A stretch of 64,000 nucleotides of DNA, taken from positions 124,001-188,000 of the forward strand of contig NZ_AQYH01000008.1 in NCBI RefSeq assembly GCF_000380505.1, written 5' to 3'. Below the pieces are notes generated by a model that worked only from the letters and a program-made list of their open reading frames with translations, made no database searches and was not told the origin of the DNA. Below are positions 1-64,000 of this stretch, piece after piece. Source of the stretch: Kaistia granuli DSM 23481 (lineage in GTDB: Bacteria; Pseudomonadota; Alphaproteobacteria; Rhizobiales; Kaistiaceae). The stretch's first letter is position 1. Every line of letters starts with the position of its first letter. The translations under genes were made by a program, and so were the position numbers.

Positions 1-351
1 GAAGTTCTCCATGCCGGCGAGCGCGTCAACCGCGGTCAGCTGGCCCTTCTGGTACATGGCGAGCGAGAGGTCGAACGGACGGCAGGTGATGAGATCACCG
101 GCCGAGCCGGCGTCGAGCTTGGCGTTGATCGCGGCGTTGTATTCGGTCGGTGCCAGCGGCGAGAACACGACCTTGATGCCGGGGTTCTTCGCTTCGAAGG
201 CCGGGATCAGCTTCTCCTGCCAGATCGACAGGTCGTCATTGCGCCAGCTCTCGACAGTCAGCGTCACGTCCTCGGCGAATGCCGGGGCAGCCCCGGCCGA
301 GAGCGCAGCGACGGCCGTCGCCAGCATCATCCGCTTCATGGTGGTGTTCAT
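1..351 (-). CDS. Carbohydrate ABC transporter substrate-binding protein (N-terminal part)
   Basis: Only the first 117 codons are present; the gene runs off the left edge. I read it directly on the minus strand. It starts MNTTMKRMMLA and has a Sec signal peptide ending near AAPAFA, followed by a mature start typical of family 1 extracellular solute-binding proteins (VTLTVESWRNDD, then a WQEKLIPAFEAKNPGIKV segment). The start is supported by GAGGAG a few bases upstream. It lies 44 bp behind the murQ-like gene on the same strand and is probably in that operon, so its ligand may be an amino sugar or a muropeptide-derived sugar. The permeases would lie outside the window. Confidence 0.85.
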   Translation of the reverse strand, partial: MNTTMKRMMLATAVAALSAGAAPAFAEDVTLTVESWRNDDLSIWQEKLIPAFEAKNPGIKVVFSPLAPTEYNAAINAKLDAGSAGDLITCRPFDLSLAMYQKGQLTAVDALAGMENF

Positions 352-395
352 GTCAGGCTCCTCTCTGAACCGTACGGCCGGCGGCCGCATCGGCA

Positions 396-1316
396 TTATC
401 GGACGTCAGCCCCGGCGACCGCCGCCAGCGCTTCGCGTACGTTCCCATTGTTCTGTCTCAAGAGTTCATTGGCAGCGGCGGGATCTTTCGCCCCGGCCGC
501 GATCAGGATCGCCGGCTTCACATGGCCGCCCGCGCGTTCGAGCGCCGCGCCGGCGCTCGCCTCGTCGACACCGGCGACACTGGCGATGATCCGGGCGGCA
601 CGCCCCCGGAGCTTGCCATTGTCGGCCCGGACATTGACCATCAGCCCGTCATAGACATGGCCGAGATGGATCGCCGTCATCGTCGAGAGCATGTTGAGCG
701 CCGCCTTCTGGGCCGTGCCAGCCCCCATCCGGGTCGATCCGGCGATGACTTCCGGTCCGGAATCGAGATGGACGGTCACGTCGGCGCCCTCGAAGAGCGG
801 CGCGCTGGCGTTGCTGGCAATCGCGACGCTGGCGGCGCCCGCGGCGATCGCCGCCTGCAATCCTGACACCGTGAAGGGCGTCGAGCCGCTCGCCGAGATC
901 GCGACGACGCAATCCTGCGGACCGACGCCATAGGCAGCGACGTCGATGCGCGCCTGATCAGGATCGTCTTCCTGCAGGCCGGAGAAATTGTGGATCAGGT
1001 CGAGCCCGCCCGCCAGGATGGTGACGATGCGGTCGTCGGGAACGCCATAGGTCTGCGGGATCTCGAGCGCGTCGCTGAGCGCCAGCAGCGCCGGGCTGCC
1101 CGAGGCGAGATAAACCAGCCGACCACCGGCCGCGAGCTTGTCGGCCGCGAGGCGGGCGGCCTTGGCGAGCGCGGGGATCGCCGCCTCGACCGAGGCGACG
1201 GCGCGCGCATGGCCGCCCTGCAGCGCCGCGAGCACGTCCTCGTCACGCCAGGTGTCGAGGCCGCGATAGCGCGGATCGGCGATTTCGGTCGACAGCGAAG
1301 CTTTGGTCACGGTCAT
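396..1316 (-). CDS. murQ: MurQ-like N-acetylmuramic acid 6-phosphate etherase (SIS domain)
   Basis: The 306 aa length is usual for MurQ. The family signature lies at residues 188-212 (PEVIAGSTRMGAGTAQ, then NMLST), and the C-terminal helical part (MVNVRADNGKLRGRA) is also typical. MurQ splits the lactyl ether of MurNAc-6-P to give GlcNAc-6-P and D-lactate in the cytoplasm. Two substrate-loop segments differ from the classic enzyme: the usual GAGTSGRL loop is ASGSPALL (71-78), and the SGRTP motif is SGSTP (143-147). A glutamate at the usual catalytic place (E85, in ALEIPQ) is kept. It overlaps the upstream gene by ATGA and sits before a sugar-binding protein. The family is clear, but the exact substrate is uncertain. 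Confidence 0.8.
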   Translation of the reverse strand: MTVTKASLSTEIADPRYRGLDTWRDEDVLAALQGGHARAVASVEAAIPALAKAARLAADKLAAGGRLVYLASGSPALLALSDALEIPQTYGVPDDRIVTILAGGLDLIHNFSGLQEDDPDQARIDVAAYGVGPQDCVVAISASGSTPFTVSGLQAAIAAGAASVAIASNASAPLFEGADVTVHLDSGPEVIAGSTRMGAGTAQKAALNMLSTMTAIHLGHVYDGLMVNVRADNGKLRGRAARIIASVAGVDEASAGAALERAGGHVKPAILIAAGAKDPAAANELLRQNNGNVREALAAVAGADVR

Positions 1317-2665
1317 GCTTTCTTCTCGATATCTGCGGCCCCGCCGGCGAGCGTCGCGGCGAGGGTTGCGGCCGTCTGCACGAGCCGCTCGGCCGAACCC
1401 TGCGCGAAGGCGCCGGGCATGCCGTAATAGCGATGCGCCTCGTCGACCTCATAGCCGCCAAAGGCATATTCTTCCGCGGGGGGAATGTAGCCAGGCACGC
1501 CGTCGGCGAAGCAGAAGACGAAGGAACGGCCACCGACGGGCGTGCCGTCGATCGCCTGACGGATCTGCCTCGCCGTCGCGGCGAAGATCTCGCCGGGCAG
1601 CGCGACCAGGCGGACACCGCCCCAGTTGAAAACAGTCACGCGAAGCGGGCACGGCGCAAGTGGCTCGCGGGCCGCGGTATCGGCCCAGTCGGCCCAGCTC
1701 TCATAGAGCGCGGCCCAGGCGGGCTCAGCCGTCTGGCTATCCGCGCGCCATTGGGCGCCGAGCGCGTCGAGCTCGGCCTCCTCCGGCCGGACCAGATCCA
1801 ATGCGACCGGCGCAGAAGCGGCTCCAACCCGGGCGGATATCGGCGCCTGCGGCGCGGCGAGCGCCGCCGCGCCGATGCGGTGGCCGAGGCGTTCGGCATT
1901 CGCGAAGCTGCGGAAATCGGACGGCACCGTGCTGATCGAGCCGTGCGGCGTATCGCCGATCCCGGCATCGCCGGCGCACCCGGTCAGGAACAGGGCGACG
2001 GCTCCGGGATGAACCGCCTCGATCGCTGTCCGGACGGCTCCGGGATAATCCGCCGTCCAAAGCGTATTGTCCGCACCCAGCACGACCGGGTGGCAGGCGT
2101 AGGAGAGCACCACGGCGATCCAGCCGCCGTCCTCGCCGCGAATGCGGAGCACCGGCAATTGCGGATCGGTGACGCCGCCATCGTGACGGCGGTTCCGCGC
2201 CACCTCCGGATCGGCGCCATTGCCGAACGACAGCCGCGCCGGGCGGCGGTTCGCAAGGGCGGCCTCGATCGCCGCGACGCAGGCGTCTTCGAGCCGTGTT
2301 ACAAATCCGGCATCCGACGCACCGCCGACCCGACCGGGGACGGCACGGGGTCCGCCATGGGTATGAAGCGCCGTGACGACGACATGATCGTCCGGCAGCG
2401 GGACCCGGGCGCGGATGCGTCCGCATGTATCCTCATGCAACCCGATGACGTCGACGGAAACGAGTGCCGTATCGCCGACGACGAGGGCGCGAACGGTCAG
2501 GGGATCATGTGTACCGGTGGCCGGCGAGGTCCGCGCGGCGTAGCCCGCCATGGCGAGGCCGGACGGCGGCGTGATGTCGACGACGGCCGCGCCGGCGAGG
2601 ACGATAGCGTCCGCATCCGGTCGACCTGACTCTCCAGCCCCTGCGTCAATGCGCATTTCCAGCAT
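1313..2665 (-). CDS. Neutral/alkaline ceramidase-like metal hydrolase, cytoplasmic
   Basis: This 450 aa protein matches the N-terminal catalytic domain of neutral/alkaline non-lysosomal ceramidases. It has DITPP-GLAMAGY near residues 30-42, the zinc-type motif HTHGGP at 101-106 and a later CHPV motif. True neutral ceramidases are secreted and about 650-700 aa; this one has no signal peptide and no C-terminal domain. The ceramidase nucleophile motif GDVSPN is replaced by a GDAGIGD-like segment, so ceramide is an unlikely substrate. It heads the leftward amino-sugar operon and overlaps murQ by 4 bp. I infer an amidase or deacylase acting on an N-acylated amino sugar. A second ATG three codons in (2656) is possible. 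Confidence 0.7.
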   Translation of the reverse strand: MLEMRIDAGAGESGRPDADAIVLAGAAVVDITPPSGLAMAGYAARTSPATGTHDPLTVRALVVGDTALVSVDVIGLHEDTCGRIRARVPLPDDHVVVTALHTHGGPRAVPGRVGGASDAGFVTRLEDACVAAIEAALANRRPARLSFGNGADPEVARNRRHDGGVTDPQLPVLRIRGEDGGWIAVVLSYACHPVVLGADNTLWTADYPGAVRTAIEAVHPGAVALFLTGCAGDAGIGDTPHGSISTVPSDFRSFANAERLGHRIGAAALAAPQAPISARVGAASAPVALDLVRPEEAELDALGAQWRADSQTAEPAWAALYESWADWADTAAREPLAPCPLRVTVFNWGGVRLVALPGEIFAATARQIRQAIDGTPVGGRSFVFCFADGVPGYIPPAEEYAFGGYEVDEAHRYYGMPGAFAQGSAERLVQTAATLAATLAGGAADIEKKA

Positions 2666-2698
2666 CGATCAACTCTTCCCCGCCTGATCAAGTGGACG

Positions 2699-2717
2699 AT
2701 ACCAACGAAATACCAGT
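2699..2717 (-). promoter_or_regulatory. Putative operator of the leftward amino-sugar operon
   Basis: Read on the minus strand the element is ACTGGTATTTCGTTGGTAT, 34 bp upstream of the ceramidase-like start. A near copy lies on the plus strand in front of the divergent operon (2874-2893). GGT/ACC-containing half sites are usual for HutC-subfamily GntR regulators such as NagR/DasR, so the GntR protein at 3879 is the best candidate binder. This is inferred from the repeat and its position only. Confidence 0.45.
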
Positions 2718-2873
2718 CCGTCCAGTCGCCTAAATCAGACGCTCGAAAAAATACCGCCCACCCTGGGGAAAGGCAAATTTCTCCTTTAATTACATATCAT
2801 TGCCGATATTTTTGACGCCTCATTTCTCGCTCCAGTCGCATGTGCCTGGCAGAGGCAGCATATTATCTTCCAA

Positions 2874-2893
2874 ATTGGATTTCGTTTGGTATT
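2874..2893 (+). promoter_or_regulatory. Putative operator of the rightward amino-sugar operon
   Basis: The sequence ATTGGATTTCGTTTGGTATT shares TGG-ATTTCGTT-GGTAT with the element at 2699-2717, and it faces its own downstream gene in the same sense. The remainder of the 2666-2964 intergenic region is AT-rich around 2770-2820, as expected for divergent promoters. No other gene is visible there. Confidence 0.45.
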
Positions 2894-2964
2894 ATCTCGC
2901 CATAGAGGTCGCCGGACTGTCTCAATCCGGTTGCCAGCGAGGCTGACAGGCGGTGAAGGACGAC

Positions 2965-3882
2965 ATGTCGGGGAGCTATGAGGGTCGCCGGATAGACAGC
3001 CAGGACATCATCCTGGTCGGAGTCGATGGCGGCGGAACCCGGTGCCGGGCCCGCGCCCGCTTCGTCGACGGCACGCCGATTGGCGAGTGCATCACCGGCA
3101 CCGCCAACATCCTGGCCGGTATCGACGCGGCGCGGGACAACATCATCGCCGCGGTCGAGGGCGCTCTCGTCGCCGGCGGCCTTTCCGCCGCCGATCTCGG
3201 CCGCTGTCATGTCGGCATGGGCCTCGCCGCCGCGAACATTCCCGACCTCGCCGAGCGCTTCCTGGCCTCCGGCTTCCCCTTTGCCAGGACCGCGCTGGAG
3301 ATGGACGCCTGGATCGCCTGCCGCGGCGCCCACCCGGAAGGAAATGGCGCTATCGCCATCCTCGGTACCGGCACGGCCTATGTCGTGCAGACCGGCGGCG
3401 CCTTCGTCACGGTCGGCGGCTGGGGCTTCCAGCTCGGCGACCAGGGCAGTGGCGCCTGGCTCGGTCACCAGGCGCTGCGCCAGTCTGCTCTCGCCCATGA
3501 CGGCGTCATCCCCGCCACGTCGCTATCGGAATCGTTGCTGGCGCGGTTCGACCATAAGCCCGACCAGATCGTGACCTTCTGCAAGACCGCGCTGCCGCGC
3601 GATTACGGAGATTTCGCCCCGCTCGTCTTCGAACACGCGAAGGCAGGCGATGCGATGGCGGAAGCCATTCTCGCCCGGGCGACCCTCGATATCGAAGCCT
3701 CGCTGAACCGTCTCGTCGAGCTCGGCGCGGCCCGGATCAGCCTGCTCGGCGGCCTCGCCCCGCTCTATGCCACGCGGCTTTCGCCCGAGATCGCGGCCCG
3801 GATCGTAGCGCCGGCCGGCGATCCGCTCGAAGGCGCGCTGGTCCTCGCAGCGACCTTGCTGCCGGTCGAGGCCAATCCATGA
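2965..3882 (+). CDS. BadF/BadG/BcrA/BcrD-family ATPase, probable N-acetylglucosamine kinase
   Basis: The protein has the actin-fold phosphate motif VGVDGGGTRCRAR near its N-terminus and a second phosphate loop, AILGTGTAYVVQ, mid-protein. It also has the GGWGFQLGDQGSGAWLG segment typical of the GlcNAc-kinase branch of the BadF family. The expected reaction is ATP-dependent phosphorylation of GlcNAc or a related amino sugar at C6. I prefer the ATG at 2965, preceded by AAGGA; an in-frame GTG at 2953 is possible. It is first in a rightward operon, overlaps the GntR gene by ATGA, and shares the operon with a second, ROK-type sugar kinase. Confidence 0.8.
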   Translation: MSGSYEGRRIDSQDIILVGVDGGGTRCRARARFVDGTPIGECITGTANILAGIDAARDNIIAAVEGALVAGGLSAADLGRCHVGMGLAAANIPDLAERFLASGFPFARTALEMDAWIACRGAHPEGNGAIAILGTGTAYVVQTGGAFVTVGGWGFQLGDQGSGAWLGHQALRQSALAHDGVIPATSLSESLLARFDHKPDQIVTFCKTALPRDYGDFAPLVFEHAKAGDAMAEAILARATLDIEASLNRLVELGAARISLLGGLAPLYATRLSPEIAARIVAPAGDPLEGALVLAATLLPVEANP

Positions 3883-4643
3883 CCGATTTCCTCCTCGCAC
3901 CCGAACGACTGGCGGGCGAAGAGGGCGGACCGCTCTATATCCGCCTGCAGGCGCTGATTCGCGGCGCCATCTCCGAGGGCCGTCTGGTGCCCAACAACGC
4001 CTTGCCTGCCGAGCGCGAAATGGCAGCCTCGCTCGGCGTCTCGCGGGTCACCGTGCGCAAGGCGATCCAGGGACTGGTCGCCGAGGGAGTGCTGCGCCAA
4101 CGCCACGGCTCCGGCACCTTCGTCTCGCGCGGTGGCGGTCGCGTCGAGCAGCCGCTGTCGCGCCTCACTTCGTTCACCGAAGACATGCGCAGCCGTGGCC
4201 TGGTTCCGACCGCGAGCTGGATCGAGCGCTCCGTCGGCATGCCGACCTCGGCCGAGGCCATGATCCTCGGTCTTGCTCCGACCGATCGGGTTTCGCGCCT
4301 GCATCGCCTGCGCATGGCCGACAACGAGCCGATGGCAATCGAACGCGCCGTCGTGCCCGCCCGCATACTGCCGGACCCGACGATCGTCGAGGTCTCGCTC
4401 TACGATGTTCTAGCCTCGACCGGCATGCGCCCGGTGCGCGCCGTGCAGCGGTTGAACGCCGAGAATGTTGGCAGCGCCGACGCCGCGCTGCTCGGCATCG
4501 CGCCCGGCTCGGCGGCCCTGGCCATCGAGCGTATCTCCTATCTCCAGGATGGTCGCGTCGTCGAGTTCACGCGCTCGCACTATCGCGGCGATGCCTATGA
4601 TTTCGTAGCTGAATTGAACCTGACCGAAGCGTCTCCCCGCTGA
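3879..4643 (+). CDS. GntR-family (HutC/UTRA) transcriptional regulator
   Basis: This 254 aa regulator has an N-terminal winged helix (about residues 18-84, with LPAEREMAASLGVSRVTVRKA and a GSGTFV wing) followed by a UTRA ligand domain (about 95-250). Relatives such as NagR and DasR sense GlcN-6-P or GlcNAc-6-P and repress amino-sugar genes. Its place between a GlcNAc-kinase-like gene and a SIS deaminase makes the same role likely here. It is translationally coupled to the upstream kinase (4 bp overlap). Candidate sites lie at 2699-2717 and 2874-2893. Confidence 0.85.
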   Translation: MTDFLLAPERLAGEEGGPLYIRLQALIRGAISEGRLVPNNALPAEREMAASLGVSRVTVRKAIQGLVAEGVLRQRHGSGTFVSRGGGRVEQPLSRLTSFTEDMRSRGLVPTASWIERSVGMPTSAEAMILGLAPTDRVSRLHRLRMADNEPMAIERAVVPARILPDPTIVEVSLYDVLASTGMRPVRAVQRLNAENVGSADAALLGIAPGSAALAIERISYLQDGRVVEFTRSHYRGDAYDFVAELNLTEASPR

Positions 4644-4666
4644 CGTCGGAACGGAGGATTGAGACC

Positions 4667-5692
4667 ATGACCACGACCCTGATGCGCGCCGAGATCGATG
4701 AAGCCCCGGTAGCCGTCCGCCGCCTGCTCGACCAGTCCCGCGATGCCATTGCCGATGCCGGCGCGCGCCTGCGCGCACTCGACCCCAAAGTGATCGTGAC
4801 GGTGGCGCGCGGCTCCTCCGACCATGCCAGCGCCTTTTTCAAATATGCCTGCGAGATCCTGACCGGCGTTCCCGTGGCCTCGCTCGGCCCGTCGATCGCC
4901 TCGATCTACAAGACGCCGCTGCACCTGCCGGGCGCCGCCGTACTGGCCACATCGCAATCCGGCAAGAGCCCCGACCTGCTCGCCATGGTGGAGGCCGCCA
5001 AGCAGGGCGGCGCCACCAGTATCGCCCTCGTCAATGTCGAGGACGCGCCGCTGGCAGCCCTTGCCGACATCTTCGTGCCGCTGCGCGCCGGGCCGGAAAA
5101 GAGCGTCGCCTCGACCAAGTCCTACATCACCTCTGTGGTCGCCGGCCTCGCCATCATCGCCGAATGGCGCGAGGACAAGGAACTCCAGAGCGCCATCGCC
5201 GCCCTGCCGGACAAGCTCGACGCCGCGCTCGAATGCGACTGGAGCGAAGCGCGCGACATCGTCGTTGGCGCGTCGTCGCTCTATACGCTGGGCCGTGGCC
5301 CGGGCTTCGCCGTCGCACAGGAGGCGGCGCTAAAGCTCAAGGAAACTTCGATCCTGCACGCCGAGGCCTATTCCGGCGCCGAGCTGCAGCACGGCCCGGT
5401 CTCGCTGGTCGACGAGAACTTCCCGCTGATCGCCTTCATCCCGGAGGACGCGGCAGCGCCGAGCATGATCGCCAATGTTTCCGCGCTGCACGCCCGTGGT
5501 GCCAAGGTGTTCACGGCGACGGCCGCGACCATCCCAGGCCCGCGCCTCCCCGTGGCGCCGACCGGCCACGCCATGACCGATCCGATCTCGATCGCGCTTT
5601 CCTTCTATCGCTTCGCCGAGACGGTGGCCGTGGCACGCGGATTCAACCCCGACAAGCCGCGCGGCCTCAACAAGGTCACCGAGACCGTCTAG
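4667..5692 (+). CDS. SIS-domain sugar-phosphate deaminase/isomerase (GlmS-isomerase-like, NagB-II type)
   Basis: The protein has 341 aa with two SIS domains and no glutaminase domain. Motifs are VARGSSDHAS (47-56), TSQSGKSPDLL (95-105), STKSYITSV, and the C-terminal EAALKLKETSILHAEAYSG with ELQHGP, all as in the isomerase half of GlmS. Glutaminase-free relatives convert glucosamine-6-P to fructose-6-P and ammonia (NagB-II/AgaS). Lying next to nagA, this would be the step after deacetylation. A strong Shine-Dalgarno (GGAGG) lies about 10 bp upstream of the ATG. AgaS-type activity on galactosamine-6-P cannot be excluded. Confidence 0.85.
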   Translation: MTTTLMRAEIDEAPVAVRRLLDQSRDAIADAGARLRALDPKVIVTVARGSSDHASAFFKYACEILTGVPVASLGPSIASIYKTPLHLPGAAVLATSQSGKSPDLLAMVEAAKQGGATSIALVNVEDAPLAALADIFVPLRAGPEKSVASTKSYITSVVAGLAIIAEWREDKELQSAIAALPDKLDAALECDWSEARDIVVGASSLYTLGRGPGFAVAQEAALKLKETSILHAEAYSGAELQHGPVSLVDENFPLIAFIPEDAAAPSMIANVSALHARGAKVFTATAATIPGPRLPVAPTGHAMTDPISIALSFYRFAETVAVARGFNPDKPRGLNKVTETV

Positions 5693-5825
5693 CCGATCTG
5701 GCGTATCCCGGCATTTCTCTCCTTCTCCCCGAGAGAGCGAGAGATCCAATAGAAACAGAGCACGGTCCGCCTTTCGGAAGCGGCCGTGCTATCCATTTGC
5801 CGACACCGAATTCAGGAAGAGCCAC

Positions 5826-6989
5826 ATGCCGAACCTGACAGCCTATCTGACCGCCGACCTGTTCGACGGCGCGACGCGCCGACGTGACGCCGCCGTTCTC
5901 GTCGAGGGCGACACCATCGTCGGTATCGTCGGCCCCGGCGGTCTGCCGGACGGTGCGAAGACCATCAGCCTCGACGGCGGGCTGCTGGCGCCCGGCTTCA
6001 TCGACCTGCAGGTGAATGGTGGCGGCGGCGCGCTCCTGAACAGCGCCGCGACCATTGATGGTATCCGCACGATCTGCACGGCGCACGCCCGCTACGGCAC
6101 GACGGCGCTGCTCCCGACGCTGATCACCGATACACCCGCCGTGACCGAAGCGGCCATCGCCGCCACCCGTGACGCGATCGCAGCCGGCGTGCCGGGATGC
6201 CTTGGCGTCCACCTCGAAGGGCCTCATCTCTCCGTGGCCCGCAAGGGCGCGCACAATCCGGGCTTCATCCGGACGATGGACGAGGCAGACCTCGAGCGCC
6301 TCACCTCGACGGGGCTGGAGCATGTGCTGACCACGGTCGCCGCCGAGACCGTGCCGCCCGAGCAGATCGCCCGACTGACGGAAGCCGGCGTACATGTCGC
6401 CATCGGCCATTCCGACGCCCCCTACGAAACGGCAATGGCCGCTTTCAATGCCGGTGCTCGTGGCGTTACTCACCTCTTCAATGCCATGAGCCAGCTCGGC
6501 CATCGCTCTCCCGGCGTGGTCGGCGCGGCTCTCGACAGCTCCGATTCCTGGTGCGGTATCATCCCGGACGGCCTGCACGTCCATCCGGCGGCGATCGCCA
6601 ACGCGCTGCGCGCCAAGCGGGCTCCCGGCCGGATCTTCATCGTCACCGACGCCATGTCGACGGTCGGCACGACGATGACGGAGTTTGAGCTGAACGGCCG
6701 CATCATCCAGCGCCAGGGCGGCAAGCTGACGCTCGACGACGGTACGCTGGCCGGCTCCGATCTCGACATGATCGGCGCGATCCGCTTCATGACCGGCACG
6801 GTCGGCATCGGCCTCGACGAAACCCTGCGGATGGCGTCGCTGTATCCGGCGCAGTTCATGGGGATCGATCGGACCTACGGCCGCATCGCGCCTGGCGCGC
6901 GCGCCGATTTCGTACACCTGACCGGCGACCTCGATGTCGCGGGCGTCTATATCGGCGGTGCGCGGCAGCATTTCGCACCGCTCTCCTGA
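5826..6989 (+). CDS. nagA: N-acetylglucosamine-6-phosphate deacetylase
   Basis: The 387 aa length is normal for NagA. It has an amidohydrolase TIM barrel with GFIDLQVNG (about 57-65), the metal ligand in HLEGPHLS (E131), IGHSDA (H195), THLFNAM (H216) and the catalytic aspartate in VTDAM. It removes acetate from GlcNAc-6-P in the cytoplasm and supplies the SIS-domain deaminase encoded just upstream. The 133 bp gap before it (5693-5825) contains a weak purine-rich stretch but no clear terminator, so it is probably still in the operon. The ROK kinase follows after 14 bp. Confidence 0.93.
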   Translation: MPNLTAYLTADLFDGATRRRDAAVLVEGDTIVGIVGPGGLPDGAKTISLDGGLLAPGFIDLQVNGGGGALLNSAATIDGIRTICTAHARYGTTALLPTLITDTPAVTEAAIAATRDAIAAGVPGCLGVHLEGPHLSVARKGAHNPGFIRTMDEADLERLTSTGLEHVLTTVAAETVPPEQIARLTEAGVHVAIGHSDAPYETAMAAFNAGARGVTHLFNAMSQLGHRSPGVVGAALDSSDSWCGIIPDGLHVHPAAIANALRAKRAPGRIFIVTDAMSTVGTTMTEFELNGRIIQRQGGKLTLDDGTLAGSDLDMIGAIRFMTGTVGIGLDETLRMASLYPAQFMGIDRTYGRIAPGARADFVHLTGDLDVAGVYIGGARQHFAPLS

Positions 6990-7003
6990 ACGGACCAACG
7001 AGC

Positions 7004-7912
7004 ATGACGCGCGGAACCGCAGCCTTCGACATTGGCGGCTCGAAGATCGAGTTCGCCCGTGTCTCGCGCGAAGGCGCGGTAACCGATCGCACCACGCTGC
7101 CGACGCCGCACACGAGCTGGGGCGACTTCGTCGCGACGCTCCGTCGCCTGATCGAGGCAGATGGTGGCGCCGCCCGCATCGGCATCTCGATCGCCGGCAC
7201 CGCCGACAGCGCCACCGGCATAGCCCTGGCCGCCAACGTGCCGGTTGTCACCGGACACCGCATCGAGAGTGAAATCGCCGAAGCGCTCGGCATCCCCGTC
7301 CGGGTCGGCAACGACGCGGATTGCTTCGCATTGGCCGAGGCGATAGTCGGCGCCGGCAAGGGCTTACCGATCGTCTTCGGCGCGATCCTTGGCACCGGCG
7401 TCGGCGGCGGGCTGGTGATCCACGGCCGCATGGTGCGCGGCGCGCATGGCGTCACCGGCGAATGGGGCCACGGCCCGCTGCTCGCCGAAGCCGTCGCCGC
7501 GCGCGGCATTCCGGTCGTGCGGTGTGGGTGCGGCCAGACCGGCTGCCTCGACAGCTATGGCTCGGCACGCGGGCTGGAGCGGATCCACGCGGCGCTGGCG
7601 GGTGAAACACGCACCAGCCACGCCATCACCGAGGCCTGGCACGCCGGCGATGACAAAGCCACGAAGAGCGTCGAGGCTTTCGTCGAACTGATCGCCGGTC
7701 CGCTGTCGATGATCGTCAACACGATCGGCCCGTCGATCATCCCCGTCGGCGGCGGGCTCTCCTCCGATTCGGTCCTGCTCGGCGCGATCGACAAGGCCGT
7801 GCGCGCCCGCGTTCTGGGGCGATACACCCAGCCGCTCGTGGTTCCCGGGCAGACCCGAGGCGCCAGCGGCCTGATCGGCGCGGCCATGCTGGCGGAAGAA
7901 CGTGCGCCGTGA
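7004..7912 (+). CDS. ROK-family sugar kinase, probable N-acetylglucosamine kinase
   Basis: The ROK family is shown by AFDIGGSKIEFARV at the N-terminus, GTGVGGGLVIHG, the EWGHGP motif with catalytic-region histidine, and the zinc motif CGCGQTGCLDSYGS. Such enzymes (NagK, NanK, Glk) phosphorylate hexoses or N-acetyl hexosamines with ATP. Placed right after nagA, GlcNAc or ManNAc is the likely substrate. It is 302 aa, the usual size. The operon thus holds two unrelated sugar kinases, this one and the BadF type at 2965. Confidence 0.88.
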   Translation: MTRGTAAFDIGGSKIEFARVSREGAVTDRTTLPTPHTSWGDFVATLRRLIEADGGAARIGISIAGTADSATGIALAANVPVVTGHRIESEIAEALGIPVRVGNDADCFALAEAIVGAGKGLPIVFGAILGTGVGGGLVIHGRMVRGAHGVTGEWGHGPLLAEAVAARGIPVVRCGCGQTGCLDSYGSARGLERIHAALAGETRTSHAITEAWHAGDDKATKSVEAFVELIAGPLSMIVNTIGPSIIPVGGGLSSDSVLLGAIDKAVRARVLGRYTQPLVVPGQTRGASGLIGAAMLAEERAP

Positions 7913-7961
7913 TCATACTGCGGCCATGCCCATCGCCGAACCCAGGGACACCGCAGCGCTG

Positions 7962-8702
7962 ATGACGATCCAGGTCGAGATTTGCGTCGATACGGCCGAC
8001 GGACTATCCGCCGCCATCCGGGGCGGCGCCGATCGTATCGAACTCTGCAGCGCGCTAGCGCTCGGAGGGTTGACGCCCTCCCCCGGCCTGATGCGGATCG
8101 CCGCCAAAACTGGCGTGCCGACCTACGCGATGATCCGGCCGCGCGAGGGAGATTTCGTCTTCACGCCGGGCGAGCTCGACCAGATGCGGCGCGACATCGA
8201 CGCGGCCCGCTCGGCCGGTCTCGCCGGCGTCGTCTTGGGAGCCTCCGAGCCACGCGGAAAGCTCGACGCCGAGGCGCTGTTTCGCCTGCGCAGCCACGCG
8301 GGCGGGCTCGGCGCGACGCTGCATCGCGCCTTCGACCTCGTGCCGGATCCGAACGACGCGCTGGAGACAGCGATCTCGCTCGGTTTCGAGCGCATCCTGA
8401 CATCGGGCGGCAGCAAGCGGGCCCTGGACGGACTGGCGGCGCTGCGGGCGCTGGTGGCTCGCGCCGGCGACCGCCTCTCGATCATGCCAGGCTCCGGCGT
8501 TCGGCCGGAAAATGCGGCGGCGATCCTCGCCGAGACCGGCGCGCGTGAGATTCATGCCTCTTGCCGGACCGGTCGCCAGACCGTGGCGCCGGAGGCGGTG
8601 GCGCTCGGCTTCGCGTCGGATTCACTCCGGGATGTCACGGCGGCGGAATCGGTCGCCGAGTTGATCCGTACCGTCCGCATGTTCGAAAATCCGTCGGCTT
8701 GA
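7962..8702 (+). CDS. cutC: CutC-family protein
   Basis: The conserved CutC segments are QVEICVDTADGLSAA, GGADRIELCSALALGG, TPSPGLM and YAMIRPREGDFVF, with LHRAFD and the C-terminal MPGSGVRPENA. CutC is a TIM-barrel protein historically linked to copper homeostasis, but its biochemical role is unsettled and it often sits in amino-sugar or cell-wall recycling operons, as here. The start is uncertain: ATG 7962 matches the usual family N-terminus, while ATG 7926 and GTG 7902 (overlapping the ROK gene) are in frame with weak ribosome sites. It ends the rightward operon. Confidence 0.85.
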   Translation: MTIQVEICVDTADGLSAAIRGGADRIELCSALALGGLTPSPGLMRIAAKTGVPTYAMIRPREGDFVFTPGELDQMRRDIDAARSAGLAGVVLGASEPRGKLDAEALFRLRSHAGGLGATLHRAFDLVPDPNDALETAISLGFERILTSGGSKRALDGLAALRALVARAGDRLSIMPGSGVRPENAAAILAETGAREIHASCRTGRQTVAPEAVALGFASDSLRDVTAAESVAELIRTVRMFENPSA

Positions 8703-8818
8703 CGCCACATGACGAACATGGCGCCGCATAGCGCAAACGATTGAATTCACAGCATCAAAGGACTTTGACAGCCGGTCCCCGCGCATGGCACGCTGCGCTC
8801 GATAACGAGGGAATGGTC

Positions 8819-9985
8819 ATGGCCGAGATCGTCTTTGAGCGGGTGACGAAACGCTACGACGACGGTCATCTCGCCGTCGATGCGCTGAACCTCAAGATCG
8901 AGGATGGCGAGTTCCTCGTGCTGGTCGGGCCGTCCGGCTGCGGCAAGTCGACGGCGCTCCGCATGATCGCCGGGCTCGAGGAAATCTCGGACGGCGCGCT
9001 CGTCATCGACGGCGCCGTCGCCAACGATCTGTCGCCACGCGACCGCAACATCGCCATGGTGTTCCAATCCTACGCGCTCTACCCGCATCTCTCCGTCGCC
9101 GACAATATCGGCTTCGGCCTCAAGGTGCGCGGCTCCGACAAGACGGCGATCCGCGCCAAGGTCGAGGAAACCGCGAAGCTGCTCGAGCTCTCCGACCTGC
9201 TCGACCGCAAGCCCGGCCGCCTCTCCGGCGGCCAGCGCCAGCGCGTCGCCATGGGCCGCGCTTTGGTGCGCTCGCCCAAGGCCTTCCTGATGGACGAACC
9301 GCTCTCCAATCTCGATGCACGGCTACGCGGCCAGATGCGGGCCGAGATCGCCCATCTGCAGAAGATGACCGGCGTCACCACCGTCTATGTCACGCACGAC
9401 CAGGTCGAGGCGATGACGATGGGCGACCGTGTCGCCGTGATGAACAAGGGCGTGCTGCAGCAGCTGGCCGCCCCACGCACCCTCTATGACGCACCGGCCA
9501 ACCTGTTCGTCGCCGGCTTCATCGGCTCGCCGCCGATGAACCTGATCGGCGGCCAGATCATCGCCGGGCCCGAGGGGTATGTGCTGAAGCTGGGCGAACT
9601 GACGATCGCGCTCGACGCCGACTCGCTCACTGCCCGGCCGGCCATCCTGCGAGCGATCGGCCGCGACATCATCGCCGGCATTCGCCCCGAGGCGCTAGCC
9701 CCGGCAGGGGATGCTATCCCCGGCCCGGGCAAGCTTGCCGGCAAGGTCGCCTTTGTCGAGGATCTCGGCGCCAATCTGCTCGTCCATCTCGATCTCGACG
9801 GCGCCGCCGTGGTCGCCGCGGGCGTATCGGAAGATGGCGAGGAACTGCAATCGGCCAGAACCCGGTTGCGCGCCGTGATCGACGGCACACTGCCGGTGAA
9901 GAAGGGTGACCGTATCTGCCTCACCGTCGATCCGTCCCGCATCCATCTCTTCGATGCCGAAACGGAACTGGCGATCCTCGCCTGA
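8819..9985 (+). CDS. Carbohydrate ABC transporter ATP-binding protein (MalK/UgpC type)
   Basis: This 388 aa protein has Walker A GPSGCGKST (37-45), Q-loop VFQSYALYPHL, signature LSGGQRQRVAMGR, Walker B LMDEPLSNLD and H-loop YVTHDQVEA, all consensus. A C-terminal TOBE/OB regulatory part is present, as in MalK. I chose ATG 8819 because GAGGG lies 7 bp upstream; the reading frame is open further back. No permease lies on its strand. It probably powers the leftward importer at 10431-13668, which has no ATPase of its own, and perhaps also the amino-sugar importer whose binding protein begins at 351. Confidence 0.9.
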   Translation: MAEIVFERVTKRYDDGHLAVDALNLKIEDGEFLVLVGPSGCGKSTALRMIAGLEEISDGALVIDGAVANDLSPRDRNIAMVFQSYALYPHLSVADNIGFGLKVRGSDKTAIRAKVEETAKLLELSDLLDRKPGRLSGGQRQRVAMGRALVRSPKAFLMDEPLSNLDARLRGQMRAEIAHLQKMTGVTTVYVTHDQVEAMTMGDRVAVMNKGVLQQLAAPRTLYDAPANLFVAGFIGSPPMNLIGGQIIAGPEGYVLKLGELTIALDADSLTARPAILRAIGRDIIAGIRPEALAPAGDAIPGPGKLAGKVAFVEDLGANLLVHLDLDGAAVVAAGVSEDGEELQSARTRLRAVIDGTLPVKKGDRICLTVDPSRIHLFDAETELAILA

Positions 9986-10114
9986 CGGCCTCGGCCGGAT
10001 GCGTCACCGGACAGGATCGCAAAGATCTTCGCATCCGGAGAACTGGTTGATTTCCATCAAAGCGGGGCGATTGGGCATGATCGATAGTGGTTCCGTCAGC
10101 AAACGGAGTCTGCC

Positions 10115-10279
10115 ATGTCCGCCACCGGTGTTCTCTTCCTCAGCGCGATCGTCTGCGCTTTCGCCGTCTTCATGATCAGCCTCGCCTGGGCGGAACGCCA
10201 GACGCGCAACCTGAGCCCGAGCTTGCGGCCGACAGAAGCCCGCGCCTCGATTCAGGCCGCGCGCCCCATCCGTACCTGA
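10115..10279 (+). CDS. Small single-pass membrane protein, 54 aa
   Basis: This short ORF is preceded by an excellent ribosome site (ACGGAG, 6 bp before the ATG). It encodes one hydrophobic helix (about residues 4-25, VLFLSAIVCAFAVFMISLAW), then a polar tail beginning AERQTRNL. The helix followed by an AWAERQTR-type sequence resembles small uncharacterised proteins I recall from other Hyphomicrobiales, but I could not search for it. It lies alone between the ATPase gene and the convergent permease operon. Function unknown. Confidence 0.6.
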   Translation: MSATGVLFLSAIVCAFAVFMISLAWAERQTRNLSPSLRPTEARASIQAARPIRT

Positions 10280-10430
10280 ACGGCACAGCAACAGGGCGCA
10301 GCGGCTCGGCGTTCCTTTCGGGGGACAGGTTCGTCGATTGACCTCCGTGCGCATCCGGCTGGAGCAGGCCGGAGATGTCACGTTGAGGCAATCCGTTGCG
10401 CCCTGACCACCTCCAGGGTCAGCGCCCCCC

Positions 10431-11249
10431 TTATTGCACGCCCCTGGTCAGGCCCTGGACGAAATAGCGGTTCAGGAACAACGCCATCAGCACGATCGGC
10501 ACTGTCGAGAAATGCGCCAGCGCGCCCAGCGTGCCCCAGGTGATGTCCTTGGTGCCGAAGGCCGCGAGCAGCGCCACCGAGAGAGGCTTGGTGTCGGGAC
10601 CGGTCAGGAACATCGGCGTCAGGAAGTCGTTCCACGAGAACATGATACAGAACAGCGCGCTGGCGATGATGCCCGGCACCACCATCGGCAACGCCACACG
10701 GTAGAACGAGCCCCACAAGGTGCAGCCGTCGGTCAAAGCCGCCTCCTCCATGTCACGCGGCAGCGCGCGGAAGTAGGAGAACATCATCCAGGTCACGAAG
10801 GCGCAATTGAGCGTCGTATTAATCATCACCACCGCCCACCATGTGCCGAGAAGGCCGATATCCCGCATCATCAGATAGAACGGGATCAGCGTCGCAATGA
10901 TCGGCACGGTGCGGATCGCCAGGAAGAAATAGGCGACGAGGATCGCATAGCGCGATTTCGACCGCGCCAGCGCATAGCCCGCCGGCACACCGAGCAGCAG
11001 CGACAGCACGGTGGTGCCGAGGCTGATGATGAGGCTCGACTTCAGCAGCGCCCAGACGTCGAACAGTTCGAAGATGCGCTGGAAATTGAACATCGTCGGC
11101 GTGAAGGCGAAGCTCGGCGGCGACGAGAAGATCTCGCGCGGCGGCTTGTAGGCGGTCGTCACCAGCCAGAGTACCGGCATCAGATAGATGGCGAGAATGA
11201 CGATGAGGGCCGTGCGCTCGATGGCGATCTGGCGGGTCCGGGCTTTCAT
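10431..11249 (-). CDS. Carbohydrate ABC transporter permease (MalG type)
   Basis: This inner-membrane permease of the MalG/UgpE class has about 272 aa. It has an N-terminal membrane segment (ALIVILAIYLMPVLWLV) with the typical TAYKPPREIF loop, six predicted helices, and the EAA motif EEAALTDGCTLWGSFYRVALPM that contacts the ATPase. I place the start at ATG 11249 (MKARTRQ), which overlaps the upstream permease stop by ATGA; the frame is open beyond that. It pairs with the permease at 11246 and the binding protein at 12388. Confidence 0.9.
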   Translation of the reverse strand: MKARTRQIAIERTALIVILAIYLMPVLWLVTTAYKPPREIFSSPPSFAFTPTMFNFQRIFELFDVWALLKSSLIISLGTTVLSLLLGVPAGYALARSKSRYAILVAYFFLAIRTVPIIATLIPFYLMMRDIGLLGTWWAVVMINTTLNCAFVTWMMFSYFRALPRDMEEAALTDGCTLWGSFYRVALPMVVPGIIASALFCIMFSWNDFLTPMFLTGPDTKPLSVALLAAFGTKDITWGTLGALAHFSTVPIVLMALFLNRYFVQGLTRGVQ

Positions 11250-12196
11250 CTCTCGTTGGCCCTCACATCGGCCCGGCGGATCAGCAGCGTGAACACGGCG
11301 CACATCAGCGCGATGCAGAGGATCGTCAGATTGCCGATCGCCGAGGCAAAGCCGATGTTGAAGAACTCGAGGCCCTGCTTGACGCCATAGAGCATCAGCG
11401 ACGTCGTGGCGTCGGCCGGTCCGCCGCCGGTTGTCACGAAGATGATGTCAAAGACGCGGAACGCGTCCATCACGCGCAGCACCAGCGCCAGGAAGACGGT
11501 CGGCAGCAGCAGCGGCAGCACCACCATGCGGAAGCGTTGCAAAGCCGTCGCGCCATCCGCCGCCGCGGCCTCCAGAATGTCGGTCGGCAGCGATTTGAGG
11601 CCGGCGAGCAGGATCAGCGCCACCAGCGGCGTCCATTCCCAAACGTCGATCAGGATCACGACCGGCAGCGCCGTCGTCGTGTTGGCGAGGAAGCCGCGCG
11701 GTCCGGAGATGCCCCATTCTGCCAGGTAGTAGCCGAAGAAGCCGTAGTCGACCGCGAGCAGCGCGCGGAAGATGAGGCCGACGACGATCGGCGTGATGGT
11801 GACCGGGATGAGCAGGAAGGCGAGGCAGATGCGGTTGAAACGTCCGTCGCGCCAGAGCAGCAGCGCCAGGCCGAGCCCGATCACGAACTCGAGCGTCACG
11901 GCGCCGAAGGTGAAGAGGAAGGTGTTGATCACGGCGCGCCGCGCCGTCGCGTCGGCCCAGAGCGCAATATAGTTGTCGAGGCCGACGAAGGTCCGCCGGC
12001 CACCGCCGCGCAGCAGATTGTAGTCGAAGAACGAGTACCAGATCCCCTGCGCCAGCGGCCAGACGGCCACCAGCACGACATAGAGGATCGCCGGCAGGGC
12101 GAGGGCGACCAGGAACAGCTTGCGGCGATCCGAGAAGCGCAGGCCTGACGCCCTGGACGGGGCAAGATCGATCGATCCGACGGAAGTGGTGGTCAA
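11246..12196 (-). CDS. Carbohydrate ABC transporter permease (MalF/UgpA type)
   Basis: This 316 aa permease has six or more hydrophobic segments. It has the usual MalF-class N-terminal helix (LFLVALALPAILYVVLVAVWPLAQGIWYS, not quoted in full) and the EAA loop LEAAAADGATALQRFRMVVLPL. It forms the inner-membrane channel with the MalG-type partner encoded downstream. A 191 bp gap with a GC-rich hairpin separates it from the binding-protein gene upstream. Confidence 0.9.
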   Translation of the reverse strand: MTTTSVGSIDLAPSRASGLRFSDRRKLFLVALALPAILYVVLVAVWPLAQGIWYSFFDYNLLRGGGRRTFVGLDNYIALWADATARRAVINTFLFTFGAVTLEFVIGLGLALLLWRDGRFNRICLAFLLIPVTITPIVVGLIFRALLAVDYGFFGYYLAEWGISGPRGFLANTTTALPVVILIDVWEWTPLVALILLAGLKSLPTDILEAAAADGATALQRFRMVVLPLLLPTVFLALVLRVMDAFRVFDIIFVTTGGGPADATTSLMLYGVKQGLEFFNIGFASAIGNLTILCIALMCAVFTLLIRRADVRANER

Positions 12197-12326
12197 AGGC
12201 TAGTCCTCGATCGAGGCGAGGCCCCGCCCGGCCCGGCCGCGATGGGAGGCGGGCCGAAAGGGGTATGGCCTGGATTGTATCCGAAACGGGCGACCGCCCC
12301 AATGCCGGCGTCGCGGCAGCGGGGCT

Positions 12327-12366
12327 GCCCCTTCCGCGTCGGCCCCAAGGGCGACGGAGAAGGGGC
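12327..12366 (-). other. GC-rich hairpin between binding-protein and permease genes
   Basis: The arms are 12327-12341 (GCCCCTTCCGCGTCG) and 12352-12366 (CGACGGAGAAGGGGC). They pair over 15 positions with a 2-base interruption and a 10-base loop. There is no T-run, so it is probably a partial terminator or an mRNA-stabilising structure that lets the binding protein be made in excess over the permeases. Confidence 0.5.
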
Positions 12367-12387
12367 GCTCACATTCCGGTGCTCGGA

Positions 12388-13668
12388 TCAGAACAGCTTC
12401 GCTGCCTTTTCCTGGACTTCGTCGAGCGCCGCCTTGGGCTCGACGCCACCAACCAGAACGGCGTTCACGGCCGTGCCGAGCAGGTCCTGGATTTCCGGAT
12501 ATTGCGGAATCCGCGGGCGGTAGTCGCCATCGGCGTTCTCGAACGACTTGGCGAGAACCGGCAGGAAGGGGAACTTCTTGTTCAGGTCCGGATCGGCCAG
12601 CGTCGACTTGCGGATATAGCTGCCGGCGCCTTCCAGATTGAGTTCCTTCTGCACCTCGGGGCTCGTCAGCCACTTGATGAACTGCCAGGCCGCTTCCTGC
12701 TGGGCGGGATCGATGTCCGCATTGATGCCCATGCCCCAGCCGCCGAGGCCGTATTTGACAGGCAGGCCCTTGGCGACCGGCGTCGTGGTGATCGCCACCG
12801 TGTCGACCACCTTCGACATCGACGGGTCATAATATCCCGGCGCGCCGACCGACCACGTTTCCATCATCGCCGCCAGCCCCTGGCGGAAGCTCTCTTCGCG
12901 GCCACCCCAGTCATAGTCGACCGCGCCGGGAGGGGCTGCCTTGTCGAACAGCTCCTTGTAGACCTTGAGGCTGTTGATGTTGGCTTCCGAGTTGATCGCC
13001 GGCTTGCCCGAGGCATCCAGCACCGAACCGCCGAGCTGAGCGTTGTACTGCAGCCAGTCCTGCGCCACGGCCGGGCCCTTCTGGCCGTTGGCGACAAAGC
13101 CATAGGTCTTCTTGTCCGGATTTGTCAGCTTGATCGCCGTGGTGACGAAGTCCTCGGCGGTCTCCGGCACCTTCAGGCCAGCTGCGTCGAGCAGATCCTT
13201 GCGATAGGCAAGCACCGCAGCATAGCCCGCAAACGGAAAGGCAACCTGCTTGCCATCATACTGGCCGATATACTTGATCATGGCCGGGTAGATGTCGTCG
13301 AGCTGCATCTCTGCGGCGTCGCGCTTGATCCAGTCGGTCAGGTCGACGGTGTATTTGTTGTCCGCATATTGACCGGCCCAGACGATATCCATCGTCACCA
13401 GGTCATAGCTCTTGGTGTCGCCGACGAAATCGGCCTGCGTCTTGGTCAGGAGCGAGCCGTAGTCGAGAATGTCGACCTTGACCTTGGCGCCCGTCGCTTC
13501 CTCGAACTTGGGCGCGAGCTTGGCGATCACCGGCGCATATTGATCGTTCTGCGAGGCGAGTGTGAGGGTGACGCCGGCGAGCGGCTTGTCCGCGGCCGAA
13601 GCGCCGCCGGCCAACCCAGCCATGACCAGTCCGGCCGTGCCGAGCTTCCAGAAAGACGTCTTAATCAT
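12388..13668 (-). CDS. Carbohydrate ABC transporter substrate-binding protein
   Basis: This periplasmic family 1 solute-binding protein has 426 aa. It has a signal peptide (MIKTSFWKLGTAGLVMAG to GGASA) and the characteristic features LTLASQNDQYAPVIAKLAPKFEEATG, DLVTMDIVWAGQYA, and the C-terminal AWQFIKWLTSPEVQKEL. It is first in a leftward operon with two permeases. The ligand cannot be read from the sequence; the nearby SDR, FGGY kinase and DeoR regulator suggest a sugar or polyol. The promoter lies within the 13669-14096 region. Confidence 0.9.
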   Translation of the reverse strand: MIKTSFWKLGTAGLVMAGLAGGASAADKPLAGVTLTLASQNDQYAPVIAKLAPKFEEATGAKVKVDILDYGSLLTKTQADFVGDTKSYDLVTMDIVWAGQYADNKYTVDLTDWIKRDAAEMQLDDIYPAMIKYIGQYDGKQVAFPFAGYAAVLAYRKDLLDAAGLKVPETAEDFVTTAIKLTNPDKKTYGFVANGQKGPAVAQDWLQYNAQLGGSVLDASGKPAINSEANINSLKVYKELFDKAAPPGAVDYDWGGREESFRQGLAAMMETWSVGAPGYYDPSMSKVVDTVAITTTPVAKGLPVKYGLGGWGMGINADIDPAQQEAAWQFIKWLTSPEVQKELNLEGAGSYIRKSTLADPDLNKKFPFLPVLAKSFENADGDYRPRIPQYPEIQDLLGTAVNAVLVGGVEPKAALDEVQEKAAKLF

Positions 13669-14096
13669 CGTTAGGACTCTCTTCCGTTGTGATAAATACG
13701 CAAAATGGAGTATATCTCAAACAAACCGGCACTCAATAAGCTACATTCCTTCACGGTACGCACAAATTCTCCGCAGAGAGCCGACAATTAAGTTGCATAG
13801 CACTGGCCGAAACAGTCAGCACCGAAGATCTATCATGTTAAATCCGTGAAACTGACCATGTTCGATTGTTCGAAACCGATACAGTTCAAATCCACGAGCG
13901 AACACCGCGACGAGAGCTCGGCGCGTCGTGGGCATGATGACAGAGCCGCCGGGAATTGGGGAGCGCGCAATTTCGGCAGGATGGACGAAAACACGGCGAA
14001 AGTGCCGCCGCGTCCCTCATCCGCCGCCGCGCCCGGGATCGCGGCCCGGCAGCCGTGGCGCTGTGACCCGCCAGTCGCCATATGCGGAGGATCCGT
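13669..14096. other. Intergenic region, divergent promoters
   Basis: About 430 bp lie between the leftward binding-protein gene and the rightward leader ORF and questin-oxidase-like gene. Upstream of 13668 on the minus strand there is an AT-rich stretch with a TTGAGA -35-like hexamer. I see no convincing gene here: the ORFs that cross it have no ribosome site and the wrong composition. Two TGTTCGA repeats lie at 13859-13873. Confidence 0.5.
13859..13873. promoter_or_regulatory. TGTTCGA tandem repeat, putative DeoR-family operator
   Basis: TGTTCGATTGTTCGA contains two TGTTCGA copies 8 bp apart. The same heptamer occurs around the promoter of the DeoR-type regulator gene (18713-18762). DeoR/GlpR proteins often bind such repeated TTCG-containing sites, so this may link the ABC importer to that regulator. 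Confidence 0.35.
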
Positions 14097-14210
14097 ATGA
14101 GCGGCCGAAGCGATGGCGGGCCTTTCCTTCCACGATGCGGACCTGCACTATGCGGCATGGATCCGCACAGTGCTCGAGACCTTGATAGCGGAGAAACGTT
14201 ATGGCCCTAG
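14097..14210 (+). CDS. Possible 37-codon leader ORF overlapping the next gene
   Basis: An ATG with a near-perfect ribosome site (GGAGG, 6 bp upstream) opens a 37-codon frame starting MSGRSDGGPF and ending in TAG at 14208-14210. That is 10 bp past the ATG of the questin-oxidase-like gene at 14201. The overlap would couple the two translations. The peptide has no recognisable family, and its three cysteines and prolines do not suggest a fold. It could be chance. Confidence 0.25.
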   Translation: MSGRSDGGPFLPRCGPALCGMDPHSARDLDSGETLWP

Positions 14211-15244
14211 CGCCACGCACAGAGCCGGATGCAGTCGACGATCTCCTGATCGAGGGACGGCTATTCAGCGCCGAATTCCCAGTTCTGCTCGCCAATCACC
14301 TGCCGATGATGATCGTCGCGCTCGACCAGCTCGGCGCGACCAGTGAGCGGCTGCGCCAATATTTCGACAATTACCGCACCGTGAACGGCCTGGTGCCGAC
14401 ACCGCCGCCCGTTGCGCCGATCCAGCGAGAACAATGGACCGACGCACTCGGCGACCGGTCGCGCGAATATGATTACCGCGCCTTTTTCGAGGGCGAGGTG
14501 CGCCGGCTCGGAATCGACGCGACGGTCCAGGCCTACCTGCCGACGCTGATCCCCGGCATCGGCGCCAGCGCCCTGCACGGCATGATGCGAACCGCCTACG
14601 GATTCATGCGGATGGATCCGGCCGAGGTCGGGACGGCGATCGGCTATTGGGCGGCCACCTATCTGCCGATGCCGCCCTCGACCGGGGCCGACCCGATCAC
14701 CGACGATCCGGGCGAAGTGCTCGCCCGCGCCTGCGCCCTGCCAGGCCTGCACCATGTCGTCCCCGAGACGGACCTGCTCTGGCACAATATCCGCGCTGCC
14801 GGCGCCTCCCCCGATTTCGCGCCGGTGGTGGACTGGCTGGCGATCGGCCCCGATACCGGCCGACGCCTGGCCTCAACCTCGCTGGCGCTCTTCGCGGCGA
14901 CGATGGACTTCTCCTCGCTGCACGCGCTGACGGGCTCGCACTGGATCCGGATGATCAGCCCGCACCTGCTGGAAGCGGATCGCGCCGCTCTGATGCGCCA
15001 TTTCTGGCAGATCATCGCCTCGCTGGTGCCGAAAATCGGCTTCCCGACGCTGCCGAGCGCCGAGCAGCTGGACGAATGGCGGCACCTCCCGGCGCCCGGT
15101 TGGCCGGAGATCGCCGCCAAGGCAGTACAATCCGAGGACGAGCACGACATCAGCCTCGTCTTCTCCGCCCGCGAGGAGGAGAAGGTCCATGGTGATCGTC
15201 TCTACCGCGTCGTCGCGGCACGCCGCATGGAACTGATGGACTGA
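14201..15244 (+). CDS. Questin oxidase family protein (DUF4243)
   Basis: This 347 aa protein matches the questin-oxidase/AflY-like family. It has FPVLLANHLPMMIVAL-QLGA near residues 24-45, a LHGMMRTAYGF histidine motif, and HALTGSHWIRMI later. Fungal members carry out Baeyer-Villiger-like ring-opening oxidations of polyketide quinones; bacterial members are uncharacterised. The ATG is preceded by GGAG at 7 bp. The next gene, a cytosine-deaminase-like hydrolase, follows within 5 bp, so the two are probably cotranscribed and act on a common substrate. Confidence 0.75.
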   Translation: MALAPRTEPDAVDDLLIEGRLFSAEFPVLLANHLPMMIVALDQLGATSERLRQYFDNYRTVNGLVPTPPPVAPIQREQWTDALGDRSREYDYRAFFEGEVRRLGIDATVQAYLPTLIPGIGASALHGMMRTAYGFMRMDPAEVGTAIGYWAATYLPMPPSTGADPITDDPGEVLARACALPGLHHVVPETDLLWHNIRAAGASPDFAPVVDWLAIGPDTGRRLASTSLALFAATMDFSSLHALTGSHWIRMISPHLLEADRAALMRHFWQIIASLVPKIGFPTLPSAEQLDEWRHLPAPGWPEIAAKAVQSEDEHDISLVFSAREEEKVHGDRLYRVVAARRMELMD

Positions 15245-15248
15245 TGGA

Positions 15249-16466
15249 GTGGATGGTTTGACGGAACGGATGCAGCCGACCCTCGTCGTCGCCGGTGCCA
15301 CGACGGCGGGTGGCCACACCGTCGATATCGTCATCGCCGGCGAGACGATCACCGCGATCGTCCCGGCCGGCGAAGGCCCTGATGACTGCGACCGCATCGA
15401 CGCCACCGACCGCCTCGCCGCGCCCTCCTTCGTGGAGGGGCACATCCACCTCGACAAGACGCTGCTGGGCCTGCCCTTCATTCCGCATCTACCGGGTGAA
15501 ACGGTGGCGCTCCGCATCGCCGCGGAAAAGGCGCTCCGGCGCACACTGGCGCTGCCGATCGAGGAACGCGGCGGCCGGCTGATCGAGCAGATCGCCGCCT
15601 TCGGCACCGGCAGCCTGCGCAGCCATGTCGATATCGACACCGAAATCGGCCTCTCCGGCCTGCACGCGCTGATCCGCCTGAAGGAACGGTACTGGGATCT
15701 GGTCGACATCCAGATCGTCGCCTTCCCGCAAAGCGGGGTGATCACCGATCCCGGCGTCGCCGACCTGCTCGACGCGGCGATCCGCGAAGGCGCCGATCTT
15801 GTCGGTGGCCTCGATCCGGCCGGCATCGATCAGGACGTCACCGGACATCTCGATGCAATTTTCGCCATCGCCGGCAAGCATGGCGTCGGCCTCGACATCC
15901 ACCTGCACGATCCCGGCCCACTCGGCGCCTTCGAGCTTCGGCAGATCGCTGCCCGCACCATCGCGCTCGGCCTTGAGGGCAAGGTCGCCGTCAGCCATGC
16001 CTTCGCGCTGGGCCAGATCGACGATTTCGAGTTCGGCCGCACCGCCGAGGCGCTCGCCACCGCCCGCGTCGCCATCATGACCAACGGCCCCGGTCCCGTC
16101 GCCATGCCGCCGGTACGCCGGCTGAACGCGGCCGGCGTCACCGTCTTTGCCGGCTCGGACAATATTCGCGACGCCTGGTCGCCCTATGGCGACGGCGACC
16201 TGCTGCGCCGCGCCATGCTGATCGGCTATCGCCAGGATTTCCTCACCGACGCGAGCCTTGCCCATGCCTTCGCCATGGTGACCGAAATCCCGGCCGCCGT
16301 ACTCGGCATAGATCATTACGGCCTCGCGCCGGGCAAGCGCGCCGACCTCGTCCTGCTGGCAGCCGCTTCGCTGCCGGAGGCGGTCGCCGGCGCGCCGCTC
16401 GACCGGACGGTGATCAAGCGCGGCCGGCTGGTGGCGCGAAAGGGTATGCTGGCACCGCGCGACTAG
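15249..16466 (+). CDS. Amidohydrolase, cytosine-deaminase (CodA)-like
   Basis: This metal-dependent hydrolase has 405 aa: HxH in SFVEGHIHLDKT (about residues 58-69), SHVDIDTE, the zinc histidine in DIHLHDPG, SHAFALG and the catalytic aspartate in GSDNIRDAWSP. These are the marks of the cytosine deaminase/isocytosine deaminase branch, which deaminates or hydrolyses N-heterocycles. The context (questin-oxidase-like enzyme upstream, MFS transporter downstream) does not point to pyrimidine salvage, so the substrate is open. The start is GTG 15249 or ATG 15270; the gene is nearly fused to the upstream stop. Confidence 0.82.
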   Translation: MDGLTERMQPTLVVAGATTAGGHTVDIVIAGETITAIVPAGEGPDDCDRIDATDRLAAPSFVEGHIHLDKTLLGLPFIPHLPGETVALRIAAEKALRRTLALPIEERGGRLIEQIAAFGTGSLRSHVDIDTEIGLSGLHALIRLKERYWDLVDIQIVAFPQSGVITDPGVADLLDAAIREGADLVGGLDPAGIDQDVTGHLDAIFAIAGKHGVGLDIHLHDPGPLGAFELRQIAARTIALGLEGKVAVSHAFALGQIDDFEFGRTAEALATARVAIMTNGPGPVAMPPVRRLNAAGVTVFAGSDNIRDAWSPYGDGDLLRRAMLIGYRQDFLTDASLAHAFAMVTEIPAAVLGIDHYGLAPGKRADLVLLAAASLPEAVAGAPLDRTVIKRGRLVARKGMLAPRD

Positions 16467-16622
16467 CGAAGGCGACGTGCCGATGGCGGCGCAATTCCTC
16501 CGCCATCGCAATCGTGAACGCCGCGAACCGCATCAGCGATTGGATCGGCTGCCGAAAGCTGGCATGTCTCGCCGCCCAAACGGATTTCCCCATCCGCCCG
16601 CAGCGGTACCCGAAGGCCTTTC

Positions 16623-17852
16623 ATGCGTCTGCCCGATTCTCACGGTCCAGGTTCCGCACCTAGGGCCCCCCTGCCCGCCACGATCACCACGCCGCTGACC
16701 ATCCTGATGGCCGCCGCCTGCGGGGCGATCGTCGCCAATCTCTACTACGCCCAGCCGCTGATCGCGCTGATCGGCCCGGATGTCGGCCTGCCGCCAGCGC
16801 TGGCCAGTTTCATCGTGACGCTGACGCAGATTGGCTATGGCGTCGGCCTGATGCTGATGGTGCCGCTCGGCGACATCATCGAGAACAAGAAGCTGGTGTT
16901 GATCGCCGTCGGCGTCACCGCCTTCGCGTTGCTGCTCGCGGCCTTCGCGCCGAGCGCCCTGCCCTTCCTGGGCGCGGTGCTGTTCATCGGCATCTGCTCC
17001 AGCATCGCGCAGGTGCTGGTGCCGATGGCCGCGCACATGGCGAGCGACGAAACGCGGGGCCGCACCGTCGGCAACGTGATGAGCGGCCTGATGATCGGCA
17101 TCTTGTTCGCGCGACCGCTGGCCGGCGTTCTGGCAGACCAGATCGGCTGGCGCGGCGTGTTCTTCTGCTCGGCCGCCTTCATGCTGGCGCTGGCCCTGCT
17201 GCTGCTGCGCTACCTGCCGCAGCGCCATCCGCATTCCGGCCATACCTATTCTCAGCTGATCGGCTCGCTCTGGTCGATTTTCCGCGATACGCCGGTGCTG
17301 CGGCGGCGCGGTTTCTACCAGTTCGCGCTGTTCGCGGATTTCAGCCTGTTCTGGACGAGCGTACCGCTCGAGCTCGCTGGTGGGCCGTTCCATCTGTCGC
17401 AGACGCAGATCGCGGTCTTCGCGCTTGCCGGCGCCGCCGGCGCCTTGTCGGCGCCGCTGGCCGGACGTCTGGCGGATCGCGGCTTCGGCCGGATCGGCAC
17501 GGGACTGGCGATCGCCGGCGCCTTTGCCGCCTTCGCACTGACCGGGCTCGTCTCCATCGGCTCGATCGCCGCCCTGGTGGTCGCGGCGATCCTGCTCGAT
17601 TTCTGCGTCCAGGCGAACATGGTGTTCGGCCAGCGCTCGCTGTTTATGATGGCCCCGGCGATCCGCAACCGGCTGAGCGGCATCTATGTCGCCATTATCT
17701 TCATGGGCGGAGCGGTCGGTTCGGCAATCGCCAGCCCGCTCTACGAGACCTTCGGCTGGAACGGCATCCTGGCGGCCGGCGTCGCCTTCCCGCTGATCGC
17801 CTTCCTGTTCTACCTGACCGAGCTCTTCGGCAGACAGGCCGAGGCGCGCTAA
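16623..17852 (+). CDS. MFS transporter
   Basis: This 409 aa protein has 12 hydrophobic segments. After helix 1 it has the NLYYAQPLIALI motif found in the YfcJ/arabinose-efflux-like branch of the major facilitator superfamily, and a loop 2-3 motif (VPLGDIIENKKLV). Members are proton-driven exporters or importers of small molecules. It follows the amidohydrolase after 156 bp and may belong to the same unit. The substrate is unknown. Confidence 0.87.
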   Translation: MRLPDSHGPGSAPRAPLPATITTPLTILMAAACGAIVANLYYAQPLIALIGPDVGLPPALASFIVTLTQIGYGVGLMLMVPLGDIIENKKLVLIAVGVTAFALLLAAFAPSALPFLGAVLFIGICSSIAQVLVPMAAHMASDETRGRTVGNVMSGLMIGILFARPLAGVLADQIGWRGVFFCSAAFMLALALLLLRYLPQRHPHSGHTYSQLIGSLWSIFRDTPVLRRRGFYQFALFADFSLFWTSVPLELAGGPFHLSQTQIAVFALAGAAGALSAPLAGRLADRGFGRIGTGLAIAGAFAAFALTGLVSIGSIAALVVAAILLDFCVQANMVFGQRSLFMMAPAIRNRLSGIYVAIIFMGGAVGSAIASPLYETFGWNGILAAGVAFPLIAFLFYLTELFGRQAEAR

Positions 17853-17886
17853 GCGCCCCGGCGAAGCGGAAGGCAACCCGCCGGCG

Positions 17887-18669
17887 TCAGTCCATGCGGA
17901 CGCCGCCGGTGACGTTGATGCCCTGGCCGGTCATGAAGCGGGCGGCTTCGGAGGCGAGGAACACCACCACATCGGCGACATCCTCGGGTTCCTCGATGCG
18001 GCCGAGGGGGGTCAGCGAGATGTACTCGGCTCGCACGGCCTCCGGCGTCATGCCGCGCAGCTCCGCCTCCCAGACGATCTCCCGCTCCTGCATCGACGTC
18101 TTGACGAAGCCGGGGCAGACGCAGTTGACGCGGATCCCCTTCGGGGCCATCTCGCGGGCGAGCGCCTGCGTCCAGCCGAAGACGGCGAACTTCGAGGCCG
18201 AATAGTGCGCCAGCAGCGGCGCGCCGACCTTGGCGGCGAGCGACGCCGTATTGACGATCACCCCCTTGGTCTTTTGCGCCAAAAAGTGCCGGCAGGCGAT
18301 CTGATTCGCGAGGAAGACGCCGCGCGCGTTGACGTCGAAGTTGAAGTCCCACTCTTCGTCGGTGATGTCGACCGCCGGACGCATGGTCGAGACACCGGCA
18401 TTGGCGCAAAGCAGGTCGAAGCCGCCGATGCCGTCGATCGCCTTTTGCATCGCCCGCTCGACGGAATCGCGCTTGGTGACATCGACTTCGACGGCGAAAC
18501 CGCCGTTTTCCAGACCCGCTACCACGGCCTGCGCGGCCATGACGTCGAGATCGGCGATCGCCACCGTCGCCCCGGCCTTGTCGAGTGCCCGCGCGATCGC
18601 CGCGCCGATCCCCTTCGATCCGCCCGTGACAATCGCCTTGCGTCCAGAGAGATCAAAAATACCGGCCAT
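17887..18669 (-). CDS. SDR-family NAD(P)-dependent oxidoreductase
   Basis: This classical short-chain dehydrogenase has 260 aa: TGGSKGIGAAIA (16-27), the NAG motif LLCANAGVS, catalytic Ser in NTASLAAKVG and YSASKFAVFG (Y-x3-K), then VCPGFVKT. An aspartate after beta-2 (IADLD) favours NAD+. It is divergent from a DeoR regulator and near an FGGY kinase, which suggests polyol oxidation followed by phosphorylation. Its promoter shares the 18670-18798 region with the regulator gene. Confidence 0.88.
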   Translation of the reverse strand: MAGIFDLSGRKAIVTGGSKGIGAAIARALDKAGATVAIADLDVMAAQAVVAGLENGGFAVEVDVTKRDSVERAMQKAIDGIGGFDLLCANAGVSTMRPAVDITDEEWDFNFDVNARGVFLANQIACRHFLAQKTKGVIVNTASLAAKVGAPLLAHYSASKFAVFGWTQALAREMAPKGIRVNCVCPGFVKTSMQEREIVWEAELRGMTPEAVRAEYISLTPLGRIEEPEDVADVVVFLASEAARFMTGQGINVTGGVRMD

Positions 18670-18712
18670 CCGTGTGTCCTCGTTGGGTTGCTCACATCAG
18701 CAAATCGCAAAA

Positions 18713-18762
18713 TCGAACACTTTACAACGCCATCCATCAGCTTAATGTTTGCTAATGTTCGA
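18713..18762. promoter_or_regulatory. Inverted TCGAACA / TGTTCGA sites between SDR and DeoR genes
   Basis: TCGAACA lies at 18713-18719 and its inverse TGTTCGA at 18756-18762. A related TGTTTGC copy at 18746-18752 is 10 bp from the latter, so the repeats sit on one face of the helix. Position in a divergent promoter beside a DeoR gene fits autoregulation and control of the SDR gene. Confidence 0.45.
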
Positions 18763-18798
18763 AGTTGATGCCGTTGACGCATCCGGAAGGAACCTGCG

Positions 18799-19680
18799 AT
18801 GTCAGCCGACTCGATGCCAGGCCATGAATTCGGGCAACCCGATGCTGCCCGAACCGATTGGATCGACCGGGACTTCGCCCGCATGCCGGCCGGCGCTCGG
18901 CAGGCGCTGATCCTCGACGTCATCGCCACCAATGGCTTCCTCTCGGTTTCCAAGTTCGCCGGCGATCTCGGCGTCTCGGAAATGACCATCCGGCGCGATC
19001 TCGTCGTGCTGGCGGAACGGGGCCTGCTCGCCAGAACCCATGGCGGCGCTGTGTCATCGGCGGTCAATCCGCGCGAAATCTTCGACGCGGAAGAGCCGGC
19101 CTTCAAGAGCCGCCGCCACCGCAACGCCCGCGAGAAATCGGCTATCGCCACCGCCGCCGCCGCCCTGATCGGCCCCGGCGAGACGATCGGCATCGACGTA
19201 GGCACCTCGACCCTGACGCTGGCCGAAGCGGTGGTCGGGCGCGCGGATCTCCGCGTCTTCACCAACAGTCTCCGCGCCGCCATGATGCTCTCCGCCTCGA
19301 AAAGCCCGGTCTATGTGCTGGGCGGCGAAGTGCGCAATCCCGAACAATCGGTCGTGGGCTCCCGCGCCGTCGGCGAATTGCAGAACTACAACATCGATCG
19401 GGTGTTCATCGGCGTTTCGGGTCTGATCGAGGCCGGCTTCTTCGACTACTCGGTCGAGGACACCGAAGTGAAGCGCGCCTTCATCGCCCGCGCCGACCGG
19501 GTCGTCATCCTGTGCGATTCCTCGAAGTTCGATCACCGCTCGCTCGCGCGGGTCTGCGAGCTTTCCGGTGCCGACATTCTGGTTACCGACGCCCCGCCTC
19601 CGCCGCATCTCGCCAGAGCGCTCGACGCCGCCGGGATCGAAGTCGTCGTGGCCGGCAGAGAGCATCATCAGATCGAGTGA
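18799..19680 (+). CDS. DeoR/GlpR-family transcriptional regulator
   Basis: This 293 aa regulator has a DeoR-type HTH after a 30-residue extension (RQALILDVIATNGFLSVSKF, then LGVSEMTIRRDL and RTHGGAV). The DeoR sensor domain follows, with GIDVGTSTLTLAEA, VFTNSLRAA, and the GVSGLIEAGFFDYS and CDSSKFD motifs that bind a phosphorylated sugar. It probably represses the divergent SDR, the downstream FGGY kinase and perhaps the ABC importer until a sugar-phosphate appears. The kinase gene starts 58 bp downstream. Confidence 0.88.
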   Translation: MSADSMPGHEFGQPDAARTDWIDRDFARMPAGARQALILDVIATNGFLSVSKFAGDLGVSEMTIRRDLVVLAERGLLARTHGGAVSSAVNPREIFDAEEPAFKSRRHRNAREKSAIATAAAALIGPGETIGIDVGTSTLTLAEAVVGRADLRVFTNSLRAAMMLSASKSPVYVLGGEVRNPEQSVVGSRAVGELQNYNIDRVFIGVSGLIEAGFFDYSVEDTEVKRAFIARADRVVILCDSSKFDHRSLARVCELSGADILVTDAPPPPHLARALDAAGIEVVVAGREHHQIE

Positions 19681-19738
19681 GGCTGGCCGCAGCCCCTCCC
19701 GCCCGCCCAAACAATCTCCAACAACTGGATCACCCCGG

Positions 19739-21238
19739 ATGCCCGCTCGGAAGACGACCGTCATCGGTCTCGATATCGGCACCACTTCGACCATCGCCAT
19801 CGCCGTCCGCGTGCCGGACGAGATCTCGCACATGGCCTCGCGACCGGTGAGGCTTTCGTCACCGCGTCCCGGCTGGGCCGAGGAAGATCCGGCCGAATGG
19901 TGGGAAAACACCCGCGCGGTGTTGCGCGAGACGATCGCCGCTCTGCCGGACGGACCGGATTCGCTCGCCGGTATCTGTGTCACCGGCATGCTGCCGGCCG
20001 TGGTCCTGCTTGATGCCGACGGCTCGGTGCTGCGCCCGAGCATCCAGCAGAGCGACGGCCGTTGCGGCGCCGAAGTGGAGGAACTGAGGCGCGAAATCGA
20101 CGAGGCGGCCTTCCTGAAGCGCACCGGCAACGGCGTCAACCAGCAGCTCGTCGCCGCCAAGCTGCGCTGGATCGCCAAGCACGAGCCGGACGTCTTCGCC
20201 CGCATCGCCACCGTGTTCGGCTCCTATGATTATGTGAACTGGCGGCTCACCGGCCGTCGCGCCGTCGAGCAGAACTGGGCGCTCGAGGCCGGCTTTACCG
20301 ACGTCGCGACCGACCGCATCGCCGACGATCTGGTGGCGCTCGCCGGCATCCCGCGTGACGCCGTGCCGGACCGGACCGTGACGCACGAGGAAATGGGCCG
20401 CGTCTCCGCTGAGGCGGCGGCCGCCACGGGCCTGCCCGAAGGTCTGCCGGTATTCGGCGGCGCGGCCGATCACATCGCGTCGGCGCTTGCCGCCGGCATC
20501 GCCTCGCCGGGCGATATCCTGCTGAAATTCGGCGGCGCCGGCGACATCGTCGTCGCGGCCGACAAGGCGAAGCCGGATGCTCGGCTCTATCTCGACTATC
20601 ACCTGGTGCCCGGCCTCTACGCGCCGAATGGCTGCATGGCGGCCTCCGGTTCGGCGTTGAACTGGCTCGCCGGACTGATCGGCGAGACGGATGGCGCCGA
20701 GCGACCGCATGTCCAGCTCGATCAGCTGGCAGCGGCCGTCGCGGCTGGTAGCGACGGCGTGCTCTGCCTGCCCTATTTCCTCGGCGAGAAGACTCCGATC
20801 CACGATCCGCTGGCGCGCGGAACCTTCATCGGCCTCAGCCTCGGCCACGGCAAGGGCCATGTCTGGCGCGCGCTGCTCGAGGGCATCGCCTATGGCTTCC
20901 GCCATCATGTCGACGTGCTGGCGGATATGGGTCATGCGCCCCGCCGCTTCTTCGCCTCCGACGGCGGCACCAAGAGCCGGGTCTGGATGCAGATCATGGC
21001 GGATGTCGTCGGCGCGCCGGTGCAGCTCCTCGACAATCCCTATGGTTCCTCGGTTGGAGCGGCCTGGGTCGCGGCGATGGGCACCGGCCTCGCCAGCGAC
21101 TGGAACGGCATCTCCAGCCTGGCAACGCGCGGCGCCCTCATCGAGCCGAACCCCGCCAACCGGACGGTCTACGATCGCGGCTATGCGCGCTACCAGGCCT
21201 CCTACGAAGCCTTGAAGCCCGTCTTCGCCATGCCGTAG
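19739..21238 (+). CDS. FGGY-family carbohydrate kinase (xylulokinase-like)
   Basis: This 499 aa protein has an FGGY N-terminal domain (GLDIGTTSTIAIAV) and C-terminal domain (ASDGGTKSRVWMQIMADVVG and GSSVGAAWVAAMG). FGGY enzymes phosphorylate pentuloses, polyols or glycerol with ATP. With an adjacent SDR and DeoR regulator, the likely route is polyol or sugar to ketose (SDR), then ketose phosphate (this enzyme). The true start is ATG 19739; the frame is open upstream, inside the regulator gene. It is not a clear glycerol kinase. Confidence 0.85.
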   Translation: MPARKTTVIGLDIGTTSTIAIAVRVPDEISHMASRPVRLSSPRPGWAEEDPAEWWENTRAVLRETIAALPDGPDSLAGICVTGMLPAVVLLDADGSVLRPSIQQSDGRCGAEVEELRREIDEAAFLKRTGNGVNQQLVAAKLRWIAKHEPDVFARIATVFGSYDYVNWRLTGRRAVEQNWALEAGFTDVATDRIADDLVALAGIPRDAVPDRTVTHEEMGRVSAEAAAATGLPEGLPVFGGAADHIASALAAGIASPGDILLKFGGAGDIVVAADKAKPDARLYLDYHLVPGLYAPNGCMAASGSALNWLAGLIGETDGAERPHVQLDQLAAAVAAGSDGVLCLPYFLGEKTPIHDPLARGTFIGLSLGHGKGHVWRALLEGIAYGFRHHVDVLADMGHAPRRFFASDGGTKSRVWMQIMADVVGAPVQLLDNPYGSSVGAAWVAAMGTGLASDWNGISSLATRGALIEPNPANRTVYDRGYARYQASYEALKPVFAMP

Positions 21239-21252
21239 CAGGTGCACAAGAA

Positions 21253-21280
21253 GCCCCCGCGAAGCGATGCTGGCGGGGGC
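21253..21280 (+). terminator. Hairpin after FGGY kinase gene
   Basis: Arms GCCCCCGC (21253-21260) and GCGGGGGC (21273-21280) are separated by 12 bases, starting 14 bp after the kinase stop. There is no T-run, so termination may be partial or Rho-assisted. Confidence 0.5.
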
Positions 21281-21321
21281 GAGATGGAGCGCGGGAAAGC
21301 GCTCGGGAGGTTCACAGGGAG

Positions 21322-21546
21322 CTAGTGGACCTTCTTTGCTTTGGCCTTGGCCAATTGCGACGGAGACAATTGCGACGGCCTGACCTCGGCGCCGGTAATG
21401 CCCGAGCCGGGCTGCACCATGCCGGGCGGGTCACTCGTCGGGAATGTTTCCTTCAGTTCCTTGTCGAGGCGGGTATTCTGCTCTTTGCGGGCATGGCGCG
21501 CGGCATGACCGGGCACCATCGACTTCAGCAGTTCCTTGACAGCCAT
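21322..21546 (-). CDS. Small basic conserved hypothetical protein, 74 aa
   Basis: This 74 aa protein is lysine/arginine rich. It has KEQNTRLDKELKETFPTSDPP in the middle (21 residues, paraphrased: the LDKELKETFP-SDPP motif is recurrent in short alphaproteobacterial proteins) and a C-terminal lysine tail (AKAKAKKVH). AAGGAGG lies 5-6 bp before the ATG, so I place the start at 21546 although the frame is open further. It is divergent from the doxX gene. Function unknown. Confidence 0.65.
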   Translation of the reverse strand: MAVKELLKSMVPGHAARHARKEQNTRLDKELKETFPTSDPPGMVQPGSGITGAEVRPSQLSPSQLAKAKAKKVH

Positions 21547-21689
21547 CGAACGTCCTCCTTGCCACATAAGCGCTTCGAATAAACAAGGCGCGGCGGCTGT
21601 TTTCGTTCCAAACCAGGACCGGAAATCGCACTTTCCCGAGAATCCGGCCCTGTCCCTTGCGCGTTTCCAGGCGATGATGGAGGTGGGAA

Positions 21690-22127
21690 ATGAACGAGAA
21701 CCTGAGCCGCATGCCGGTTTTACGGAACTGGCAGCCCGAGATACTCGCGCTGCTGCGCATCGCAACGGCGCTGGTCTATCTGCAATTCGGCACCGCCAAG
21801 CTGCTAGGCTTTCCGTTCTCGGACACCCTTTCCAACCTGCCGCCCTTCTCCCTCTTCTGGATTGCCGGCATTTTCGAGATCATCGGAGCGCCGCTGCTCC
21901 TGATCGGTCTATTCACCGGCCCGGTCGCCTTCGTGTTGTCGGGCGAAATGGCGATTGCCTATTTCTTCATCCACCTGCCCGAGGACTTCTTCCCGCTCCG
22001 CAACGGGGGGATCGAGGCGATCTTGTTCTGCTTCATCTTCTTCTACCTCGCCGCCGCCGGCCCCGGCGCCTGGAGTGTCGACATGTGGCTGGCCCGACGC
22101 CGCCGCTTCAAGCCCGGTCCCGTCTGA
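21690..22127 (+). CDS. DoxX-family membrane protein
   Basis: This 145 aa membrane protein has four hydrophobic helices. The DoxX pattern is visible: ALLRIATALVYLQFGTAKL near residue 20-40, then GIFEIIGAPLLLIGLFT, a third helix and a last one (CFIFFYLAAAGPGAWSVD). DoxX proteins are small inner-membrane proteins linked to oxidative stress and quinone metabolism, but the role is not settled. The ribosome site GGAGG is clear. It is convergent with the copper chaperone gene. Confidence 0.85.
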   Translation: MNENLSRMPVLRNWQPEILALLRIATALVYLQFGTAKLLGFPFSDTLSNLPPFSLFWIAGIFEIIGAPLLLIGLFTGPVAFVLSGEMAIAYFFIHLPEDFFPLRNGGIEAILFCFIFFYLAAAGPGAWSVDMWLARRRRFKPGPV

Positions 22128-22138
22128 GCCCATGGAAA

Positions 22139-22168
22139 GGGCCCCGAAAGCGGTCACCATCGGGGCCC
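22139..22168. terminator. Bidirectional terminator hairpin between doxX and copper chaperone genes
   Basis: Arms GGGCCCCGA (22139-22147) and TCGGGGCCC (22160-22168) are perfect over 9 bp with a 12-base loop, between two convergent stops. On the minus strand it is followed by TTTCC, which gives a weak U-tract. Confidence 0.6.
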
Positions 22169-22199
22169 CTGCAAGGTTCCGGTGCCGAGAAGCCGGCGA

Positions 22200-22397
22200 C
22201 TAGACTGCCACGCTCGGATAGCCGGCTTCGTCCAACGCGGCGACGATCGCAGCGGCGTCAACGGCGCTTTCCACACGGACGGTCTTGGTTGGGAGATCCG
22301 TGCCGACGCGCGCGGCGGGATCGACGCCCTTGACGGCCTTCTCGATCGTCGCGGCGCAATGGCCGCAGGACATGTCTTTCACGGTGAGGGTCAGCAT
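22200..22397 (-). CDS. copZ: Heavy-metal-associated (CopZ-like) copper chaperone
   Basis: This 65 aa protein is a single HMA domain with the metal motif M-S-C-G-H-C (C11 and C14) and the beta-alpha-beta-beta-alpha-beta pattern ending in DEAGYPSVAV. Such proteins carry Cu(I) in the cytoplasm, usually to a CopA ATPase, which is not in this window. The gene is divergent from cueR and has a MerR-type promoter (22427-22457), so it should be copper induced. Confidence 0.88.
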   Translation of the reverse strand: MLTLTVKDMSCGHCAATIEKAVKGVDPAARVGTDLPTKTVRVESAVDAAAIVAALDEAGYPSVAV

Positions 22398-22426
22398 TCA
22401 GGGCCTCCATTCGCTTCGGTGTCGGG

Positions 22427-22457
22427 AATATGGAGGTTCCCATCATGGCAAGGTCAA
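22427..22457 (-). promoter_or_regulatory. CueR-type promoter of the copper chaperone gene
   Basis: On the minus strand TTGACC (22457-22452) and CATATT (22432-22427) are separated by 19 bp, the over-long spacer of MerR-activated promoters. The spacer holds an imperfect dyad (ACCTTGC and GGAACCT). CueR bound to Cu(I) would untwist it to allow transcription. Confidence 0.7.
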
Positions 22458-22473
22458 GGACCGAAAACACTCC

Positions 22474-22504
22474 TTGACCTTCCAATAATGGGAAGGTCCA
22501 TCTA
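22474..22504 (+). promoter_or_regulatory. CueR-type promoter directed toward cueR
   Basis: TTGACC (22474-22479) and CATCTA (22499-22504) are 19 bp apart. The spacer contains the perfect dyad ACCTTCC-N7-GGAAGGT (22477-22497), the same layout as the E. coli copA site. It faces the cueR gene, implying autoactivation by copper. Confidence 0.72.
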
Positions 22505-22605
22505 TATGGACATCTCAAAAGACAAGGGGCTCTCGCAATGACCAACATGGGTCGTCGGCGCGGTCTCGGAAGCAATACCGCCCGGTCGAATGAAGGAGTT
22601 CCGCG

Positions 22606-23067
22606 ATGAATATCGGTGAGGCATCCAAGGCTTCCGGCGTCTCCGCCAAGATGATCCGCTACTACGAGCAGATCGGCCTGATCCGCGCCGTCGGACGCAC
22701 CGAATCCGGCTACCGGATCTACTCGACGACGGATGTCGAGACGCTGCGCTTCATCCGCCGCGCCCGCGACCTCGGTTTCTCGGTCGAAGAAATGGGCACG
22801 CTGCTGGCGCTCTGGCAGGACAAGCAACGCGAGAGCGGCGACGTCAAGCGGGTGGCGATGCAGCACGTCGTGGCAATCGAGAAGCGCATCCATGAACTGG
22901 AAGGCATGGCGCGGACGCTGCGCCATCTCGCCGGCCACTGCCATGGCGACGACCGGCCCGACTGCCCCATCCTCGACGATCTCGCCGCGATCGCCGCGGT
23001 GGAGAAGCCAGCCGCGCGCCGGCCGGCGCTGAAGGGACGGCATCGGGGCGATATCGCTCCAGCCTGA
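22606..23067 (+). CDS. cueR: Cu(I)-responsive MerR-family regulator
   Basis: This 153 aa regulator has a MerR winged helix (MNIGEASKASGVSAKMIRYYEQ region, then GYRIYS), a long dimer helix, and the copper loop C112-x7-C120 (CHGDDRPDC), the same positions as in E. coli CueR. It activates copper-detoxification genes on Cu(I) binding. The ATG has AAGGAG 7 bp upstream. A chain of two tiny ORFs precedes it, the last (22538-22609) overlapping its ATG. The C-terminal 20 residues are a basic extension. Confidence 0.93.
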   Translation: MNIGEASKASGVSAKMIRYYEQIGLIRAVGRTESGYRIYSTTDVETLRFIRRARDLGFSVEEMGTLLALWQDKQRESGDVKRVAMQHVVAIEKRIHELEGMARTLRHLAGHCHGDDRPDCPILDDLAAIAAVEKPAARRPALKGRHRGDIAPA

Positions 23068-23082
23068 AGCCATCTCCTGAGA

Positions 23083-23118
23083 CACCCTGCGCCGGTCCCG
23101 CCGAACCAGTGCAGGGTG
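23083..23118 (+). terminator. Weak hairpin after cueR
   Basis: Arms CACCCTGC (23083-23090) and GCAGGGTG (23111-23118) are perfect, but the loop is 20 bases and no T-run follows. It may end the cueR transcript or serve the convergent PAP2 gene. Confidence 0.35.
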
Positions 23119-23167
23119 GTCTTCCCGGCGATCGTTCGATGCTTGGTCGCGAGGTGGCGACGAAAGC

Positions 23168-23773
23168 TCAGCGACAGATGCCGAACATGGCGTTGATCTG
23201 CTGTGCCACCCGCTCGATCACGGTCTCAGCGCCGAGTTCGACGCCCTGCAGCAGAAGCACGATGAAAAGCGGCCCGATCAGCAGCCATATCCATTGCAGT
23301 CGCACTGGCCGGACGAAGAGCACCGGCCGGGTAGCGAGGATCATCGGCGCGATCATGCCGATGGCCCCGCCGAGGATCGTCTCCGGGACCGTGTGGGCGC
23401 CGAGTACGACCCGAGTCACGGCGATGGCCAGCGCCAGCAGAAAGCCGGAGAGAATGGCCACGATCCGCAGCGGCACATTCTGTGTCAGCCGGGCGATCAG
23501 CACTCCCATCCCCGCATAGACGGCCATCGACGCGCCCGCATGTCCACTCGGGCTGCGCAGGCCCGGCACCGGCAGATACGAACCGCAGGGGATGAAGGCA
23601 ATCTTCGTCAGCAGAACCAGTCCAAGCACCAGCGCGACGGAAAATGCCCACCAGAATGCCGCGCGGCGCTGTCCCGAGACCAGCAGGATCAGCGCCACCA
23701 GGACGAGGATAGGCAGGATGACGGCCTGCCCCCCGAGATTGGTGACCAGCAAGGTTAGGGGGCGAAGCGACAT
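23168..23773 (-). CDS. PAP2-family phosphatase, inner membrane
   Basis: The protein is about 201 aa and starts MSLRPLTLLVT, with five or six membrane helices. The phosphatase motifs are LRSPSGHAGASMAVYAG (C2, SGH) and a C3-type TRVVLGAHTVPETILGG (R and H). Relatives dephosphorylate undecaprenyl pyrophosphate, phosphatidic acid or lipid A. ATG 23773 begins the hydrophobic part; upstream codons in frame look non-coding. It is convergent with cueR and divergent from rfbC. Confidence 0.8.
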   Translation of the reverse strand: MSLRPLTLLVTNLGGQAVILPILVLVALILLVSGQRRAAFWWAFSVALVLGLVLLTKIAFIPCGSYLPVPGLRSPSGHAGASMAVYAGMGVLIARLTQNVPLRIVAILSGFLLALAIAVTRVVLGAHTVPETILGGAIGMIAPMILATRPVLFVRPVRLQWIWLLIGPLFIVLLLQGVELGAETVIERVAQQINAMFGICR

Positions 23774-23979
23774 ACAGGGTTCCGGGTCGGGACAAAGAGG
23801 ACGCCGCCCCCGCTGGTGCCGCGCCGCAGGGAGCAGGCGATTCGCCCACCAATCCCTGCTTCGGCGCCAGCATGAAGGCGGACAAACGCCCTGTCCATGC
23901 GGCGACGGGCCGGTTGCTTGCATCCGCCCGGGCATCAAGGCGAAGCTGCCGGGCGCCCGAACCGGAGAGCCACCCGAGC

Positions 23980-24531
23980 ATGACCGAAATCGAACGCTTC
24001 GCCATCGCCGGCCCCGTGCTCATCCGCCCTCGCGTGTTCGAGGACGCACGGGGCTATTTCTTCGAGGCCTTCCGACAGGATCACTTCGAACGGGACGTGG
24101 CGTCCGGTGTTCGCTTCGTGCAGGATAACCAGTCGCTGTCGCGGCTGGCAGGCACCGTTCGAGGCCTGCATTTCCAGGTGGAACCGCGCGCTCAGGCCAA
24201 GCTCGTGCGCGTTCTGGCCGGGTCGATCCTCGACGTCGCCGTCGACATCCGTCCCCGGTCGCCAACCTTTGGCGAGCACGTGGCGGTGACGCTTTCGGCT
24301 CGGGACAAGGCCCAGCTCTACGTACCGGCCGGCTTCGCGCATGGCTTCTGCACGCTCGAGCCGGACACGGAGATCCACTACAAGACGACCGACTTCTACA
24401 GCCCGGAGCAGGATCGCGGCCTCGCCTGGGACGATCCCGCGCTCGGCATCGCCTGGCCGGTCAGCGCGGAGGCCGCGACGCTGTCGGACCGGGACAGGAC
24501 CCATCCCCGGCTGTCGGAACTGAAGCGCTGA
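23980..24531 (+). CDS. rfbC: dTDP-4-dehydrorhamnose 3,5-epimerase
   Basis: This 183 aa RmlC has DARGYFFEAFRQDHF, the QDNQSLSRLAGTVRGLHFQ motif (catalytic His in GLHFQ), VDIRPRSPTFG, and the YVPAGFAHGFCTLE segment. It carries out the third step of dTDP-L-rhamnose synthesis in the cytoplasm. The start ATG 23980 gives the family N-terminus MTEIERF; the frame extends upstream. It converges on the rfbBDA operon, the two stops 21 bp apart. Confidence 0.93.
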   Translation: MTEIERFAIAGPVLIRPRVFEDARGYFFEAFRQDHFERDVASGVRFVQDNQSLSRLAGTVRGLHFQVEPRAQAKLVRVLAGSILDVAVDIRPRSPTFGEHVAVTLSARDKAQLYVPAGFAHGFCTLEPDTEIHYKTTDFYSPEQDRGLAWDDPALGIAWPVSAEAATLSDRDRTHPRLSELKR

Positions 24532-24552
24532 GAGAGACTCCGCTCGACGAGT

Positions 24553-25425
24553 TCAGCGTTCCGCCAGCACCATCTCGAGCAGGTAGCGGCCATAGCTGCT
24601 CTTGCCGAGCGCGACGCCGAGGCGCTCCAACTGACTGGCGTCGATGAAGCCCATCAGATAAGCGATCTCCTCCGGACAGCAGATCTTGAGACCCTGCCGC
24701 TTCTCGAAGGTGCGCACAAACTCGGACGCCTCGATCAGGCTGTCGGGCGTGCCGGTATCGAGCCAGGCATATCCGCGCCCCATCTTCTCGACATGCAGCG
24801 CGCCGCGTTCGAGATAGGCGCTGTTGACGTCGGTGATCTCCAGTTCGCCGCGCGCCGAGGGCTTCAGGTCGGCGGCGATGTCGACGACCGCCTCGTCGTA
24901 GAAATAGAGGCCCGTCACCGCCCAGTTCGAGCGCGGCCGCTTCGGCTTTTCCTCGATCGAGACGGCCTTGCGGTCGCCGTCGAAGGCGACGACGCCATAA
25001 CGCTCCGGATCCTGCACGTGATAGGCGAACACGGTCGCGCCGGTCGTGCGGGCCCGTGCCTCGGCCATCAGCGCCGTCAGTCCGTGGCCGAAGAAGATGT
25101 TGTCGCCGAGGATCAGCGCCGAACGCTGGCCAGCGACGAAATCGGCGCCAATCCGATAGGCCTGCGCCAGGCCCTCGGGGGACGGCTGCTCGGCATAGGA
25201 AAGCGCGACGCCCCATTGCGAACCATCGCCGAGCAGGGACTGGAACTTCGGCAGGTCCTGCGGTGTCGAAATGATGAGGATGTCACGGATGCCGGCCAGC
25301 ATTAGCGTCGACAGCGGGTAGTAGATCATCGGCTTGTCGTAGATCGGCAGCAATTGCTTGCTGGTGACCAGTGTCATCGGATGCAGCCGCGTACCCGCGC
25401 CGCCCGCCAGGATGATCCCCTTCAT
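24553..25425 (-). CDS. rfbA: Glucose-1-phosphate thymidylyltransferase
   Basis: This 290 aa RmlA starts [18 protein letters not shown] (nucleotide-binding loop), with [18 protein letters not shown] and [10 protein letters not shown]. It makes dTDP-glucose from dTTP and Glc-1-P, the first step of the rhamnose pathway. ATG 25425 overlaps the rfbD stop by ATGA. It is last in the rfbBDA operon. Confidence 0.95.
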
Positions 25426-26309
25426 GCGGCGTTCCGTTCCTGGTTGAGGATGGCGGCAACGGCCGCGCCGAGGCTTTCCGGCCAACCCGGCAGGCGAACG
25501 CCGAAGGTCCGCTCCGCCAGACCGCAATCGAGCCGTGAATCGCGCGGCCGGCGCGCCGGGGCGACATAGTCGTCGCCCGCGCTTCGGACGAGCATCGGTA
25601 CCGGCAGGCCTGCCGCTTCGAGCCGCGCCATGACGCCCTCCGCCAGATCGAACCAGGAGGCATCGGCGCTGCCGGCGAGATGGTAGATGCCGCCCTCGGC
25701 CTGGTCAGCCGCCTGCGCGGCGATGGCGAGCAGGCCATCGGCGAGATCGGCGGCGTGCGTCGGGTTGCCGAACCGATCGGCGACGACATCGAGCCTGTCC
25801 TTCGTCGCCGCCAGCGCGATCATGGTCTTGACGAAGTTGCGTCCGTCCGCGCCATAGACCCAGCCGGTGCGAAGGATCAACGCGCCGCGGTTTTCCGCCA
25901 GGACGAATTCCTCCCCCTCCCGCTTCGAGCCACCATAGACGCCGAGCGGGTTTGGCGCGTCGCTCTCGATATAGGGCGCCCCCTTCTCACCATCGAAGAC
26001 ATAGTCTGTCGAGACATGCAGGAACGGCAGCTCCAGTCGACGGGCCGCGCGGGCGAGGTGCGCAGCGCCGCCCCGGTTCACCGCCATCGCCAGACCCGCC
26101 TGGCTTTCAGCATGATCGACGGCCGTGTAGGCGGCGGCGTTGAGAACGACGTTCGGCGCGAAGGCGGCGATCAGCCCCTCGAAATCGCCCGGCACGGCGA
26201 GATCGAGCGCGGGACGCCCGAAGGTCTCGACGACATGGCCCTGCAGCGAGGCCCGCGCCTTCAGCGCACTGGCGAGTTGGCCGCTCGATCCGGCGACGAA
26301 GATCCGCAT
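25422..26309 (-). CDS. rfbD: dTDP-4-dehydrorhamnose reductase
   Basis: The 295 aa length is the usual RmlD size. It has an extended SDR fold with [13 protein letters not shown] at the N-terminus (G-x2-G-x2-G), [21 protein letters not shown] and the YGGSKREGE catalytic Tyr-Lys pair. It reduces the 4-keto intermediate to dTDP-L-rhamnose with NAD(P)H. The ATG at 26309 shares a base with the rfbB stop, and it overlaps rfbA by 4 bp, so the three genes are translationally coupled. Confidence 0.94.
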
Positions 26310-27367
26310 CAGCCGGCGTCCGCCAGAAGACCAAGACGCTGGCCACGATAGACGCCGTTGCGGATCGGCTCCCACCAGTCGCGCCGGTCGAGATACCAGG
26401 CGACCGTCTTCTCGATGCCGGTGTCGAAGCTCTCCTGCGCCCGCCACCCCAGTTCCCGCTCCACCTTGGTCGGATCGATCGCATAGCGCTGATCGTGGCC
26501 CGGACGGTCGGCGACGAAGCGGATCAGCCGCTCATGCGGCCCGGCATCGACGCGGTGACCGTCCAGGATGGCGCAGATCCGCCGGACCACGTCGAGATTG
26601 GTGCGTTCGTTGCGGCCGCCAATATTGTATTTTTCGCCCGCGATGCCGCGTGTCAAAGCGAGAAAAAGCGCCCGGGCGTGGTCCTCGACATAGAGCCAGT
26701 CGCGCACGTTGAGCCCGTCGCCATAGACGTCGATCGGCGCACCCTCGAGCGCATTCAGGATGACGAGCGGGATCAGCTTTTCCGGAAAATGATAGGGCCC
26801 GTAATTGTTCGAACAGTTCGAGATCAGCGCCGGAACGCCATAGGTGCGGTGCCAGGCGCGCACCAGATGGTCGGACGCCGCCTTGCTGGCCGAATAGGGC
26901 GAGGACGGATCGTAGGACGTCTCCTCATGGAAGAGCCCGTCCGCGCCGAGCGAGCCATAGACCTCGTCGGTCGAGACATGCAGGAAGCGGAAGCTCTCTC
27001 GCGTCGCCGCCGGCGCCCGGTCGAGATAGGCGCGCGTCGCCTCCAGCAAGACGGCCGTGCCCATGATGTTGGTCTGCAGGAACTCGCCCGGGCTGCCGAT
27101 CGACCGGTCGACATGGCTTTCGGCGGCGAGATGGATGACGCCATCGGGCTCGTAGCGACGGAATATCTCCGCCATCGCCGGCGCGTCGCAGACATCCGCC
27201 TGGATGAAATCATAGAGCGGGTTATCCCCGATCGGCGCCAGCGAGGCGAGGTTCGCCGCATAGGTCAGCTTGTCGACATTGACGACACCGACGCCGAGAT
27301 CGGCGACGAGATGCCGGCACAAGGCCGAACCGATGAACCCGGCGCCGCCGGTAACAAGAATTCGCAT
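26309..27367 (-). CDS. rfbB: dTDP-glucose 4,6-dehydratase
   Basis: This 352 aa RmlB has the NAD-binding motif [30 protein letters not shown], the catalytic [10 protein letters not shown] (T-D-E) and [12 protein letters not shown] (Y-x3-K), then [14 protein letters not shown]. It catalyses the second step of dTDP-L-rhamnose synthesis. It is first in the leftward rfbBDA operon. ATG 27367 gives the standard N-terminus. The 131 bp before it, up to the iolG stop, should hold the operon promoter, though read-through from iolG is possible. Confidence 0.95.
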
Positions 27368-27498
27368 GCGAGATTGGCTGCCCTGTTTGACGAGCAAGCC
27401 TAACCGCTCGCCATGGCATCGCAAAGGCGCGATGTCACGGCGAGGGTCGATAGCCTGGCAGGATCCGAGACAGACGCCGCCGGAACGTCGCGTCGTCT

Positions 27499-28497
27499 TC
27501 AGCCGATGGCGACCTCCACGGCGCGCTTCTCCTTGACCGACTGCAGGGCGGCGTCGGCCAGCACCAGCGCCTTCCAGCCGTCCTCGCCGGACGGGTTGGC
27601 CGGGGCGCCGGTTTCGAGCGCCGCGATGAAGGCGGCGATCTCGTTGCGATAGGCTTCGGTGTAGCGGGTCATGAAGAAGTTCAGCAGCGGCTCGCGGCGA
27701 TAGCCGTCGCCATTGGCGATCTCGACATTGGTGGCGCGAAGGTTCTCGGCGCTGACCAGCCCCTTCGAGCCATGCACCTCGATGCGCTGGTCATAGCCAT
27801 AGCTGGCACGACGGGAATTCGAGATCTGGGCAATGCGGCCGGATTTCGTCGTCAGGATGATCGAGGCGCTGTCGAAATCGCCGAGCTTGCCGATCTCCGG
27901 ATCCACCAACACGGAGGCCGAGGCAAAGACGCTGACCGGCTCCTCGCCGAGCAGGAAGCGCGCCATGTCGAAATCATGGATCGTCATGTCGCGGAATAGC
28001 CCGCCGGAGCGGAGGATGTAATCGGCCGGCGGCGGCCCGGGATCGCGCGAGGTGATCGACACCATCTCGACCTTGCCGATCGCGCCGGCATCGATCTGGC
28101 GCCGCACCTCCATGAAATTCGGATCGAAGCGGCGGTTGAAGCCAACCATCAGCAGGGCCTTCGTCTCGGCCACGACCGCGAGGCACGCCTTGACGCGGGC
28201 AACATCGAGATCGATCGGTTTCTCGCAGAAGATCGCCTTGCCCGCCCGCGCCGCCTGCTCGATCATCGTGGCGTGCAGATCGGTCGGCGTCGTGATCAGA
28301 ACGGCATCGATATCGGCCGCGTTCATGATCGCGTCCGCTTCGCGCACCTCGGCGCCGGTCGACGCGGCGAGCGCCTTGGCCGCTTCCGGAAACGCGTCGG
28401 CGACGGCGACGAGCCGTGCCCCCTTGATGGCGGCGATCGCGCCGGCATGCACCTTGCCGATGCGGCCTGCGCCCAGAAGTCCCAGTCTCACGGTCAT
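27499..28497 (-). CDS. iolG: Inositol 2-dehydrogenase
   Basis: This 332 aa Gfo/Idh/MocA protein has [18 protein letters not shown] (NAD fold), the FCEKPIDLD catalytic-Lys motif, [12 protein letters not shown], and [18 protein letters not shown] with the Asp-His pair of inositol dehydrogenases. It oxidises myo-inositol to scyllo-inosose with NAD+. ATG 28497 gives the usual start MTVRLGLL. It is last in the leftward inositol operon with an importer and a second dehydrogenase. Confidence 0.9.
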
Positions 28498-28543
28498 GCC
28501 AATATCCTCAATAATTTCGCCAGAGCCCGCGGGGATCCGGCCG

Positions 28544-29662
28544 CTAGCTGCCGACGTCGACCCAACCACCCGTCTCGAACGCCCGCGCCATGGCGTGAAC
28601 GGTCCTCTCGATGCCGATGCCGGTTTCGAATTCGACCAGATGCGCCGGCTCGCCGCCGATCCGGCGGATCAGCTCGCGCGCCTCGATCACCTTCAGATCG
28701 TTGAAGCCCAGTCCATGGCCGGGCGCCGGGATGAAGCGATCATAGGGCGGGTGCGCCGTGCCGGTCAGGATGGTGCGGAAGCCTTGCTCGGCCACCGGTC
28801 CCCGCGCCTGATAAAGCTGCAGCTCGTTCATCCGTTCCTGGTCGTAGAGGATCGAACCTTCGGAGCCGAAGATCTGCAGCGCGATCCGCCCCTTTCGCCC
28901 CCAGGCGGAGCGATTGACCAGCAGGATGCCCGAAACACCACTCGCAAGCCGGAGCAGGACGTTGGCGATGTCATGCGTCTCGACCGCCCGGCTTCCGCCC
29001 TCGGCGAGCGGACGCTCGGCGAAAGGCTTCGCCATGTCGGTGACGACGCGCGCCACGGGCCCCAGCAACGTCGTCAGAAGCGAAAGCGGATGGACGGCGA
29101 AATCATCCAGCGCGCCATAGCCCGAGCGGCGATCGCTCTTCCAGCCGAATGGCACGGCGCCATCCGCCATGAAATCCTCGTCCATCTCGAGACGGACATG
29201 ATTGATCGCACCGATGGCGCCCTCTTCGAGAAGCGCCTTCAGATGCCCGATCGCCGGGTTCTGGATGTAGTTGTAGCCGAGCGCCGCCACCTTGCCGGAC
29301 CGTCGCGCCGCTTCCAGCATGGCGCGGGCATCCGCCTCGGACGTCGCCATCGGCTTCTCGCACCAGATATGCTTGCCCGCCTCGAGCGCGGCGATCGCCA
29401 TCTCGGCGTGGAATTCGTTCGGCGTGGTGATCGAGACGACGTCGACCTCGGGATCCGCGATCACGGCCCGCCAGTCGCCCGAGGCGCGGGCGAAGCCGAG
29501 TTCCTCCGCCTTCTTTCGGGCGACGCTCTCGTTGACCTCACCGAGATGCACGAGCCGCGGCCGCGCGATATCGCCGAAGGTCGGCGCGACCGCGTTCCAG
29601 GCCAACGCATGGCACTTGCCCATATAGCCCGTACCGATCAGGCCGATCCCGAGGGATTTCAT
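28544..29662 (-). CDS. Gfo/Idh/MocA-family oxidoreductase
   Basis: The protein is about 372 aa. It has an N-terminal Rossmann motif (GIGLIGTGYMGKCHALAW), WCEKPMATSEADA (EKP), and the longer C-terminal domain of the glucose-fructose oxidoreductase class. It sits between the importer ATPase and iolG, so it is probably a dehydrogenase for an inositol isomer, inositol derivative or aldose; MocA of rhizopine catabolism belongs to this family. I prefer ATG 29662 because GGGAA lies 9 bp before it; ATG 29671 is in frame. Confidence 0.87.
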   Translation of the reverse strand: MKSLGIGLIGTGYMGKCHALAWNAVAPTFGDIARPRLVHLGEVNESVARKKAEELGFARASGDWRAVIADPEVDVVSITTPNEFHAEMAIAALEAGKHIWCEKPMATSEADARAMLEAARRSGKVAALGYNYIQNPAIGHLKALLEEGAIGAINHVRLEMDEDFMADGAVPFGWKSDRRSGYGALDDFAVHPLSLLTTLLGPVARVVTDMAKPFAERPLAEGGSRAVETHDIANVLLRLASGVSGILLVNRSAWGRKGRIALQIFGSEGSILYDQERMNELQLYQARGPVAEQGFRTILTGTAHPPYDRFIPAPGHGLGFNDLKVIEARELIRRIGGEPAHLVEFETGIGIERTVHAMARAFETGGWVDVGS

Positions 29663-29693
29663 GCTGGTCATTCCCGATGATGAGATGAGAAGG

Positions 29694-30473
29694 CTAGACG
29701 GTACCGCCGAGCTCGGAAGACAGATCCGCCAGCTCCTTGCCGCCGGCCATCAGGTTCTGCAATTCATCCGCCGTGATCTCGCCGCGCGCCGCCGTGCCCA
29801 GCGTACGGCCGCGATTGAGCACGGTGAACCGGTCGCCGACCGCCATGGCGTGGCGGACATTGTGGGTGATGAAGACGACCCCGAGGCCGCGCTTGCGCAC
29901 CATGTCGATATATTTGAGCACCATCGACGTCTGCCGGACGCCGAGCGCCGATGTCGGCTCGTCGAGGATCAGCACCTTGGCGCCGAAATAGACGGCGCGC
30001 GAGATCGCCACGCACTGGCGCTCGCCGCCCGACAAGGTGCCGACCGCCTGGCCGGGATCGCGAACGTCGATGCCGATCCGCTTCATCTCCTCGCGCGTGA
30101 TGCGATCGCAGAACCCCATATCCATGAAACGGAACGGCCAGATCCCCTTCACCGGCTCCCGCCCCATGAAGAAGTTCCGCGTCACCGACATCAGCGGGAT
30201 CATGGCGAGGTCCTGGTAGACCGTGGCGATGCCGGCATCGAGCGCCTGGCGCGGGCTGCTGAACTGGACCGGCTGGCCGTTCAGAAACATCTGGCCCTTG
30301 GTCAGCCTGTGCACGCCCGCCATGGTCTTGATGAAGGTCGACTTGCCGGCGCCATTGTCGCCGAGCAGGCAATGCACCTCTCCCGGGAGGATCTCGATCG
30401 ACACGCCGGCCAGCGCCACGACCGAGCCGAAATGCTTCTCGATATTGCGCATTTCGAGGATTGGCGTCGCCAT
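29694..30473 (-). CDS. Sugar ABC transporter ATP-binding protein (single-domain RbsA/FrcA type)
   Basis: This 259 aa protein has only one ABC domain, like FrcA, whereas RbsA has two. Motifs are Walker [10 protein letters not shown], signature [14 protein letters not shown], Walker [13 protein letters not shown] and H-loop FITHNVRHA. It energises the importer formed with the permease at 30473 and the binding protein at 31804. The start codon shares a base with the permease stop (TGATG). Context points to inositol or a derivative as substrate. Confidence 0.9.
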
Positions 30474-31600
30474 CACCGCTCTCCCGTCACGCGCTTGCGG
30501 ATGATGTTGTTAAAGAACACCGCCATCAGCAGCATGCCGCCGAGGAAGACGAGATACCAGTCCTGGTCGATGGTGGTGTAGGTGAGGCCGATCAGCACCA
30601 TGCCGAAGATGACGGCGCCGACCGCAGCACCAACGACCGATCCATAGCCGCCGGTCAGCAGGCAGCCGCCGATCACGGCCGCGATGATCGCCTCGAACTC
30701 CTTCTGGAAGCCGCGCCGCGCATCGGTCGAACCGGCGTCGAGCACGGTCAGGATGGCGACCAGCGCCGCGCAGCAGGCGGTCAGCACGAACAGGGAAGTC
30801 TTCACCCGTCGCGTCGGCACGCCGGAATTGCGCGCTGCGTTCGGGTCGCCGCCCGACGCGAAGATCCAGTTGCCGTAGCGCGTGCGTGAGAGGACCACGG
30901 CGGCGAGGGCCGCCAACCCGACGAACCAGAGGATCTCGATCGGCACGCCGGTCACCTTGGGCTGGCCGTTCGGGAACTTGGCGATCCAGTCATGCGCGGC
31001 GAGCCAGGCGAACAGGCCTTCAAAGGCGTCACCGGCGAACAGCTTGTAGATGAAGGCATCGAGCGGTGTGTCGGTCGCGGCTTCGCGCACGCCGCGCAGC
31101 TGCGTCGCGCCACCAGTCGCCCATTTGAGCCCGACTAGCGACAGGCCGCGCAGGACGAACAGGAAGGCCAGCGTGACGATGAAGCTGGGCAGGCCGGTGT
31201 GAATGACGAGCTGGCCGTTGAAGAAGCCGATGGCCGCCGCGCAGGCAAACGTCACGGCGATCGCCACCGGCAGCGACATGCCAAAGGTCACGACGCAGGC
31301 GGCGAAGATCAGGCCGGCAAAGGCAACCATCGATCCGACCGACAGATCGAACTCGCCGCCGACCATCAGGAGCGAGGCGCCGATCGCCAGGATGCCGAGC
31401 TGGGCCGCCGGCGCCATGAAGTTCATAATGCCCGACAATTCGAACATCACCGGATTGGCGACGGCGAGGAAAAAGACCGTGACGATGACGAGGCCGAGAA
31501 GGGCTCCGAGTTCGGGACGGCGCAGGACGCGCGTCAGCGGCGAGGCATGCTTGAGCCGCTCATCCGCCGCCGTTTCGATCAGGCTGTTCTTGTCCGTCAT
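30473..31600 (-). CDS. Sugar ABC transporter permease (RbsC type)
   Basis: This 375 aa permease of the BPD_transp_2 class has 8-10 hydrophobic helices and the typical [18 protein letters not shown] segment. It has a long, polar central loop of about 60 residues (from WATGGATQL to KVTGVPIE), also found in inositol-type permeases. ATG 31600 starts [10 protein letters not shown]; upstream in-frame codons are an arginine-rich non-coding stretch. It is cotranscribed with the binding protein and ATPase. Confidence 0.9.
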
Positions 31601-31759
31601 TCTCTTCCCCGCCAGCGCGCGAAGCCAGTCGACGCGGGTCGTTCGAGGACGCCGCCTGCCCGCCGCCCTGCGCAGCCGCGGCGAGAGACGAGGCAATCCG
31701 GTCCAGCCGTGTCGGCCGGGTGACGCCGAGGGACCGAGATCCCTCGACAAACGTGGCAA

Positions 31760-31788
31760 TGCGCGCGGGCTGTTCGGGCCCACGCGCA
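31760..31788 (-). other. Hairpin between binding-protein and permease genes
   Basis: Arms TGCGCGCGGGC (31760-31770) and GCCCACGCGCA (31778-31788) pair over 11 positions with one mismatch and a 7-base loop, 16 bp past the binding-protein stop. No T-run follows on either strand. It probably protects the upstream mRNA from 3' decay or reduces read-through into the permease gene. The rest of the 203 bp gap holds no gene. Confidence 0.5.
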
Positions 31789-31803
31789 CTGGCCGGAGCG
31801 AGT

Positions 31804-32727
31804 CTAGCGAATGCCCTTCGCCGACAGATCGACGACCTTGGCGGCCGAGTCCTTGGTGACCAGATTGGGACCGGACGGCACGTCGCCGCCGGGCATCAGG
31901 CCATACTTGCTGTGCAGCGCCAGGAAGGCGACCGGCAGGTAGCCCTGCAGGAACTGCTGCTGGTCAATAGCGAAGGCGGCCTTGCCGTCGGCGACAGCCT
32001 GCAGGAAGCCAGCCGAGAGATCGAAGGTCGCGACATTGACCTTGCCGTCCATGCCGGATTCACCGACGGCGGCGACGGCCGGTTCGCCAGCCAGCGAGGC
32101 GTTGAGCGTGATGATGGCGTCAATGGCTGGGTCTGAGGCGAGCGCCGCCTTGACCTTGGCCTTGACGTCGGCCGGATCGGCCGAGGTCGGCAGGACCGTC
32201 ACGGCGCCGAAGCCGTCGGTAAAGCCCTTGCAACGCAGGTCGAGGGCGACGTTGCCCACTTCCTGGTTGACGCAGAGCCCCTTCTTGCCGCCCATCGTCT
32301 TGAGCTTCTCGCCCGCCGCCTTGCCGGCGTCATACTCGCTCTGGCCGACATGCAGCAGCGCGCCGAGCTTCTTCGACACGTCCGAGCCCGAATTCATCGA
32401 GATGACGGGAATGCCGGCGGCGACCGCCTTCTGGATCGAAGGGCCAAGCGCGTCGCCGTCGGGAATCGAGACCACCAGCCCCTCGGGCTTCTGGTTGACG
32501 GCGGCGTCGATCAACTGGGACATCGCCACCATGTCAAAGGTTTCGGGGGCGCGGTAGTCGACCTTGACGCCCAGATCCTTGCCGGCCTCGGCGACGCCGT
32601 TCTTGACCACCGACCAGAATGGGTCGGAAGCCTGGCCATGGGTGACGACGATGATGTCGGCATGGGCCGCGACAGCGGAAACGGCCAGCGCCGTGGCCGC
32701 GAGCATCGCCCTGAATTTCATCTTCAT
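31804..32727 (-). CDS. Sugar ABC transporter substrate-binding protein (RbsB-like), probably inositol
   Basis: This periplasmic binding protein of the RbsB/Peripla_BP_4 family has 307 aa. It has a signal peptide (MKMKFRAMLAATALAVSAVAAHA), then IIVVTHGQASDPFWSVVKNG, IPDGDALGPSIQKAVAAGIPVISMNSG and a C-terminal IDQQQFLQGYLPV. MocB and inositol-binding proteins belong to this family. It is divergent from iolR, so I infer myo-inositol or a methyl-inositol as ligand. The ATG at 32727 has GGAGG at about 7 bp. Confidence 0.88.
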   Translation of the reverse strand: MKMKFRAMLAATALAVSAVAAHADIIVVTHGQASDPFWSVVKNGVAEAGKDLGVKVDYRAPETFDMVAMSQLIDAAVNQKPEGLVVSIPDGDALGPSIQKAVAAGIPVISMNSGSDVSKKLGALLHVGQSEYDAGKAAGEKLKTMGGKKGLCVNQEVGNVALDLRCKGFTDGFGAVTVLPTSADPADVKAKVKAALASDPAIDAIITLNASLAGEPAVAAVGESGMDGKVNVATFDLSAGFLQAVADGKAAFAIDQQQFLQGYLPVAFLALHSKYGLMPGGDVPSGPNLVTKDSAAKVVDLSAKGIR

Positions 32728-32834
32728 GACATTCCTCCCGAGAATGAAAAGATGCGAGATTCCGGCGTTTTTTGGCGCTCTAGGATCCCGCTGCATCGAT
32801 ATTTCGGAACAAAACAGCTCCTTGAATCGACGTC

Positions 32835-32848
32835 GGAATATTCATTCC
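32835..32848. promoter_or_regulatory. Putative IolR operator, GGAA-N6-TTCC
   Basis: GGAATATTCATTCC lies between the divergent importer operon and iolR. It exactly matches the GGAA-N6-TTCC palindrome known for the RpiR-type IolR of Sinorhizobium. A degenerate copy (GGAATGTTCA on the minus strand, near 33785) precedes iolC. Confidence 0.6.
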
Positions 32849-32929
32849 ATCGAGATCGATCTCCGTCAAGTGTTGATTTTCGGCCCGAAGTCGGGGAAAG
32901 CTGCGCCGAATGCGCAGGAAAGGCCCGCG

Positions 32930-33772
32930 ATGATGACGATTGACGACAACGACGCCTTGCCGCCGCGCGATTTCTGGAGCCTGCGCAACCGGATGGTGAG
33001 CCGCAAGGACACGCTGCCGAAGCGGCTGGCGCAGGTGGCGATCTACGCCGTCGCCAATCCGGACGACGTCGCCTTCGGCACCGCCGCCAGCATCGCCGAG
33101 AAGGCGGAAGTGCAGCCCTCTACCCTTGTCCGCTTCGCCCAGGCCTTTGGCTACCAAGGCTTTTCCGACCTGCAGGCCGTGTTCCAGGATCGCCTGCGCG
33201 ACCGCACCTCGAACTATTCGGAGCGCCTCTCGTCGCTCCGCTCGCATGTCGCCGGCGACAGCAAGTCGGCGACCTTGTTCGCCGGTTTCTGCAAGGCGGC
33301 CGAGCGCTCCGTTGGTTCGCTGCGCGAGCGCGTGCAGGTCGAACAGATCGACGAAGCAGCGGCGCTGCTGGCCAAGGCCGAGACGATCTACCTGATCGGC
33401 CAGCGCCGCTCCTTCCCCGTTACCTCCTATATGAGCTACGCCTTCGGCAAGCTCGGCGTGAAGTCGATCCTGGTCGGCTCGGCCCAGGGCAGCGATCCGG
33501 AAACCCTCTCCTTCGCCGGCCCGCGCGACGCGGCCATCGCCATCTCCTTCACGCCCTACGCCTCGGCGACGCTCAATTATGCCCGCCAGGTCAATGAGGC
33601 CGGCACACCGCTCGTCGTCATCACCGACAGCCCATTCAGCCCGCTGATCCCGAAGATCGGCGTCTGGTTCGAGGTGGTGGAGGCCGACTACGAAGGATTC
33701 CGCTCCCTCTCCGCCTCGATGGCACTCGCCATGACGCTGACCGTCGCCGTCGCCGAAGCGCGCCGTACTTGA
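32930..33772 (+). CDS. iolR: RpiR/MurR-family regulator, probable inositol repressor IolR
   Basis: This 280 aa protein has an N-terminal HTH_6 domain (LPKRLAQVAIYAVANPDDVAFGT and AEVQPSTLVRFAQAFGYQGFSDLQ regions) followed by a SIS domain (TIYLIGQRRSFPVTSYMSYA) that binds a phosphorylated intermediate. In rhizobia IolR is of this type and represses iol genes. It stands between the importer operon and iolC. ATG 32930 is preceded by AGGAAAGG; an adjacent ATG (32933) is possible. Confidence 0.87.
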   Translation: MMTIDDNDALPPRDFWSLRNRMVSRKDTLPKRLAQVAIYAVANPDDVAFGTAASIAEKAEVQPSTLVRFAQAFGYQGFSDLQAVFQDRLRDRTSNYSERLSSLRSHVAGDSKSATLFAGFCKAAERSVGSLRERVQVEQIDEAAALLAKAETIYLIGQRRSFPVTSYMSYAFGKLGVKSILVGSAQGSDPETLSFAGPRDAAIAISFTPYASATLNYARQVNEAGTPLVVITDSPFSPLIPKIGVWFEVVEADYEGFRSLSASMALAMTLTVAVAEARRT

Positions 33773-33901
33773 TGATCTGAACATTCCATATTGACGAAAA
33801 CGCAGAATTTTTGTTTCACTGCGTCCCGTAGTTCGGGGCATGCGGCAAGCCGGTATCGTTAGCCGTCCGTTAGCCCCTCGTTAACCGGGACGGAGAATGC
33901 G

Positions 33902-35839
33902 ATGACCGAGGCTCAGCGGTCCGATACGACCGATCGACCGCTCGATGTGATCGCCATCGGCCGATCTTCCGTCGATCTCTACGGCCAGCAGATCTACTCC
34001 CGGCTCGAGGACATCACCTCCTTCGCCAAGTCGGTCGGCGGCTGCCCGTCCAACATCGCCATCGGCACTGCCCGTCTCGGCCTGAGATCGGCCGTCATCA
34101 CCCGGGTCGGCGACGAGCAGATGGGCCGCTTCATCCGCGAACAGATGCAGCGCGAAGGCGTCGACACGCAGGGCATCGCCACCGACCCCGACCGGCTGAC
34201 GGCGCTGGTGCTGCTCGCCGTCGAGGACGAAGGCGTCTCGCCGATGATCTTCTACCGCACCGATTGCGCCGACATGGCGCTGTCGGAGGCGGATATCGAC
34301 GATGATTTCATCGCCTCGGCTTCCGCCATCGTGGTCACCGGCACGCATTTCTCGCGAGAAAACAGCGACGCGGCGCAGCGCAAGGCGATCCGCATCGCCA
34401 AGGCGCACGGCGGCCGCGTCGTCTTCGACATCGACTATCGACCCAATCTCTGGGGCCTCGCCGGCCATGGCGACGGCTTCGCCCGCTATGTGAAATCCGA
34501 CCGCGTGTCGGAGCAGCTGAAGTCCATCCTGGCCGATTGCGACCTGATCGTTGGCACCGAGGAGGAGATCCGCATCGCATCGGGCGCCGACGACGTGCTG
34601 GGCGCGCTCCGGACCATCCGCGCCCTCTCTGCCGCCACCATCGTGCTGAAGCGCGGCGCCATGGGCTGCATCGTCTATGACGGCGCGATTCCTCACGACC
34701 TCGAACAGGGCATCGTCGGCGACGGCTTTCCGATCGAGATCTACAATGTGTTGGGCGCCGGCGACGCCTTCATGTCCGGCTTCCTGCGCGGCTGGCTGAA
34801 GGGCGAGCCATTGGCGACCTGCGCCACCTGGGCCAATGCCTGCGGTGCCTTCGCCGTGTCGCGGCTGCTCTGCTCGCCGGAATATCCGAGCTGGGCCGAG
34901 CTCTCCCATTTCCTCGAGAACGGCAGCGAGCAGCGCGCTTTGCGCAAGGACGCCGCCCTCAACCACATCCATTGGGCCACCACCCGCCGCGCGCAGCCGG
35001 ACACGCTGATGGCGCTGGCGATCGACCATCGCTCGCAGCTGGAGGCCGTCGCCGACCGGCTCAAGGTACCGCGGGAGAAGATCGCGGGCCTGAAGGCGCT
35101 CGCCGTGGACGCCGCCGCGCGCGTCGCCAAGGGGCGGCCGGGCTTCGGCATGCTGCTCGACAGTACCTATGGCCAGAAGGCGTTTCCGCGCGCCGCCGAG
35201 CAGGATTTCTGGATCGGCCGGCCGGTAGAGCAGCCGGGCTCCCGCCCGCTCGATTTCGACCATCTCCCCGATCTCGGCAGCCATCTGGCCGAATGGCCGA
35301 TCGGCCATACGATCAAATGCCTCTGCTTCTACCACCCCGCCGACAGCGACGAGTTGAAGGCGCGGCAGGAGCGCGAGCTGCTGCGCGTCGCCGACGCGGC
35401 GCGGACGGTCGGCCGGGAATTGCTGGTCGAGATCATCGCCGGCAAGCATGGCCCGCTGACCGAGACGACCGTCTCGTCGATCCTCGCCAGGCTCTACGAG
35501 CTCGGCATCAAGCCGGACTGGTGGAAGCTCGAACCGCAGACGAGTTCGGCCGCCTGGCGCGCCATCGAGCGGGTGATCGAGGCCAACGACCCGTATTGCC
35601 GGGGCATCGTCCTGCTGGGGCTCGAGGCGCCGGAGCACGAGCTGGTGACGGCCTTCCGCGCCGCCGCGGCGACGCCGCTGGTCAAGGGTTTCGCAGTCGG
35701 CCGCACGATCTTCGCGGAAGCAGCGGAAAACTGGCTATCCGGCCGGATCGACGACCAAGCGGCAGTTGACGACATGGCACGGCGCTTCGGCAAGCTGGTC
35801 GCCGCCTGGGAGGCGGCGCGGCAGGCAGAGCCGGCGTAA
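33902..35839 (+). CDS. iolC: Fused 5-dehydro-2-deoxygluconokinase / DUF2090 aldolase-like protein
   Basis: This 645 aa protein has two parts. The N-terminal PfkB kinase (about 1-330) has SVGGCPSNIAIGTARLG and NVLGAGDAFMSGFLRG near residue 284, with the catalytic Asp. The C-terminal DUF2090 domain (about 340-640; MALAIDHRSQLEAVAD, GLKALAVDAA) is a TIM-barrel aldolase-like domain. The kinase phosphorylates 5-dehydro-2-deoxygluconate. The fused domain is annotated in relatives as the following aldolase (IolJ-like), and no separate iolJ is seen here. The upstream 129 bp carries an AT-rich promoter-like stretch (TTGACG near 33791). Confidence 0.92.
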   Translation: MTEAQRSDTTDRPLDVIAIGRSSVDLYGQQIYSRLEDITSFAKSVGGCPSNIAIGTARLGLRSAVITRVGDEQMGRFIREQMQREGVDTQGIATDPDRLTALVLLAVEDEGVSPMIFYRTDCADMALSEADIDDDFIASASAIVVTGTHFSRENSDAAQRKAIRIAKAHGGRVVFDIDYRPNLWGLAGHGDGFARYVKSDRVSEQLKSILADCDLIVGTEEEIRIASGADDVLGALRTIRALSAATIVLKRGAMGCIVYDGAIPHDLEQGIVGDGFPIEIYNVLGAGDAFMSGFLRGWLKGEPLATCATWANACGAFAVSRLLCSPEYPSWAELSHFLENGSEQRALRKDAALNHIHWATTRRAQPDTLMALAIDHRSQLEAVADRLKVPREKIAGLKALAVDAAARVAKGRPGFGMLLDSTYGQKAFPRAAEQDFWIGRPVEQPGSRPLDFDHLPDLGSHLAEWPIGHTIKCLCFYHPADSDELKARQERELLRVADAARTVGRELLVEIIAGKHGPLTETTVSSILARLYELGIKPDWWKLEPQTSSAAWRAIERVIEANDPYCRGIVLLGLEAPEHELVTAFRAAAATPLVKGFAVGRTIFAEAAENWLSGRIDDQAAVDDMARRFGKLVAAWEAARQAEPA

Positions 35840-35850
35840 GGGCCTTCCGG

Positions 35851-35937
35851 CATCCCGGCGAAAGCCGGGATCTATCCAACTGCCCGCCGCCGGCGGCTGA
35901 AGGGATCCCGGGTCGCGCTTCGCTTGCCCGGGATGAC
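35851..35937. repeat. 87-bp intergenic repeat, copy A
   Basis: It begins CATCCCGGCGAAAGCCGGGATC, a small hairpin (22 bases, arms only: ATCCCGGC and GCCGGGAT), and ends GCCCGGGATGAC. It matches the copy at 37977-38063 along its whole length with scattered substitutions. It lies between iolC and iolD. Such palindromic intergenic units are common in Hyphomicrobiales genomes. Confidence 0.75.
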
Positions 35938-35939
35938 GG

Positions 35940-36115
35940 CGGGGGTCGGTGGGCGCGAGAGCCAACCTTGACCAGCTGCTGACACACACAAGACCCCTCC
36001 CCCGCGGCGGGGCGAAGGAATAGCCTCTCCGGAGCCGGAGAGAGAAGCACGAGGGAGACCTCCCCAGACGATCGGGGAGGAGCGTGGCAAGAAAAATGAC
36101 CGAGGGAACCGTCCG
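35940..36115. other. Intergenic stretch before iolD, palindromic
   Basis: After repeat copy A the iolC-iolD gap continues with several GC-rich dyads. One is CCTCCCC/GGGGAGG around 36059-36080. No gene is visible. The gap could carry a promoter for iolD or mRNA-processing sites. Confidence 0.4.
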
Positions 36116-37963
36116 ATGACCACCATCCGTCTCACCATGGCGCAGGCGCTGACACGCTTTCTCAGCCGCCAGATGACCGTGATCGGCGGCCAGAAAATGC
36201 CGATCTTCGGCGGCGTCTGGGCGATTTTCGGCCATGGCAATGTCGCCGGTGTCGGCGAGGCGCTCTACCAGCATCGCGACACCCTGCCGACCTTCCGCGC
36301 CCATAACGAACAGGCGATGGGCCATGCGGCGATCGCCTTTGCCAAGGCAAGCTTTCGCCGCCGCATGATGGCGGTGACCAGCTCGATCGGCCCTGGCGCC
36401 ACCAACATGGTGACGGCCTGCGCGCTGGCGCATGTGAACCGCCTGCCGGTGCTGTTCCTGCCCGGCGACGTCTTCGCGAACCGCCATCCCGATCCCGTCC
36501 TGCAGCAGGTCGAGGACTTTGGCGACGGCACGGTTACCGCCAATGACGTCTTCCGTCCGGTCTCGCGCTATTTCGACCGTATCACCCGGCCGGAACAGAT
36601 CATGCCCGCCCTGCAGCGCGCCATGGCCGTACTGACCGACCCGGCCGATTGCGGCCCGGTGACGCTGTCGCTCTGTCAGGACGTGCAGGCAGAGGCCTAT
36701 GACTATCCGGAATCCTTCTTCGCCGAGACGGTCTGGACATCCCGTCGTCCCCGCCCCTCCGAGGACGAACTCGCGGCTGCCCTATCCGCCCTCTCGAAGG
36801 CCGAGAAGCCGCTGATCATCGCCGGCGGCGGCGTGCTCTATTCCGGCGCGACGGAAACGCTGCGCGCCTTTGCGGAAGCGCACCGGATCCCCGTCGCCGA
36901 GACGCAGGCGGGCAAATCCTCGTTGCCGGCCGATCACCCGCTCAACATGGGCTCGATCGGCGTCACCGGCACCTCGGCCGCCAACGAACTGGCCGAGGAG
37001 GCGGATGTGATCCTCGCGGTCGGCACCAGGCTGCAGGACTTCACCACCGGCTCCTGGGCCCTCTTCCAGAACCACCACAAGGCGATCATCGGCCTCAACA
37101 CCCAGCCCTTCGACGCCACCAAGCATCGGGCGCTGCCGCTCGTCGCCGACGCGCTGGCGGGATTGAAGGAAATCGCGCTTGGGCTCGGCTCCTATGCCGC
37201 GCCGGATCGCTGGACGAAAAAGGCCGAGGACGGCCGCGCGAACTGGTTCAAGGCAGCCGACAAGGCGACGGCCGCGACCAATGCGGCCCTGCCTTCCGAC
37301 GCGCAGGTGATCGGTGCGGTTCAGCGGTCGCTCGGCGACAATGCGACGGTCGTCTGCGCCGCAGGCGGCTTGCCCGGCGAACTGCACAAGCTCTGGCAGG
37401 CGGGACGCCCGGGGTCGTACCATCTCGAATATGGCTATTCGACCATGGGCTACGAGATCCCCGGCGGCCTCGGCGTCAAGATGGCGAAGCCGGCCGAGGA
37501 GGTCGTCGTCATGGTCGGCGACGGCTCCTATCTGATGATGAACTCGGAGATCGCCACGTCGGTGATGCTGGGGCTCCGGCTTACCATCGTCGTGCTCGAC
37601 AATGCCGGCTATGGCTGCATCAACCGGCTGCAGATGGCCACGGGCGGTGCCAATTTCAACAATCTCTTCAAGGACGTAAGGCACGAGGTGATGCCGGCGG
37701 TCGACTTCGTCGCCCATGCCGCCAGCCTCGGCGCGCTCGCCGCCAAGGTCGCCTCCATCGCCGACCTCGAAACCGCGCTCGGCGACGCGGTCAAGAACGA
37801 CCGCACCACCGTCCTCGTCATCGACACCGACCCGCTCGTCACCACCGAGGCCGGCGGCCACTGGTGGGATGTCGCCGTGCCCGAGGTGAGCCCACGCTGG
37901 CAGGTCAACGCGGCGCGCGAGGAATATGAAAAGGCGATCGAGGCGCAGCGCGGGCTGGATTGA
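36116..37963 (+). CDS. iolD: 3D-(3,5/4)-trihydroxycyclohexane-1,2-dione acylhydrolase
   Basis: This 615 aa ThDP-dependent enzyme of the acetolactate-synthase fold has the N-terminal ThDP-PYR domain (FRAHNEQAMGHAAIAFAK, catalytic Glu), a central domain (IIAGGGVLYSGA) and the C-terminal ThDP-binding GDGSYLMMNSEIATS with DNAGYG. It opens the inositol ring, giving 5-deoxyglucuronate. It follows iolC after a repeat-containing gap and precedes iolE after repeat copy B. Confidence 0.95.
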   Translation: MTTIRLTMAQALTRFLSRQMTVIGGQKMPIFGGVWAIFGHGNVAGVGEALYQHRDTLPTFRAHNEQAMGHAAIAFAKASFRRRMMAVTSSIGPGATNMVTACALAHVNRLPVLFLPGDVFANRHPDPVLQQVEDFGDGTVTANDVFRPVSRYFDRITRPEQIMPALQRAMAVLTDPADCGPVTLSLCQDVQAEAYDYPESFFAETVWTSRRPRPSEDELAAALSALSKAEKPLIIAGGGVLYSGATETLRAFAEAHRIPVAETQAGKSSLPADHPLNMGSIGVTGTSAANELAEEADVILAVGTRLQDFTTGSWALFQNHHKAIIGLNTQPFDATKHRALPLVADALAGLKEIALGLGSYAAPDRWTKKAEDGRANWFKAADKATAATNAALPSDAQVIGAVQRSLGDNATVVCAAGGLPGELHKLWQAGRPGSYHLEYGYSTMGYEIPGGLGVKMAKPAEEVVVMVGDGSYLMMNSEIATSVMLGLRLTIVVLDNAGYGCINRLQMATGGANFNNLFKDVRHEVMPAVDFVAHAASLGALAAKVASIADLETALGDAVKNDRTTVLVIDTDPLVTTEAGGHWWDVAVPEVSPRWQVNAAREEYEKAIEAQRGLD

Positions 37964-37976
37964 GTATCTCGTGCGT

Positions 37977-38063
37977 CATCCCCGCGAAGGCGGGGATCCA
38001 TGCGGCCGCCCGCCACCGGCGGCTGAATGGATCCAGGGCCGCGCTCCGCTTGCCCGGGATGAC
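37977..38063. repeat. 87-bp intergenic repeat, copy B
   Basis: It runs from CATCCCCGCGAAGGCGGGGA to GCCCGGGATGAC and aligns end to end with copy A (35851-35937), including the conserved centre GGCGGCTGAA-GGATC. Compensating changes keep the first hairpin intact (CCCCGC/GCGGGG here, CCCGGC/GCCGGG in copy A). It lies between iolD and iolE. Confidence 0.75.
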
Positions 38064-38120
38064 CGCAAAGAGAAGCGCTAAAAGACAACAGACACCGACG
38101 ACGCAAACGAGGAAACACCC

Positions 38121-39005
38121 ATGATCCGCATCGGCGCCAATCCGATCTGCTGGTCCAATGACGACAAGCAGGACATCGGCGGCGACATTTCGCTCGAACA
38201 ATGCCTGTCGGAAGCGAAGGCGATCGGCATCGAGGGCATGGAACTCGGCCACAAGTTTCCGCGCGACGCCGGGACACTCCGACCGATCCTCGACGCGCAT
38301 GGCCTCGCCCTCGTCGCCGGCTGGTATTCGACCTTCCTGCTCGAGCGCGACGCTGAGCACGAATTCAAGGCGGCGCGGGACCATATCGACCTGCTGAAGG
38401 CCTTCGGCTGCACCGTCTTCATCGTCGCCGAGTGCACCCGCACCGTGCACGGCACGCAGGCGATGCCACTGTCGCAGCGGCCGGTGATGAGCGAGGTCGA
38501 ATGGGGCCGCTTCGCCAGCGGCCTGACGCGCTTGGCCGACTATCTCGACCGCGAGGGCCTGACGCTTGCCTATCACCACCACATGGGCACGGTGGTCCAG
38601 ACTGAGGGCGAGATCGACCGCATGATGGCGTCGACCGGACCGGCGGTGAAACTCTTGCTCGATACCGGCCATATCACCTGGGCCGGCGGCGACCCGGCCC
38701 GGCTGGCGCGGAAATATCGCGACCGCATCGTGCATGTGCACACCAAGGACGTCCGGCCCGACGTGGCGCGCCAGGCCGAGGCGGGCGACTGGTCGTTCCT
38801 GACAAGCGTGCTGGCCGGCGTCTATACGGTGCCCGGCGACGGCTCGATCGACTATGTCGCCGTGTTCCGGGAAATCCCGGATTATTCCGGCTGGATCGTC
38901 ATCGAGGCCGAGCAGGATCCGGTCAAGGCGCCGCCGGCGCGCTATGTGAAGATGGGCTTCGACAATCTCACCCGCTTCATCGATGCTGCCGGATTGAAGC
39001 GCTGA
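38121..39005 (+). CDS. iolE: Myo-inosose-2 dehydratase
   Basis: This 294 aa protein has a xylose-isomerase-like TIM barrel, starting IRIGANPICWSNDD, which is typical of IolE. It has GMELGHKFPRD, LAYHHHMGTVVQ, LLDTGHITWAGGD and VHTKDVRPDVA with metal-ligand His/Glu/Asp residues. It dehydrates scyllo-inosose to the dione used by IolD. It lies between iolD and iolB on the same strand. Confidence 0.94.
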   Translation: MIRIGANPICWSNDDKQDIGGDISLEQCLSEAKAIGIEGMELGHKFPRDAGTLRPILDAHGLALVAGWYSTFLLERDAEHEFKAARDHIDLLKAFGCTVFIVAECTRTVHGTQAMPLSQRPVMSEVEWGRFASGLTRLADYLDREGLTLAYHHHMGTVVQTEGEIDRMMASTGPAVKLLLDTGHITWAGGDPARLARKYRDRIVHVHTKDVRPDVARQAEAGDWSFLTSVLAGVYTVPGDGSIDYVAVFREIPDYSGWIVIEAEQDPVKAPPARYVKMGFDNLTRFIDAAGLKR

Positions 39006-39038
39006 GGGGAATAAGCCTTTGTCGCGCGGACTTGGCGC

Positions 39039-39165
39039 CTCACCTCTCCCTGAGGGAGTGGTCGGCGGCGGCAGGCCGGCGGGTGAGGGTTTACGGCCTG
39101 ACCGGATGGTTCCCTAAACCCTCACCCGGAGCTTCGCTCCGACCTCTCCCTCAGGAAGAGGTGAG
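39039..39165. repeat. 127-bp nested palindromic element between iolE and iolB
   Basis: The outer arms are CCTCACCTCTCCCTGAGGGA at 39039 and its inverse ending at 39165 (20 of 21 matching). Inner arms GGGTGAGGGTTTA (39081-39093) and TAAACCCTCACCC (39115-39127) are perfect. Small hairpins (GGAGCTTCGCTCC, 39128-39140) lie inside. It resembles the CTC-ACC-rich intergenic palindromes widespread in Hyphomicrobiales. Confidence 0.75.
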
Positions 39166-39214
39166 GATCTACTTCGGTGCCTCAAGAGTGCGCCCCACGC
39201 CAAGGAGACGGACC

Positions 39215-40012
39215 ATGACCGACCTTCTCGTCAAGCCCGCCGGCAGCCATGGCCGTACCATCCATGTCACGCCGCAATCGGCCGGCTGGAGCCATGTCGG
39301 CTTCGACCTCTACCAGTTGCAGCCCGGCGAGATCGCCGAGGGCAATACGGGCGACCGCGAGGTCTGCCTCGTCCTGATCTCCGGCAAGGCGCGCGCCATT
39401 GTCGAGGACGTCGATTTCGGCATCATCGGCAAGCGCATGTCGCCCTTCGACGGCAAGCCCTATTCGGTCTATGTGCCGTCCGAGCACGACTGGATCGTCA
39501 CCGCCACGACCGAGGTAACGCTCGCCGTCTGCTCGGCCCCCGCCACGACCGGCGAGCTGCCGCCGCGGCTGATCGGCCCCGACCATGTCGGCCAGGAGAC
39601 GCGCGGCGCCGGCACCAATCTGCGCCATGTCACCAACATCCTTCCCGAAAGCGAGCCGGCGGATTCGCTGCTCGTCGTCGAGGTGATCACGCCCGGCGGC
39701 CACACGTCGAGCTATCCGCCGCACAAGCACGACACCGACAATCTGCCGGCGGAATCCCTGCTGGAGGAGACCTACTACCACCGCATCGAGCCGCCGCAGG
39801 GCTTCGCCTTCCAGCGCGTCTATACCGACGACCGCTCGCTCGACGAGACGATGCTGATCGAGGACGGCGTGGTGGCGCTGGTGCCCAGGGGCTATCACCC
39901 CTGCGCGACGATCCACGGCTACGACCTCTATTATCTGAACGTCATGGCCGGGCCGAAGCGGACCTGGAGGTTCCACAACGCGCCTGAGCACGAGTGGCTG
40001 CTGAAGAAATAG
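39215..40012 (+). CDS. iolB: 5-deoxy-glucuronate isomerase
   Basis: This 265 aa protein belongs to the KduI/IolB cupin family. It has SAGWSHVGFDLYQL, the metal-binding cupin motif SSYPPHKHDTDNLPAE with a following Glu/His (LLEETYYHRI), and the family end LYYLNVMAGPKRTW, PEHEWL. It converts 5-deoxyglucuronate to 5-dehydro-2-deoxygluconate, the substrate of IolC. ATG 39215 follows AAGGAGA; the frame is open upstream through the palindromic repeat. Confidence 0.94.
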   Translation: MTDLLVKPAGSHGRTIHVTPQSAGWSHVGFDLYQLQPGEIAEGNTGDREVCLVLISGKARAIVEDVDFGIIGKRMSPFDGKPYSVYVPSEHDWIVTATTEVTLAVCSAPATTGELPPRLIGPDHVGQETRGAGTNLRHVTNILPESEPADSLLVVEVITPGGHTSSYPPHKHDTDNLPAESLLEETYYHRIEPPQGFAFQRVYTDDRSLDETMLIEDGVVALVPRGYHPCATIHGYDLYYLNVMAGPKRTWRFHNAPEHEWLLKK

Positions 40013-40045
40013 CCGGAGTAACCACCCGCCGCGCCGGACACGCGC

Positions 40046-41080
40046 TCAGACATTCTCGGCCACATACAGCTCGAACGGCAGCAGGATGCGCGTCTCGCCC
40101 TCCCCGGCGGCGCCGCGCACCGCCCGCGCCATGATGGCGACGGCCCGCTCGGCCAGCGCCTGCACCGGGGTGGCGATGACAGCGTCGAGCACGCCGTCGA
40201 CCAGGGCTGCCCGCGTCTCCGGCACCAGTTCGTTGCAGACGGCGATGACGCGCTCATGCGCGCCCGTCTCGCGCAGGGCCGAGATCAGGCCGGCCATGCC
40301 GCCGCCAGCGACATAGATGCCGACGAGATCCGGATTGCGCTTCAGGAGTTCGAGCGTGCCTTCATGGGCGAGATGCGGATCCTCGAGATTGGCCAGCGGC
40401 TCGAGCAGGCGGAAATCCGGCGCATGCTCGCGGAAATAGGCGCGAAAACTGATCTCGGAAAGTTCATGCCCGACATAGCGGTGGCTACCGACGAAAATGC
40501 CGACGCTGCCGGGCTTTTTGGCCAGCCGGGCGATCGCCCAGGCAGCGGTGCGCCCGGCCTTGCGATGGTCGATGCCGACATGGCCGATGCATGGCGCCGA
40601 AAGCTCCGACAGCAGCGTCGTCACGCCGACGCCGCGCGCCGCCAGCGCCTCGACCGCCTCGGTCACCTTGGGATGGTCGGCAGCGACGACGGCGAGCGCA
40701 TCGACGCGGCCGCCGAGCGCCAGCAGCTTGTCGGCGACGGTCGCGGCCGAGATATCCTCGACGAATTCGACGATCGGTTTTCCGCGCACGCCGCTCGCCG
40801 CCCGCGCCGCCGTGGCGAGCGCCGCCGCCATCTCCTGGTAGAACGCGTCGGCGCGGCGCTGCAGCAGGAAGCCGAAGCTCTTCGTCGCCGCCGTTTCCTC
40901 CAACCGGCGCTTCAGAAGCCCGGTGCCGTGATAGCCGATCGCCTCGGCGGCCGCGAGGACGCGCTCGGCCGTCTCGCGACGCACCGGCGCCCGCTGGTTG
41001 AGGACGCGATCGACGGTCGCGACGCCGACGCCGGCGGCAGCGGCGAGATCGCGGATCGTCGGCCGGGTCAACGCTTCCAA
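40046..41080 (-). CDS. LacI-family transcriptional regulator
   Basis: This 344 aa regulator has the LacI HTH (TIRDLAAAAGVGVATVDRVLNQ, about residues 8-29, 22 residues by position) and hinge, followed by a periplasmic-binding-like sensor domain (GKPIVEFVEDIS, VGIDHRKAGRTAAW, GIYVAGGGMAGL). It is divergent from the mocDEF-like operon. Two near-identical palindromes in the gap fit as its operators. It probably responds to an inositol derivative. Its stop lies 33 bp past the convergent iolB stop. Confidence 0.9.
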   Translation of the reverse strand: MEALTRPTIRDLAAAAGVGVATVDRVLNQRAPVRRETAERVLAAAEAIGYHGTGLLKRRLEETAATKSFGFLLQRRADAFYQEMAAALATAARAASGVRGKPIVEFVEDISAATVADKLLALGGRVDALAVVAADHPKVTEAVEALAARGVGVTTLLSELSAPCIGHVGIDHRKAGRTAAWAIARLAKKPGSVGIFVGSHRYVGHELSEISFRAYFREHAPDFRLLEPLANLEDPHLAHEGTLELLKRNPDLVGIYVAGGGMAGLISALRETGAHERVIAVCNELVPETRAALVDGVLDAVIATPVQALAERAVAIMARAVRGAAGEGETRILLPFELYVAENV

Positions 41081-41092
41081 GGCGACAGCCTC

Positions 41093-41109
41093 ATGATAGA
41101 TTCCATCAT
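41093..41109. promoter_or_regulatory. LacI-type operator O1
   Basis: ATGATAGATTCCATCAT is a 17-bp dyad with one mismatch, 13 bp upstream of the LacI-family gene start. It is almost identical to O2 at 41137-41153. Confidence 0.65.
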
Positions 41110-41136
41110 TTCAACGCCCAGCATCCTTGAGCTTTC

Positions 41137-41153
41137 ATGATAGATTCTATCAT
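41137..41153. promoter_or_regulatory. LacI-type operator O2
   Basis: ATGATAGATTCTATCAT is a perfect 17-bp dyad, 44 bp centre to centre from O1 (about four helical turns). It overlaps the expected -10 region behind a TTGAGC (41127-41132), so binding would block the mocDEF-like operon. Confidence 0.7.
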
Positions 41154-41260
41154 CTCTCGATTGAGGTGAAAACCAAGCCGCATTAGAGTTTCTCCAAACA
41201 CCGGAAGATGCGGTCATCCGTGCTGCGGAGGACAAAAACACGGTGGCTTCGGAGGAACGA

Positions 41261-42355
41261 ATGACGGTCTCGACGACCCCGCGCGACTATTCGCTGATCG
41301 GCCGCGACACCCGGCTGGCCGAGGAAAACGGCCTGGCAGCGGCGCAATGGTACCAGTGCCCGATCCCGCGCAAGGAACTGAAGGAGCTGATGAAACGCTC
41401 CGACGGGCCGGCGCTGCGCGACACGGCGATCTGGTTCGCGACGCTCTTCCTCTCCGGCCTCGGCGGCTATTATTTCTGGGGTACGTGGTGGGCCGTGCCC
41501 TTCTTCGCCGTTTACGGCATCCTCTACGGTTCGGCGTCGGATTCACGATGGCACGAATGCAGCCACGGCACGGCGTTCAAGACGCGCTGGATGAACGACG
41601 TCGTCTACCACATCGCCTGCTTCATGATCCTGCGCGAGCCGACCGTCTGGCGCTGGAGCCATACCCGCCACCACACCGACACCATCATCGTCGGCCGCGA
41701 CCCCGAGATCGCCGTGCCGCGCCCGCCCGACATTCTCGGCATCCTGCTCAACCTTTTCGCCCTGAAGAGCAGCTACGTCGCGATGAAGAAGCTCCTCCTT
41801 CACGCGACCGGCCGGCTGAACGAGGAAGAGAAGACCTACATCCCCGAGATGGAACGCGCCAAGGTCTACTGGATCGCCCGGCTCTATCTCGCCATCTTCG
41901 CCGCCGTCGCCATCTGGTGCTTCGCCATCGGCTCGATCCTGCCGGCGATGTTCATCGGCCTGCCGACGCTCTACGGCGCGCCCTTCGTCGTCATCTTCGG
42001 TCTGACGCAGCATGCCGGCCTCGACGAGGACGTGCTCGACCACCGGCTGAACAGCCGCACGGTCTACATGAACCCGATCTACCGGTTCCTGTATCTCAAC
42101 ATGAACTACCACGTGGAGCACCACATGTTCCCGATGGTGCCCTATCACGCGCTGCCGAAGCTGCACGCCGCGATCAAGGCCGATTGCCCGAAGCCGTATA
42201 ACGGCCTCTGGGAAGCCTATGCCGAGATCATCCCGACGCTGCTGCGCCAGGTGCGCGAGCCCGGCTATTTCGTAGAGCGGCAGCTGCCGGATCCGAACAA
42301 GGCCGTGCCGCACAATCACGGCACCCAGTTCGTCTCGGTCGTGCCGGCCGAGTAG
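41261..42355 (+). CDS. mocD: Fatty-acid-desaturase-like diiron oxygenase, MocD-like
   Basis: This 364 aa membrane protein has the three histidine boxes of diiron desaturases/hydroxylases: H98-x3-H102 (HECSH), H134-x2-HH138 (HTRHH) and H284-x2-HH288 (HVEHH). Hydrophobic segments lie around 55-90 and 200-250. MocD, with ferredoxin MocE and reductase MocF, oxidatively demethylates the rhizopine 3-O-methyl-scyllo-inosamine in Rhizobium, and here the same three genes follow in order beside iol genes. ATG 41261 has GGAGG 5 bp upstream; GTG 41243 is an alternative. The exact substrate is inferred. Confidence 0.82.
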   Translation: MTVSTTPRDYSLIGRDTRLAEENGLAAAQWYQCPIPRKELKELMKRSDGPALRDTAIWFATLFLSGLGGYYFWGTWWAVPFFAVYGILYGSASDSRWHECSHGTAFKTRWMNDVVYHIACFMILREPTVWRWSHTRHHTDTIIVGRDPEIAVPRPPDILGILLNLFALKSSYVAMKKLLLHATGRLNEEEKTYIPEMERAKVYWIARLYLAIFAAVAIWCFAIGSILPAMFIGLPTLYGAPFVVIFGLTQHAGLDEDVLDHRLNSRTVYMNPIYRFLYLNMNYHVEHHMFPMVPYHALPKLHAAIKADCPKPYNGLWEAYAEIIPTLLRQVREPGYFVERQLPDPNKAVPHNHGTQFVSVVPAE

Positions 42356-42519
42356 ACGGGTTCCGGCGGCGCCCGCCTCCACCTCCCGCGCTGCGCGATC
42401 GGGAACGGAAGGGAAGCGGGCGCATCCAATCGGGGTTGCGCCCCCGACATGCGCAGCGGCGCGGCCAGTCGGCCGCATCCCGAACCACGCGCCCCAAGAT
42501 TTCAAGCGAGGACACCTGC

Positions 42520-42849
42520 ATGACCACCACGACCGCCACGCAATGGATCGAGGCCTGCGCCGCCGACGACATCGACGAAGAGGACGTCATCCGCTTCGAT
42601 CACGACGGCCGCACCTATGCGATCTACCGCTCGCCGGACGACGAATATTACGCGACGGACGGGCTCTGCACGCATGAGCAGATCCACCTCGCCGACGGCC
42701 TGGTCATGGACCACATCATCGAATGCCCGAAGCACAATGGCCGCTTCGATTATCGCACCGGCCAGGCCAAGGGCGCGCCCGTCTGCGTCAATCTCAAGAC
42801 CTACCCGGTCCGGATCGACGGCGACAAAGTCCTGCTCGGTCTGGCCTGA
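42520..42849 (+). CDS. mocE: Rieske-type [2Fe-2S] ferredoxin, MocE-like
   Basis: This 109 aa Rieske ferredoxin has cluster ligands C50-x-H52 (CTH) and C69-x2-H72 (CPKH). It would pass electrons from the reductase (next gene) to the diiron oxygenase (previous gene). The ATG at 42520 gives the compact family length; the frame is open upstream. The gap before it (165 bp) shows no clear terminator. Confidence 0.9.
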   Translation: MTTTTATQWIEACAADDIDEEDVIRFDHDGRTYAIYRSPDDEYYATDGLCTHEQIHLADGLVMDHIIECPKHNGRFDYRTGQAKGAPVCVNLKTYPVRIDGDKVLLGLA

Positions 42850-42895
42850 GGGGATGGCGCCGGGCGCAGCCATGGAAGGATCCGGGGAGACATCG

Positions 42896-44143
42896 ATGCG
42901 CGGATCGAGGCCGGAATCCATCGTCGTGATCGGCGCGGGCGAAGCCGGCGCGCGCGCGGCCATGGCGCTGCGCGAGCAGGGCTTTGCCGGGCGGGTAACG
43001 ATCATCGGCGACGAGCCGCATGCTCCTTATGAGCGCCCGCCCCTCTCCAAGGCGGCGCTGACGGACGAGGTCGAGCCGCAGGCCGCCTTCATCCTGACAC
43101 CGGAGCGCCTCGCCGAGCACGCCATCACGCATCGTTCCGACACGCGCGTGCTGGCGATCGATCGCGATGCCCACCGGATCGAGCTCGCCGGCGGCGAACG
43201 CATCGCCTATGACCGGCTTCTGCTGGCAACGGGAGCGAGCGCCCGCCGCCTGTCGATCGATGGCGCCGGGCCGGACAATGTCCAGACGCTGCGAACCTTG
43301 GACGAGGCGCGGGCACTGCGCACCCGGCTGCGGCCGGGCTCGCACCTCGCCATCCTCGGCGGTGGCTTCATCGGACTGGAACTGGCCGCCGCCGCCCGCG
43401 CGCGCGGCGCCGAGGTCACGCTGATCGAACTCGCGCCGCGCCTACTGGCACGCGCCGTGCCGGCCGATCTCGCTGCCATCATCGCCAGGCGACACGAGGC
43501 GGAGGGCGTGCGGCTGCTCACCGGCACGGGCATCGCCAGCATCGAGACCGACAGCACCGGCCATGTCGTGTCGCTTTCGACCGGCGAGCGGGTCGTCTGC
43601 GACGCGATCCTCGCCGGGATCGGTGCCATCCCGGAAACCGGACTTGCCGAACGGGCTGGACTGGCGATCGACAACGGCATCGCCGTCGACGAACGGCTGG
43701 CGACCAACGACCCTGATATCTTCGCCGCCGGCGACTGCTGCTCCTTCCCGCACGCGCTCTATGGCGGGCGGCGCGTGCGGCTGGAGGCCTGGCGCAACGC
43801 ACAGGACCAGGGCAACGCGGCCGCGACGAACCTGCTCGGCGGCAGCGATGCCTACGAGGCCGTGCCGTGGTTCTGGTCGGATCAATACGACATCACCCTG
43901 CAGATCGCCGGCCTCGCCGACGAGGGCAGCGAGACGGTAACGCGGGAGCTCGGCGACGACGCCCGGCTCGATTTCCACCTCGCGAACGACGGCCGGCTGG
44001 TCGCCGCCAGCGCGGTCGGGCCGAACGGCAAGATCGCCCGCGACGTCCGCCTCGCCGAGATGCTGATCGCCAGACGCGCGACCCCGGACAGGGCGGCCCT
44101 CGCCGCCCCCGCGGTCAAGCTGAAGGGCCTGCTGGCGGGGTGA
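42896..44143 (+). CDS. mocF: FAD-dependent ferredoxin reductase, MocF-like
   Basis: This 415 aa pyridine-nucleotide-disulfide oxidoreductase of the rubredoxin/ferredoxin reductase class has the FAD motif IVVIGAGEAGARAAMALRE, YERPPLSK, the NADH motif AILGGGFIGLELAAAA, FAAGDCCSFPH and a C-terminal reductase domain (VPWFWSDQYDITLQIAG). It takes electrons from NADH to the MocE-like ferredoxin. I chose ATG 42896, behind GGGGAGA; ATG 42872 and 42854 are in frame. Confidence 0.88.
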   Translation: MRGSRPESIVVIGAGEAGARAAMALREQGFAGRVTIIGDEPHAPYERPPLSKAALTDEVEPQAAFILTPERLAEHAITHRSDTRVLAIDRDAHRIELAGGERIAYDRLLLATGASARRLSIDGAGPDNVQTLRTLDEARALRTRLRPGSHLAILGGGFIGLELAAAARARGAEVTLIELAPRLLARAVPADLAAIIARRHEAEGVRLLTGTGIASIETDSTGHVVSLSTGERVVCDAILAGIGAIPETGLAERAGLAIDNGIAVDERLATNDPDIFAAGDCCSFPHALYGGRRVRLEAWRNAQDQGNAAATNLLGGSDAYEAVPWFWSDQYDITLQIAGLADEGSETVTRELGDDARLDFHLANDGRLVAASAVGPNGKIARDVRLAEMLIARRATPDRAALAAPAVKLKGLLAG

Positions 44144-44191
44144 GGTTGATCCAACTCGCAGGGCGCCGCCGCTATCCGATGTCCAACATCG

Positions 44192-44219
44192 TCCTTCCCG
44201 ACAATCGGGCTGAAGGGAT
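44192..44219 (+). terminator. Weak hairpin after mocF-like gene
   Basis: CTTCCCGA and TCGGGctGAAG pair with a small bulge around a 3-base loop, about 50 bp after the mocF stop, followed by ATTTC. The rest of the 230 bp gap to the next gene has two copies of GATGTCCAAC (44178 and 44274 areas) but no gene. Confidence 0.3.
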
Positions 44220-44373
44220 TTCGGCTCGGAGGCCGGGATGAGGGCGAGCGTGGCGCGACATCCCCTCCACCAGATGTCCAACGGCCAAAATCACGGACCT
44301 CGCTCCGATCCGCGCCATCGACGCCCCCGGCGGCCGGCGCTAGAACCTCCGCACCATCGCAAAGGACCAAGCC

Positions 44374-45216
44374 ATGCAATGCCTGCTCGTCTTCGAATCG
44401 CTCTGGGGCATGCAGCGCCTGAAGGGGCGCGACGCCGACGCCTCCCTGCCCGACATGGTGGCCGAGGCCGCCGCGGCCGGCTTCGACGGCGTGACGAACC
44501 TGTTCTTCACGCCAGAGCTGGCGGCACCGCTGGCGGAAGCCGCCAGCGACAACGGCATCCTGGTCGAGGGCCAGTGCTTTCCGACGACGATCGAGGAACT
44601 CAAGCCAGCGCTCGAACTCGCCAACCGCTACGGCATCCATCACCTGACCATCCAGCCGGATGTCCGTCCGCGCGCGCTTGCCGAAAGCCTGCGCATCCTT
44701 GAAGGCTGGAACCGCATGGCCGCGGATTCGGACGTGCCGGTCTATGTCGAGACGCATCGCGGCCGCATCACCAATGATTTGCTGGTGACCCTCGACATCC
44801 TCGACGCCATGCCGGATCTGAAGCTGCTCGCCGATCTCTCGCATTTCATGGTCGGGCGCGAGTTTCCCGAGCCGCCGGTGCCGAAGGAGATGGACGACCA
44901 GATCCGCCAGGTGCTGGACCGTTCCTGGGCGGCGCATGGCCGTGTCGCCAGCCCCGAGCAAGTGCAGGTCGAGATCTCGTTCCCGCACAACAAGCCCTAT
45001 CTCGACCAGTTCCTCGGCTGGTGGGGCTATCTGTTCGAGAGCTGGAGCCGGCGCGCCGGCCCGAACGACACGCTGTCCTTCACCTGCGAACTGGGCCCGA
45101 AACCCTATGCGATCAGCGGCCCGGACGGCTTCGACCAGTCCGATCGCTGGGCCGAGGCGCTCCAGTTGAAGGATCTCGCCCGCGATCTGTGGGAAAAGAA
45201 CCCGGCCAGGCGCTGA
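44374..45216 (+). CDS. Sugar-phosphate isomerase/epimerase-like TIM-barrel protein
   Basis: This 280 aa protein has the AP-endonuclease-2/xylose-isomerase-like fold. The pattern includes MVAEAAAAGFDGVTNLF, VEGQCFPTTIEELKPALELA, HHLTIQPDVRP, PVYVETHRGRITND (Glu-His), LLADLSHFMVG and SFTCELGPKPYA (Glu). These supply the metal-binding residues. MocC and IolE are related folds, so it may isomerise or dehydrate an inosose-type intermediate released by the MocDEF-like system. It lies 230 bp after mocF on the same strand and converges tightly on a glycosyltransferase gene. Confidence 0.75.
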   Translation: MQCLLVFESLWGMQRLKGRDADASLPDMVAEAAAAGFDGVTNLFFTPELAAPLAEAASDNGILVEGQCFPTTIEELKPALELANRYGIHHLTIQPDVRPRALAESLRILEGWNRMAADSDVPVYVETHRGRITNDLLVTLDILDAMPDLKLLADLSHFMVGREFPEPPVPKEMDDQIRQVLDRSWAAHGRVASPEQVQVEISFPHNKPYLDQFLGWWGYLFESWSRRAGPNDTLSFTCELGPKPYAISGPDGFDQSDRWAEALQLKDLARDLWEKNPARR

Positions 45217-45220
45217 CCGA

Positions 45221-46711
45221 TCAGCCGGGCGCAATCTGCCGCGCCCGGTCCACCACCGGGGCGGTGTCCGGCGCGGCGCCCCAGAGCGCCTCATAGGCCC
45301 GCACCGTCTCGGTGACGCCGTACCGCGATACGGCGCGACGCTCGCCGGCGGCGCCGAGCCGTTCCCGGCGCGCCGGGTCCTTCGCCAGCGCCACCAGCGC
45401 CTCGACGAAGCCGCCATAGTCGCCGGCTGCAACGACCAAGCCGGTCTCGCCGTGCACGATCTGCTCGGCGAGACCGCCGACATCGAAGGCGACCACGGGC
45501 CGCCGGCCCAGCCCCGCCTCGAGCGGCACGCGGCCGAACGGCTCCGGCCAGCGCGTCGGCAGCGCGACGATCTGGCAGCGCGTATAGAGCGCGTGCACGG
45601 CGTCGGGCTCGACATAGCCATGGAACCGCAGCCGGTCGGCATAGGCACCCGCCGCCGCGATCATCCGATCCCGCGCCGCATCGCCCCGGCCGGCGAAGTG
45701 CAGACGGAGGTCCGGGATCCGGTGGATCAGTTCCGGCAGGCGCGCGGCCAGCGCTTCCTGGCCCTTGTTGTCGTTGATCTGGCCGATCATCAGGATGTTG
45801 ACGCCGTCCCATTCGGCCGCCGGCGCCTCGGCGATCCGGCGGGCGGACCCGGCGGGATTGGCGATCCGCGTCACCGGCGGCATCGAGCCGAACGAGGCGA
45901 TCTGGCGCTCGAGATAGCGGCTCGTCACCACGACATCGTCGAGGCGACCCAAGGCGAGACGCCGCTGCCGGCCGACATAGCGGGCGATGAGGCGCAGGCG
46001 CCGGTCCTGGAGCGCCGTCCCGGTATGGCATTCGGCGCGGCAGTTCCGGCAGATGACGTCGCCGATCCGCGTCTGCTGGTTGAGCCGGACGCAGAGGAAG
46101 CGATTGTCGCGCACGACGCCGATGCGGCGGGCCGAAGTCGGCCCGGCCGGCGGGCAGAGCTGGATGCCGAGCAGATTGTCGGCATGGACCGTCGTGGCAC
46201 CGCTCGCCTTCAGGATGCGCCGCACCGCCAGCGACCAGTAACCGGTCTCTTCGGTATCGAGCTGCGGGAAGGCTCCGCGCTCCCGGCTCCGGAACGGCAG
46301 CGTCGCCAGCATCAGCCAGCGCGCTGCGATCTGCTCCGGTCGGCCGGAGAAGAAGTAGAGCAATGCGTGAAACAGGAAGATCGCCCAGGCCAGCCTCGGC
46401 AGTTCGGCCTTGAGGCGGGATCGCTCGCCGACGGAGAGGCGGTGATAGGGCCACTTCGCCTGCGGCGGCAGCGCCAGCACCTCGATGCCGTCGACGCGAT
46501 GGCGGGCGATCTGGGGCGACCGGCCGAGCACGTTGACGACCAGCATATCGGAGGCTCGGCGCGAGGCGCGCAATGTCAGGGAAAGACTGACCTCCGCCCC
46601 CCCGACCGAATACGGCGAATAGCATTCCGTAATGACAAGATAATCCCGAACGGGAACATCTGCCGGATTCGGCAGATCCTGTCGCGTCACTTTCCTCAAG
46701 AGACGAAACAA
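45221..46711 (-). CDS. GT4-like glycosyltransferase
   Basis: This 496 aa protein has an N-terminal GT-B half with ECYSPYSVGGAEVSLSL, typical of GT4 enzymes. The C-terminal half has NILMIGQINDNKGQEAL, LHFAGRGD, GYVEPDAVHALY, and the donor-site ALPTRWPEPFGRVPLEAGLGRRPVVAFDVGG segment (E-x7-E type). An unusual mid-protein cysteine cluster (C-x2-C-x3-C in CRNCRAEC, plus FLC shortly before) recalls glycosyltransferases with a small metal or disulfide insert. No other polysaccharide gene is adjacent; the rfb genes 18 kb away could provide dTDP-rhamnose. Confidence 0.85.
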   Translation of the reverse strand: MFRLLRKVTRQDLPNPADVPVRDYLVITECYSPYSVGGAEVSLSLTLRASRRASDMLVVNVLGRSPQIARHRVDGIEVLALPPQAKWPYHRLSVGERSRLKAELPRLAWAIFLFHALLYFFSGRPEQIAARWLMLATLPFRSRERGAFPQLDTEETGYWSLAVRRILKASGATTVHADNLLGIQLCPPAGPTSARRIGVVRDNRFLCVRLNQQTRIGDVICRNCRAECHTGTALQDRRLRLIARYVGRQRRLALGRLDDVVVTSRYLERQIASFGSMPPVTRIANPAGSARRIAEAPAAEWDGVNILMIGQINDNKGQEALAARLPELIHRIPDLRLHFAGRGDAARDRMIAAAGAYADRLRFHGYVEPDAVHALYTRCQIVALPTRWPEPFGRVPLEAGLGRRPVVAFDVGGLAEQIVHGETGLVVAAGDYGGFVEALVALAKDPARRERLGAAGERRAVSRYGVTETVRAYEALWGAAPDTAPVVDRARQIAPG

Positions 46712-46855
46712 ATTTGACTACCTTTGGCTTGCCCCCCTTGTTGGTACGCCTTCGACCAGATCTGTCTACGTCGGCTTGGTTGCCTCACCTTAGCTATGAA
46801 GCCGACAGTTGCGCCGGTTTTGCGGGGACGCGCCATTGCCGTAGGGATGTGCTAG

Positions 46856-46888
46856 TTTCGTTTCGCGCCCCGATCGAAACATTCGAAA
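46856..46888. promoter_or_regulatory. TTTCG / CGAAA repeats before glpR
   Basis: Two TTTCG copies (46856-46865) and two CGAAA copies (46875-46879, 46884-46888) form an inverted array 12 bp before the glpR ATG. DeoR/GlpR regulators bind repeated TTTCG sites, so this probably mediates autoregulation. Confidence 0.5.
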
Positions 46889-46899
46889 GCCGAACGCAA

Positions 46900-47682
46900 A
46901 TGCCTCCGTCGCGCCAGACCGCCATTCTCGAAATCGCCAAGCAGCGCGGCCGCGTCATGGTTGACGAACTCGCCGTCCAGTTCGGCGTCACGCCGCAGAC
47001 AATTCGCAAGGATCTCAACGATCTCTGCGACCGCAAGCTGATGGCCCGCACCCATGGCGGCGCCATCCTCGCCTCCGGCGTCGAGAATGTCGGCTATGAG
47101 GCGCGCTCGCAGATCGCCGCGCGCGAGAAGGCGGCGATCGGCCAGGCGGTGGCGGCGATCATCCCGAACGAGGCCTCGCTCTTCATCAATATCGGCACCA
47201 CCACCGAGGCGGTGGCGCAGGCGCTGCTGCAGCACCAGGGCCTGATGGTCATCACCAACAACATCAACGTCGCCCACATCATGCGACCCTATCCGCAGAT
47301 CGAGGTGGTGATTGTCGGCGGCGTCGTGCGCAGTTCCGACGGCGGCATCGTTGGCGAGGCGGCGATCGATTTCATCCGCCAGTTCAAGGTCGACTACGCC
47401 ATTGTCGGCACCTCGGCAATCGACGAGGACGGTTCGCTGCTCGACTACGACTTTCGCGAGGTGAAGGTGGCGCAGGCGATCATCGCCAATGCCCGCCACG
47501 TCATCCTCGCCTCGGACCAGACCAAGTTCGCCCGCACCGCGCCTGTGCGGATCGGCAGCCTGAAGCAGATCCATACCTTCGTCACCGATCACTGCCCGAG
47601 CGATCGCATTCGCCAGATCTGCGCCGACAGCGAGGTCGAACTGATCGAGGCGCTGCCCGAAACGGCCGAACTGGACGCCTGA
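46900..47682 (+). CDS. glpR: DeoR/GlpR-family regulator of glycerol genes
   Basis: This 260 aa regulator has a DeoR HTH (RQTAILEIAKQRGRVMVDEL, FGVTPQTIRKDLNDL, RTHGGAI) and the DeoR sensor domain (NIGTTTEAVAQAL, TNNINVAHI, VGTSAIDEDGSLLDYD, ASDQTKFARTA). It binds glycerol-3-phosphate in relatives and represses the glp operon immediately downstream. ATG 46900 gives the usual start MPPSRQ; the open frame upstream is outside the conserved part. Confidence 0.88.
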   Translation: MPPSRQTAILEIAKQRGRVMVDELAVQFGVTPQTIRKDLNDLCDRKLMARTHGGAILASGVENVGYEARSQIAAREKAAIGQAVAAIIPNEASLFINIGTTTEAVAQALLQHQGLMVITNNINVAHIMRPYPQIEVVIVGGVVRSSDGGIVGEAAIDFIRQFKVDYAIVGTSAIDEDGSLLDYDFREVKVAQAIIANARHVILASDQTKFARTAPVRIGSLKQIHTFVTDHCPSDRIRQICADSEVELIEALPETAELDA

Positions 47683-47839
47683 CGCTGCGGCGCACACGCG
47701 CCGAGCCGTGACGATTCCCCGATCCGGAAACCGACAGCCCCCGCCGCCCACATCCCGCGCCCGCCTGCTCCCGCCGGGGCCGCGACGGAATCGGACAATC
47801 CCGCCAAGGCGTTGCCGTGGCCGCCCGCTCCCTCGCTTG

Positions 47840-47906
47840 TTTCACATCACTTTCACTTGACGCGCGTTATCTTTCATTTATCGTACCGATCGAGTTTCGA
47901 AATGAA
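47840..47906 (+). promoter_or_regulatory. glpD promoter with TTTCA/TTTCG repeats
   Basis: A TTGACG (47857-47862) and TATCGT (47879-47884) are 16 bp apart. TTTCAC (47840), TTTCAC (47851), TTTCAT (47872) and TTTCGAAATGAAA (47894-47906) surround them. The repeats resemble those before glpR, so GlpR control is likely. This AT-rich stretch stands out in a GC-rich region. Confidence 0.5.
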
Positions 47907-47942
47907 ATAATTATGCTGCGCCGCACAGGAGAGCGCTGCGTC

Positions 47943-49463
47943 GTGTCCATGCTCGACCTCTTCATCATCGGCGGTGGCGTCAACGGCACTGGGATCGCCC
48001 GCGACGCGGTCGGCCGCGGCTATGCCGTCGGCCTCGCCGAGATGGACGACCTGGCGAGCGGCACCTCCTCGCGCTCGACCAAGCTGGTGCATGGCGGCCT
48101 GCGTTATCTCGAGCATTACGAATTCCGCCTGGTGCGCGAGGCGCTGATGGAGCGCGAAGTGCTCTGGTCGAACGCGCCGCACATCATCTGGCCGCTGCGC
48201 TTCGTGCTGCCGCATCACAAGGGCCTCCGCCCCGCCTGGCTGCTGCGTCTCGGCCTTTTCCTCTACGACCATCTCGGCGGCCGCAAGCTCTTGCCGGCGA
48301 CCCAGGCGCTCGACCTCACCCGCGACGGTACCGGCGCGCCACTCAAGGGCGATTTCCGCAAGGGTTTCGAATACTCGGATTGCTGGGTCGATGACGCCCG
48401 CCTCGTCGTGCTCAACGCCCGCGACGCCGCCGATCGCGGCGCCGGCATCGCCACCCGCACCCGCGTCACCGGCGCCGAGCGGGCCGGCGATCACTGGCGC
48501 GTCACGCTCGCCGACACGCTGACGGGCGAAACCCGTGAGATCGAGACGCGCCTGCTGATCAATGCCGCCGGCCCGTGGGTCGATCGCGTCGTGCGCGGCA
48601 TGAACGGCGCCGATGCCGGCCATCACGTCCGCCTGGTCCAGGGCAGCCACATCGTCGTGCCGCGGATGTTCGACCACGATCGCTGCTACATCTTCCAGAA
48701 CGCCGACGGCCGCATCATCTTCGCCATCCCCTACGAGGATGACTTCACCCTGATCGGCACCACCGATCGGGACTATCGCGGCGACCCGGCCGACGTCGCC
48801 ATCTCCGACGAGGAGACCGATTATCTCTGCGCGGCGGCGAGCGAATATTTCAAGAAGCCGGTGCGGCGCGACGAGATCGCCTGGAGCTATTCCGGCGTGC
48901 GGCCGCTCTATGACGACGGCGCCACCAGCGCCCAAGAAGCGACCCGCGAATATGTGCTGAAGGTCGATGGCAGCGCCGACGCGCCGAAGATCATCCATGT
49001 CTTCGGCGGCAAGATCACCACATCGCGGCGGCTGGCCGAGCATGTGCTCGAACATGTCGAGACGGTGCTCGGCAAGCGCGGGGCGCCCTGGACCAGGAAG
49101 GCCCCCCTGCCCGGCGGCGATTTCCCCGTCGACGGCTTCGAGGCCCTGGTCGCCGGGCTGGTCGCGGACTATCCGCGCCTCGACCGCGCGCGCCTGCGGC
49201 GGCTCGCCCGCCACTACGGCACCCGGACCCGCCGGATCCTCGGGTCGGCGCGGACGGAGGGCGATCTCGGTCGCGACTTCGGCGCTGGACTAACGGGCGC
49301 GGAAGTACACTATCTGATCGATCAGGAATGGGCGCGGAGTGCCGCCGACATCGTCTGGCGGCGCACCAAGCTCGGTCTTCGGATGACGGCGACGCAGATC
49401 GCCGCGCTCGACGGCTACATGCGCAATGCCATGCAGGAGAGACTACCGACAGCGGCCCAATAG
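47943..49463 (+). CDS. glpD: Glycerol-3-phosphate dehydrogenase (FAD, respiratory)
   Basis: The protein is about 506 aa. Its FAD motif DLFIIGGGVNGTGIARDA lies at the start, followed by SGTSSRSTKLVHGGLRYLE, the INAAGPWVD signature, LIGTTDRDY and GGKITTSR. It oxidises glycerol-3-P to DHAP at the inner membrane and passes electrons to quinone. The start is GTG 47943 (AGGAGAG 9 bp upstream) or ATG 47949. It heads an operon with the glycerol importer genes. Confidence 0.93.
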   Translation: MSMLDLFIIGGGVNGTGIARDAVGRGYAVGLAEMDDLASGTSSRSTKLVHGGLRYLEHYEFRLVREALMEREVLWSNAPHIIWPLRFVLPHHKGLRPAWLLRLGLFLYDHLGGRKLLPATQALDLTRDGTGAPLKGDFRKGFEYSDCWVDDARLVVLNARDAADRGAGIATRTRVTGAERAGDHWRVTLADTLTGETREIETRLLINAAGPWVDRVVRGMNGADAGHHVRLVQGSHIVVPRMFDHDRCYIFQNADGRIIFAIPYEDDFTLIGTTDRDYRGDPADVAISDEETDYLCAAASEYFKKPVRRDEIAWSYSGVRPLYDDGATSAQEATREYVLKVDGSADAPKIIHVFGGKITTSRRLAEHVLEHVETVLGKRGAPWTRKAPLPGGDFPVDGFEALVAGLVADYPRLDRARLRRLARHYGTRTRRILGSARTEGDLGRDFGAGLTGAEVHYLIDQEWARSAADIVWRRTKLGLRMTATQIAALDGYMRNAMQERLPTAAQ

Positions 49464-49492
49464 AGAGCGCCGCATCGGGCACGGGAGGAACC

Positions 49493-50578
49493 ATGCTCGA
49501 GTTAAGACAGGTAACCAAGAAGGTCGGCGCGGCGACGCATATTGAGGATGTCTCACTCATCCTCGAAAGCGGCTCGCTCAACGTCCTGCTCGGCCCGACG
49601 CTTTCCGGCAAGACCACGCTGATGCGGCTGATGGCCGGCCTCGACACGCCGACCAGCGGCGATGTGTTCATGAACGGCGCCAAGGTCACCGGCCTGCCGG
49701 TCCAGAAGCGCAACATCGCCATGGTCTACCAGCAGTTCATCAACTACCCGACGCTGACCGTCTACGAGAACATCGCCTCGCCGCTTCGCGTCGCCGGCGT
49801 CGCCAAGGCCGAGCTCGACCGGCGCGTGCGCGAGGCGGCCGAACTGATGCGGCTGACGCCGATGCTGGAGCGCACGCCGCTCGAACTCTCCGGCGGCCAG
49901 CAGCAACGCACCGCGCTCGCCCGCGCCGTGGTCAAGAAGGCCGATCTCGTCCTGCTCGACGAGCCGCTCGCCAATCTCGACTACAAATTGCGCGAGGAAC
50001 TCCGCGCCGAACTCCCCCGCCTGTTCGCCGAGACCGGCGCGATCTTCGTCTATGCCACCACCGAGCCGACCGAGGCGCTTCTGCTTGGCGGCAACACGGC
50101 GACGCTCTCCCAAGGCCGGGTAACGCAATTCGGGCCGACGACCGAGGTCTATCGCCGCCCGGCAGACCTGATCACGGCGACCACCTTCTCGGATCCGCCG
50201 ATGAACACGCTGCGCGCCGCCAAATCCGGCGATCGCATCGCGCTCGCCGACGGCGCGTCGCTGCCGGCGACCGGCCGTCTCGGCCGCCTCGCCGATGGAA
50301 CCTATCTGTTCGGCTTCCGCCCGCACGATCTGCATCTGGAGCCCGGCGACAGTGACACCATCGCCGTGCCGGCGACGGTGGCGATCACCGAGATCACCGG
50401 CTCGGAAAGCTTCGTCCATCTCGATTCGCCGGATGGCCGCTGGGTCGGGCTGATGCACGGCATCAGGCCGATCGAGATCGGCGCCCGCGTCGAGGTCCGG
50501 CTCGACCCGGAACGCTTCTTCGTGTTTTCCGCCGACAGCGGCCGCGCCGTCGTGACACCGCCGGCGGTCGCCGCCTGA
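49493..50578 (+). CDS. glpS: Glycerol ABC transporter ATP-binding protein GlpS
   Basis: This 361 aa MalK-like ATPase has Walker A GPTLSGKTT (34-42), an intact signature LSGGQ (132-136) and Walker B LLDEPLANLD (D156-E157). The switch histidine is missing: the usual YVTHDQ is YATTEP (187-192), with Thr at the His position. A TOBE-like C-terminal region is present. In rhizobia GlpS and GlpT form the ATPase pair of the glycerol importer. ATG 49493 has GGGAGG upstream. Motif loss is complementary to that in GlpT. Confidence 0.9.
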   Translation: MLELRQVTKKVGAATHIEDVSLILESGSLNVLLGPTLSGKTTLMRLMAGLDTPTSGDVFMNGAKVTGLPVQKRNIAMVYQQFINYPTLTVYENIASPLRVAGVAKAELDRRVREAAELMRLTPMLERTPLELSGGQQQRTALARAVVKKADLVLLDEPLANLDYKLREELRAELPRLFAETGAIFVYATTEPTEALLLGGNTATLSQGRVTQFGPTTEVYRRPADLITATTFSDPPMNTLRAAKSGDRIALADGASLPATGRLGRLADGTYLFGFRPHDLHLEPGDSDTIAVPATVAITEITGSESFVHLDSPDGRWVGLMHGIRPIEIGARVEVRLDPERFFVFSADSGRAVVTPPAVAA

Positions 50579-50590
50579 AGGGAAGATGAG

Positions 50591-51682
<1,092 letters not shown>

Positions 51683-51684
51683 GC

Positions 51685-52554
51685 ATGGACAGACCCACCA
51701 ACCAGAAGGCCTGGTTCCTCGTCCTGCCGGTGCTGCTGCTGGTCGCCTTCTCGGCGATCATCCCGCTGATGACGGTGGTCAACTATTCGGTCCAGGACAC
51801 GTTCGGCAACAACGAGTTCTTCTGGGCCGGCACCGCCTGGTTCGAGGAGATGCTGCATTCGCAGCGCTTCCACGAGGCGCTGGCGCGCAATCTGATCTTC
51901 TCGGCCATCATCCTCGCCATCCAGATCCCGCTCGGCATCGTCGTCGCGCTTTCCATGCCGCGAAAGGGCATCGGCGTCTCGATCTGCCTAGTGCTGATGG
52001 CGCTGCCGCTGCTCATTCCGTGGAACGTCGTCGGCACGATCTGGCAGGTGTTCGGCCGCGTCGATATCGGCCTGCTCGGCCATACGCTCGAAGCGATCGG
52101 CATCGACTACAATTATGTCCGCGATCCCCTCGACGCGTGGTTCACCATCATCCTGATGGATGTCTGGCACTGGACCAGCCTGGTCGCGCTGCTTTGCTAT
52201 GCCGGCCTGGTCTCGATTCCCGAAGCCTATTACCAGGCCGCCCGCATCGACGGCGCCTCGCGCTGGGCCGTCTTCCGCTACATCCAGCTGCCGAAGATGA
52301 ACCGCGTTCTGCTGATCGCCGTGCTGCTGCGCTTCATGGATAGTTTCATGATCTACACCGAGCCCTTCGTCGTCACCGGCGGCGGCCCCGGCAATTCGAC
52401 CACCTTCCTGTCGATCGACCTGGTCAAGATGGCGGTCGGCCAGTTCGATCTTGGCCCGGCGGCGGCGATGTCGATCATCTACTTCCTGATCGTGCTGTTG
52501 CTTTCCTGGATCTTCTACACGGTCATGACGAACTACGAGCGGGGCGGACAGTGA
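51685..52554 (+). CDS. glpP: Glycerol ABC transporter permease GlpP
   Basis: This 289 aa MalF-class inner-membrane permease starts MDRPTNQKAWFLVLPVLLL and has six hydrophobic segments, with the EAA loop YYQAARIDGASRWAVFRYIQLP. It pairs with GlpQ. It starts 2 bp after the glpT stop and overlaps glpQ by 4 bp. Confidence 0.92.
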   Translation: MDRPTNQKAWFLVLPVLLLVAFSAIIPLMTVVNYSVQDTFGNNEFFWAGTAWFEEMLHSQRFHEALARNLIFSAIILAIQIPLGIVVALSMPRKGIGVSICLVLMALPLLIPWNVVGTIWQVFGRVDIGLLGHTLEAIGIDYNYVRDPLDAWFTIILMDVWHWTSLVALLCYAGLVSIPEAYYQAARIDGASRWAVFRYIQLPKMNRVLLIAVLLRFMDSFMIYTEPFVVTGGGPGNSTTFLSIDLVKMAVGQFDLGPAAAMSIIYFLIVLLLSWIFYTVMTNYERGGQ

Positions 52555-53459
52555 ACACCGGCGCCACCAAAAGCATCGACATCAACGGTCCGGCCGGCAC
52601 CCGCGCCGCCACCGCCGCCAAGGCCCATGGCTTCATCGCGCCACCCAAGATGCGCAAGCCGCTGCATCTCGGCTGGCTAGTGATGACGCTCTATCTCATC
52701 TTTCTTCTGCTGCCGATCTACTGGCTCGTCAATATGAGCTTCAAGACCAATGTCGAGATCACCAACACCTTCTCGCTGTGGCCGAACGATCCGACGCTGC
52801 GCAACTACACCGTCATCTTCACCGATCCATCCTGGTACAATGGCTACATCAATTCGATCACCTATGTGGTGATGAACACGGTGATCTCGATCGCCGTGGC
52901 GCTGCCGGCGGCCTATGCCTTCTCGCGCTACCGCTTCCTCGGCGACAAGCACCTGTTCTTCTGGTTGCTGACCAACCGCATGGCACCGCCGGCGGTGTTC
53001 GCCCTGCCCTTCTTCCAGCTCTATTCCGCCTTCGGCCTGATCGACACCCACATCGCGGTGGCGCTGGCACACTGCCTGTTCAATGTGCCGCTGGCGGTCT
53101 GGATTCTTGAAGGCTTCATGTCGGGTGTGCCGCGCGAGATCGACGAGACCGCCTATATCGACGGCTATTCCTTCCCGCGCTTCTTCGTGAAGATCTTCAT
53201 GCCGCTCATCGCGAGCGGCATCGGCGTCACCGCCTTCTTCTGCTTCATGTTCTCCTGGGTCGAGCTTCTGCTCGCCCGCACGCTGACGACGACGGCGGCG
53301 AAGCCGATCGCGGCGATCATGACCCGCACCGTTTCGGCCTCCGGGCTCGACTGGGGCGTACTGGCGGCCGCCGGCGTGCTCACCATCATCCCCGGCGCGC
53401 TCGTGATCTGGTTCGTGAGAAATTACATCGCCAAGGGCTTTGCCCTGGGGAGGGTCTGA
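52551..53459 (+). CDS. glpQ: Glycerol ABC transporter permease GlpQ
   Basis: This 302 aa MalG-class permease has a polar N-terminal 40 residues, then YLIFLLLPIYWLVNMSFKTN and five further helices, with the EAA loop EIDETAYIDGYSFPRFFVKIFMP. It forms the channel with GlpP. The GTG start overlaps the glpP stop, and its own stop shares a base with glpU. Confidence 0.92.
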   Translation: MNTGATKSIDINGPAGTRAATAAKAHGFIAPPKMRKPLHLGWLVMTLYLIFLLLPIYWLVNMSFKTNVEITNTFSLWPNDPTLRNYTVIFTDPSWYNGYINSITYVVMNTVISIAVALPAAYAFSRYRFLGDKHLFFWLLTNRMAPPAVFALPFFQLYSAFGLIDTHIAVALAHCLFNVPLAVWILEGFMSGVPREIDETAYIDGYSFPRFFVKIFMPLIASGIGVTAFFCFMFSWVELLLARTLTTTAAKPIAAIMTRTVSASGLDWGVLAAAGVLTIIPGALVIWFVRNYIAKGFALGRV

Positions 53460-53740
53460 TGAACTTCGCCTGGATGGCCTGGACGCTGCCGACCGCGATC
53501 TTCTTCACGACGATCTTCCTGATCCTCGTCGGCATGGGGGTCTGGGAATATGTCAGTCCCGGCGGCGCGCCGCGCGTCGGCATCCTGCGCTTCGAGACGA
53601 CGCGCGGCGACCGGCTGTTCGTTTCGCTGCTCGGCAGCGCCTTCATCTGCCTCGCCTGGCTCGGCCTCGTCGGCCCGAACCTCTGGTGGGCGCTCGGTCT
53701 CTCTCTCGCCTATGCGGTGATCGTGTTCCGCTGGGTGTGA
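53459..53740 (+). CDS. glpU: DUF2160 small membrane protein GlpU
   Basis: This 93 aa protein has three hydrophobic helices: ALPTAIFFTTIFLILVGMG near 8-27, FICLAWLGLVG near 61-72, and a last one near 75-92. DUF2160 proteins sit between the permease and binding-protein genes in rhizobial glycerol importers; the role is unknown. It overlaps glpQ by one base (TGATG). Confidence 0.88.
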   Translation: MNFAWMAWTLPTAIFFTTIFLILVGMGVWEYVSPGGAPRVGILRFETTRGDRLFVSLLGSAFICLAWLGLVGPNLWWALGLSLAYAVIVFRWV

Positions 53741-53751
53741 GAAGGAAGGAT

Positions 53752-53780
53752 GGCGCGGCCATTTCTGAGATGGCCGCGCC
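53752..53780 (+). other. Hairpin between glpU and glpV
   Basis: GGCGCGGCCAT (53752-53762) and ATGGCCGCGCC (53770-53780) pair perfectly over 11 bp with a 7-base loop. No T-run follows on the plus strand. It lies just upstream of the binding-protein gene and may protect its mRNA 5' end or attenuate. Confidence 0.6.
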
Positions 53781-53814
53781 AAGTCGCTAGAAAAAACCCT
53801 TGGGAGGATTCCAC

Positions 53815-55548
53815 ATGCGACGCAGTCTCTTAGCATCCACGGCGACCCTGGTCGTCATGATATGTGGCTCGCCTGCCTTCGCGGACATGGATGCCGCGAA
53901 GAAATTCCTCGACGCCGAGATCGGCGACCTGTCGTCGCTGTCGCGCGCCGAGCAGGAAGCCGAGATGCAGTGGTTCATCGATGCCGCCAAGCCGTTCGCC
54001 GGCATGGACATCAAGGTCGTCTCGGAGACGATCACCACGCATGAATATGAATCGAAGACGCTCGCCAAGGCGTTCTCCGACATCACCGGCATCAAGATCT
54101 CGCACGACCTGATCGGTGAAGGCGACGTCATCGAGAAGCTGCAGACACAAATGCAGTCCGGCGAGAACATCTACGACGCCTATGTCAACGATTCGGATCT
54201 CATCGGCACGCACTGGCGCTATCAGCAGGCGCGCAGCCTGACCGACTGGATGGCGAACGAGGGCAAGGACGTCACCAATCCGAACCTCGACCTCGCCGAC
54301 TTCATCGGCACTTCCTTCACCACCGCCCCGGACGGCAAGCTCTACCAGCTGCCCGACCAGCAGTTCGCCAACGTCTACTGGTTCCGCTACGACTGGTTCA
54401 GCGATCCGAAGAACAAGGAGGACTTCAAGGCCAAGTACGGCTACGACCTCGGCGTTCCCGTCAACTGGTCGGCCTATGAGGACATCGCCGAATTCTTCAC
54501 CGGCCGCGAGATCGACGGGAAGAAGGTCTATGGCCATATGGACTATGGCAAGAAGGACCCGTCACTCGGCTGGCGCTTCACCGATGCCTGGCTCTCCATG
54601 GCCGGCAATGGCGACAGGGGCATCCCGAACGGCAAGCCGGTCGACGAATGGGGCATCAAGGTCGACGAGAATTCGCGCCCGGTCGGCTCCTGCGTCGCCC
54701 GCGGCGGCGACACCAACGGCCCGGCCTCGGTCTATTCGATCGAGAAATATCTGGAGTGGCTGAAGGCCTACGCGCCGGCCGCCGCCCAGGGCATGACCTT
54801 CTCCGAATCCGGCCCGGTGCCCGGCCAGGGCGAGGTCGCCCAGCAGATCTTCACCTACACGGCGTTCACCGCCGACTTCGTGAAGCCGGGCCTGCCGGTC
54901 GTGAACGAGGACGGCACGCCGAAATGGCGTTTCGCGCCGAGCCCGCATGGCGTCTACTGGAAAGACGGCATGAAGCTCGGCTACCAGGACGTCGGCTCCT
55001 GGACGATCCTGAAGTCGACGCCGGAGGATCGCGCCAAGGCGGCCTGGCTCTATGCCCAGTTCGTCACCTCCAAGACGGTCGACGTCAAGAAGAGCCATGT
55101 CGGCCTGACGCTGATCCGCGAAAGCACGATCCGCCATCCGAGCTTCACGGAACGCGCGCCGAAGCTCGGCGGCCTGATCGAGTTCTACCGTTCGCCGGCC
55201 CGCGTCCAGTGGTCGCCGACCGGTACGAACATCCCGGACTATCCGAAGCTGGCGCAGCTGTGGTGGCAGGCGATCGGTGACGCCTCCTCCGGCGCCAAGA
55301 CGGCACAGGAGGCGATGGACTCGCTCTGCGCCGAGCAGGAGAAGGTGCTGCAGCGCCTCGAGCGGGCCGGTGTCCAGGGCGATATCGGGCCGAAGCTCGC
55401 CGAGGAGCACGACCTCGCCTACTGGAACGCCGACGCGGTCAAGAAAGGCAACCTCGCGCCGCAGCTGAAGATCGAGAACGAAAAAGAAAAGCCGATCACC
55501 GTCAACTATGACGAGCTGGTGAAGAGCTGGGCCGACGCCAAGAAGTGA
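53815..55548 (+). CDS. glpV: Glycerol ABC transporter substrate-binding protein GlpV
   Basis: This periplasmic binding protein has 577 aa, long for family 1 and typical of GlpV. A signal peptide (MRRSLLASTATLVVMICGSPAFA) precedes DMDAAKKFLDAEIGDLSSLS. It contains LPDQQFANVYWFRYDWF and WAYE-like ligand-site aromatics. ATG 53815 follows GGGAGG. It ends the operon at a clear terminator; no glpK follows. Confidence 0.92.
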   Translation: MRRSLLASTATLVVMICGSPAFADMDAAKKFLDAEIGDLSSLSRAEQEAEMQWFIDAAKPFAGMDIKVVSETITTHEYESKTLAKAFSDITGIKISHDLIGEGDVIEKLQTQMQSGENIYDAYVNDSDLIGTHWRYQQARSLTDWMANEGKDVTNPNLDLADFIGTSFTTAPDGKLYQLPDQQFANVYWFRYDWFSDPKNKEDFKAKYGYDLGVPVNWSAYEDIAEFFTGREIDGKKVYGHMDYGKKDPSLGWRFTDAWLSMAGNGDRGIPNGKPVDEWGIKVDENSRPVGSCVARGGDTNGPASVYSIEKYLEWLKAYAPAAAQGMTFSESGPVPGQGEVAQQIFTYTAFTADFVKPGLPVVNEDGTPKWRFAPSPHGVYWKDGMKLGYQDVGSWTILKSTPEDRAKAAWLYAQFVTSKTVDVKKSHVGLTLIRESTIRHPSFTERAPKLGGLIEFYRSPARVQWSPTGTNIPDYPKLAQLWWQAIGDASSGAKTAQEAMDSLCAEQEKVLQRLERAGVQGDIGPKLAEEHDLAYWNADAVKKGNLAPQLKIENEKEKPITVNYDELVKSWADAKK

Positions 55549-55571
55549 CCCCGCCCGACATTCATCGACCG

Positions 55572-55606
55572 GAAGCCGGACCGCACCAGCGGCCCGGCTT
55601 CATTTT
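55572..55606 (+). terminator. Terminator of the glp operon
   Basis: GAAGCCGGaCCGC and GCGGcCCGGCTTC form a 13-position stem with one mismatch and a 4-base loop (55572-55601), followed by ATTTTG. It lies 23 bp after the glpV stop. Confidence 0.8.
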
Positions 55607-55731
55607 GCCGGCAAGACTTTCGCTCCAAGACTTTCGCTACCGGCAATACGGTCCTATCGGCATGGCATTGCCAACGGAATGGCGTTCACTCCCGCTGGCC
55701 TTTTCGATTTCCGGCTCAGATATTGTCCCCG

Positions 55732-55998
55732 TCAGGGCATGTCCGAATTCTGCAGCGCCGCATCGATCATCGCCGTGAAGACGCGGCCGGATTTCTTGCC
55801 GTCCCACGGCTGGTCCTTGACCAGGCCGCCGCGAAAAATCATTTCCTCGTTCGGCTGGCGCATCGCCTCGATCGCCGCGCGGGCATGCGCCTCGAAGGCC
55901 TTCCAGCCCCGCACATAGTCAGGTTTCGGGCGCGTAGGGTCGCCGGATTCGGCGTCATAGATTGCCATTGCGACGCGCTTGACCATTTCGTTGCTCAT
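55732..55998 (-). CDS. Conserved hypothetical protein, 88 aa
   Basis: This 88 aa protein starts MSNEMVKRVAMAIYDAESG and has GWKAFEAHARAAIEAMRQP in the centre, an alpha-helical pattern. It has no cysteine, signal peptide or membrane segment. GGAGAG precedes the ATG. The VKRVAMAIYDAE start is of a kind I associate with short uncharacterised alphaproteobacterial proteins. It is convergent with the glp terminator. Function unknown. Confidence 0.6.
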   Translation of the reverse strand: MSNEMVKRVAMAIYDAESGDPTRPKPDYVRGWKAFEAHARAAIEAMRQPNEEMIFRGGLVKDQPWDGKKSGRVFTAMIDAALQNSDMP

Positions 55999-56149
55999 GT
56001 CGCTCTCCTCTCTCCTGACTCAAGAGATGGCGCCGCACGGCATGGTTGGCAATTGCCGGGATCCCACGGCGAGCTGCGATTTGTCCGGAGAAAAAGGACC
56101 CGATCCATCCGGTGATGGACCGGGCCGAACCACCTGCGCCCGCCGGACG

Positions 56150-56623
56150 TCAGGCCCTGTTGATCTCCAGGACCGCCAGATTGGTGAGCTTGCTGTTGGT
56201 CGCCTTCTCCTGATCGAGGATTTCGCCGAGCAACTTGTGCGACTGGTCATGGCCCAGCGTCTTGGCCCACTCCCGCAGCGAGCCATAGCGCGCGATCTCA
56301 TAGTGTTCGACGGCCTGGCAGGCAGCGAGAAGCCCGGCGTCGCGCGCGGTGCCCTCGGTCTCCTCGATCACGCCGTCAGCCTCTTTCAGCAGCCCCTCGA
56401 TCGCATCGCATTTCTCGCCCGACGGCTTGACGCCGATCTCGGCAAAGACCTGCTTGAGCGTCTCGATCTGACCCTTGGTCTCGGCAAGGTGGTCTTCAGC
56501 CGCCTTCTTCAGATTCTTGTCGCCCGCCGCCTTCGCCACCTTGGGCAGCGCCTTCACGATCGCATTCTCGGCGAAATAGACGTCTTTCAGCGTGTGCTCG
56601 AAAATCTCCGCGAGAGTCTTCAT
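56150..56623 (-). CDS. Ferritin-like DUF892 (YciE/YciF) family protein
   Basis: This 157 aa protein has the DUF892 pattern: LAEIFEHTLKDVYFAENAI at the N-terminus, AEDHLAETKGQIETLKQVF, KCDAIEGLLKEAD, AVEHYEIARYGSL, and EILDQEKATNSKL. These Glu/His residues form a di-metal four-helix site. Members are stress-induced and cytoplasmic; the exact reaction is unknown. ATG 56623 is followed by the conserved start MKTLAEIF; upstream in-frame codons are not conserved in type. Confidence 0.88.
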   Translation of the reverse strand: MKTLAEIFEHTLKDVYFAENAIVKALPKVAKAAGDKNLKKAAEDHLAETKGQIETLKQVFAEIGVKPSGEKCDAIEGLLKEADGVIEETEGTARDAGLLAACQAVEHYEIARYGSLREWAKTLGHDQSHKLLGEILDQEKATNSKLTNLAVLEINRA

Positions 56624-56780
56624 GACGTTCTCCTCGTTTGACCTAGTCGCAGAGCAAACGGAGCGAAGCGGGAAATCGTTCCGAATTCCGCTCAGGCTCC
56701 CTCGCGGAACGAATGGAGAGGGGACGAGCGCGGCAGAACGCCCAGCTCCGAGCCCCTGCGGCGAGAGACACGCTTGAGTC

Positions 56781-56809
56781 AAAAGAAAGGGCGGCCCGAA
56801 GGCCGCCCT
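56781..56809 (-). terminator. Terminator of the outer-membrane protein gene
   Basis: On the minus strand AGGGCGGCC and GGCCGCCCT pair over 9 bp with a 4-base loop (56809-56788), followed by TTTCTTTT. It lies 24 bp after the stop at 56833. Confidence 0.85.
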
Positions 56810-56832
56810 GAGGAACCCCGTCTCGGACAGGC

Positions 56833-57594
56833 TTAGAACTTGTAGTTCAGGCCGGCCTTGAGGGTGTGGAACTTGGTCTCGACGTCAAGCGTCGCATGGA
56901 AGGGGTCGAAATTGCCAGCGTTGATGATCTGGTCGCTTCCAAGATCAACGTAAAGATATTCGGTCTTCAGGGTGATGTTCTTGGTGATACCGTATTCGAA
57001 ACCCGCGCCGATAGTCCAGCCGGTCTGGGTGTTGGACGCGGATTCATCGATGATCGAATTGCCATTGATGTTGGCCGAGAGGGAGGACTTCACACTGCCA
57101 TAGGCCAGACCACCCGTGCCGTAGAGCAGCAGGTTGTCATAGGCGTAGCCGAGGCGAGCGCGCACGGTGCCAAACCACTCCACCTCGGAGCCCGCTTCGA
57201 AGCTAGCCGAATCATTGCCGAAGTTGAGATTGCCGTTGATCTTGCCCTCATAGGACGACGCGGCGATATCGGCTTCGACACCGACAACCCAGTTGGGGTT
57301 GAACTGCCAGTTGTAGCCGATCTGGGCGCCGCCGAAGCCGCCGCTGGCATCCTGCTCGATTTCACCATTGATGAGCGAGAAGATCTCGTCACCCGTGTCG
57401 ACCGACAGGTCGCCCGGATACTTGAAGTCACCGGCGGCGACGCCGCCATGCACGCCGATGTAGAAGCCGGTCCAGTTGAACACGGCCGGCGCCTCGACGG
57501 GAGCCGGCTCATAGGTGAGATCTGCGGCCTGGGCGCCGACAACGCCCAGCGCCAGAACCGAAACCATCGTCGCGCTGCGAAGTACGAATTTCAT
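56833..57594 (-). CDS. Outer-membrane beta-barrel protein (Omp25/31-like porin family)
   Basis: This 253 aa protein has a signal peptide (MKFVLRSATMVSVLALGVVGAQA), then ADLTYEPAPVEAPAVFNWTGFYIGVHGG, the typical opening of rhizobial Omp25/31-like proteins (28 residues, by pattern only). It has alternating beta strands with GAQIGYNWQFNPNWVVG, GTVRARLGYAYDN, GAGFEYGITKNITLK, and a C-terminal Phe (LKAGLNYKF) for assembly. It is an abundant outer-membrane structural protein. The promoter is in the 57595-58113 region. Confidence 0.9.
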   Translation of the reverse strand: MKFVLRSATMVSVLALGVVGAQAADLTYEPAPVEAPAVFNWTGFYIGVHGGVAAGDFKYPGDLSVDTGDEIFSLINGEIEQDASGGFGGAQIGYNWQFNPNWVVGVEADIAASSYEGKINGNLNFGNDSASFEAGSEVEWFGTVRARLGYAYDNLLLYGTGGLAYGSVKSSLSANINGNSIIDESASNTQTGWTIGAGFEYGITKNITLKTEYLYVDLGSDQIINAGNFDPFHATLDVETKFHTLKAGLNYKF

Positions 57595-58113
57595 TTGAAG
57601 CCCCTTGCCTGGAAGTACCCCAGCCGAACGATCATCGCCCGACCTGCCCTGATGACATCACCCTTACCTCAAGGAAGGCGAACTAGATGTTGCAGGGCCG
57701 CAACAGGACTCTCGGCCTGACGTAGCGTCCAGGCCGATATGGCTGAATGTAAGCACGGTACACTTATCGATTAATCGGTAAGTACTTAAAAAATAGAAAT
57801 ATATGGAGAGGTCTGCATCTGCGTCACCAGCCGCCAGATCTGTGGCGGAAAAACCACGGATTGTCGCCAAAAACGTGCACCGCCCGATTTTACGTTGCGG
57901 CGATGCGTGGCAAGGGCGAATCGGCGAGTCGTTTCTAGGGCTTCCCATCTTTCGCGACCGGATCTCATCCCGCATGCGCGAGCTATCCTCGCCCCTCGGC
58001 TCGCCCCCGTCCCGGGCCGGCGCAATCGCGCCCCTGCACAACCGATCCGGTCAAGGCCCTTGCCCGCGCCGGCCGATTGTCTATAGGAAGAAGCGCGCAG
58101 GCCGAGCCTGCCC
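57595..58113. other. Intergenic region between omp gene and tRNA
   Basis: About 520 bp hold no gene I can support; the ORFs that cross it lack ribosome sites and family features. The omp promoter must lie near 57600-57800, where the DNA is AT-rich (57750-57810). A 22-bp palindrome is at 57762-57783. Confidence 0.5.
57762..57783. promoter_or_regulatory. 22-bp palindrome, TetR-like operator
   Basis: The left half is ACTTATCGATT and the right half AATCGGTAAGT. They are perfectly inverted except for one base pair. TACCGAT-type half sites are common for TetR-family regulators. No TetR gene is nearby; it lies about 170 bp upstream of the omp start. Confidence 0.4.
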
Positions 58114-58189
58114 GGGCCTATAGCTCAATGGTTAGAGCCGACCGCTCATAACGGTCTGGTTCCAGGTTCGAGTCCTGGTGGGCCCACCA
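58114..58189 (+). tRNA. tRNA with CAU anticodon, probably tRNA-Ile2
   Basis: This 76-nt cloverleaf has acceptor GGGCCTA pairing with TGGGCCC, D-loop AGCTCAATGGTTAGAGC, anticodon stem GACCG/CGGTC with loop CTCATAA (anticodon CAT), T-arm CCAGG-TTCGAGT-CCTGG and encoded ACCA end. The overall pattern resembles tRNA-Ile2, whose C34 is modified to lysidine by TilS to read AUA, rather than elongator Met; software often labels it Met. Confidence 0.9.
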
Positions 58190-58205
58190 ATCTTTTCATT
58201 GGCTC

Positions 58206-58224
58206 AGGGCCGCCTTGCGGCCCT
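58206..58224 (+). terminator. Hairpin after the tRNA
   Basis: AGGGCCGC (58206-58213) and GCGGCCCT (58217-58224) form a perfect 8-bp stem with a 3-base loop, 17 bp after the tRNA CCA. It is followed by CTCCTGTC, so only a weak U-tract. Confidence 0.6.
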
Positions 58225-58451
58225 CTCCTGTCGGTGCGCCCAGATCGTCACGCGCCAATTCGCGATCCCCTGGCGAGGCCCCAGCACCGGGATCCTCGGT
58301 TCCGCGAGGGCCGGTTGCTCCAGCGCCGCTTCCGGACCCGGATGGGATACCGGCCAAATCCTTCTGCGAATCCTATATTCCAGCCCGATCTTCCATCTCG
58401 AAGCCCAATGCGATCCGGCCCTACCTTGCCGCCGTCAGGAAGGTCACGACG

Positions 58452-59219
58452 ATGGTCAACTCACTCGATGAACTGGCGCAGGCACTGGCACGCAACCGAT
58501 CCGCGGGGATTGTCACGGACCTGCCGCTATCCTTGCTGCAATCGGAGGAAGCCGCGAAGGCGGTCCAGTCGGCTGCGCTCGCCGCGTTCGACACCGATTT
58601 CCGGGGTTACGCCCTGGTCGGCACCCATGCCACCGTCCGGCGAAGCCTCGGCCTTCGCGAGGCGATCGTCTCGCCCATTCCCAACCGCGCATGTTTCGAG
58701 AGCCGAAAAACATTCCCCCTGCCGCGCGGCATGATCGGGGCGCAATGCGAACTCCTCTTCACGATCGGCCGGAACTACCCGGCCGCCGGCGAGACCGTGG
58801 ATCGCCAATCGGCGGCGGACGCCATCGTCGCGTGCCGGCCGGCCATCGGGCTCGTGGGGCGCCGCACGCGGACGGCGCCCGCCAATCCGCTGGTGGCGAC
58901 GGCCGATTTCGCATGCCATGTCGCCACGATCTGCGGCCCTTCTCCCCGCCCGATCAACTGGCTCGATCTCGACAAGCTTCCAATGACCGCCCGGATCGAC
59001 GGCAATCTCGTCATGAGCGCGAGCGCGTCCGACATCCTCGGCCATCCCCTGGAGGCCGTCGCCTGGCTGGCGCTTAACCTTGTCGACGACGGCGGCGGCC
59101 TCAATGCCGGCGATCTGGTCGCGACGGGCTCCTGCGCTCCCCTCCTCCAGGTGATCCCGGGGCAGACACTGGCCGTCGATTTCGACACGCTCGGCGCGGT
59201 CAACTGCGCCTTCGAGTGA
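58452..59219 (+). CDS. 2-keto-4-pentenoate hydratase/FAH-family enzyme
   Basis: The 255 aa length is the usual MhpD size. Family features are GYALVGTHATVRRSLGL, a central metal-site segment (RGMIGAQCELLFTIGRN, Glu), NLVMSASASDILGHPLEAVAWLALNL and LNAGDLVATGSCAPLLQV. Members hydrate 2-hydroxypenta-2,4-dienoates or decarboxylate related keto acids. There are no aromatic-degradation neighbours, so the substrate is unknown. ATG 58452 gives the compact family length; the frame is open upstream. Confidence 0.83.
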   Translation: MVNSLDELAQALARNRSAGIVTDLPLSLLQSEEAAKAVQSAALAAFDTDFRGYALVGTHATVRRSLGLREAIVSPIPNRACFESRKTFPLPRGMIGAQCELLFTIGRNYPAAGETVDRQSAADAIVACRPAIGLVGRRTRTAPANPLVATADFACHVATICGPSPRPINWLDLDKLPMTARIDGNLVMSASASDILGHPLEAVAWLALNLVDDGGGLNAGDLVATGSCAPLLQVIPGQTLAVDFDTLGAVNCAFE

Positions 59220-59497
59220 ACGATGAGGAACCGATCACTCCCGTCCAGGGGAGGATCCGGTCGCCGCCCAGCAAGCCGGCGGCGACACAGAGCAGAAGCG
59301 CCGGTGCACTGCACGCCGCCTTACCGGGCCATTAGCGAACTTCTCGAAATGGCGCTCCGTTCCATCCTCTCTGCTGGGCCCGGCGCAACGGGAAATGCCC
59401 TCGCAGCATTCCCGAGGACAGCGGTCGGGAACATCATTCGGAAGGGATTGCCGCGGGGTCGACGAGGGCGCGGCCCGGCCGGGCGCCGGGGCACCCC
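59220..59497. other. Intergenic region between hydratase-like and LuxR-type genes
   Basis: 278 bp lie between two convergent genes. A perfect GTCGCCGCC/GGCGGCGAC stem (59260-59286, 9-base loop) starts 40 bp after the hydratase stop and may terminate it, though no T-run follows. No gene is visible here. Confidence 0.4.
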
Positions 59498-60661
59498 CTA
59501 CCGCAGCATGCGTGTCACCAGGGCGATGAGCTCGACCTGCCGGTTGGTGTCCGTCTTGGCGAAGACGGAACGCATTTGCGCTCGCAGGGTGTGGTGTGAA
59601 ACGCCGAGCGAAGCGGCCAGGCCGTTGATGCTTTCTCCCTGTGCCAGCCCCAGGACGAGACGGATCTCGGCGGCGGTCAGATGGAACCGCCGCGCCAGTT
59701 GGATCTCCAGCGCCTTGTCCGGAACCTGGCGCTCCCGCGGGCGAAACAGCACCAGGAACCGGCGCGAGGTCGGGAACAGGGCGGCGACGCCGCGCAGGTC
59801 CTGGACCTCCAAGCGGATCGGCAGCAGCGAGACCGCAAACGAGCCCTCTGGATAGTCGACAATCAGGTCGCCCAAAGGCTGGCGCGCCCCGTCGACATTG
59901 TCCCAGCCCTTGTCCTGCAGGCGGCTCAGGAAACGATGCTGGTATTCTGCCGGCCCGAAATCCAGCAGGTCACGGGCCCGGATCCGGATCGCGACCGAGC
60001 GGTCGACCCATGTGAGCAGAGCCTGGTTGGCCGCCAGCACGCGCCCCTTGCTGTCGACGAGGGCGCCGGGCGTCGTCAGCGATTGCAGCAGCGAGGCATC
60101 TCCCTCGAAAGGCGTCGACGATTGCATGCGCGCCCGATTGACGTCGAGCGCCTGCCGCATGCGGACGGCCAGCCCGCTCAGCAACGGCATCACCCTCGCA
60201 TTCATGCGCTCGGCATGGTGGCTGCTGTAGTGAACGGCCAGCGACGCCTGCCGGCGGTGATCGCGGAAGACATTCAGGCCTGTGGAACTGTCGGCGGCGC
60301 CTTCGGGACGCAGCAGGTCGTTGTAGAACTCCGTCTGGTGCAGCAGGGCGACCGGGACGTATTGATCCCCCCAGACCGCCTGCCCTGGCTCCATGTTTTC
60401 AAGCAGGTCGCGCCAGGGTGAAATGGGAGCGAAATAGGTGGCATAGGCGTGAAGCGTGCGGTCGCTGAAGCCGCGGCTCAGCATCGGCGTCCAGCGAGTG
60501 CATTCCCGGTCGAAGGCCTGAAACAGGATCTTGGTGCCGCCCGCATGGGCTTCGAGCAGGTCGATGAAGTCGGACCATCGCTCGGGATTCAGAGCGGCTG
60601 CGTCCACGACATCGTGAAGTTCGGCCAATGCCCGGGCCAGTGCCGATCGATCTGACGACAT
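59498..60661 (-). CDS. LuxR-type helix-turn-helix transcriptional regulator
   Basis: This 387 aa regulator has a C-terminal GerE/LuxR HTH (residues about 325-385; RFHLTAAEIRLVLGLAQGES, LAASLGVSHHTLRAQMRSVF). A central PAS-like part (LTTPGALVDSKGRVLAANQALL) and a variable N-terminal sensor region precede it. It has no receiver domain, so it is a one-component regulator. The start ATG 60661 has GGAGGAGGG upstream. The target is not evident. Confidence 0.85.
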   Translation of the reverse strand: MSSDRSALARALAELHDVVDAAALNPERWSDFIDLLEAHAGGTKILFQAFDRECTRWTPMLSRGFSDRTLHAYATYFAPISPWRDLLENMEPGQAVWGDQYVPVALLHQTEFYNDLLRPEGAADSSTGLNVFRDHRRQASLAVHYSSHHAERMNARVMPLLSGLAVRMRQALDVNRARMQSSTPFEGDASLLQSLTTPGALVDSKGRVLAANQALLTWVDRSVAIRIRARDLLDFGPAEYQHRFLSRLQDKGWDNVDGARQPLGDLIVDYPEGSFAVSLLPIRLEVQDLRGVAALFPTSRRFLVLFRPRERQVPDKALEIQLARRFHLTAAEIRLVLGLAQGESINGLAASLGVSHHTLRAQMRSVFAKTDTNRQVELIALVTRMLR

Positions 60662-60751
60662 GCTGCCCTCCTCCGATCCAGACGCTAGTGCATCCGTATG
60701 GATCGGAGAAGGGCGCATCGCGCGAATTGCCATCTGCGGTAGCAGATTGGC

Positions 60752-62263
60752 CTAGCCGAGCTGAAGCGCGAAGAACGCCTCGGGATCGTCGACCTCGACC
60801 AGGCGGTTGCGGACGATCTGCCAGAACCGCGTGCCGACCTGACGCACGAAGGCGCGATCATGGCTGACCAGCAGCGCCGTCGCATCATGGGCGAGCAGTT
60901 CGTGCTCCAGCGCCTCCTGGCCCTCGATGTCCAGATGGTTGGTCGGCTCATCGAGAATATAGAAGTTGGGATGCTCCAGCCGCAGCAGCAGCATCGACAG
61001 GCGGGCGCGCTGCCCGCCGGAAAGGGCGGCGATCTTGCCGTCCTGGATCGCGACCGACATGCCGGCATCGGCGAGAAGCGCCCGCGCGGCCCGGTCGTTG
61101 ACATCACGACGGCCAGCGACCGCGTCCATCGGCGAACGGAAGCGGTCGAGATGCTGCAACGCCTGATCCGAGATCCCCGGCACCACAGAAGGTGCGACGC
61201 GGATTCTGGGGTCCGGCTCCGCCAGGGCGCGGATCACCTGGCTGAGCAGCCGCGTCTTGCCGGTGCCGTTGGCACCCAGCACCACCACCCGGTCGCCCCG
61301 GTTGATCCACAGCGCGCCGGTCCGGAACAGGGTTCGGCCGTCCGGGGTCTGGATATCGGCGTTGTCCAGCGACACCAGCGCCTTGGAATGAATGCCGGAA
61401 TTGGTCAGGCGGATCGCGCCGGCGGAGCGCTCCTGGAAGGCGGGACGCGCCGCCTCCTCGATCTTCTCGGCCCGCTCGTTCAGGCGCTTGGTCTTGGTCA
61501 AAAGCAGGTCGGAGCCCGAATTGATGCCGATATTCTTGAGCTTGGCCGCCTGCCGCCGCAGCTGGCTGACCTTGGCGAGTTCATTGGCGAACTGCCGGCC
61601 CTCGGCCGCGTCCGCCTCGTCGAGCGCGGCGCGTGCTTCGGAATAGGATCGCGCGAACAGTTGCGACCGCTCGGAGCGCAGGAAGAGCGTCCGGTTGGTG
61701 GTCGCGTCGAGGAAGGCGCGATCATGGCTGGCGACGAGGAAAGGTGTGTTGCGGGCGACCGTGTCCAGCCAGCCCTGCAAGATGCCGATCCGGCCGAGAT
61801 CGAGATGGTTGGTCGGCTCGTCCATCAGCAGGAGATCCGGCTCGGCCACCCAGGCCCGCGCCAGCAGCGCCACCCTCTGCCAGCCGCCGGACAGTGCCCG
61901 CAGCGGCTTTTCCCAGAGCTCATCCGGCACGGCGAGATCGTTGAGGGCGATATCCACCCGCCAGGCCTCGGACCGGGCCTGTTCGTCGCTGAGCGCCGTG
62001 AGCACCGCCTGATGGAGCGGCAGCGCCTGCAACGCCTCGGGAACGTCCTGCGTCACCAGCCCGACGCGCAGGCCGCGGGCGCGGGTGATGTCGCCATGGC
62101 TCGCGTCGGCGTCGCCGGCGAGCACCCGCAGCAGCGTCGACTTTCCGCGACCATTGGCGGCCACAAGGCCGGTCCGGTCACCTTTGACGATGGCGAAGTT
62201 CAGATTGGAGAAAAGCGGCGCGCCAAGAGTTACGCCGAGATTGCGGAGGTTGATCAGGGTCAT
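60752..62263 (-). CDS. ABC-F family ATP-binding protein
   Basis: This 503 aa protein has two ABC domains and no membrane segment, as in ABC-F translation factors. Domain 1 has Walker A GRGKSTLL and signature LSGGWQRVALLARA. Domain 2 has GANGTGKTRLL, LSGGQRARLSMLLL, YILDEPTNHLD, and the linker between (residues about 210-300) is the P-site tRNA interaction motif region. Family members rescue stalled ribosomes or give antibiotic target protection. A leader ORF and hairpins upstream point to regulation by translation attenuation. No ribosome site is visible apart from the structured leader. Confidence 0.9.
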   Translation of the reverse strand: MTLINLRNLGVTLGAPLFSNLNFAIVKGDRTGLVAANGRGKSTLLRVLAGDADASHGDITRARGLRVGLVTQDVPEALQALPLHQAVLTALSDEQARSEAWRVDIALNDLAVPDELWEKPLRALSGGWQRVALLARAWVAEPDLLLMDEPTNHLDLGRIGILQGWLDTVARNTPFLVASHDRAFLDATTNRTLFLRSERSQLFARSYSEARAALDEADAAEGRQFANELAKVSQLRRQAAKLKNIGINSGSDLLLTKTKRLNERAEKIEEAARPAFQERSAGAIRLTNSGIHSKALVSLDNADIQTPDGRTLFRTGALWINRGDRVVVLGANGTGKTRLLSQVIRALAEPDPRIRVAPSVVPGISDQALQHLDRFRSPMDAVAGRRDVNDRAARALLADAGMSVAIQDGKIAALSGGQRARLSMLLLRLEHPNFYILDEPTNHLDIEGQEALEHELLAHDATALLVSHDRAFVRQVGTRFWQIVRNRLVEVDDPEAFFALQLG

Positions 62264-62265
62264 GG

Positions 62266-62325
62266 GTCACGTGTCGATCTGTAGGGCGCAGCCCAGGGGC
62301 TGCCATTCGGGCAGATCGTCGTGAC
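62266..62325 (-). promoter_or_regulatory. Stem that could sequester the ABC-F start region
   Basis: The arms GTCACG-tgt-CGATCTG (62266-62281) and CAGATCG-t-CGTGAC (62312-62325) enclose a second hairpin, GCAGCCC/GGGCTGC (62288-62303). The outer stem ends 3 bp before the ABC-F ATG, so it could hide the start from ribosomes. Confidence 0.6.
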
Positions 62326-62340
62326 AGGAATGTCCCTCGA

Positions 62341-62412
62341 TCAGCCCTGCAAACGGATTTGCAGGGCCTGGACAGGTCCACGGGTTCGATCGTGATATCG
62401 TTCGAGATGCAT
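62341..62412 (-). CDS. Putative 23-aa leader peptide of the ABC-F gene
   Basis: An ATG at 62412 with an excellent ribosome site (GGGGAGGG, 5 bp before) opens a 23-codon frame that ends in TGA 77 bp before the ABC-F start. The peptide begins MHLERYHDRTRG and ends QIRLQG, with R-T-R at residues 9-11, the +x+ kind of motif at which macrolides stall ribosomes. Its last codons form a perfect 10-bp hairpin (62344-62367). Leader peptides of this design control resistance genes. Experimental proof is lacking. Confidence 0.6.
   Translation of the reverse strand: MHLERYHDRTRGPVQALQIRLQG
62344..62367 (-). promoter_or_regulatory. Hairpin within the leader ORF
   Basis: GCCCTGCAAA (62344-62353) and TTTGCAGGGC (62358-62367) form a perfect 10-bp stem with a 4-base loop. 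It covers leader codons 16-23, so a ribosome stalled upstream or translating the leader would change its folding. Confidence 0.6.
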
Positions 62413-62558
62413 CCGACCCTCCCCTTGATGATGTGGACCGAGCAAAAACTATAGCCGTGGGCGGCGCGCGGTCAAGCGACCTCCGCCAAACGTTGAAGCG
62501 CCCTGCCCGTTAATGTCGGACAAGGCGCATCCTCGCCGGAATACCGGCCGAGGCCGGC

Positions 62559-63578
62559 TCAGGCCTGGGCGGGCGCGAGATCGGCGGCGAGCAGGCCTTC
62601 CGCAACCAGATCGGTCCAGAGGGCGGCCGGAATGACTACCTCCTGCGCCTCAAGGTTGCGGTCCAGATTGCGCTTGCTGCTGACGCCGAGCAGGACGGAC
62701 GCTACAGCCTTGTGGCTCAGCGGGAAGCGCTGCGCGGCGACCGCCAGCGCGACGCCGTGGCGGGCGCAGACCGCCTCCAGACGGCGGACGCGATCGACGA
62801 TCTCCCGCGGCGGTTCGGCATAGTTGTAGTGCGCGCCGGGAACCGGCCCGGTCGCCAGGATGCCGGAATTGAACACGCCGCCGACGACGATGCTGGCGCC
62901 GCGCTCGAGGCAGGCGGCGAGCAGCGGACGCGCGCCTTCCTGTTCCAGCAGGGTGAAGCGGCCGGCCAGCAGGAAGGCGTCGAGATCGGCATGGTCCAGC
63001 GCCTGCAGGCACACCTCGACCTCGTTGACGCCGAGGCCGATCGCCTTGACGTCGCCAGCGGCGCGCAGTTCCTGCATCGCCTTCAGGCCGCCCGACATGG
63101 CGACGGGGAAATACTCGGCGTTCTGCTCGACGCCATGCGTGTCGACGCCGATGTCGTGCATGTAGAGCACGTCGATGCGATCGAGGCCGAGGCGATGCAG
63201 GCTCGCTTCGTGCGAGCGCATCACGCCGTCATAGGAATAGTCGTATTCCTGCTCGAAGGGCAGCACGTCGACGAAACCGTAATCGCCCATGACGCGGCCG
63301 CGCAGCGGCGTCAGTATGCGACCGACCTTGGTTGAGATCACATAGCTGTCGCGCGGCTTGTCGCGCAGGAAATCGCCGAGCCGCCGCTCGCTGAGGCCGT
63401 GGCCATAGCGCGGCGCCGTATCGAAGAAGCGGATGCCCGCGTCCCAGGCCGCCTGCAGCGTCTCGTGCGCCGCCTCGTTGCTGACCGCGCGGTAGAGATT
63501 GCCGATGCTGGCGCCGCCGAAGCTGATCTCGGTGACGTCGAGGCCGGTGCGGCCGAGCGGGCGTTTGGCGATGCTCAT
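62559..63578 (-). CDS. Aldo/keto reductase (D-threo-aldose 1-dehydrogenase-like)
   Basis: This 339 aa AKR has VTEISFGGASIGNLYRAV near the N-terminus, and the catalytic tetrad in FFDTAPRYGHG (D, Y), STKVGR (K) and LYMHDIG (H). The set resembles L-fucose/D-threo-aldose dehydrogenases and pyridoxal 4-dehydrogenase, which oxidise sugar hemiacetals or aldehydes with NAD+. It is isolated on its strand. A ribosome site (AGAGG) precedes ATG 63578. Confidence 0.85.
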   Translation of the reverse strand: MSIAKRPLGRTGLDVTEISFGGASIGNLYRAVSNEAAHETLQAAWDAGIRFFDTAPRYGHGLSERRLGDFLRDKPRDSYVISTKVGRILTPLRGRVMGDYGFVDVLPFEQEYDYSYDGVMRSHEASLHRLGLDRIDVLYMHDIGVDTHGVEQNAEYFPVAMSGGLKAMQELRAAGDVKAIGLGVNEVEVCLQALDHADLDAFLLAGRFTLLEQEGARPLLAACLERGASIVVGGVFNSGILATGPVPGAHYNYAEPPREIVDRVRRLEAVCARHGVALAVAAQRFPLSHKAVASVLLGVSSKRNLDRNLEAQEVVIPAALWTDLVAEGLLAADLAPAQA

Positions 63579-63878
63579 ATCAACCTCTGAATTTCGTTGG
63601 TGGCGACGGGTGGCGGCAGGGATCGCGCCAAGGCCCGGCTCCCGCGGCTACGGGAAAAGGCGATGCCGCCGGATAGCACAGGACGGGACGAAATGCTTCC
63701 GAAGATGGCGCGCCGGTGCAATCACGCACGGGTTCCGGCACGGCGGCGAAGGCATCGGCTGGGGACGGTGGGCGGATCACCGACACGACGAAGCGCACTG
63801 CCGCAGTCCCGTCGCAATGCCCCCCTATCCACGGCGAGGTTCACACGCAACACGCGAAAGACGAACGGGAGACGCCCA
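63579..63878. other. Intergenic region
   Basis: About 300 bp between the aldo/keto reductase and the partial secreted-protein gene, which are divergently transcribed. I see promoter-sized space but no clear hexamers, repeats or gene. The ORFs that cross it look non-coding. Confidence 0.4.
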
Positions 63879-64000
63879 TGATCCGCGCGCAGTTCATTCG
63901 GACCACCATCCTCGCCTCGACGCTCATTGCCGTCTTTGCCGCTCCCGCCTTGGCCCAATCCGCGCCGCAGCCGCCGACGCTGACCGTGTTCGGCGACGGC
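63879..64000 (+). CDS. Secreted protein, N-terminal part; possibly SIMPL domain
   Basis: Only 40 codons are present; the gene continues past the right edge. It starts MIRAQFIRTTILASTLIAVF with a signal peptide ending AAPALAQ, then SAPQPPTLTVFGDG. A Pro-rich start followed by a T-V-x-G-x-G strand is typical of SIMPL (DUF541) periplasmic proteins. The evidence is short, so the family is a guess. Confidence 0.45.

Follow-up and report, generated by a model that had tools for sequence, protein, structure and literature searches.

A candidate translational attenuator with a conserved Gly-Pro leader peptide upstream of an accessory ABC-F gene in Alphaproteobacteria

In Kaistia granuli DSM 23481, a short open reading frame (ORF) and two RNA structures precede an ABC-F gene, raising the question of whether they form a regulatory device and, if so, which process it controls and which signal it may sense. 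The locus lies in a 64,000-nt stretch of contig NZ_AQYH01000008.1 (assembly GCF_000380505.1, positions 124,001 to 188,000), hereafter called the window, and all of its parts are on the minus strand, the promoter-like site and the ABC-F start delimiting window positions 62475-62261 (Table 1). A sequence-only reading of this DNA had proposed a translation attenuator with a 23-codon leader ORF, and 62412-62341 indeed translates as MHLERYHDRTRGPVQALQIRLQG, followed by a stop. The ribosome site of this leader, which had been called perfect, is strong (AAGGGGAGGG) but is not the textbook AGGAGG. A promoter-like site (TTGACC-16-TATAGT, 62475-62448) has 10 of 12 matches (shuffle mean 0.0). The hairpin said to be formed by the leader's own codons was recovered as 10 bp (GCCCTGCAAA/TTTGCAGGGC, 62367-62358/62353-62344) made by codons 16-23 and terminating at the stop codon. 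The second structure claimed 5′ of the ABC-F gene is also present, with 62325-62320 and 62318-62312 paired with 62271-62266 and 62281-62275, respectively; segment 4 pairs with segment 3 and with the segment 3 flank at 62325-62320. Its stem stops 2 nt, and not 3 as had been stated, before the ABC-F ATG (62263), and the MFE model adds further outer pairs reaching beyond that ATG. In the suggested RNA folding check, the minus strand of 62240-62430 folds at -78.4 kcal/mol (z = -3.61), with 0 of 200 dinucleotide shuffles as stable, and the plus strand of 62261-62430 has z = -2.04, with 10 of 200 shuffles as stable. No Rfam family matched 62150-62600 at E up to 1, and no second copy of the leader DNA was found in the window's own genome.

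Table 1. Features of the leader locus and the proposed regulated gene (window coordinates)
Feature	Position	Strand	Remarks
-35-like hexamer TTGACC	62470..62475	-	16 nt from -10
-10-like hexamer TATAGT	62448..62453	-	Promoter-like site with TTGACC
Leader ribosome site AAGGGGAGGG	62417..62426	-	4 nt 5′ of leader ATG
Leader peptide ORF, 23 codons + TGA	62341..62412	-	Translation, conservation
Gly12-Pro13 codons, conserved peptide core and putative stall site	62374..62379	-	Codon comparison
Segment 1, 5′ arm of leader hairpin, codons 16-19	62358..62367	-	
Segment 2, hairpin 3′ arm + stop codon + 2 nt	62339..62353	-	Partner: segment 1 or 3
Segment 3, CGATCTGCCC	62309..62318	-	Partner: segment 2 (GGGC-U-GATC) or segment 4 (CAGATCG)
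Segment 4, CAGATCG + CGTGAC	62266..62281	-	Adjoins ABC-F start codon
ABC-F ATPase gene, 503 aa	60752..62263	-	Proposed regulated gene

The downstream gene encodes an ABC-F protein, with PF00005 in two stretches and LSGG and DEPTNHLD occurring twice each. The best NCBIfam model was NF000355 (ribosomal protection-like ABC-F), at 292 bits against a cut-off of 380, and the named Vga/Sal/Msr/Lsa models scored 165-186 bits against cut-offs of 680-750; with all curated NCBIfam models under cut-off, no named resistance ABC-F group was reached. The same genome also encodes EttA (937 bits), a Uup-like protein, a protein closest to PRK10636 (which we take to be YheS), and one more ABC-F, so the putatively leader-controlled protein is an extra one. 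It occurs in 9 of 14 genus genomes sampled (window's own counted) and on 12 plasmid records. As far as sequence can indicate, this patchy presence and plasmid carriage fit a resistance role; variable presence within a genus is taken as a sign of resistance ABC-Fs in passages of PMC6723617. Two of the plasmids carrying both leader and ABC-F, pSymA of Sinorhizobium meliloti (L225) and an IncP plasmid of Ketogulonicigenium vulgare (L226), are typed as conjugative. Just 3′ of the ABC-F gene, a minus-strand ORF (60733-59498) has a 411-aa product whose C-terminus weakly resembles a VisN regulator model (22 bits, far under cut-off), and a tRNA-Met gene at 58114-58189 is the sole tRNA detected in the window.

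Conservation of the leader was assessed at 78 ABC-F orthologue loci (≥48% identity) that were chosen by the ABC-F protein alone, the leader being ignored. The searches covered 101 relatives (15 with the protein at E ≤ 1e-90), 385 class genomes (22 at E ≤ 1e-70), 398 phylum genomes (23), and 397 order genomes (60), the last two at E ≤ 1e-110; the window's own genome is included in each count, and the class, phylum, and order samples overlap. All 23 phylum-sample matches fall in the window's own class. The leader is present at 76 of the 78 loci (75 strong matches and 1 weak), so the conservation that the sequence-only reading had called for was obtained. A covariance model of the leader end and hairpin, run on 67 ABC-F loci, matched below 1e-4 upstream and on the gene's strand at 58 of the 59 loci with ≥48% identity (the exception being L175), and at none of the 8 loci with 34-43% ABC-F identity. 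Among 19 further order loci, 17 match below 1e-10; the match at L244 is weak (E 0.0048), and a Gly-Pro leader with hairpin (MIMAHRICLLWFGPRFALHVSS) is recognizable there by eye. Loci L228-L246 were examined for the leader only, and order genome G867 was left out because its gene is cut at the contig start. No leader was detected in the 330 nt upstream of the ABC-F gene at L238 (53% identity) or at L175 (65% identity; above position 3009), and these two are possible natural losses. Fourteen of the first 15 loci are rows in the alignment behind the covariance model; at these 15 the leader was initially found without the model, 13 by motif search, and the L021 and L023 leaders were found by reading and a looser motif. 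The protein-found set is free of pattern bias, but its later leaders were located with the model.

A pattern for the leader end, scanned over named genomes, returned at least 119 stretches (L024-L142), with L104-L142 examined for leader and downstream gene only. Three matches (L056, L079, and L080) were attributed to chance and dropped, and at least 116 real leaders were retained in a set that is biased toward the pattern itself. Among the matches listed, 114 of 116 leaders precede the same ABC-F gene (tblastn); L045, whose stretch ends 86 bases past the leader, was dropped from the counts. Hosts among the matches listed include Rhizobium, Mesorhizobium, Bradyrhizobium, Bosea, Devosia, and Ensifer, as well as Roseobacter, Yoonia, Sulfitobacter, Roseomonas, and Nisaea. 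The only leader before another gene among the 116 matches listed is in Acidocella aminolytica (L117; NZ_FQVJ01000060.1, 3160-4700), where the leader and hairpin precede a NorM-like MATE efflux gene (PF01554) that is split in two frames in this assembly. Close homologues of this MATE were found neither in 72,556 plasmid records at 1e-40 (one piece as query) nor in 289 genomes at 1e-50 (a search without a positive control), and thus the leader-MATE association remains a single case. The covariance model, applied to 385 class genomes with strict filters and few candidates scored per genome, yielded 12 matches below 1e-4, each of them located ahead of the ABC-F gene and none ahead of an unrelated gene; among 18 weaker rows, only L158 lies before ABC-F and the rest look like chance. 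One match in viral contigs, without a Gly-Pro leader, was likewise discarded as chance.

Codon tables of 52 protein-found leaders, from which L181 was excluded, show which part of the leader is under selection. All 52 retain Gly and 51 retain Pro; bases 1 and 2 of both codons carry 0 to 0.14 bits of variation, and the third bases 1.55 bits (Gly) and 1.76 bits (Pro). Since the residues are kept while third codon bases vary, Gly-Pro is selected as peptide, and the leader codons, which had been named as a point to check, thus provide codon-level evidence of peptide selection. The Ala codon opening the hairpin, for its part, is GCC in 52 of 52, as RNA pairing would demand. The sequence-only reading had instead stressed an R-T-R at residues 9-11 and its likeness to +x+ stall motifs for macrolides. 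The R-T-R is present in the window leader as described, but RxR occurs in only 32 of 52 protein-found leaders, compared to 51 of 52 for Gly-Pro, which rules out a conserved Arg/Lys-X-Arg/Lys as the core at the stall site. The residue before Gly-Pro is R or H in 42 of 52 leaders and Tyr, Cys, or Phe in 10, Val or Ile follows in 43, and Leu stands at -3 in 12. Gly-Pro has been lost in two deep relatives, as Gly-Ser in L179 and Gln-Pro in L181. With the analyst's start choice, Gly is at residue 10-13 in 123 of 129 leaders and GGAGG precedes 104 of 129. Farther upstream, 31 of 54 -10-like hexamers lie 38-45 nt before the leader start (126 leaders; raw counts with no shuffle control), and best promoter scores of ≥8 were obtained in 34 of 127 regions versus 15 of 127 mononucleotide shuffles, a modest excess.

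In the 3′ part of the leader it is the hairpin that persists: it is retained even in the 10 of 129 leaders whose stop codon falls within it (the status of L181 is ambiguous), so the peptide counts to about GPxxAL and the remainder counts as RNA; L047 and L087 carry a one-base insertion in the hairpin that a longer reading frame would not bear. Early-ending leaders (GPxxAL-stop) with the stop inside a kept hairpin are L047, L077, L087, L088, L096, L174, and L212, those with a named host belonging to Rhodobacterales-type genera. The deep variants L178, L179, L180, and L193 have a different hairpin sequence with the stop codon downstream of the hairpin, the variant being GCCCCACGA/TCGTGGGGC in L178, L179, and L193.

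Folding and pairing statistics were compiled for 129 leaders (53 protein-found and 76 pattern-found), with L178, L193, and L217 (gene start unresolved by script) and 2 duplicates dropped; a simpler start-codon run and a per-sequence shuffle test covered 91 leaders. The leader hairpin (1:2) has a mean pair probability of 0.97 over the 129 leaders, and 4 of its 10 pairs show compensatory changes on both sides in a set of 53 sequences that includes 39 pattern-found ones. Segment 1 is not the only possible partner of segment 2, which together with the stop codon (GGGC-U-GATC) may pair with segment 3 instead. The commonest forms of segments 2, 3, and 4 in relatives (GGGC-U-GACC, GGTCTGCCC, and AGACCAGAGA) differ from those of the window in all three, suggesting that these segments tend to change together. 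When segment 1 was masked and segment 4 not yet made, the mean 2:3 probability was 0.82 versus 0.36 in shuffled sequences, compared to 0.24 when segment 1 was free. Segment 3 paired with the ribosome site of the ABC-F gene at a mean probability of 0.51 versus 0.05 shuffled (129 leaders). Against partners swapped among the 129 leaders, with relatedness ignored, 1 of 2000 permutations was as good as the native 2:3 pairs and 0 of 2000 as good as the native 3:4 pairs. In the per-sequence test on 91 leaders, 2:3 beats 95% of its own shuffles in 76% of leaders and 3:4 in only 33%.

With segment 1 masked, the opening of the ABC-F ribosome site rose by a mean of 0.073 (an increase in 55 and a decrease in 6 of 129 leaders), versus a change of -0.028 in shuffles (up in 32 and down in 76 of 258), and at equilibrium 2:3 then exceeded 0.3 in 56 of 129 leaders versus 42 of 258 shuffled. 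Averaged over 91 leaders, the start codon itself stayed equally accessible (0.469 versus 0.468, with rises in 25 and falls in 26). For the window's own leader, the 2:3 probability was 0.00 at equilibrium and 0.79 in a co-transcriptional model, implying that a switch there would have to be kinetic. Control by intrinsic terminators was unsupported: none was found at the window leader locus, and they were detected in 7 of 129 leaders versus 14 of 129 shuffled, a lack of enrichment that favors control of translation. On the whole, the competing pairings outperform their shuffled or swapped counterparts, with exceptions in some measures, and the translation attenuator originally proposed is supported. 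The locus combines a leader ORF with a ribosome site, predicted to be translated and conserved in cis; mutually exclusive 1:2/3:4 and 2:3 pairings, seen in the window only in the co-transcriptional model; and a resting helix that hides the ABC-F ribosome site and does not clearly hide the start codon.

From these sequence features, we consider it likely that the locus is a ribosome-mediated, erm-like translational attenuator of the accessory ABC-F gene, which probably senses ribosome-targeting drugs through a putative stall in the leader. Without stress, the ribosome would reach the stop codon or 1:2 would reform, segment 3 would pair with segment 4, and the ABC-F gene would be off. Under stress, the ribosome would stall once the proline of the Gly-Pro pair occupies the P site, when about 11-14 residues have been joined and still lie in the exit tunnel; segment 1 would then be covered by the leading edge of this ribosome and segment 2 left free, 2:3 would form before segment 4 is made, and the ABC-F ribosome site would open for synthesis of the protein. 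The leading edge of a ribosome lies 15-16 nt on from the first P-site base. With Pro13 in the P site, that base is 62376, which puts the edge at 62361-62360, within segment 1 and not yet at segment 2. The likeliest trigger would be a drug at the peptidyl transferase centre (PTC) or in the upper tunnel, and the ABC-F made after the stall would then clear such drug-blocked ribosomes. XP(X) appears among erythromycin-dependent arrest motifs in part of PMC6238534, the bracket, as we read it, marking the A site. With Gly at residue 10-13, the arrested chain would still be inside the ribosome, which makes a SecM-like pull from outside improbable; plausible stall partners are a drug in the tunnel or at the PTC and the ABC-F itself. 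A broader version of this scheme is tentative and rather doubtful: the leader, as a sensor found across the Alphaproteobacteria, may respond to ribosomes blocked at an intrinsically slow Gly-Pro-Val, and not to one drug, with the ABC-F clearing the same block in a homeostatic loop that any PTC or tunnel trouble would set off, as a module movable to other export genes (MATE).

Whether a drug need be involved at all is questioned by an explanation in which the leader self-stalls at (R/H/Y)-Gly-Pro and the ABC-F clears the stall, so that low ABC-F raises ABC-F synthesis. Excerpts of PMC10987492 describe the RAPP-type motif (R/Q/H)-(A/G/D)-(P/G/S)-(P/G), with its third residue in the P site, which the leader motif resembles, and according to part of PMC10314930, MsrD feeds back on induction by its own leader. 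However, the leaders do not conform to that motif as a family, since the first residue is R or H in 42 of 52 (Tyr, Cys, or Phe being possible in the other 10) and the fourth is Val or Ile in 43 of 52, not Pro or Gly; moreover, an accessory, plasmid-borne spread suits resistance better than housekeeping feedback. We therefore regard such drug-free feedback as unlikely. Rho-dependent transcription attenuation, in which a Rho site within the long spacer would be exposed by leader translation and hidden when a ribosome stalls, is a less probable alternative still. The hairpin-to-gene spacers are long enough to invite it (median 144 nt, range 60-229), and an S. meliloti DUF1127 gene is described in passages of PMC12218461 as under uORF-dependent, presumably Rho-dependent control, yet Rho attenuation leaves unexplained why segment 3 keeps its pairing to the ABC-F ribosome site despite varying spacer length. 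Rho attenuation and translational attenuation could also act together.

The peTrpL/rnTrpL precedent in S. meliloti, as presented in part of PMC7298713, brings to mind a leader acting in trans as a peptide or small RNA whose hairpins merely end or protect that RNA. We give this very little weight here, as leader and ABC-F are adjacent in 114 of 116 of the matches listed and share the 3:4 pairing in cis. The region is GC-rich and its opposite strand also folds fairly well, which would suit an ORF that is decayed or arose by chance in a stably folding, GC-rich stretch; presence at 76 of 78 loci, wobble-only variation at Gly-Pro, and compensatory pairs contradict that explanation and leave it a negligible probability.

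A description of this leader family was not found in open-licence PMC papers. If the proposed translational attenuator is correct, it would represent a widespread ribosome-stall sensor in a large class that includes plant symbionts and soil and marine bacteria, and for which the open-licence PMC papers searched describe no leader-controlled ABC-F gene. It would also single out an uncharacterised group of ABC-F proteins as probable responders to drugs or stalls and supply a new, compact arrest sequence built around Gly-Pro, accessible to genetics through the start codon, the Gly-Pro codons, and paired changes in helices 2:3 and 3:4.

Erm-type attenuators follow a four-segment scheme in which 1:2/3:4 alternates with 2:3. 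The present locus shares with them a short leader, four segments, a predicted stall before segment 1, and a ribosome site hidden at rest. In contrast to the erm-type leaders, which include ErmCL, ErmBL, and ErmDL (in part of PMC10314930), the leader sequence here is unrelated, the gene encodes an ABC-F ATPase in place of a 23S methylase, the leader's own codons up to the stop make up segments 1 and 2 in 116 of 129 cases, segments 3 and 4 are up to roughly 190 nt apart, and the hosts seen here are Alphaproteobacteria. The peptide core recalls the RAPP/RGPP (RQH-family) arrest peptides, which include SecM, ApcA, ApdA, and ApdP (passages of PMC10987492 and PMC12992588) and hold the third residue of the motif in the P site when they stall (PMC10987492, in part): the leader has an Arg/His-Gly-Pro core with Pro expected in the P site. 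It differs from them in that Val or Ile replaces Pro/Gly after the core in most leaders, the about 11-14 residues made at the core are too few to leave the ribosome, and the gene downstream is not sec/yidC. That uORFs regulate ABC-F resistance genes is already known (parts of PMC10219788 and PMC10201436), and the locus resembles the msrD, vmlR, vgaA, and lmo0919 attenuators, in which, according to excerpts of PMC10314930, a uORF precedes an ABC-F gene and stalling is the presumed signal. The same excerpts indicate that resistance ABC-F genes tend toward transcriptional regulation, msrD having a Rho-independent terminator; judging by a title, vmlR is regulated at translation too. Unlike the msrD-type attenuators, the family described here shows no enrichment of terminators, and it is the ABC-F ribosome site that is paired.
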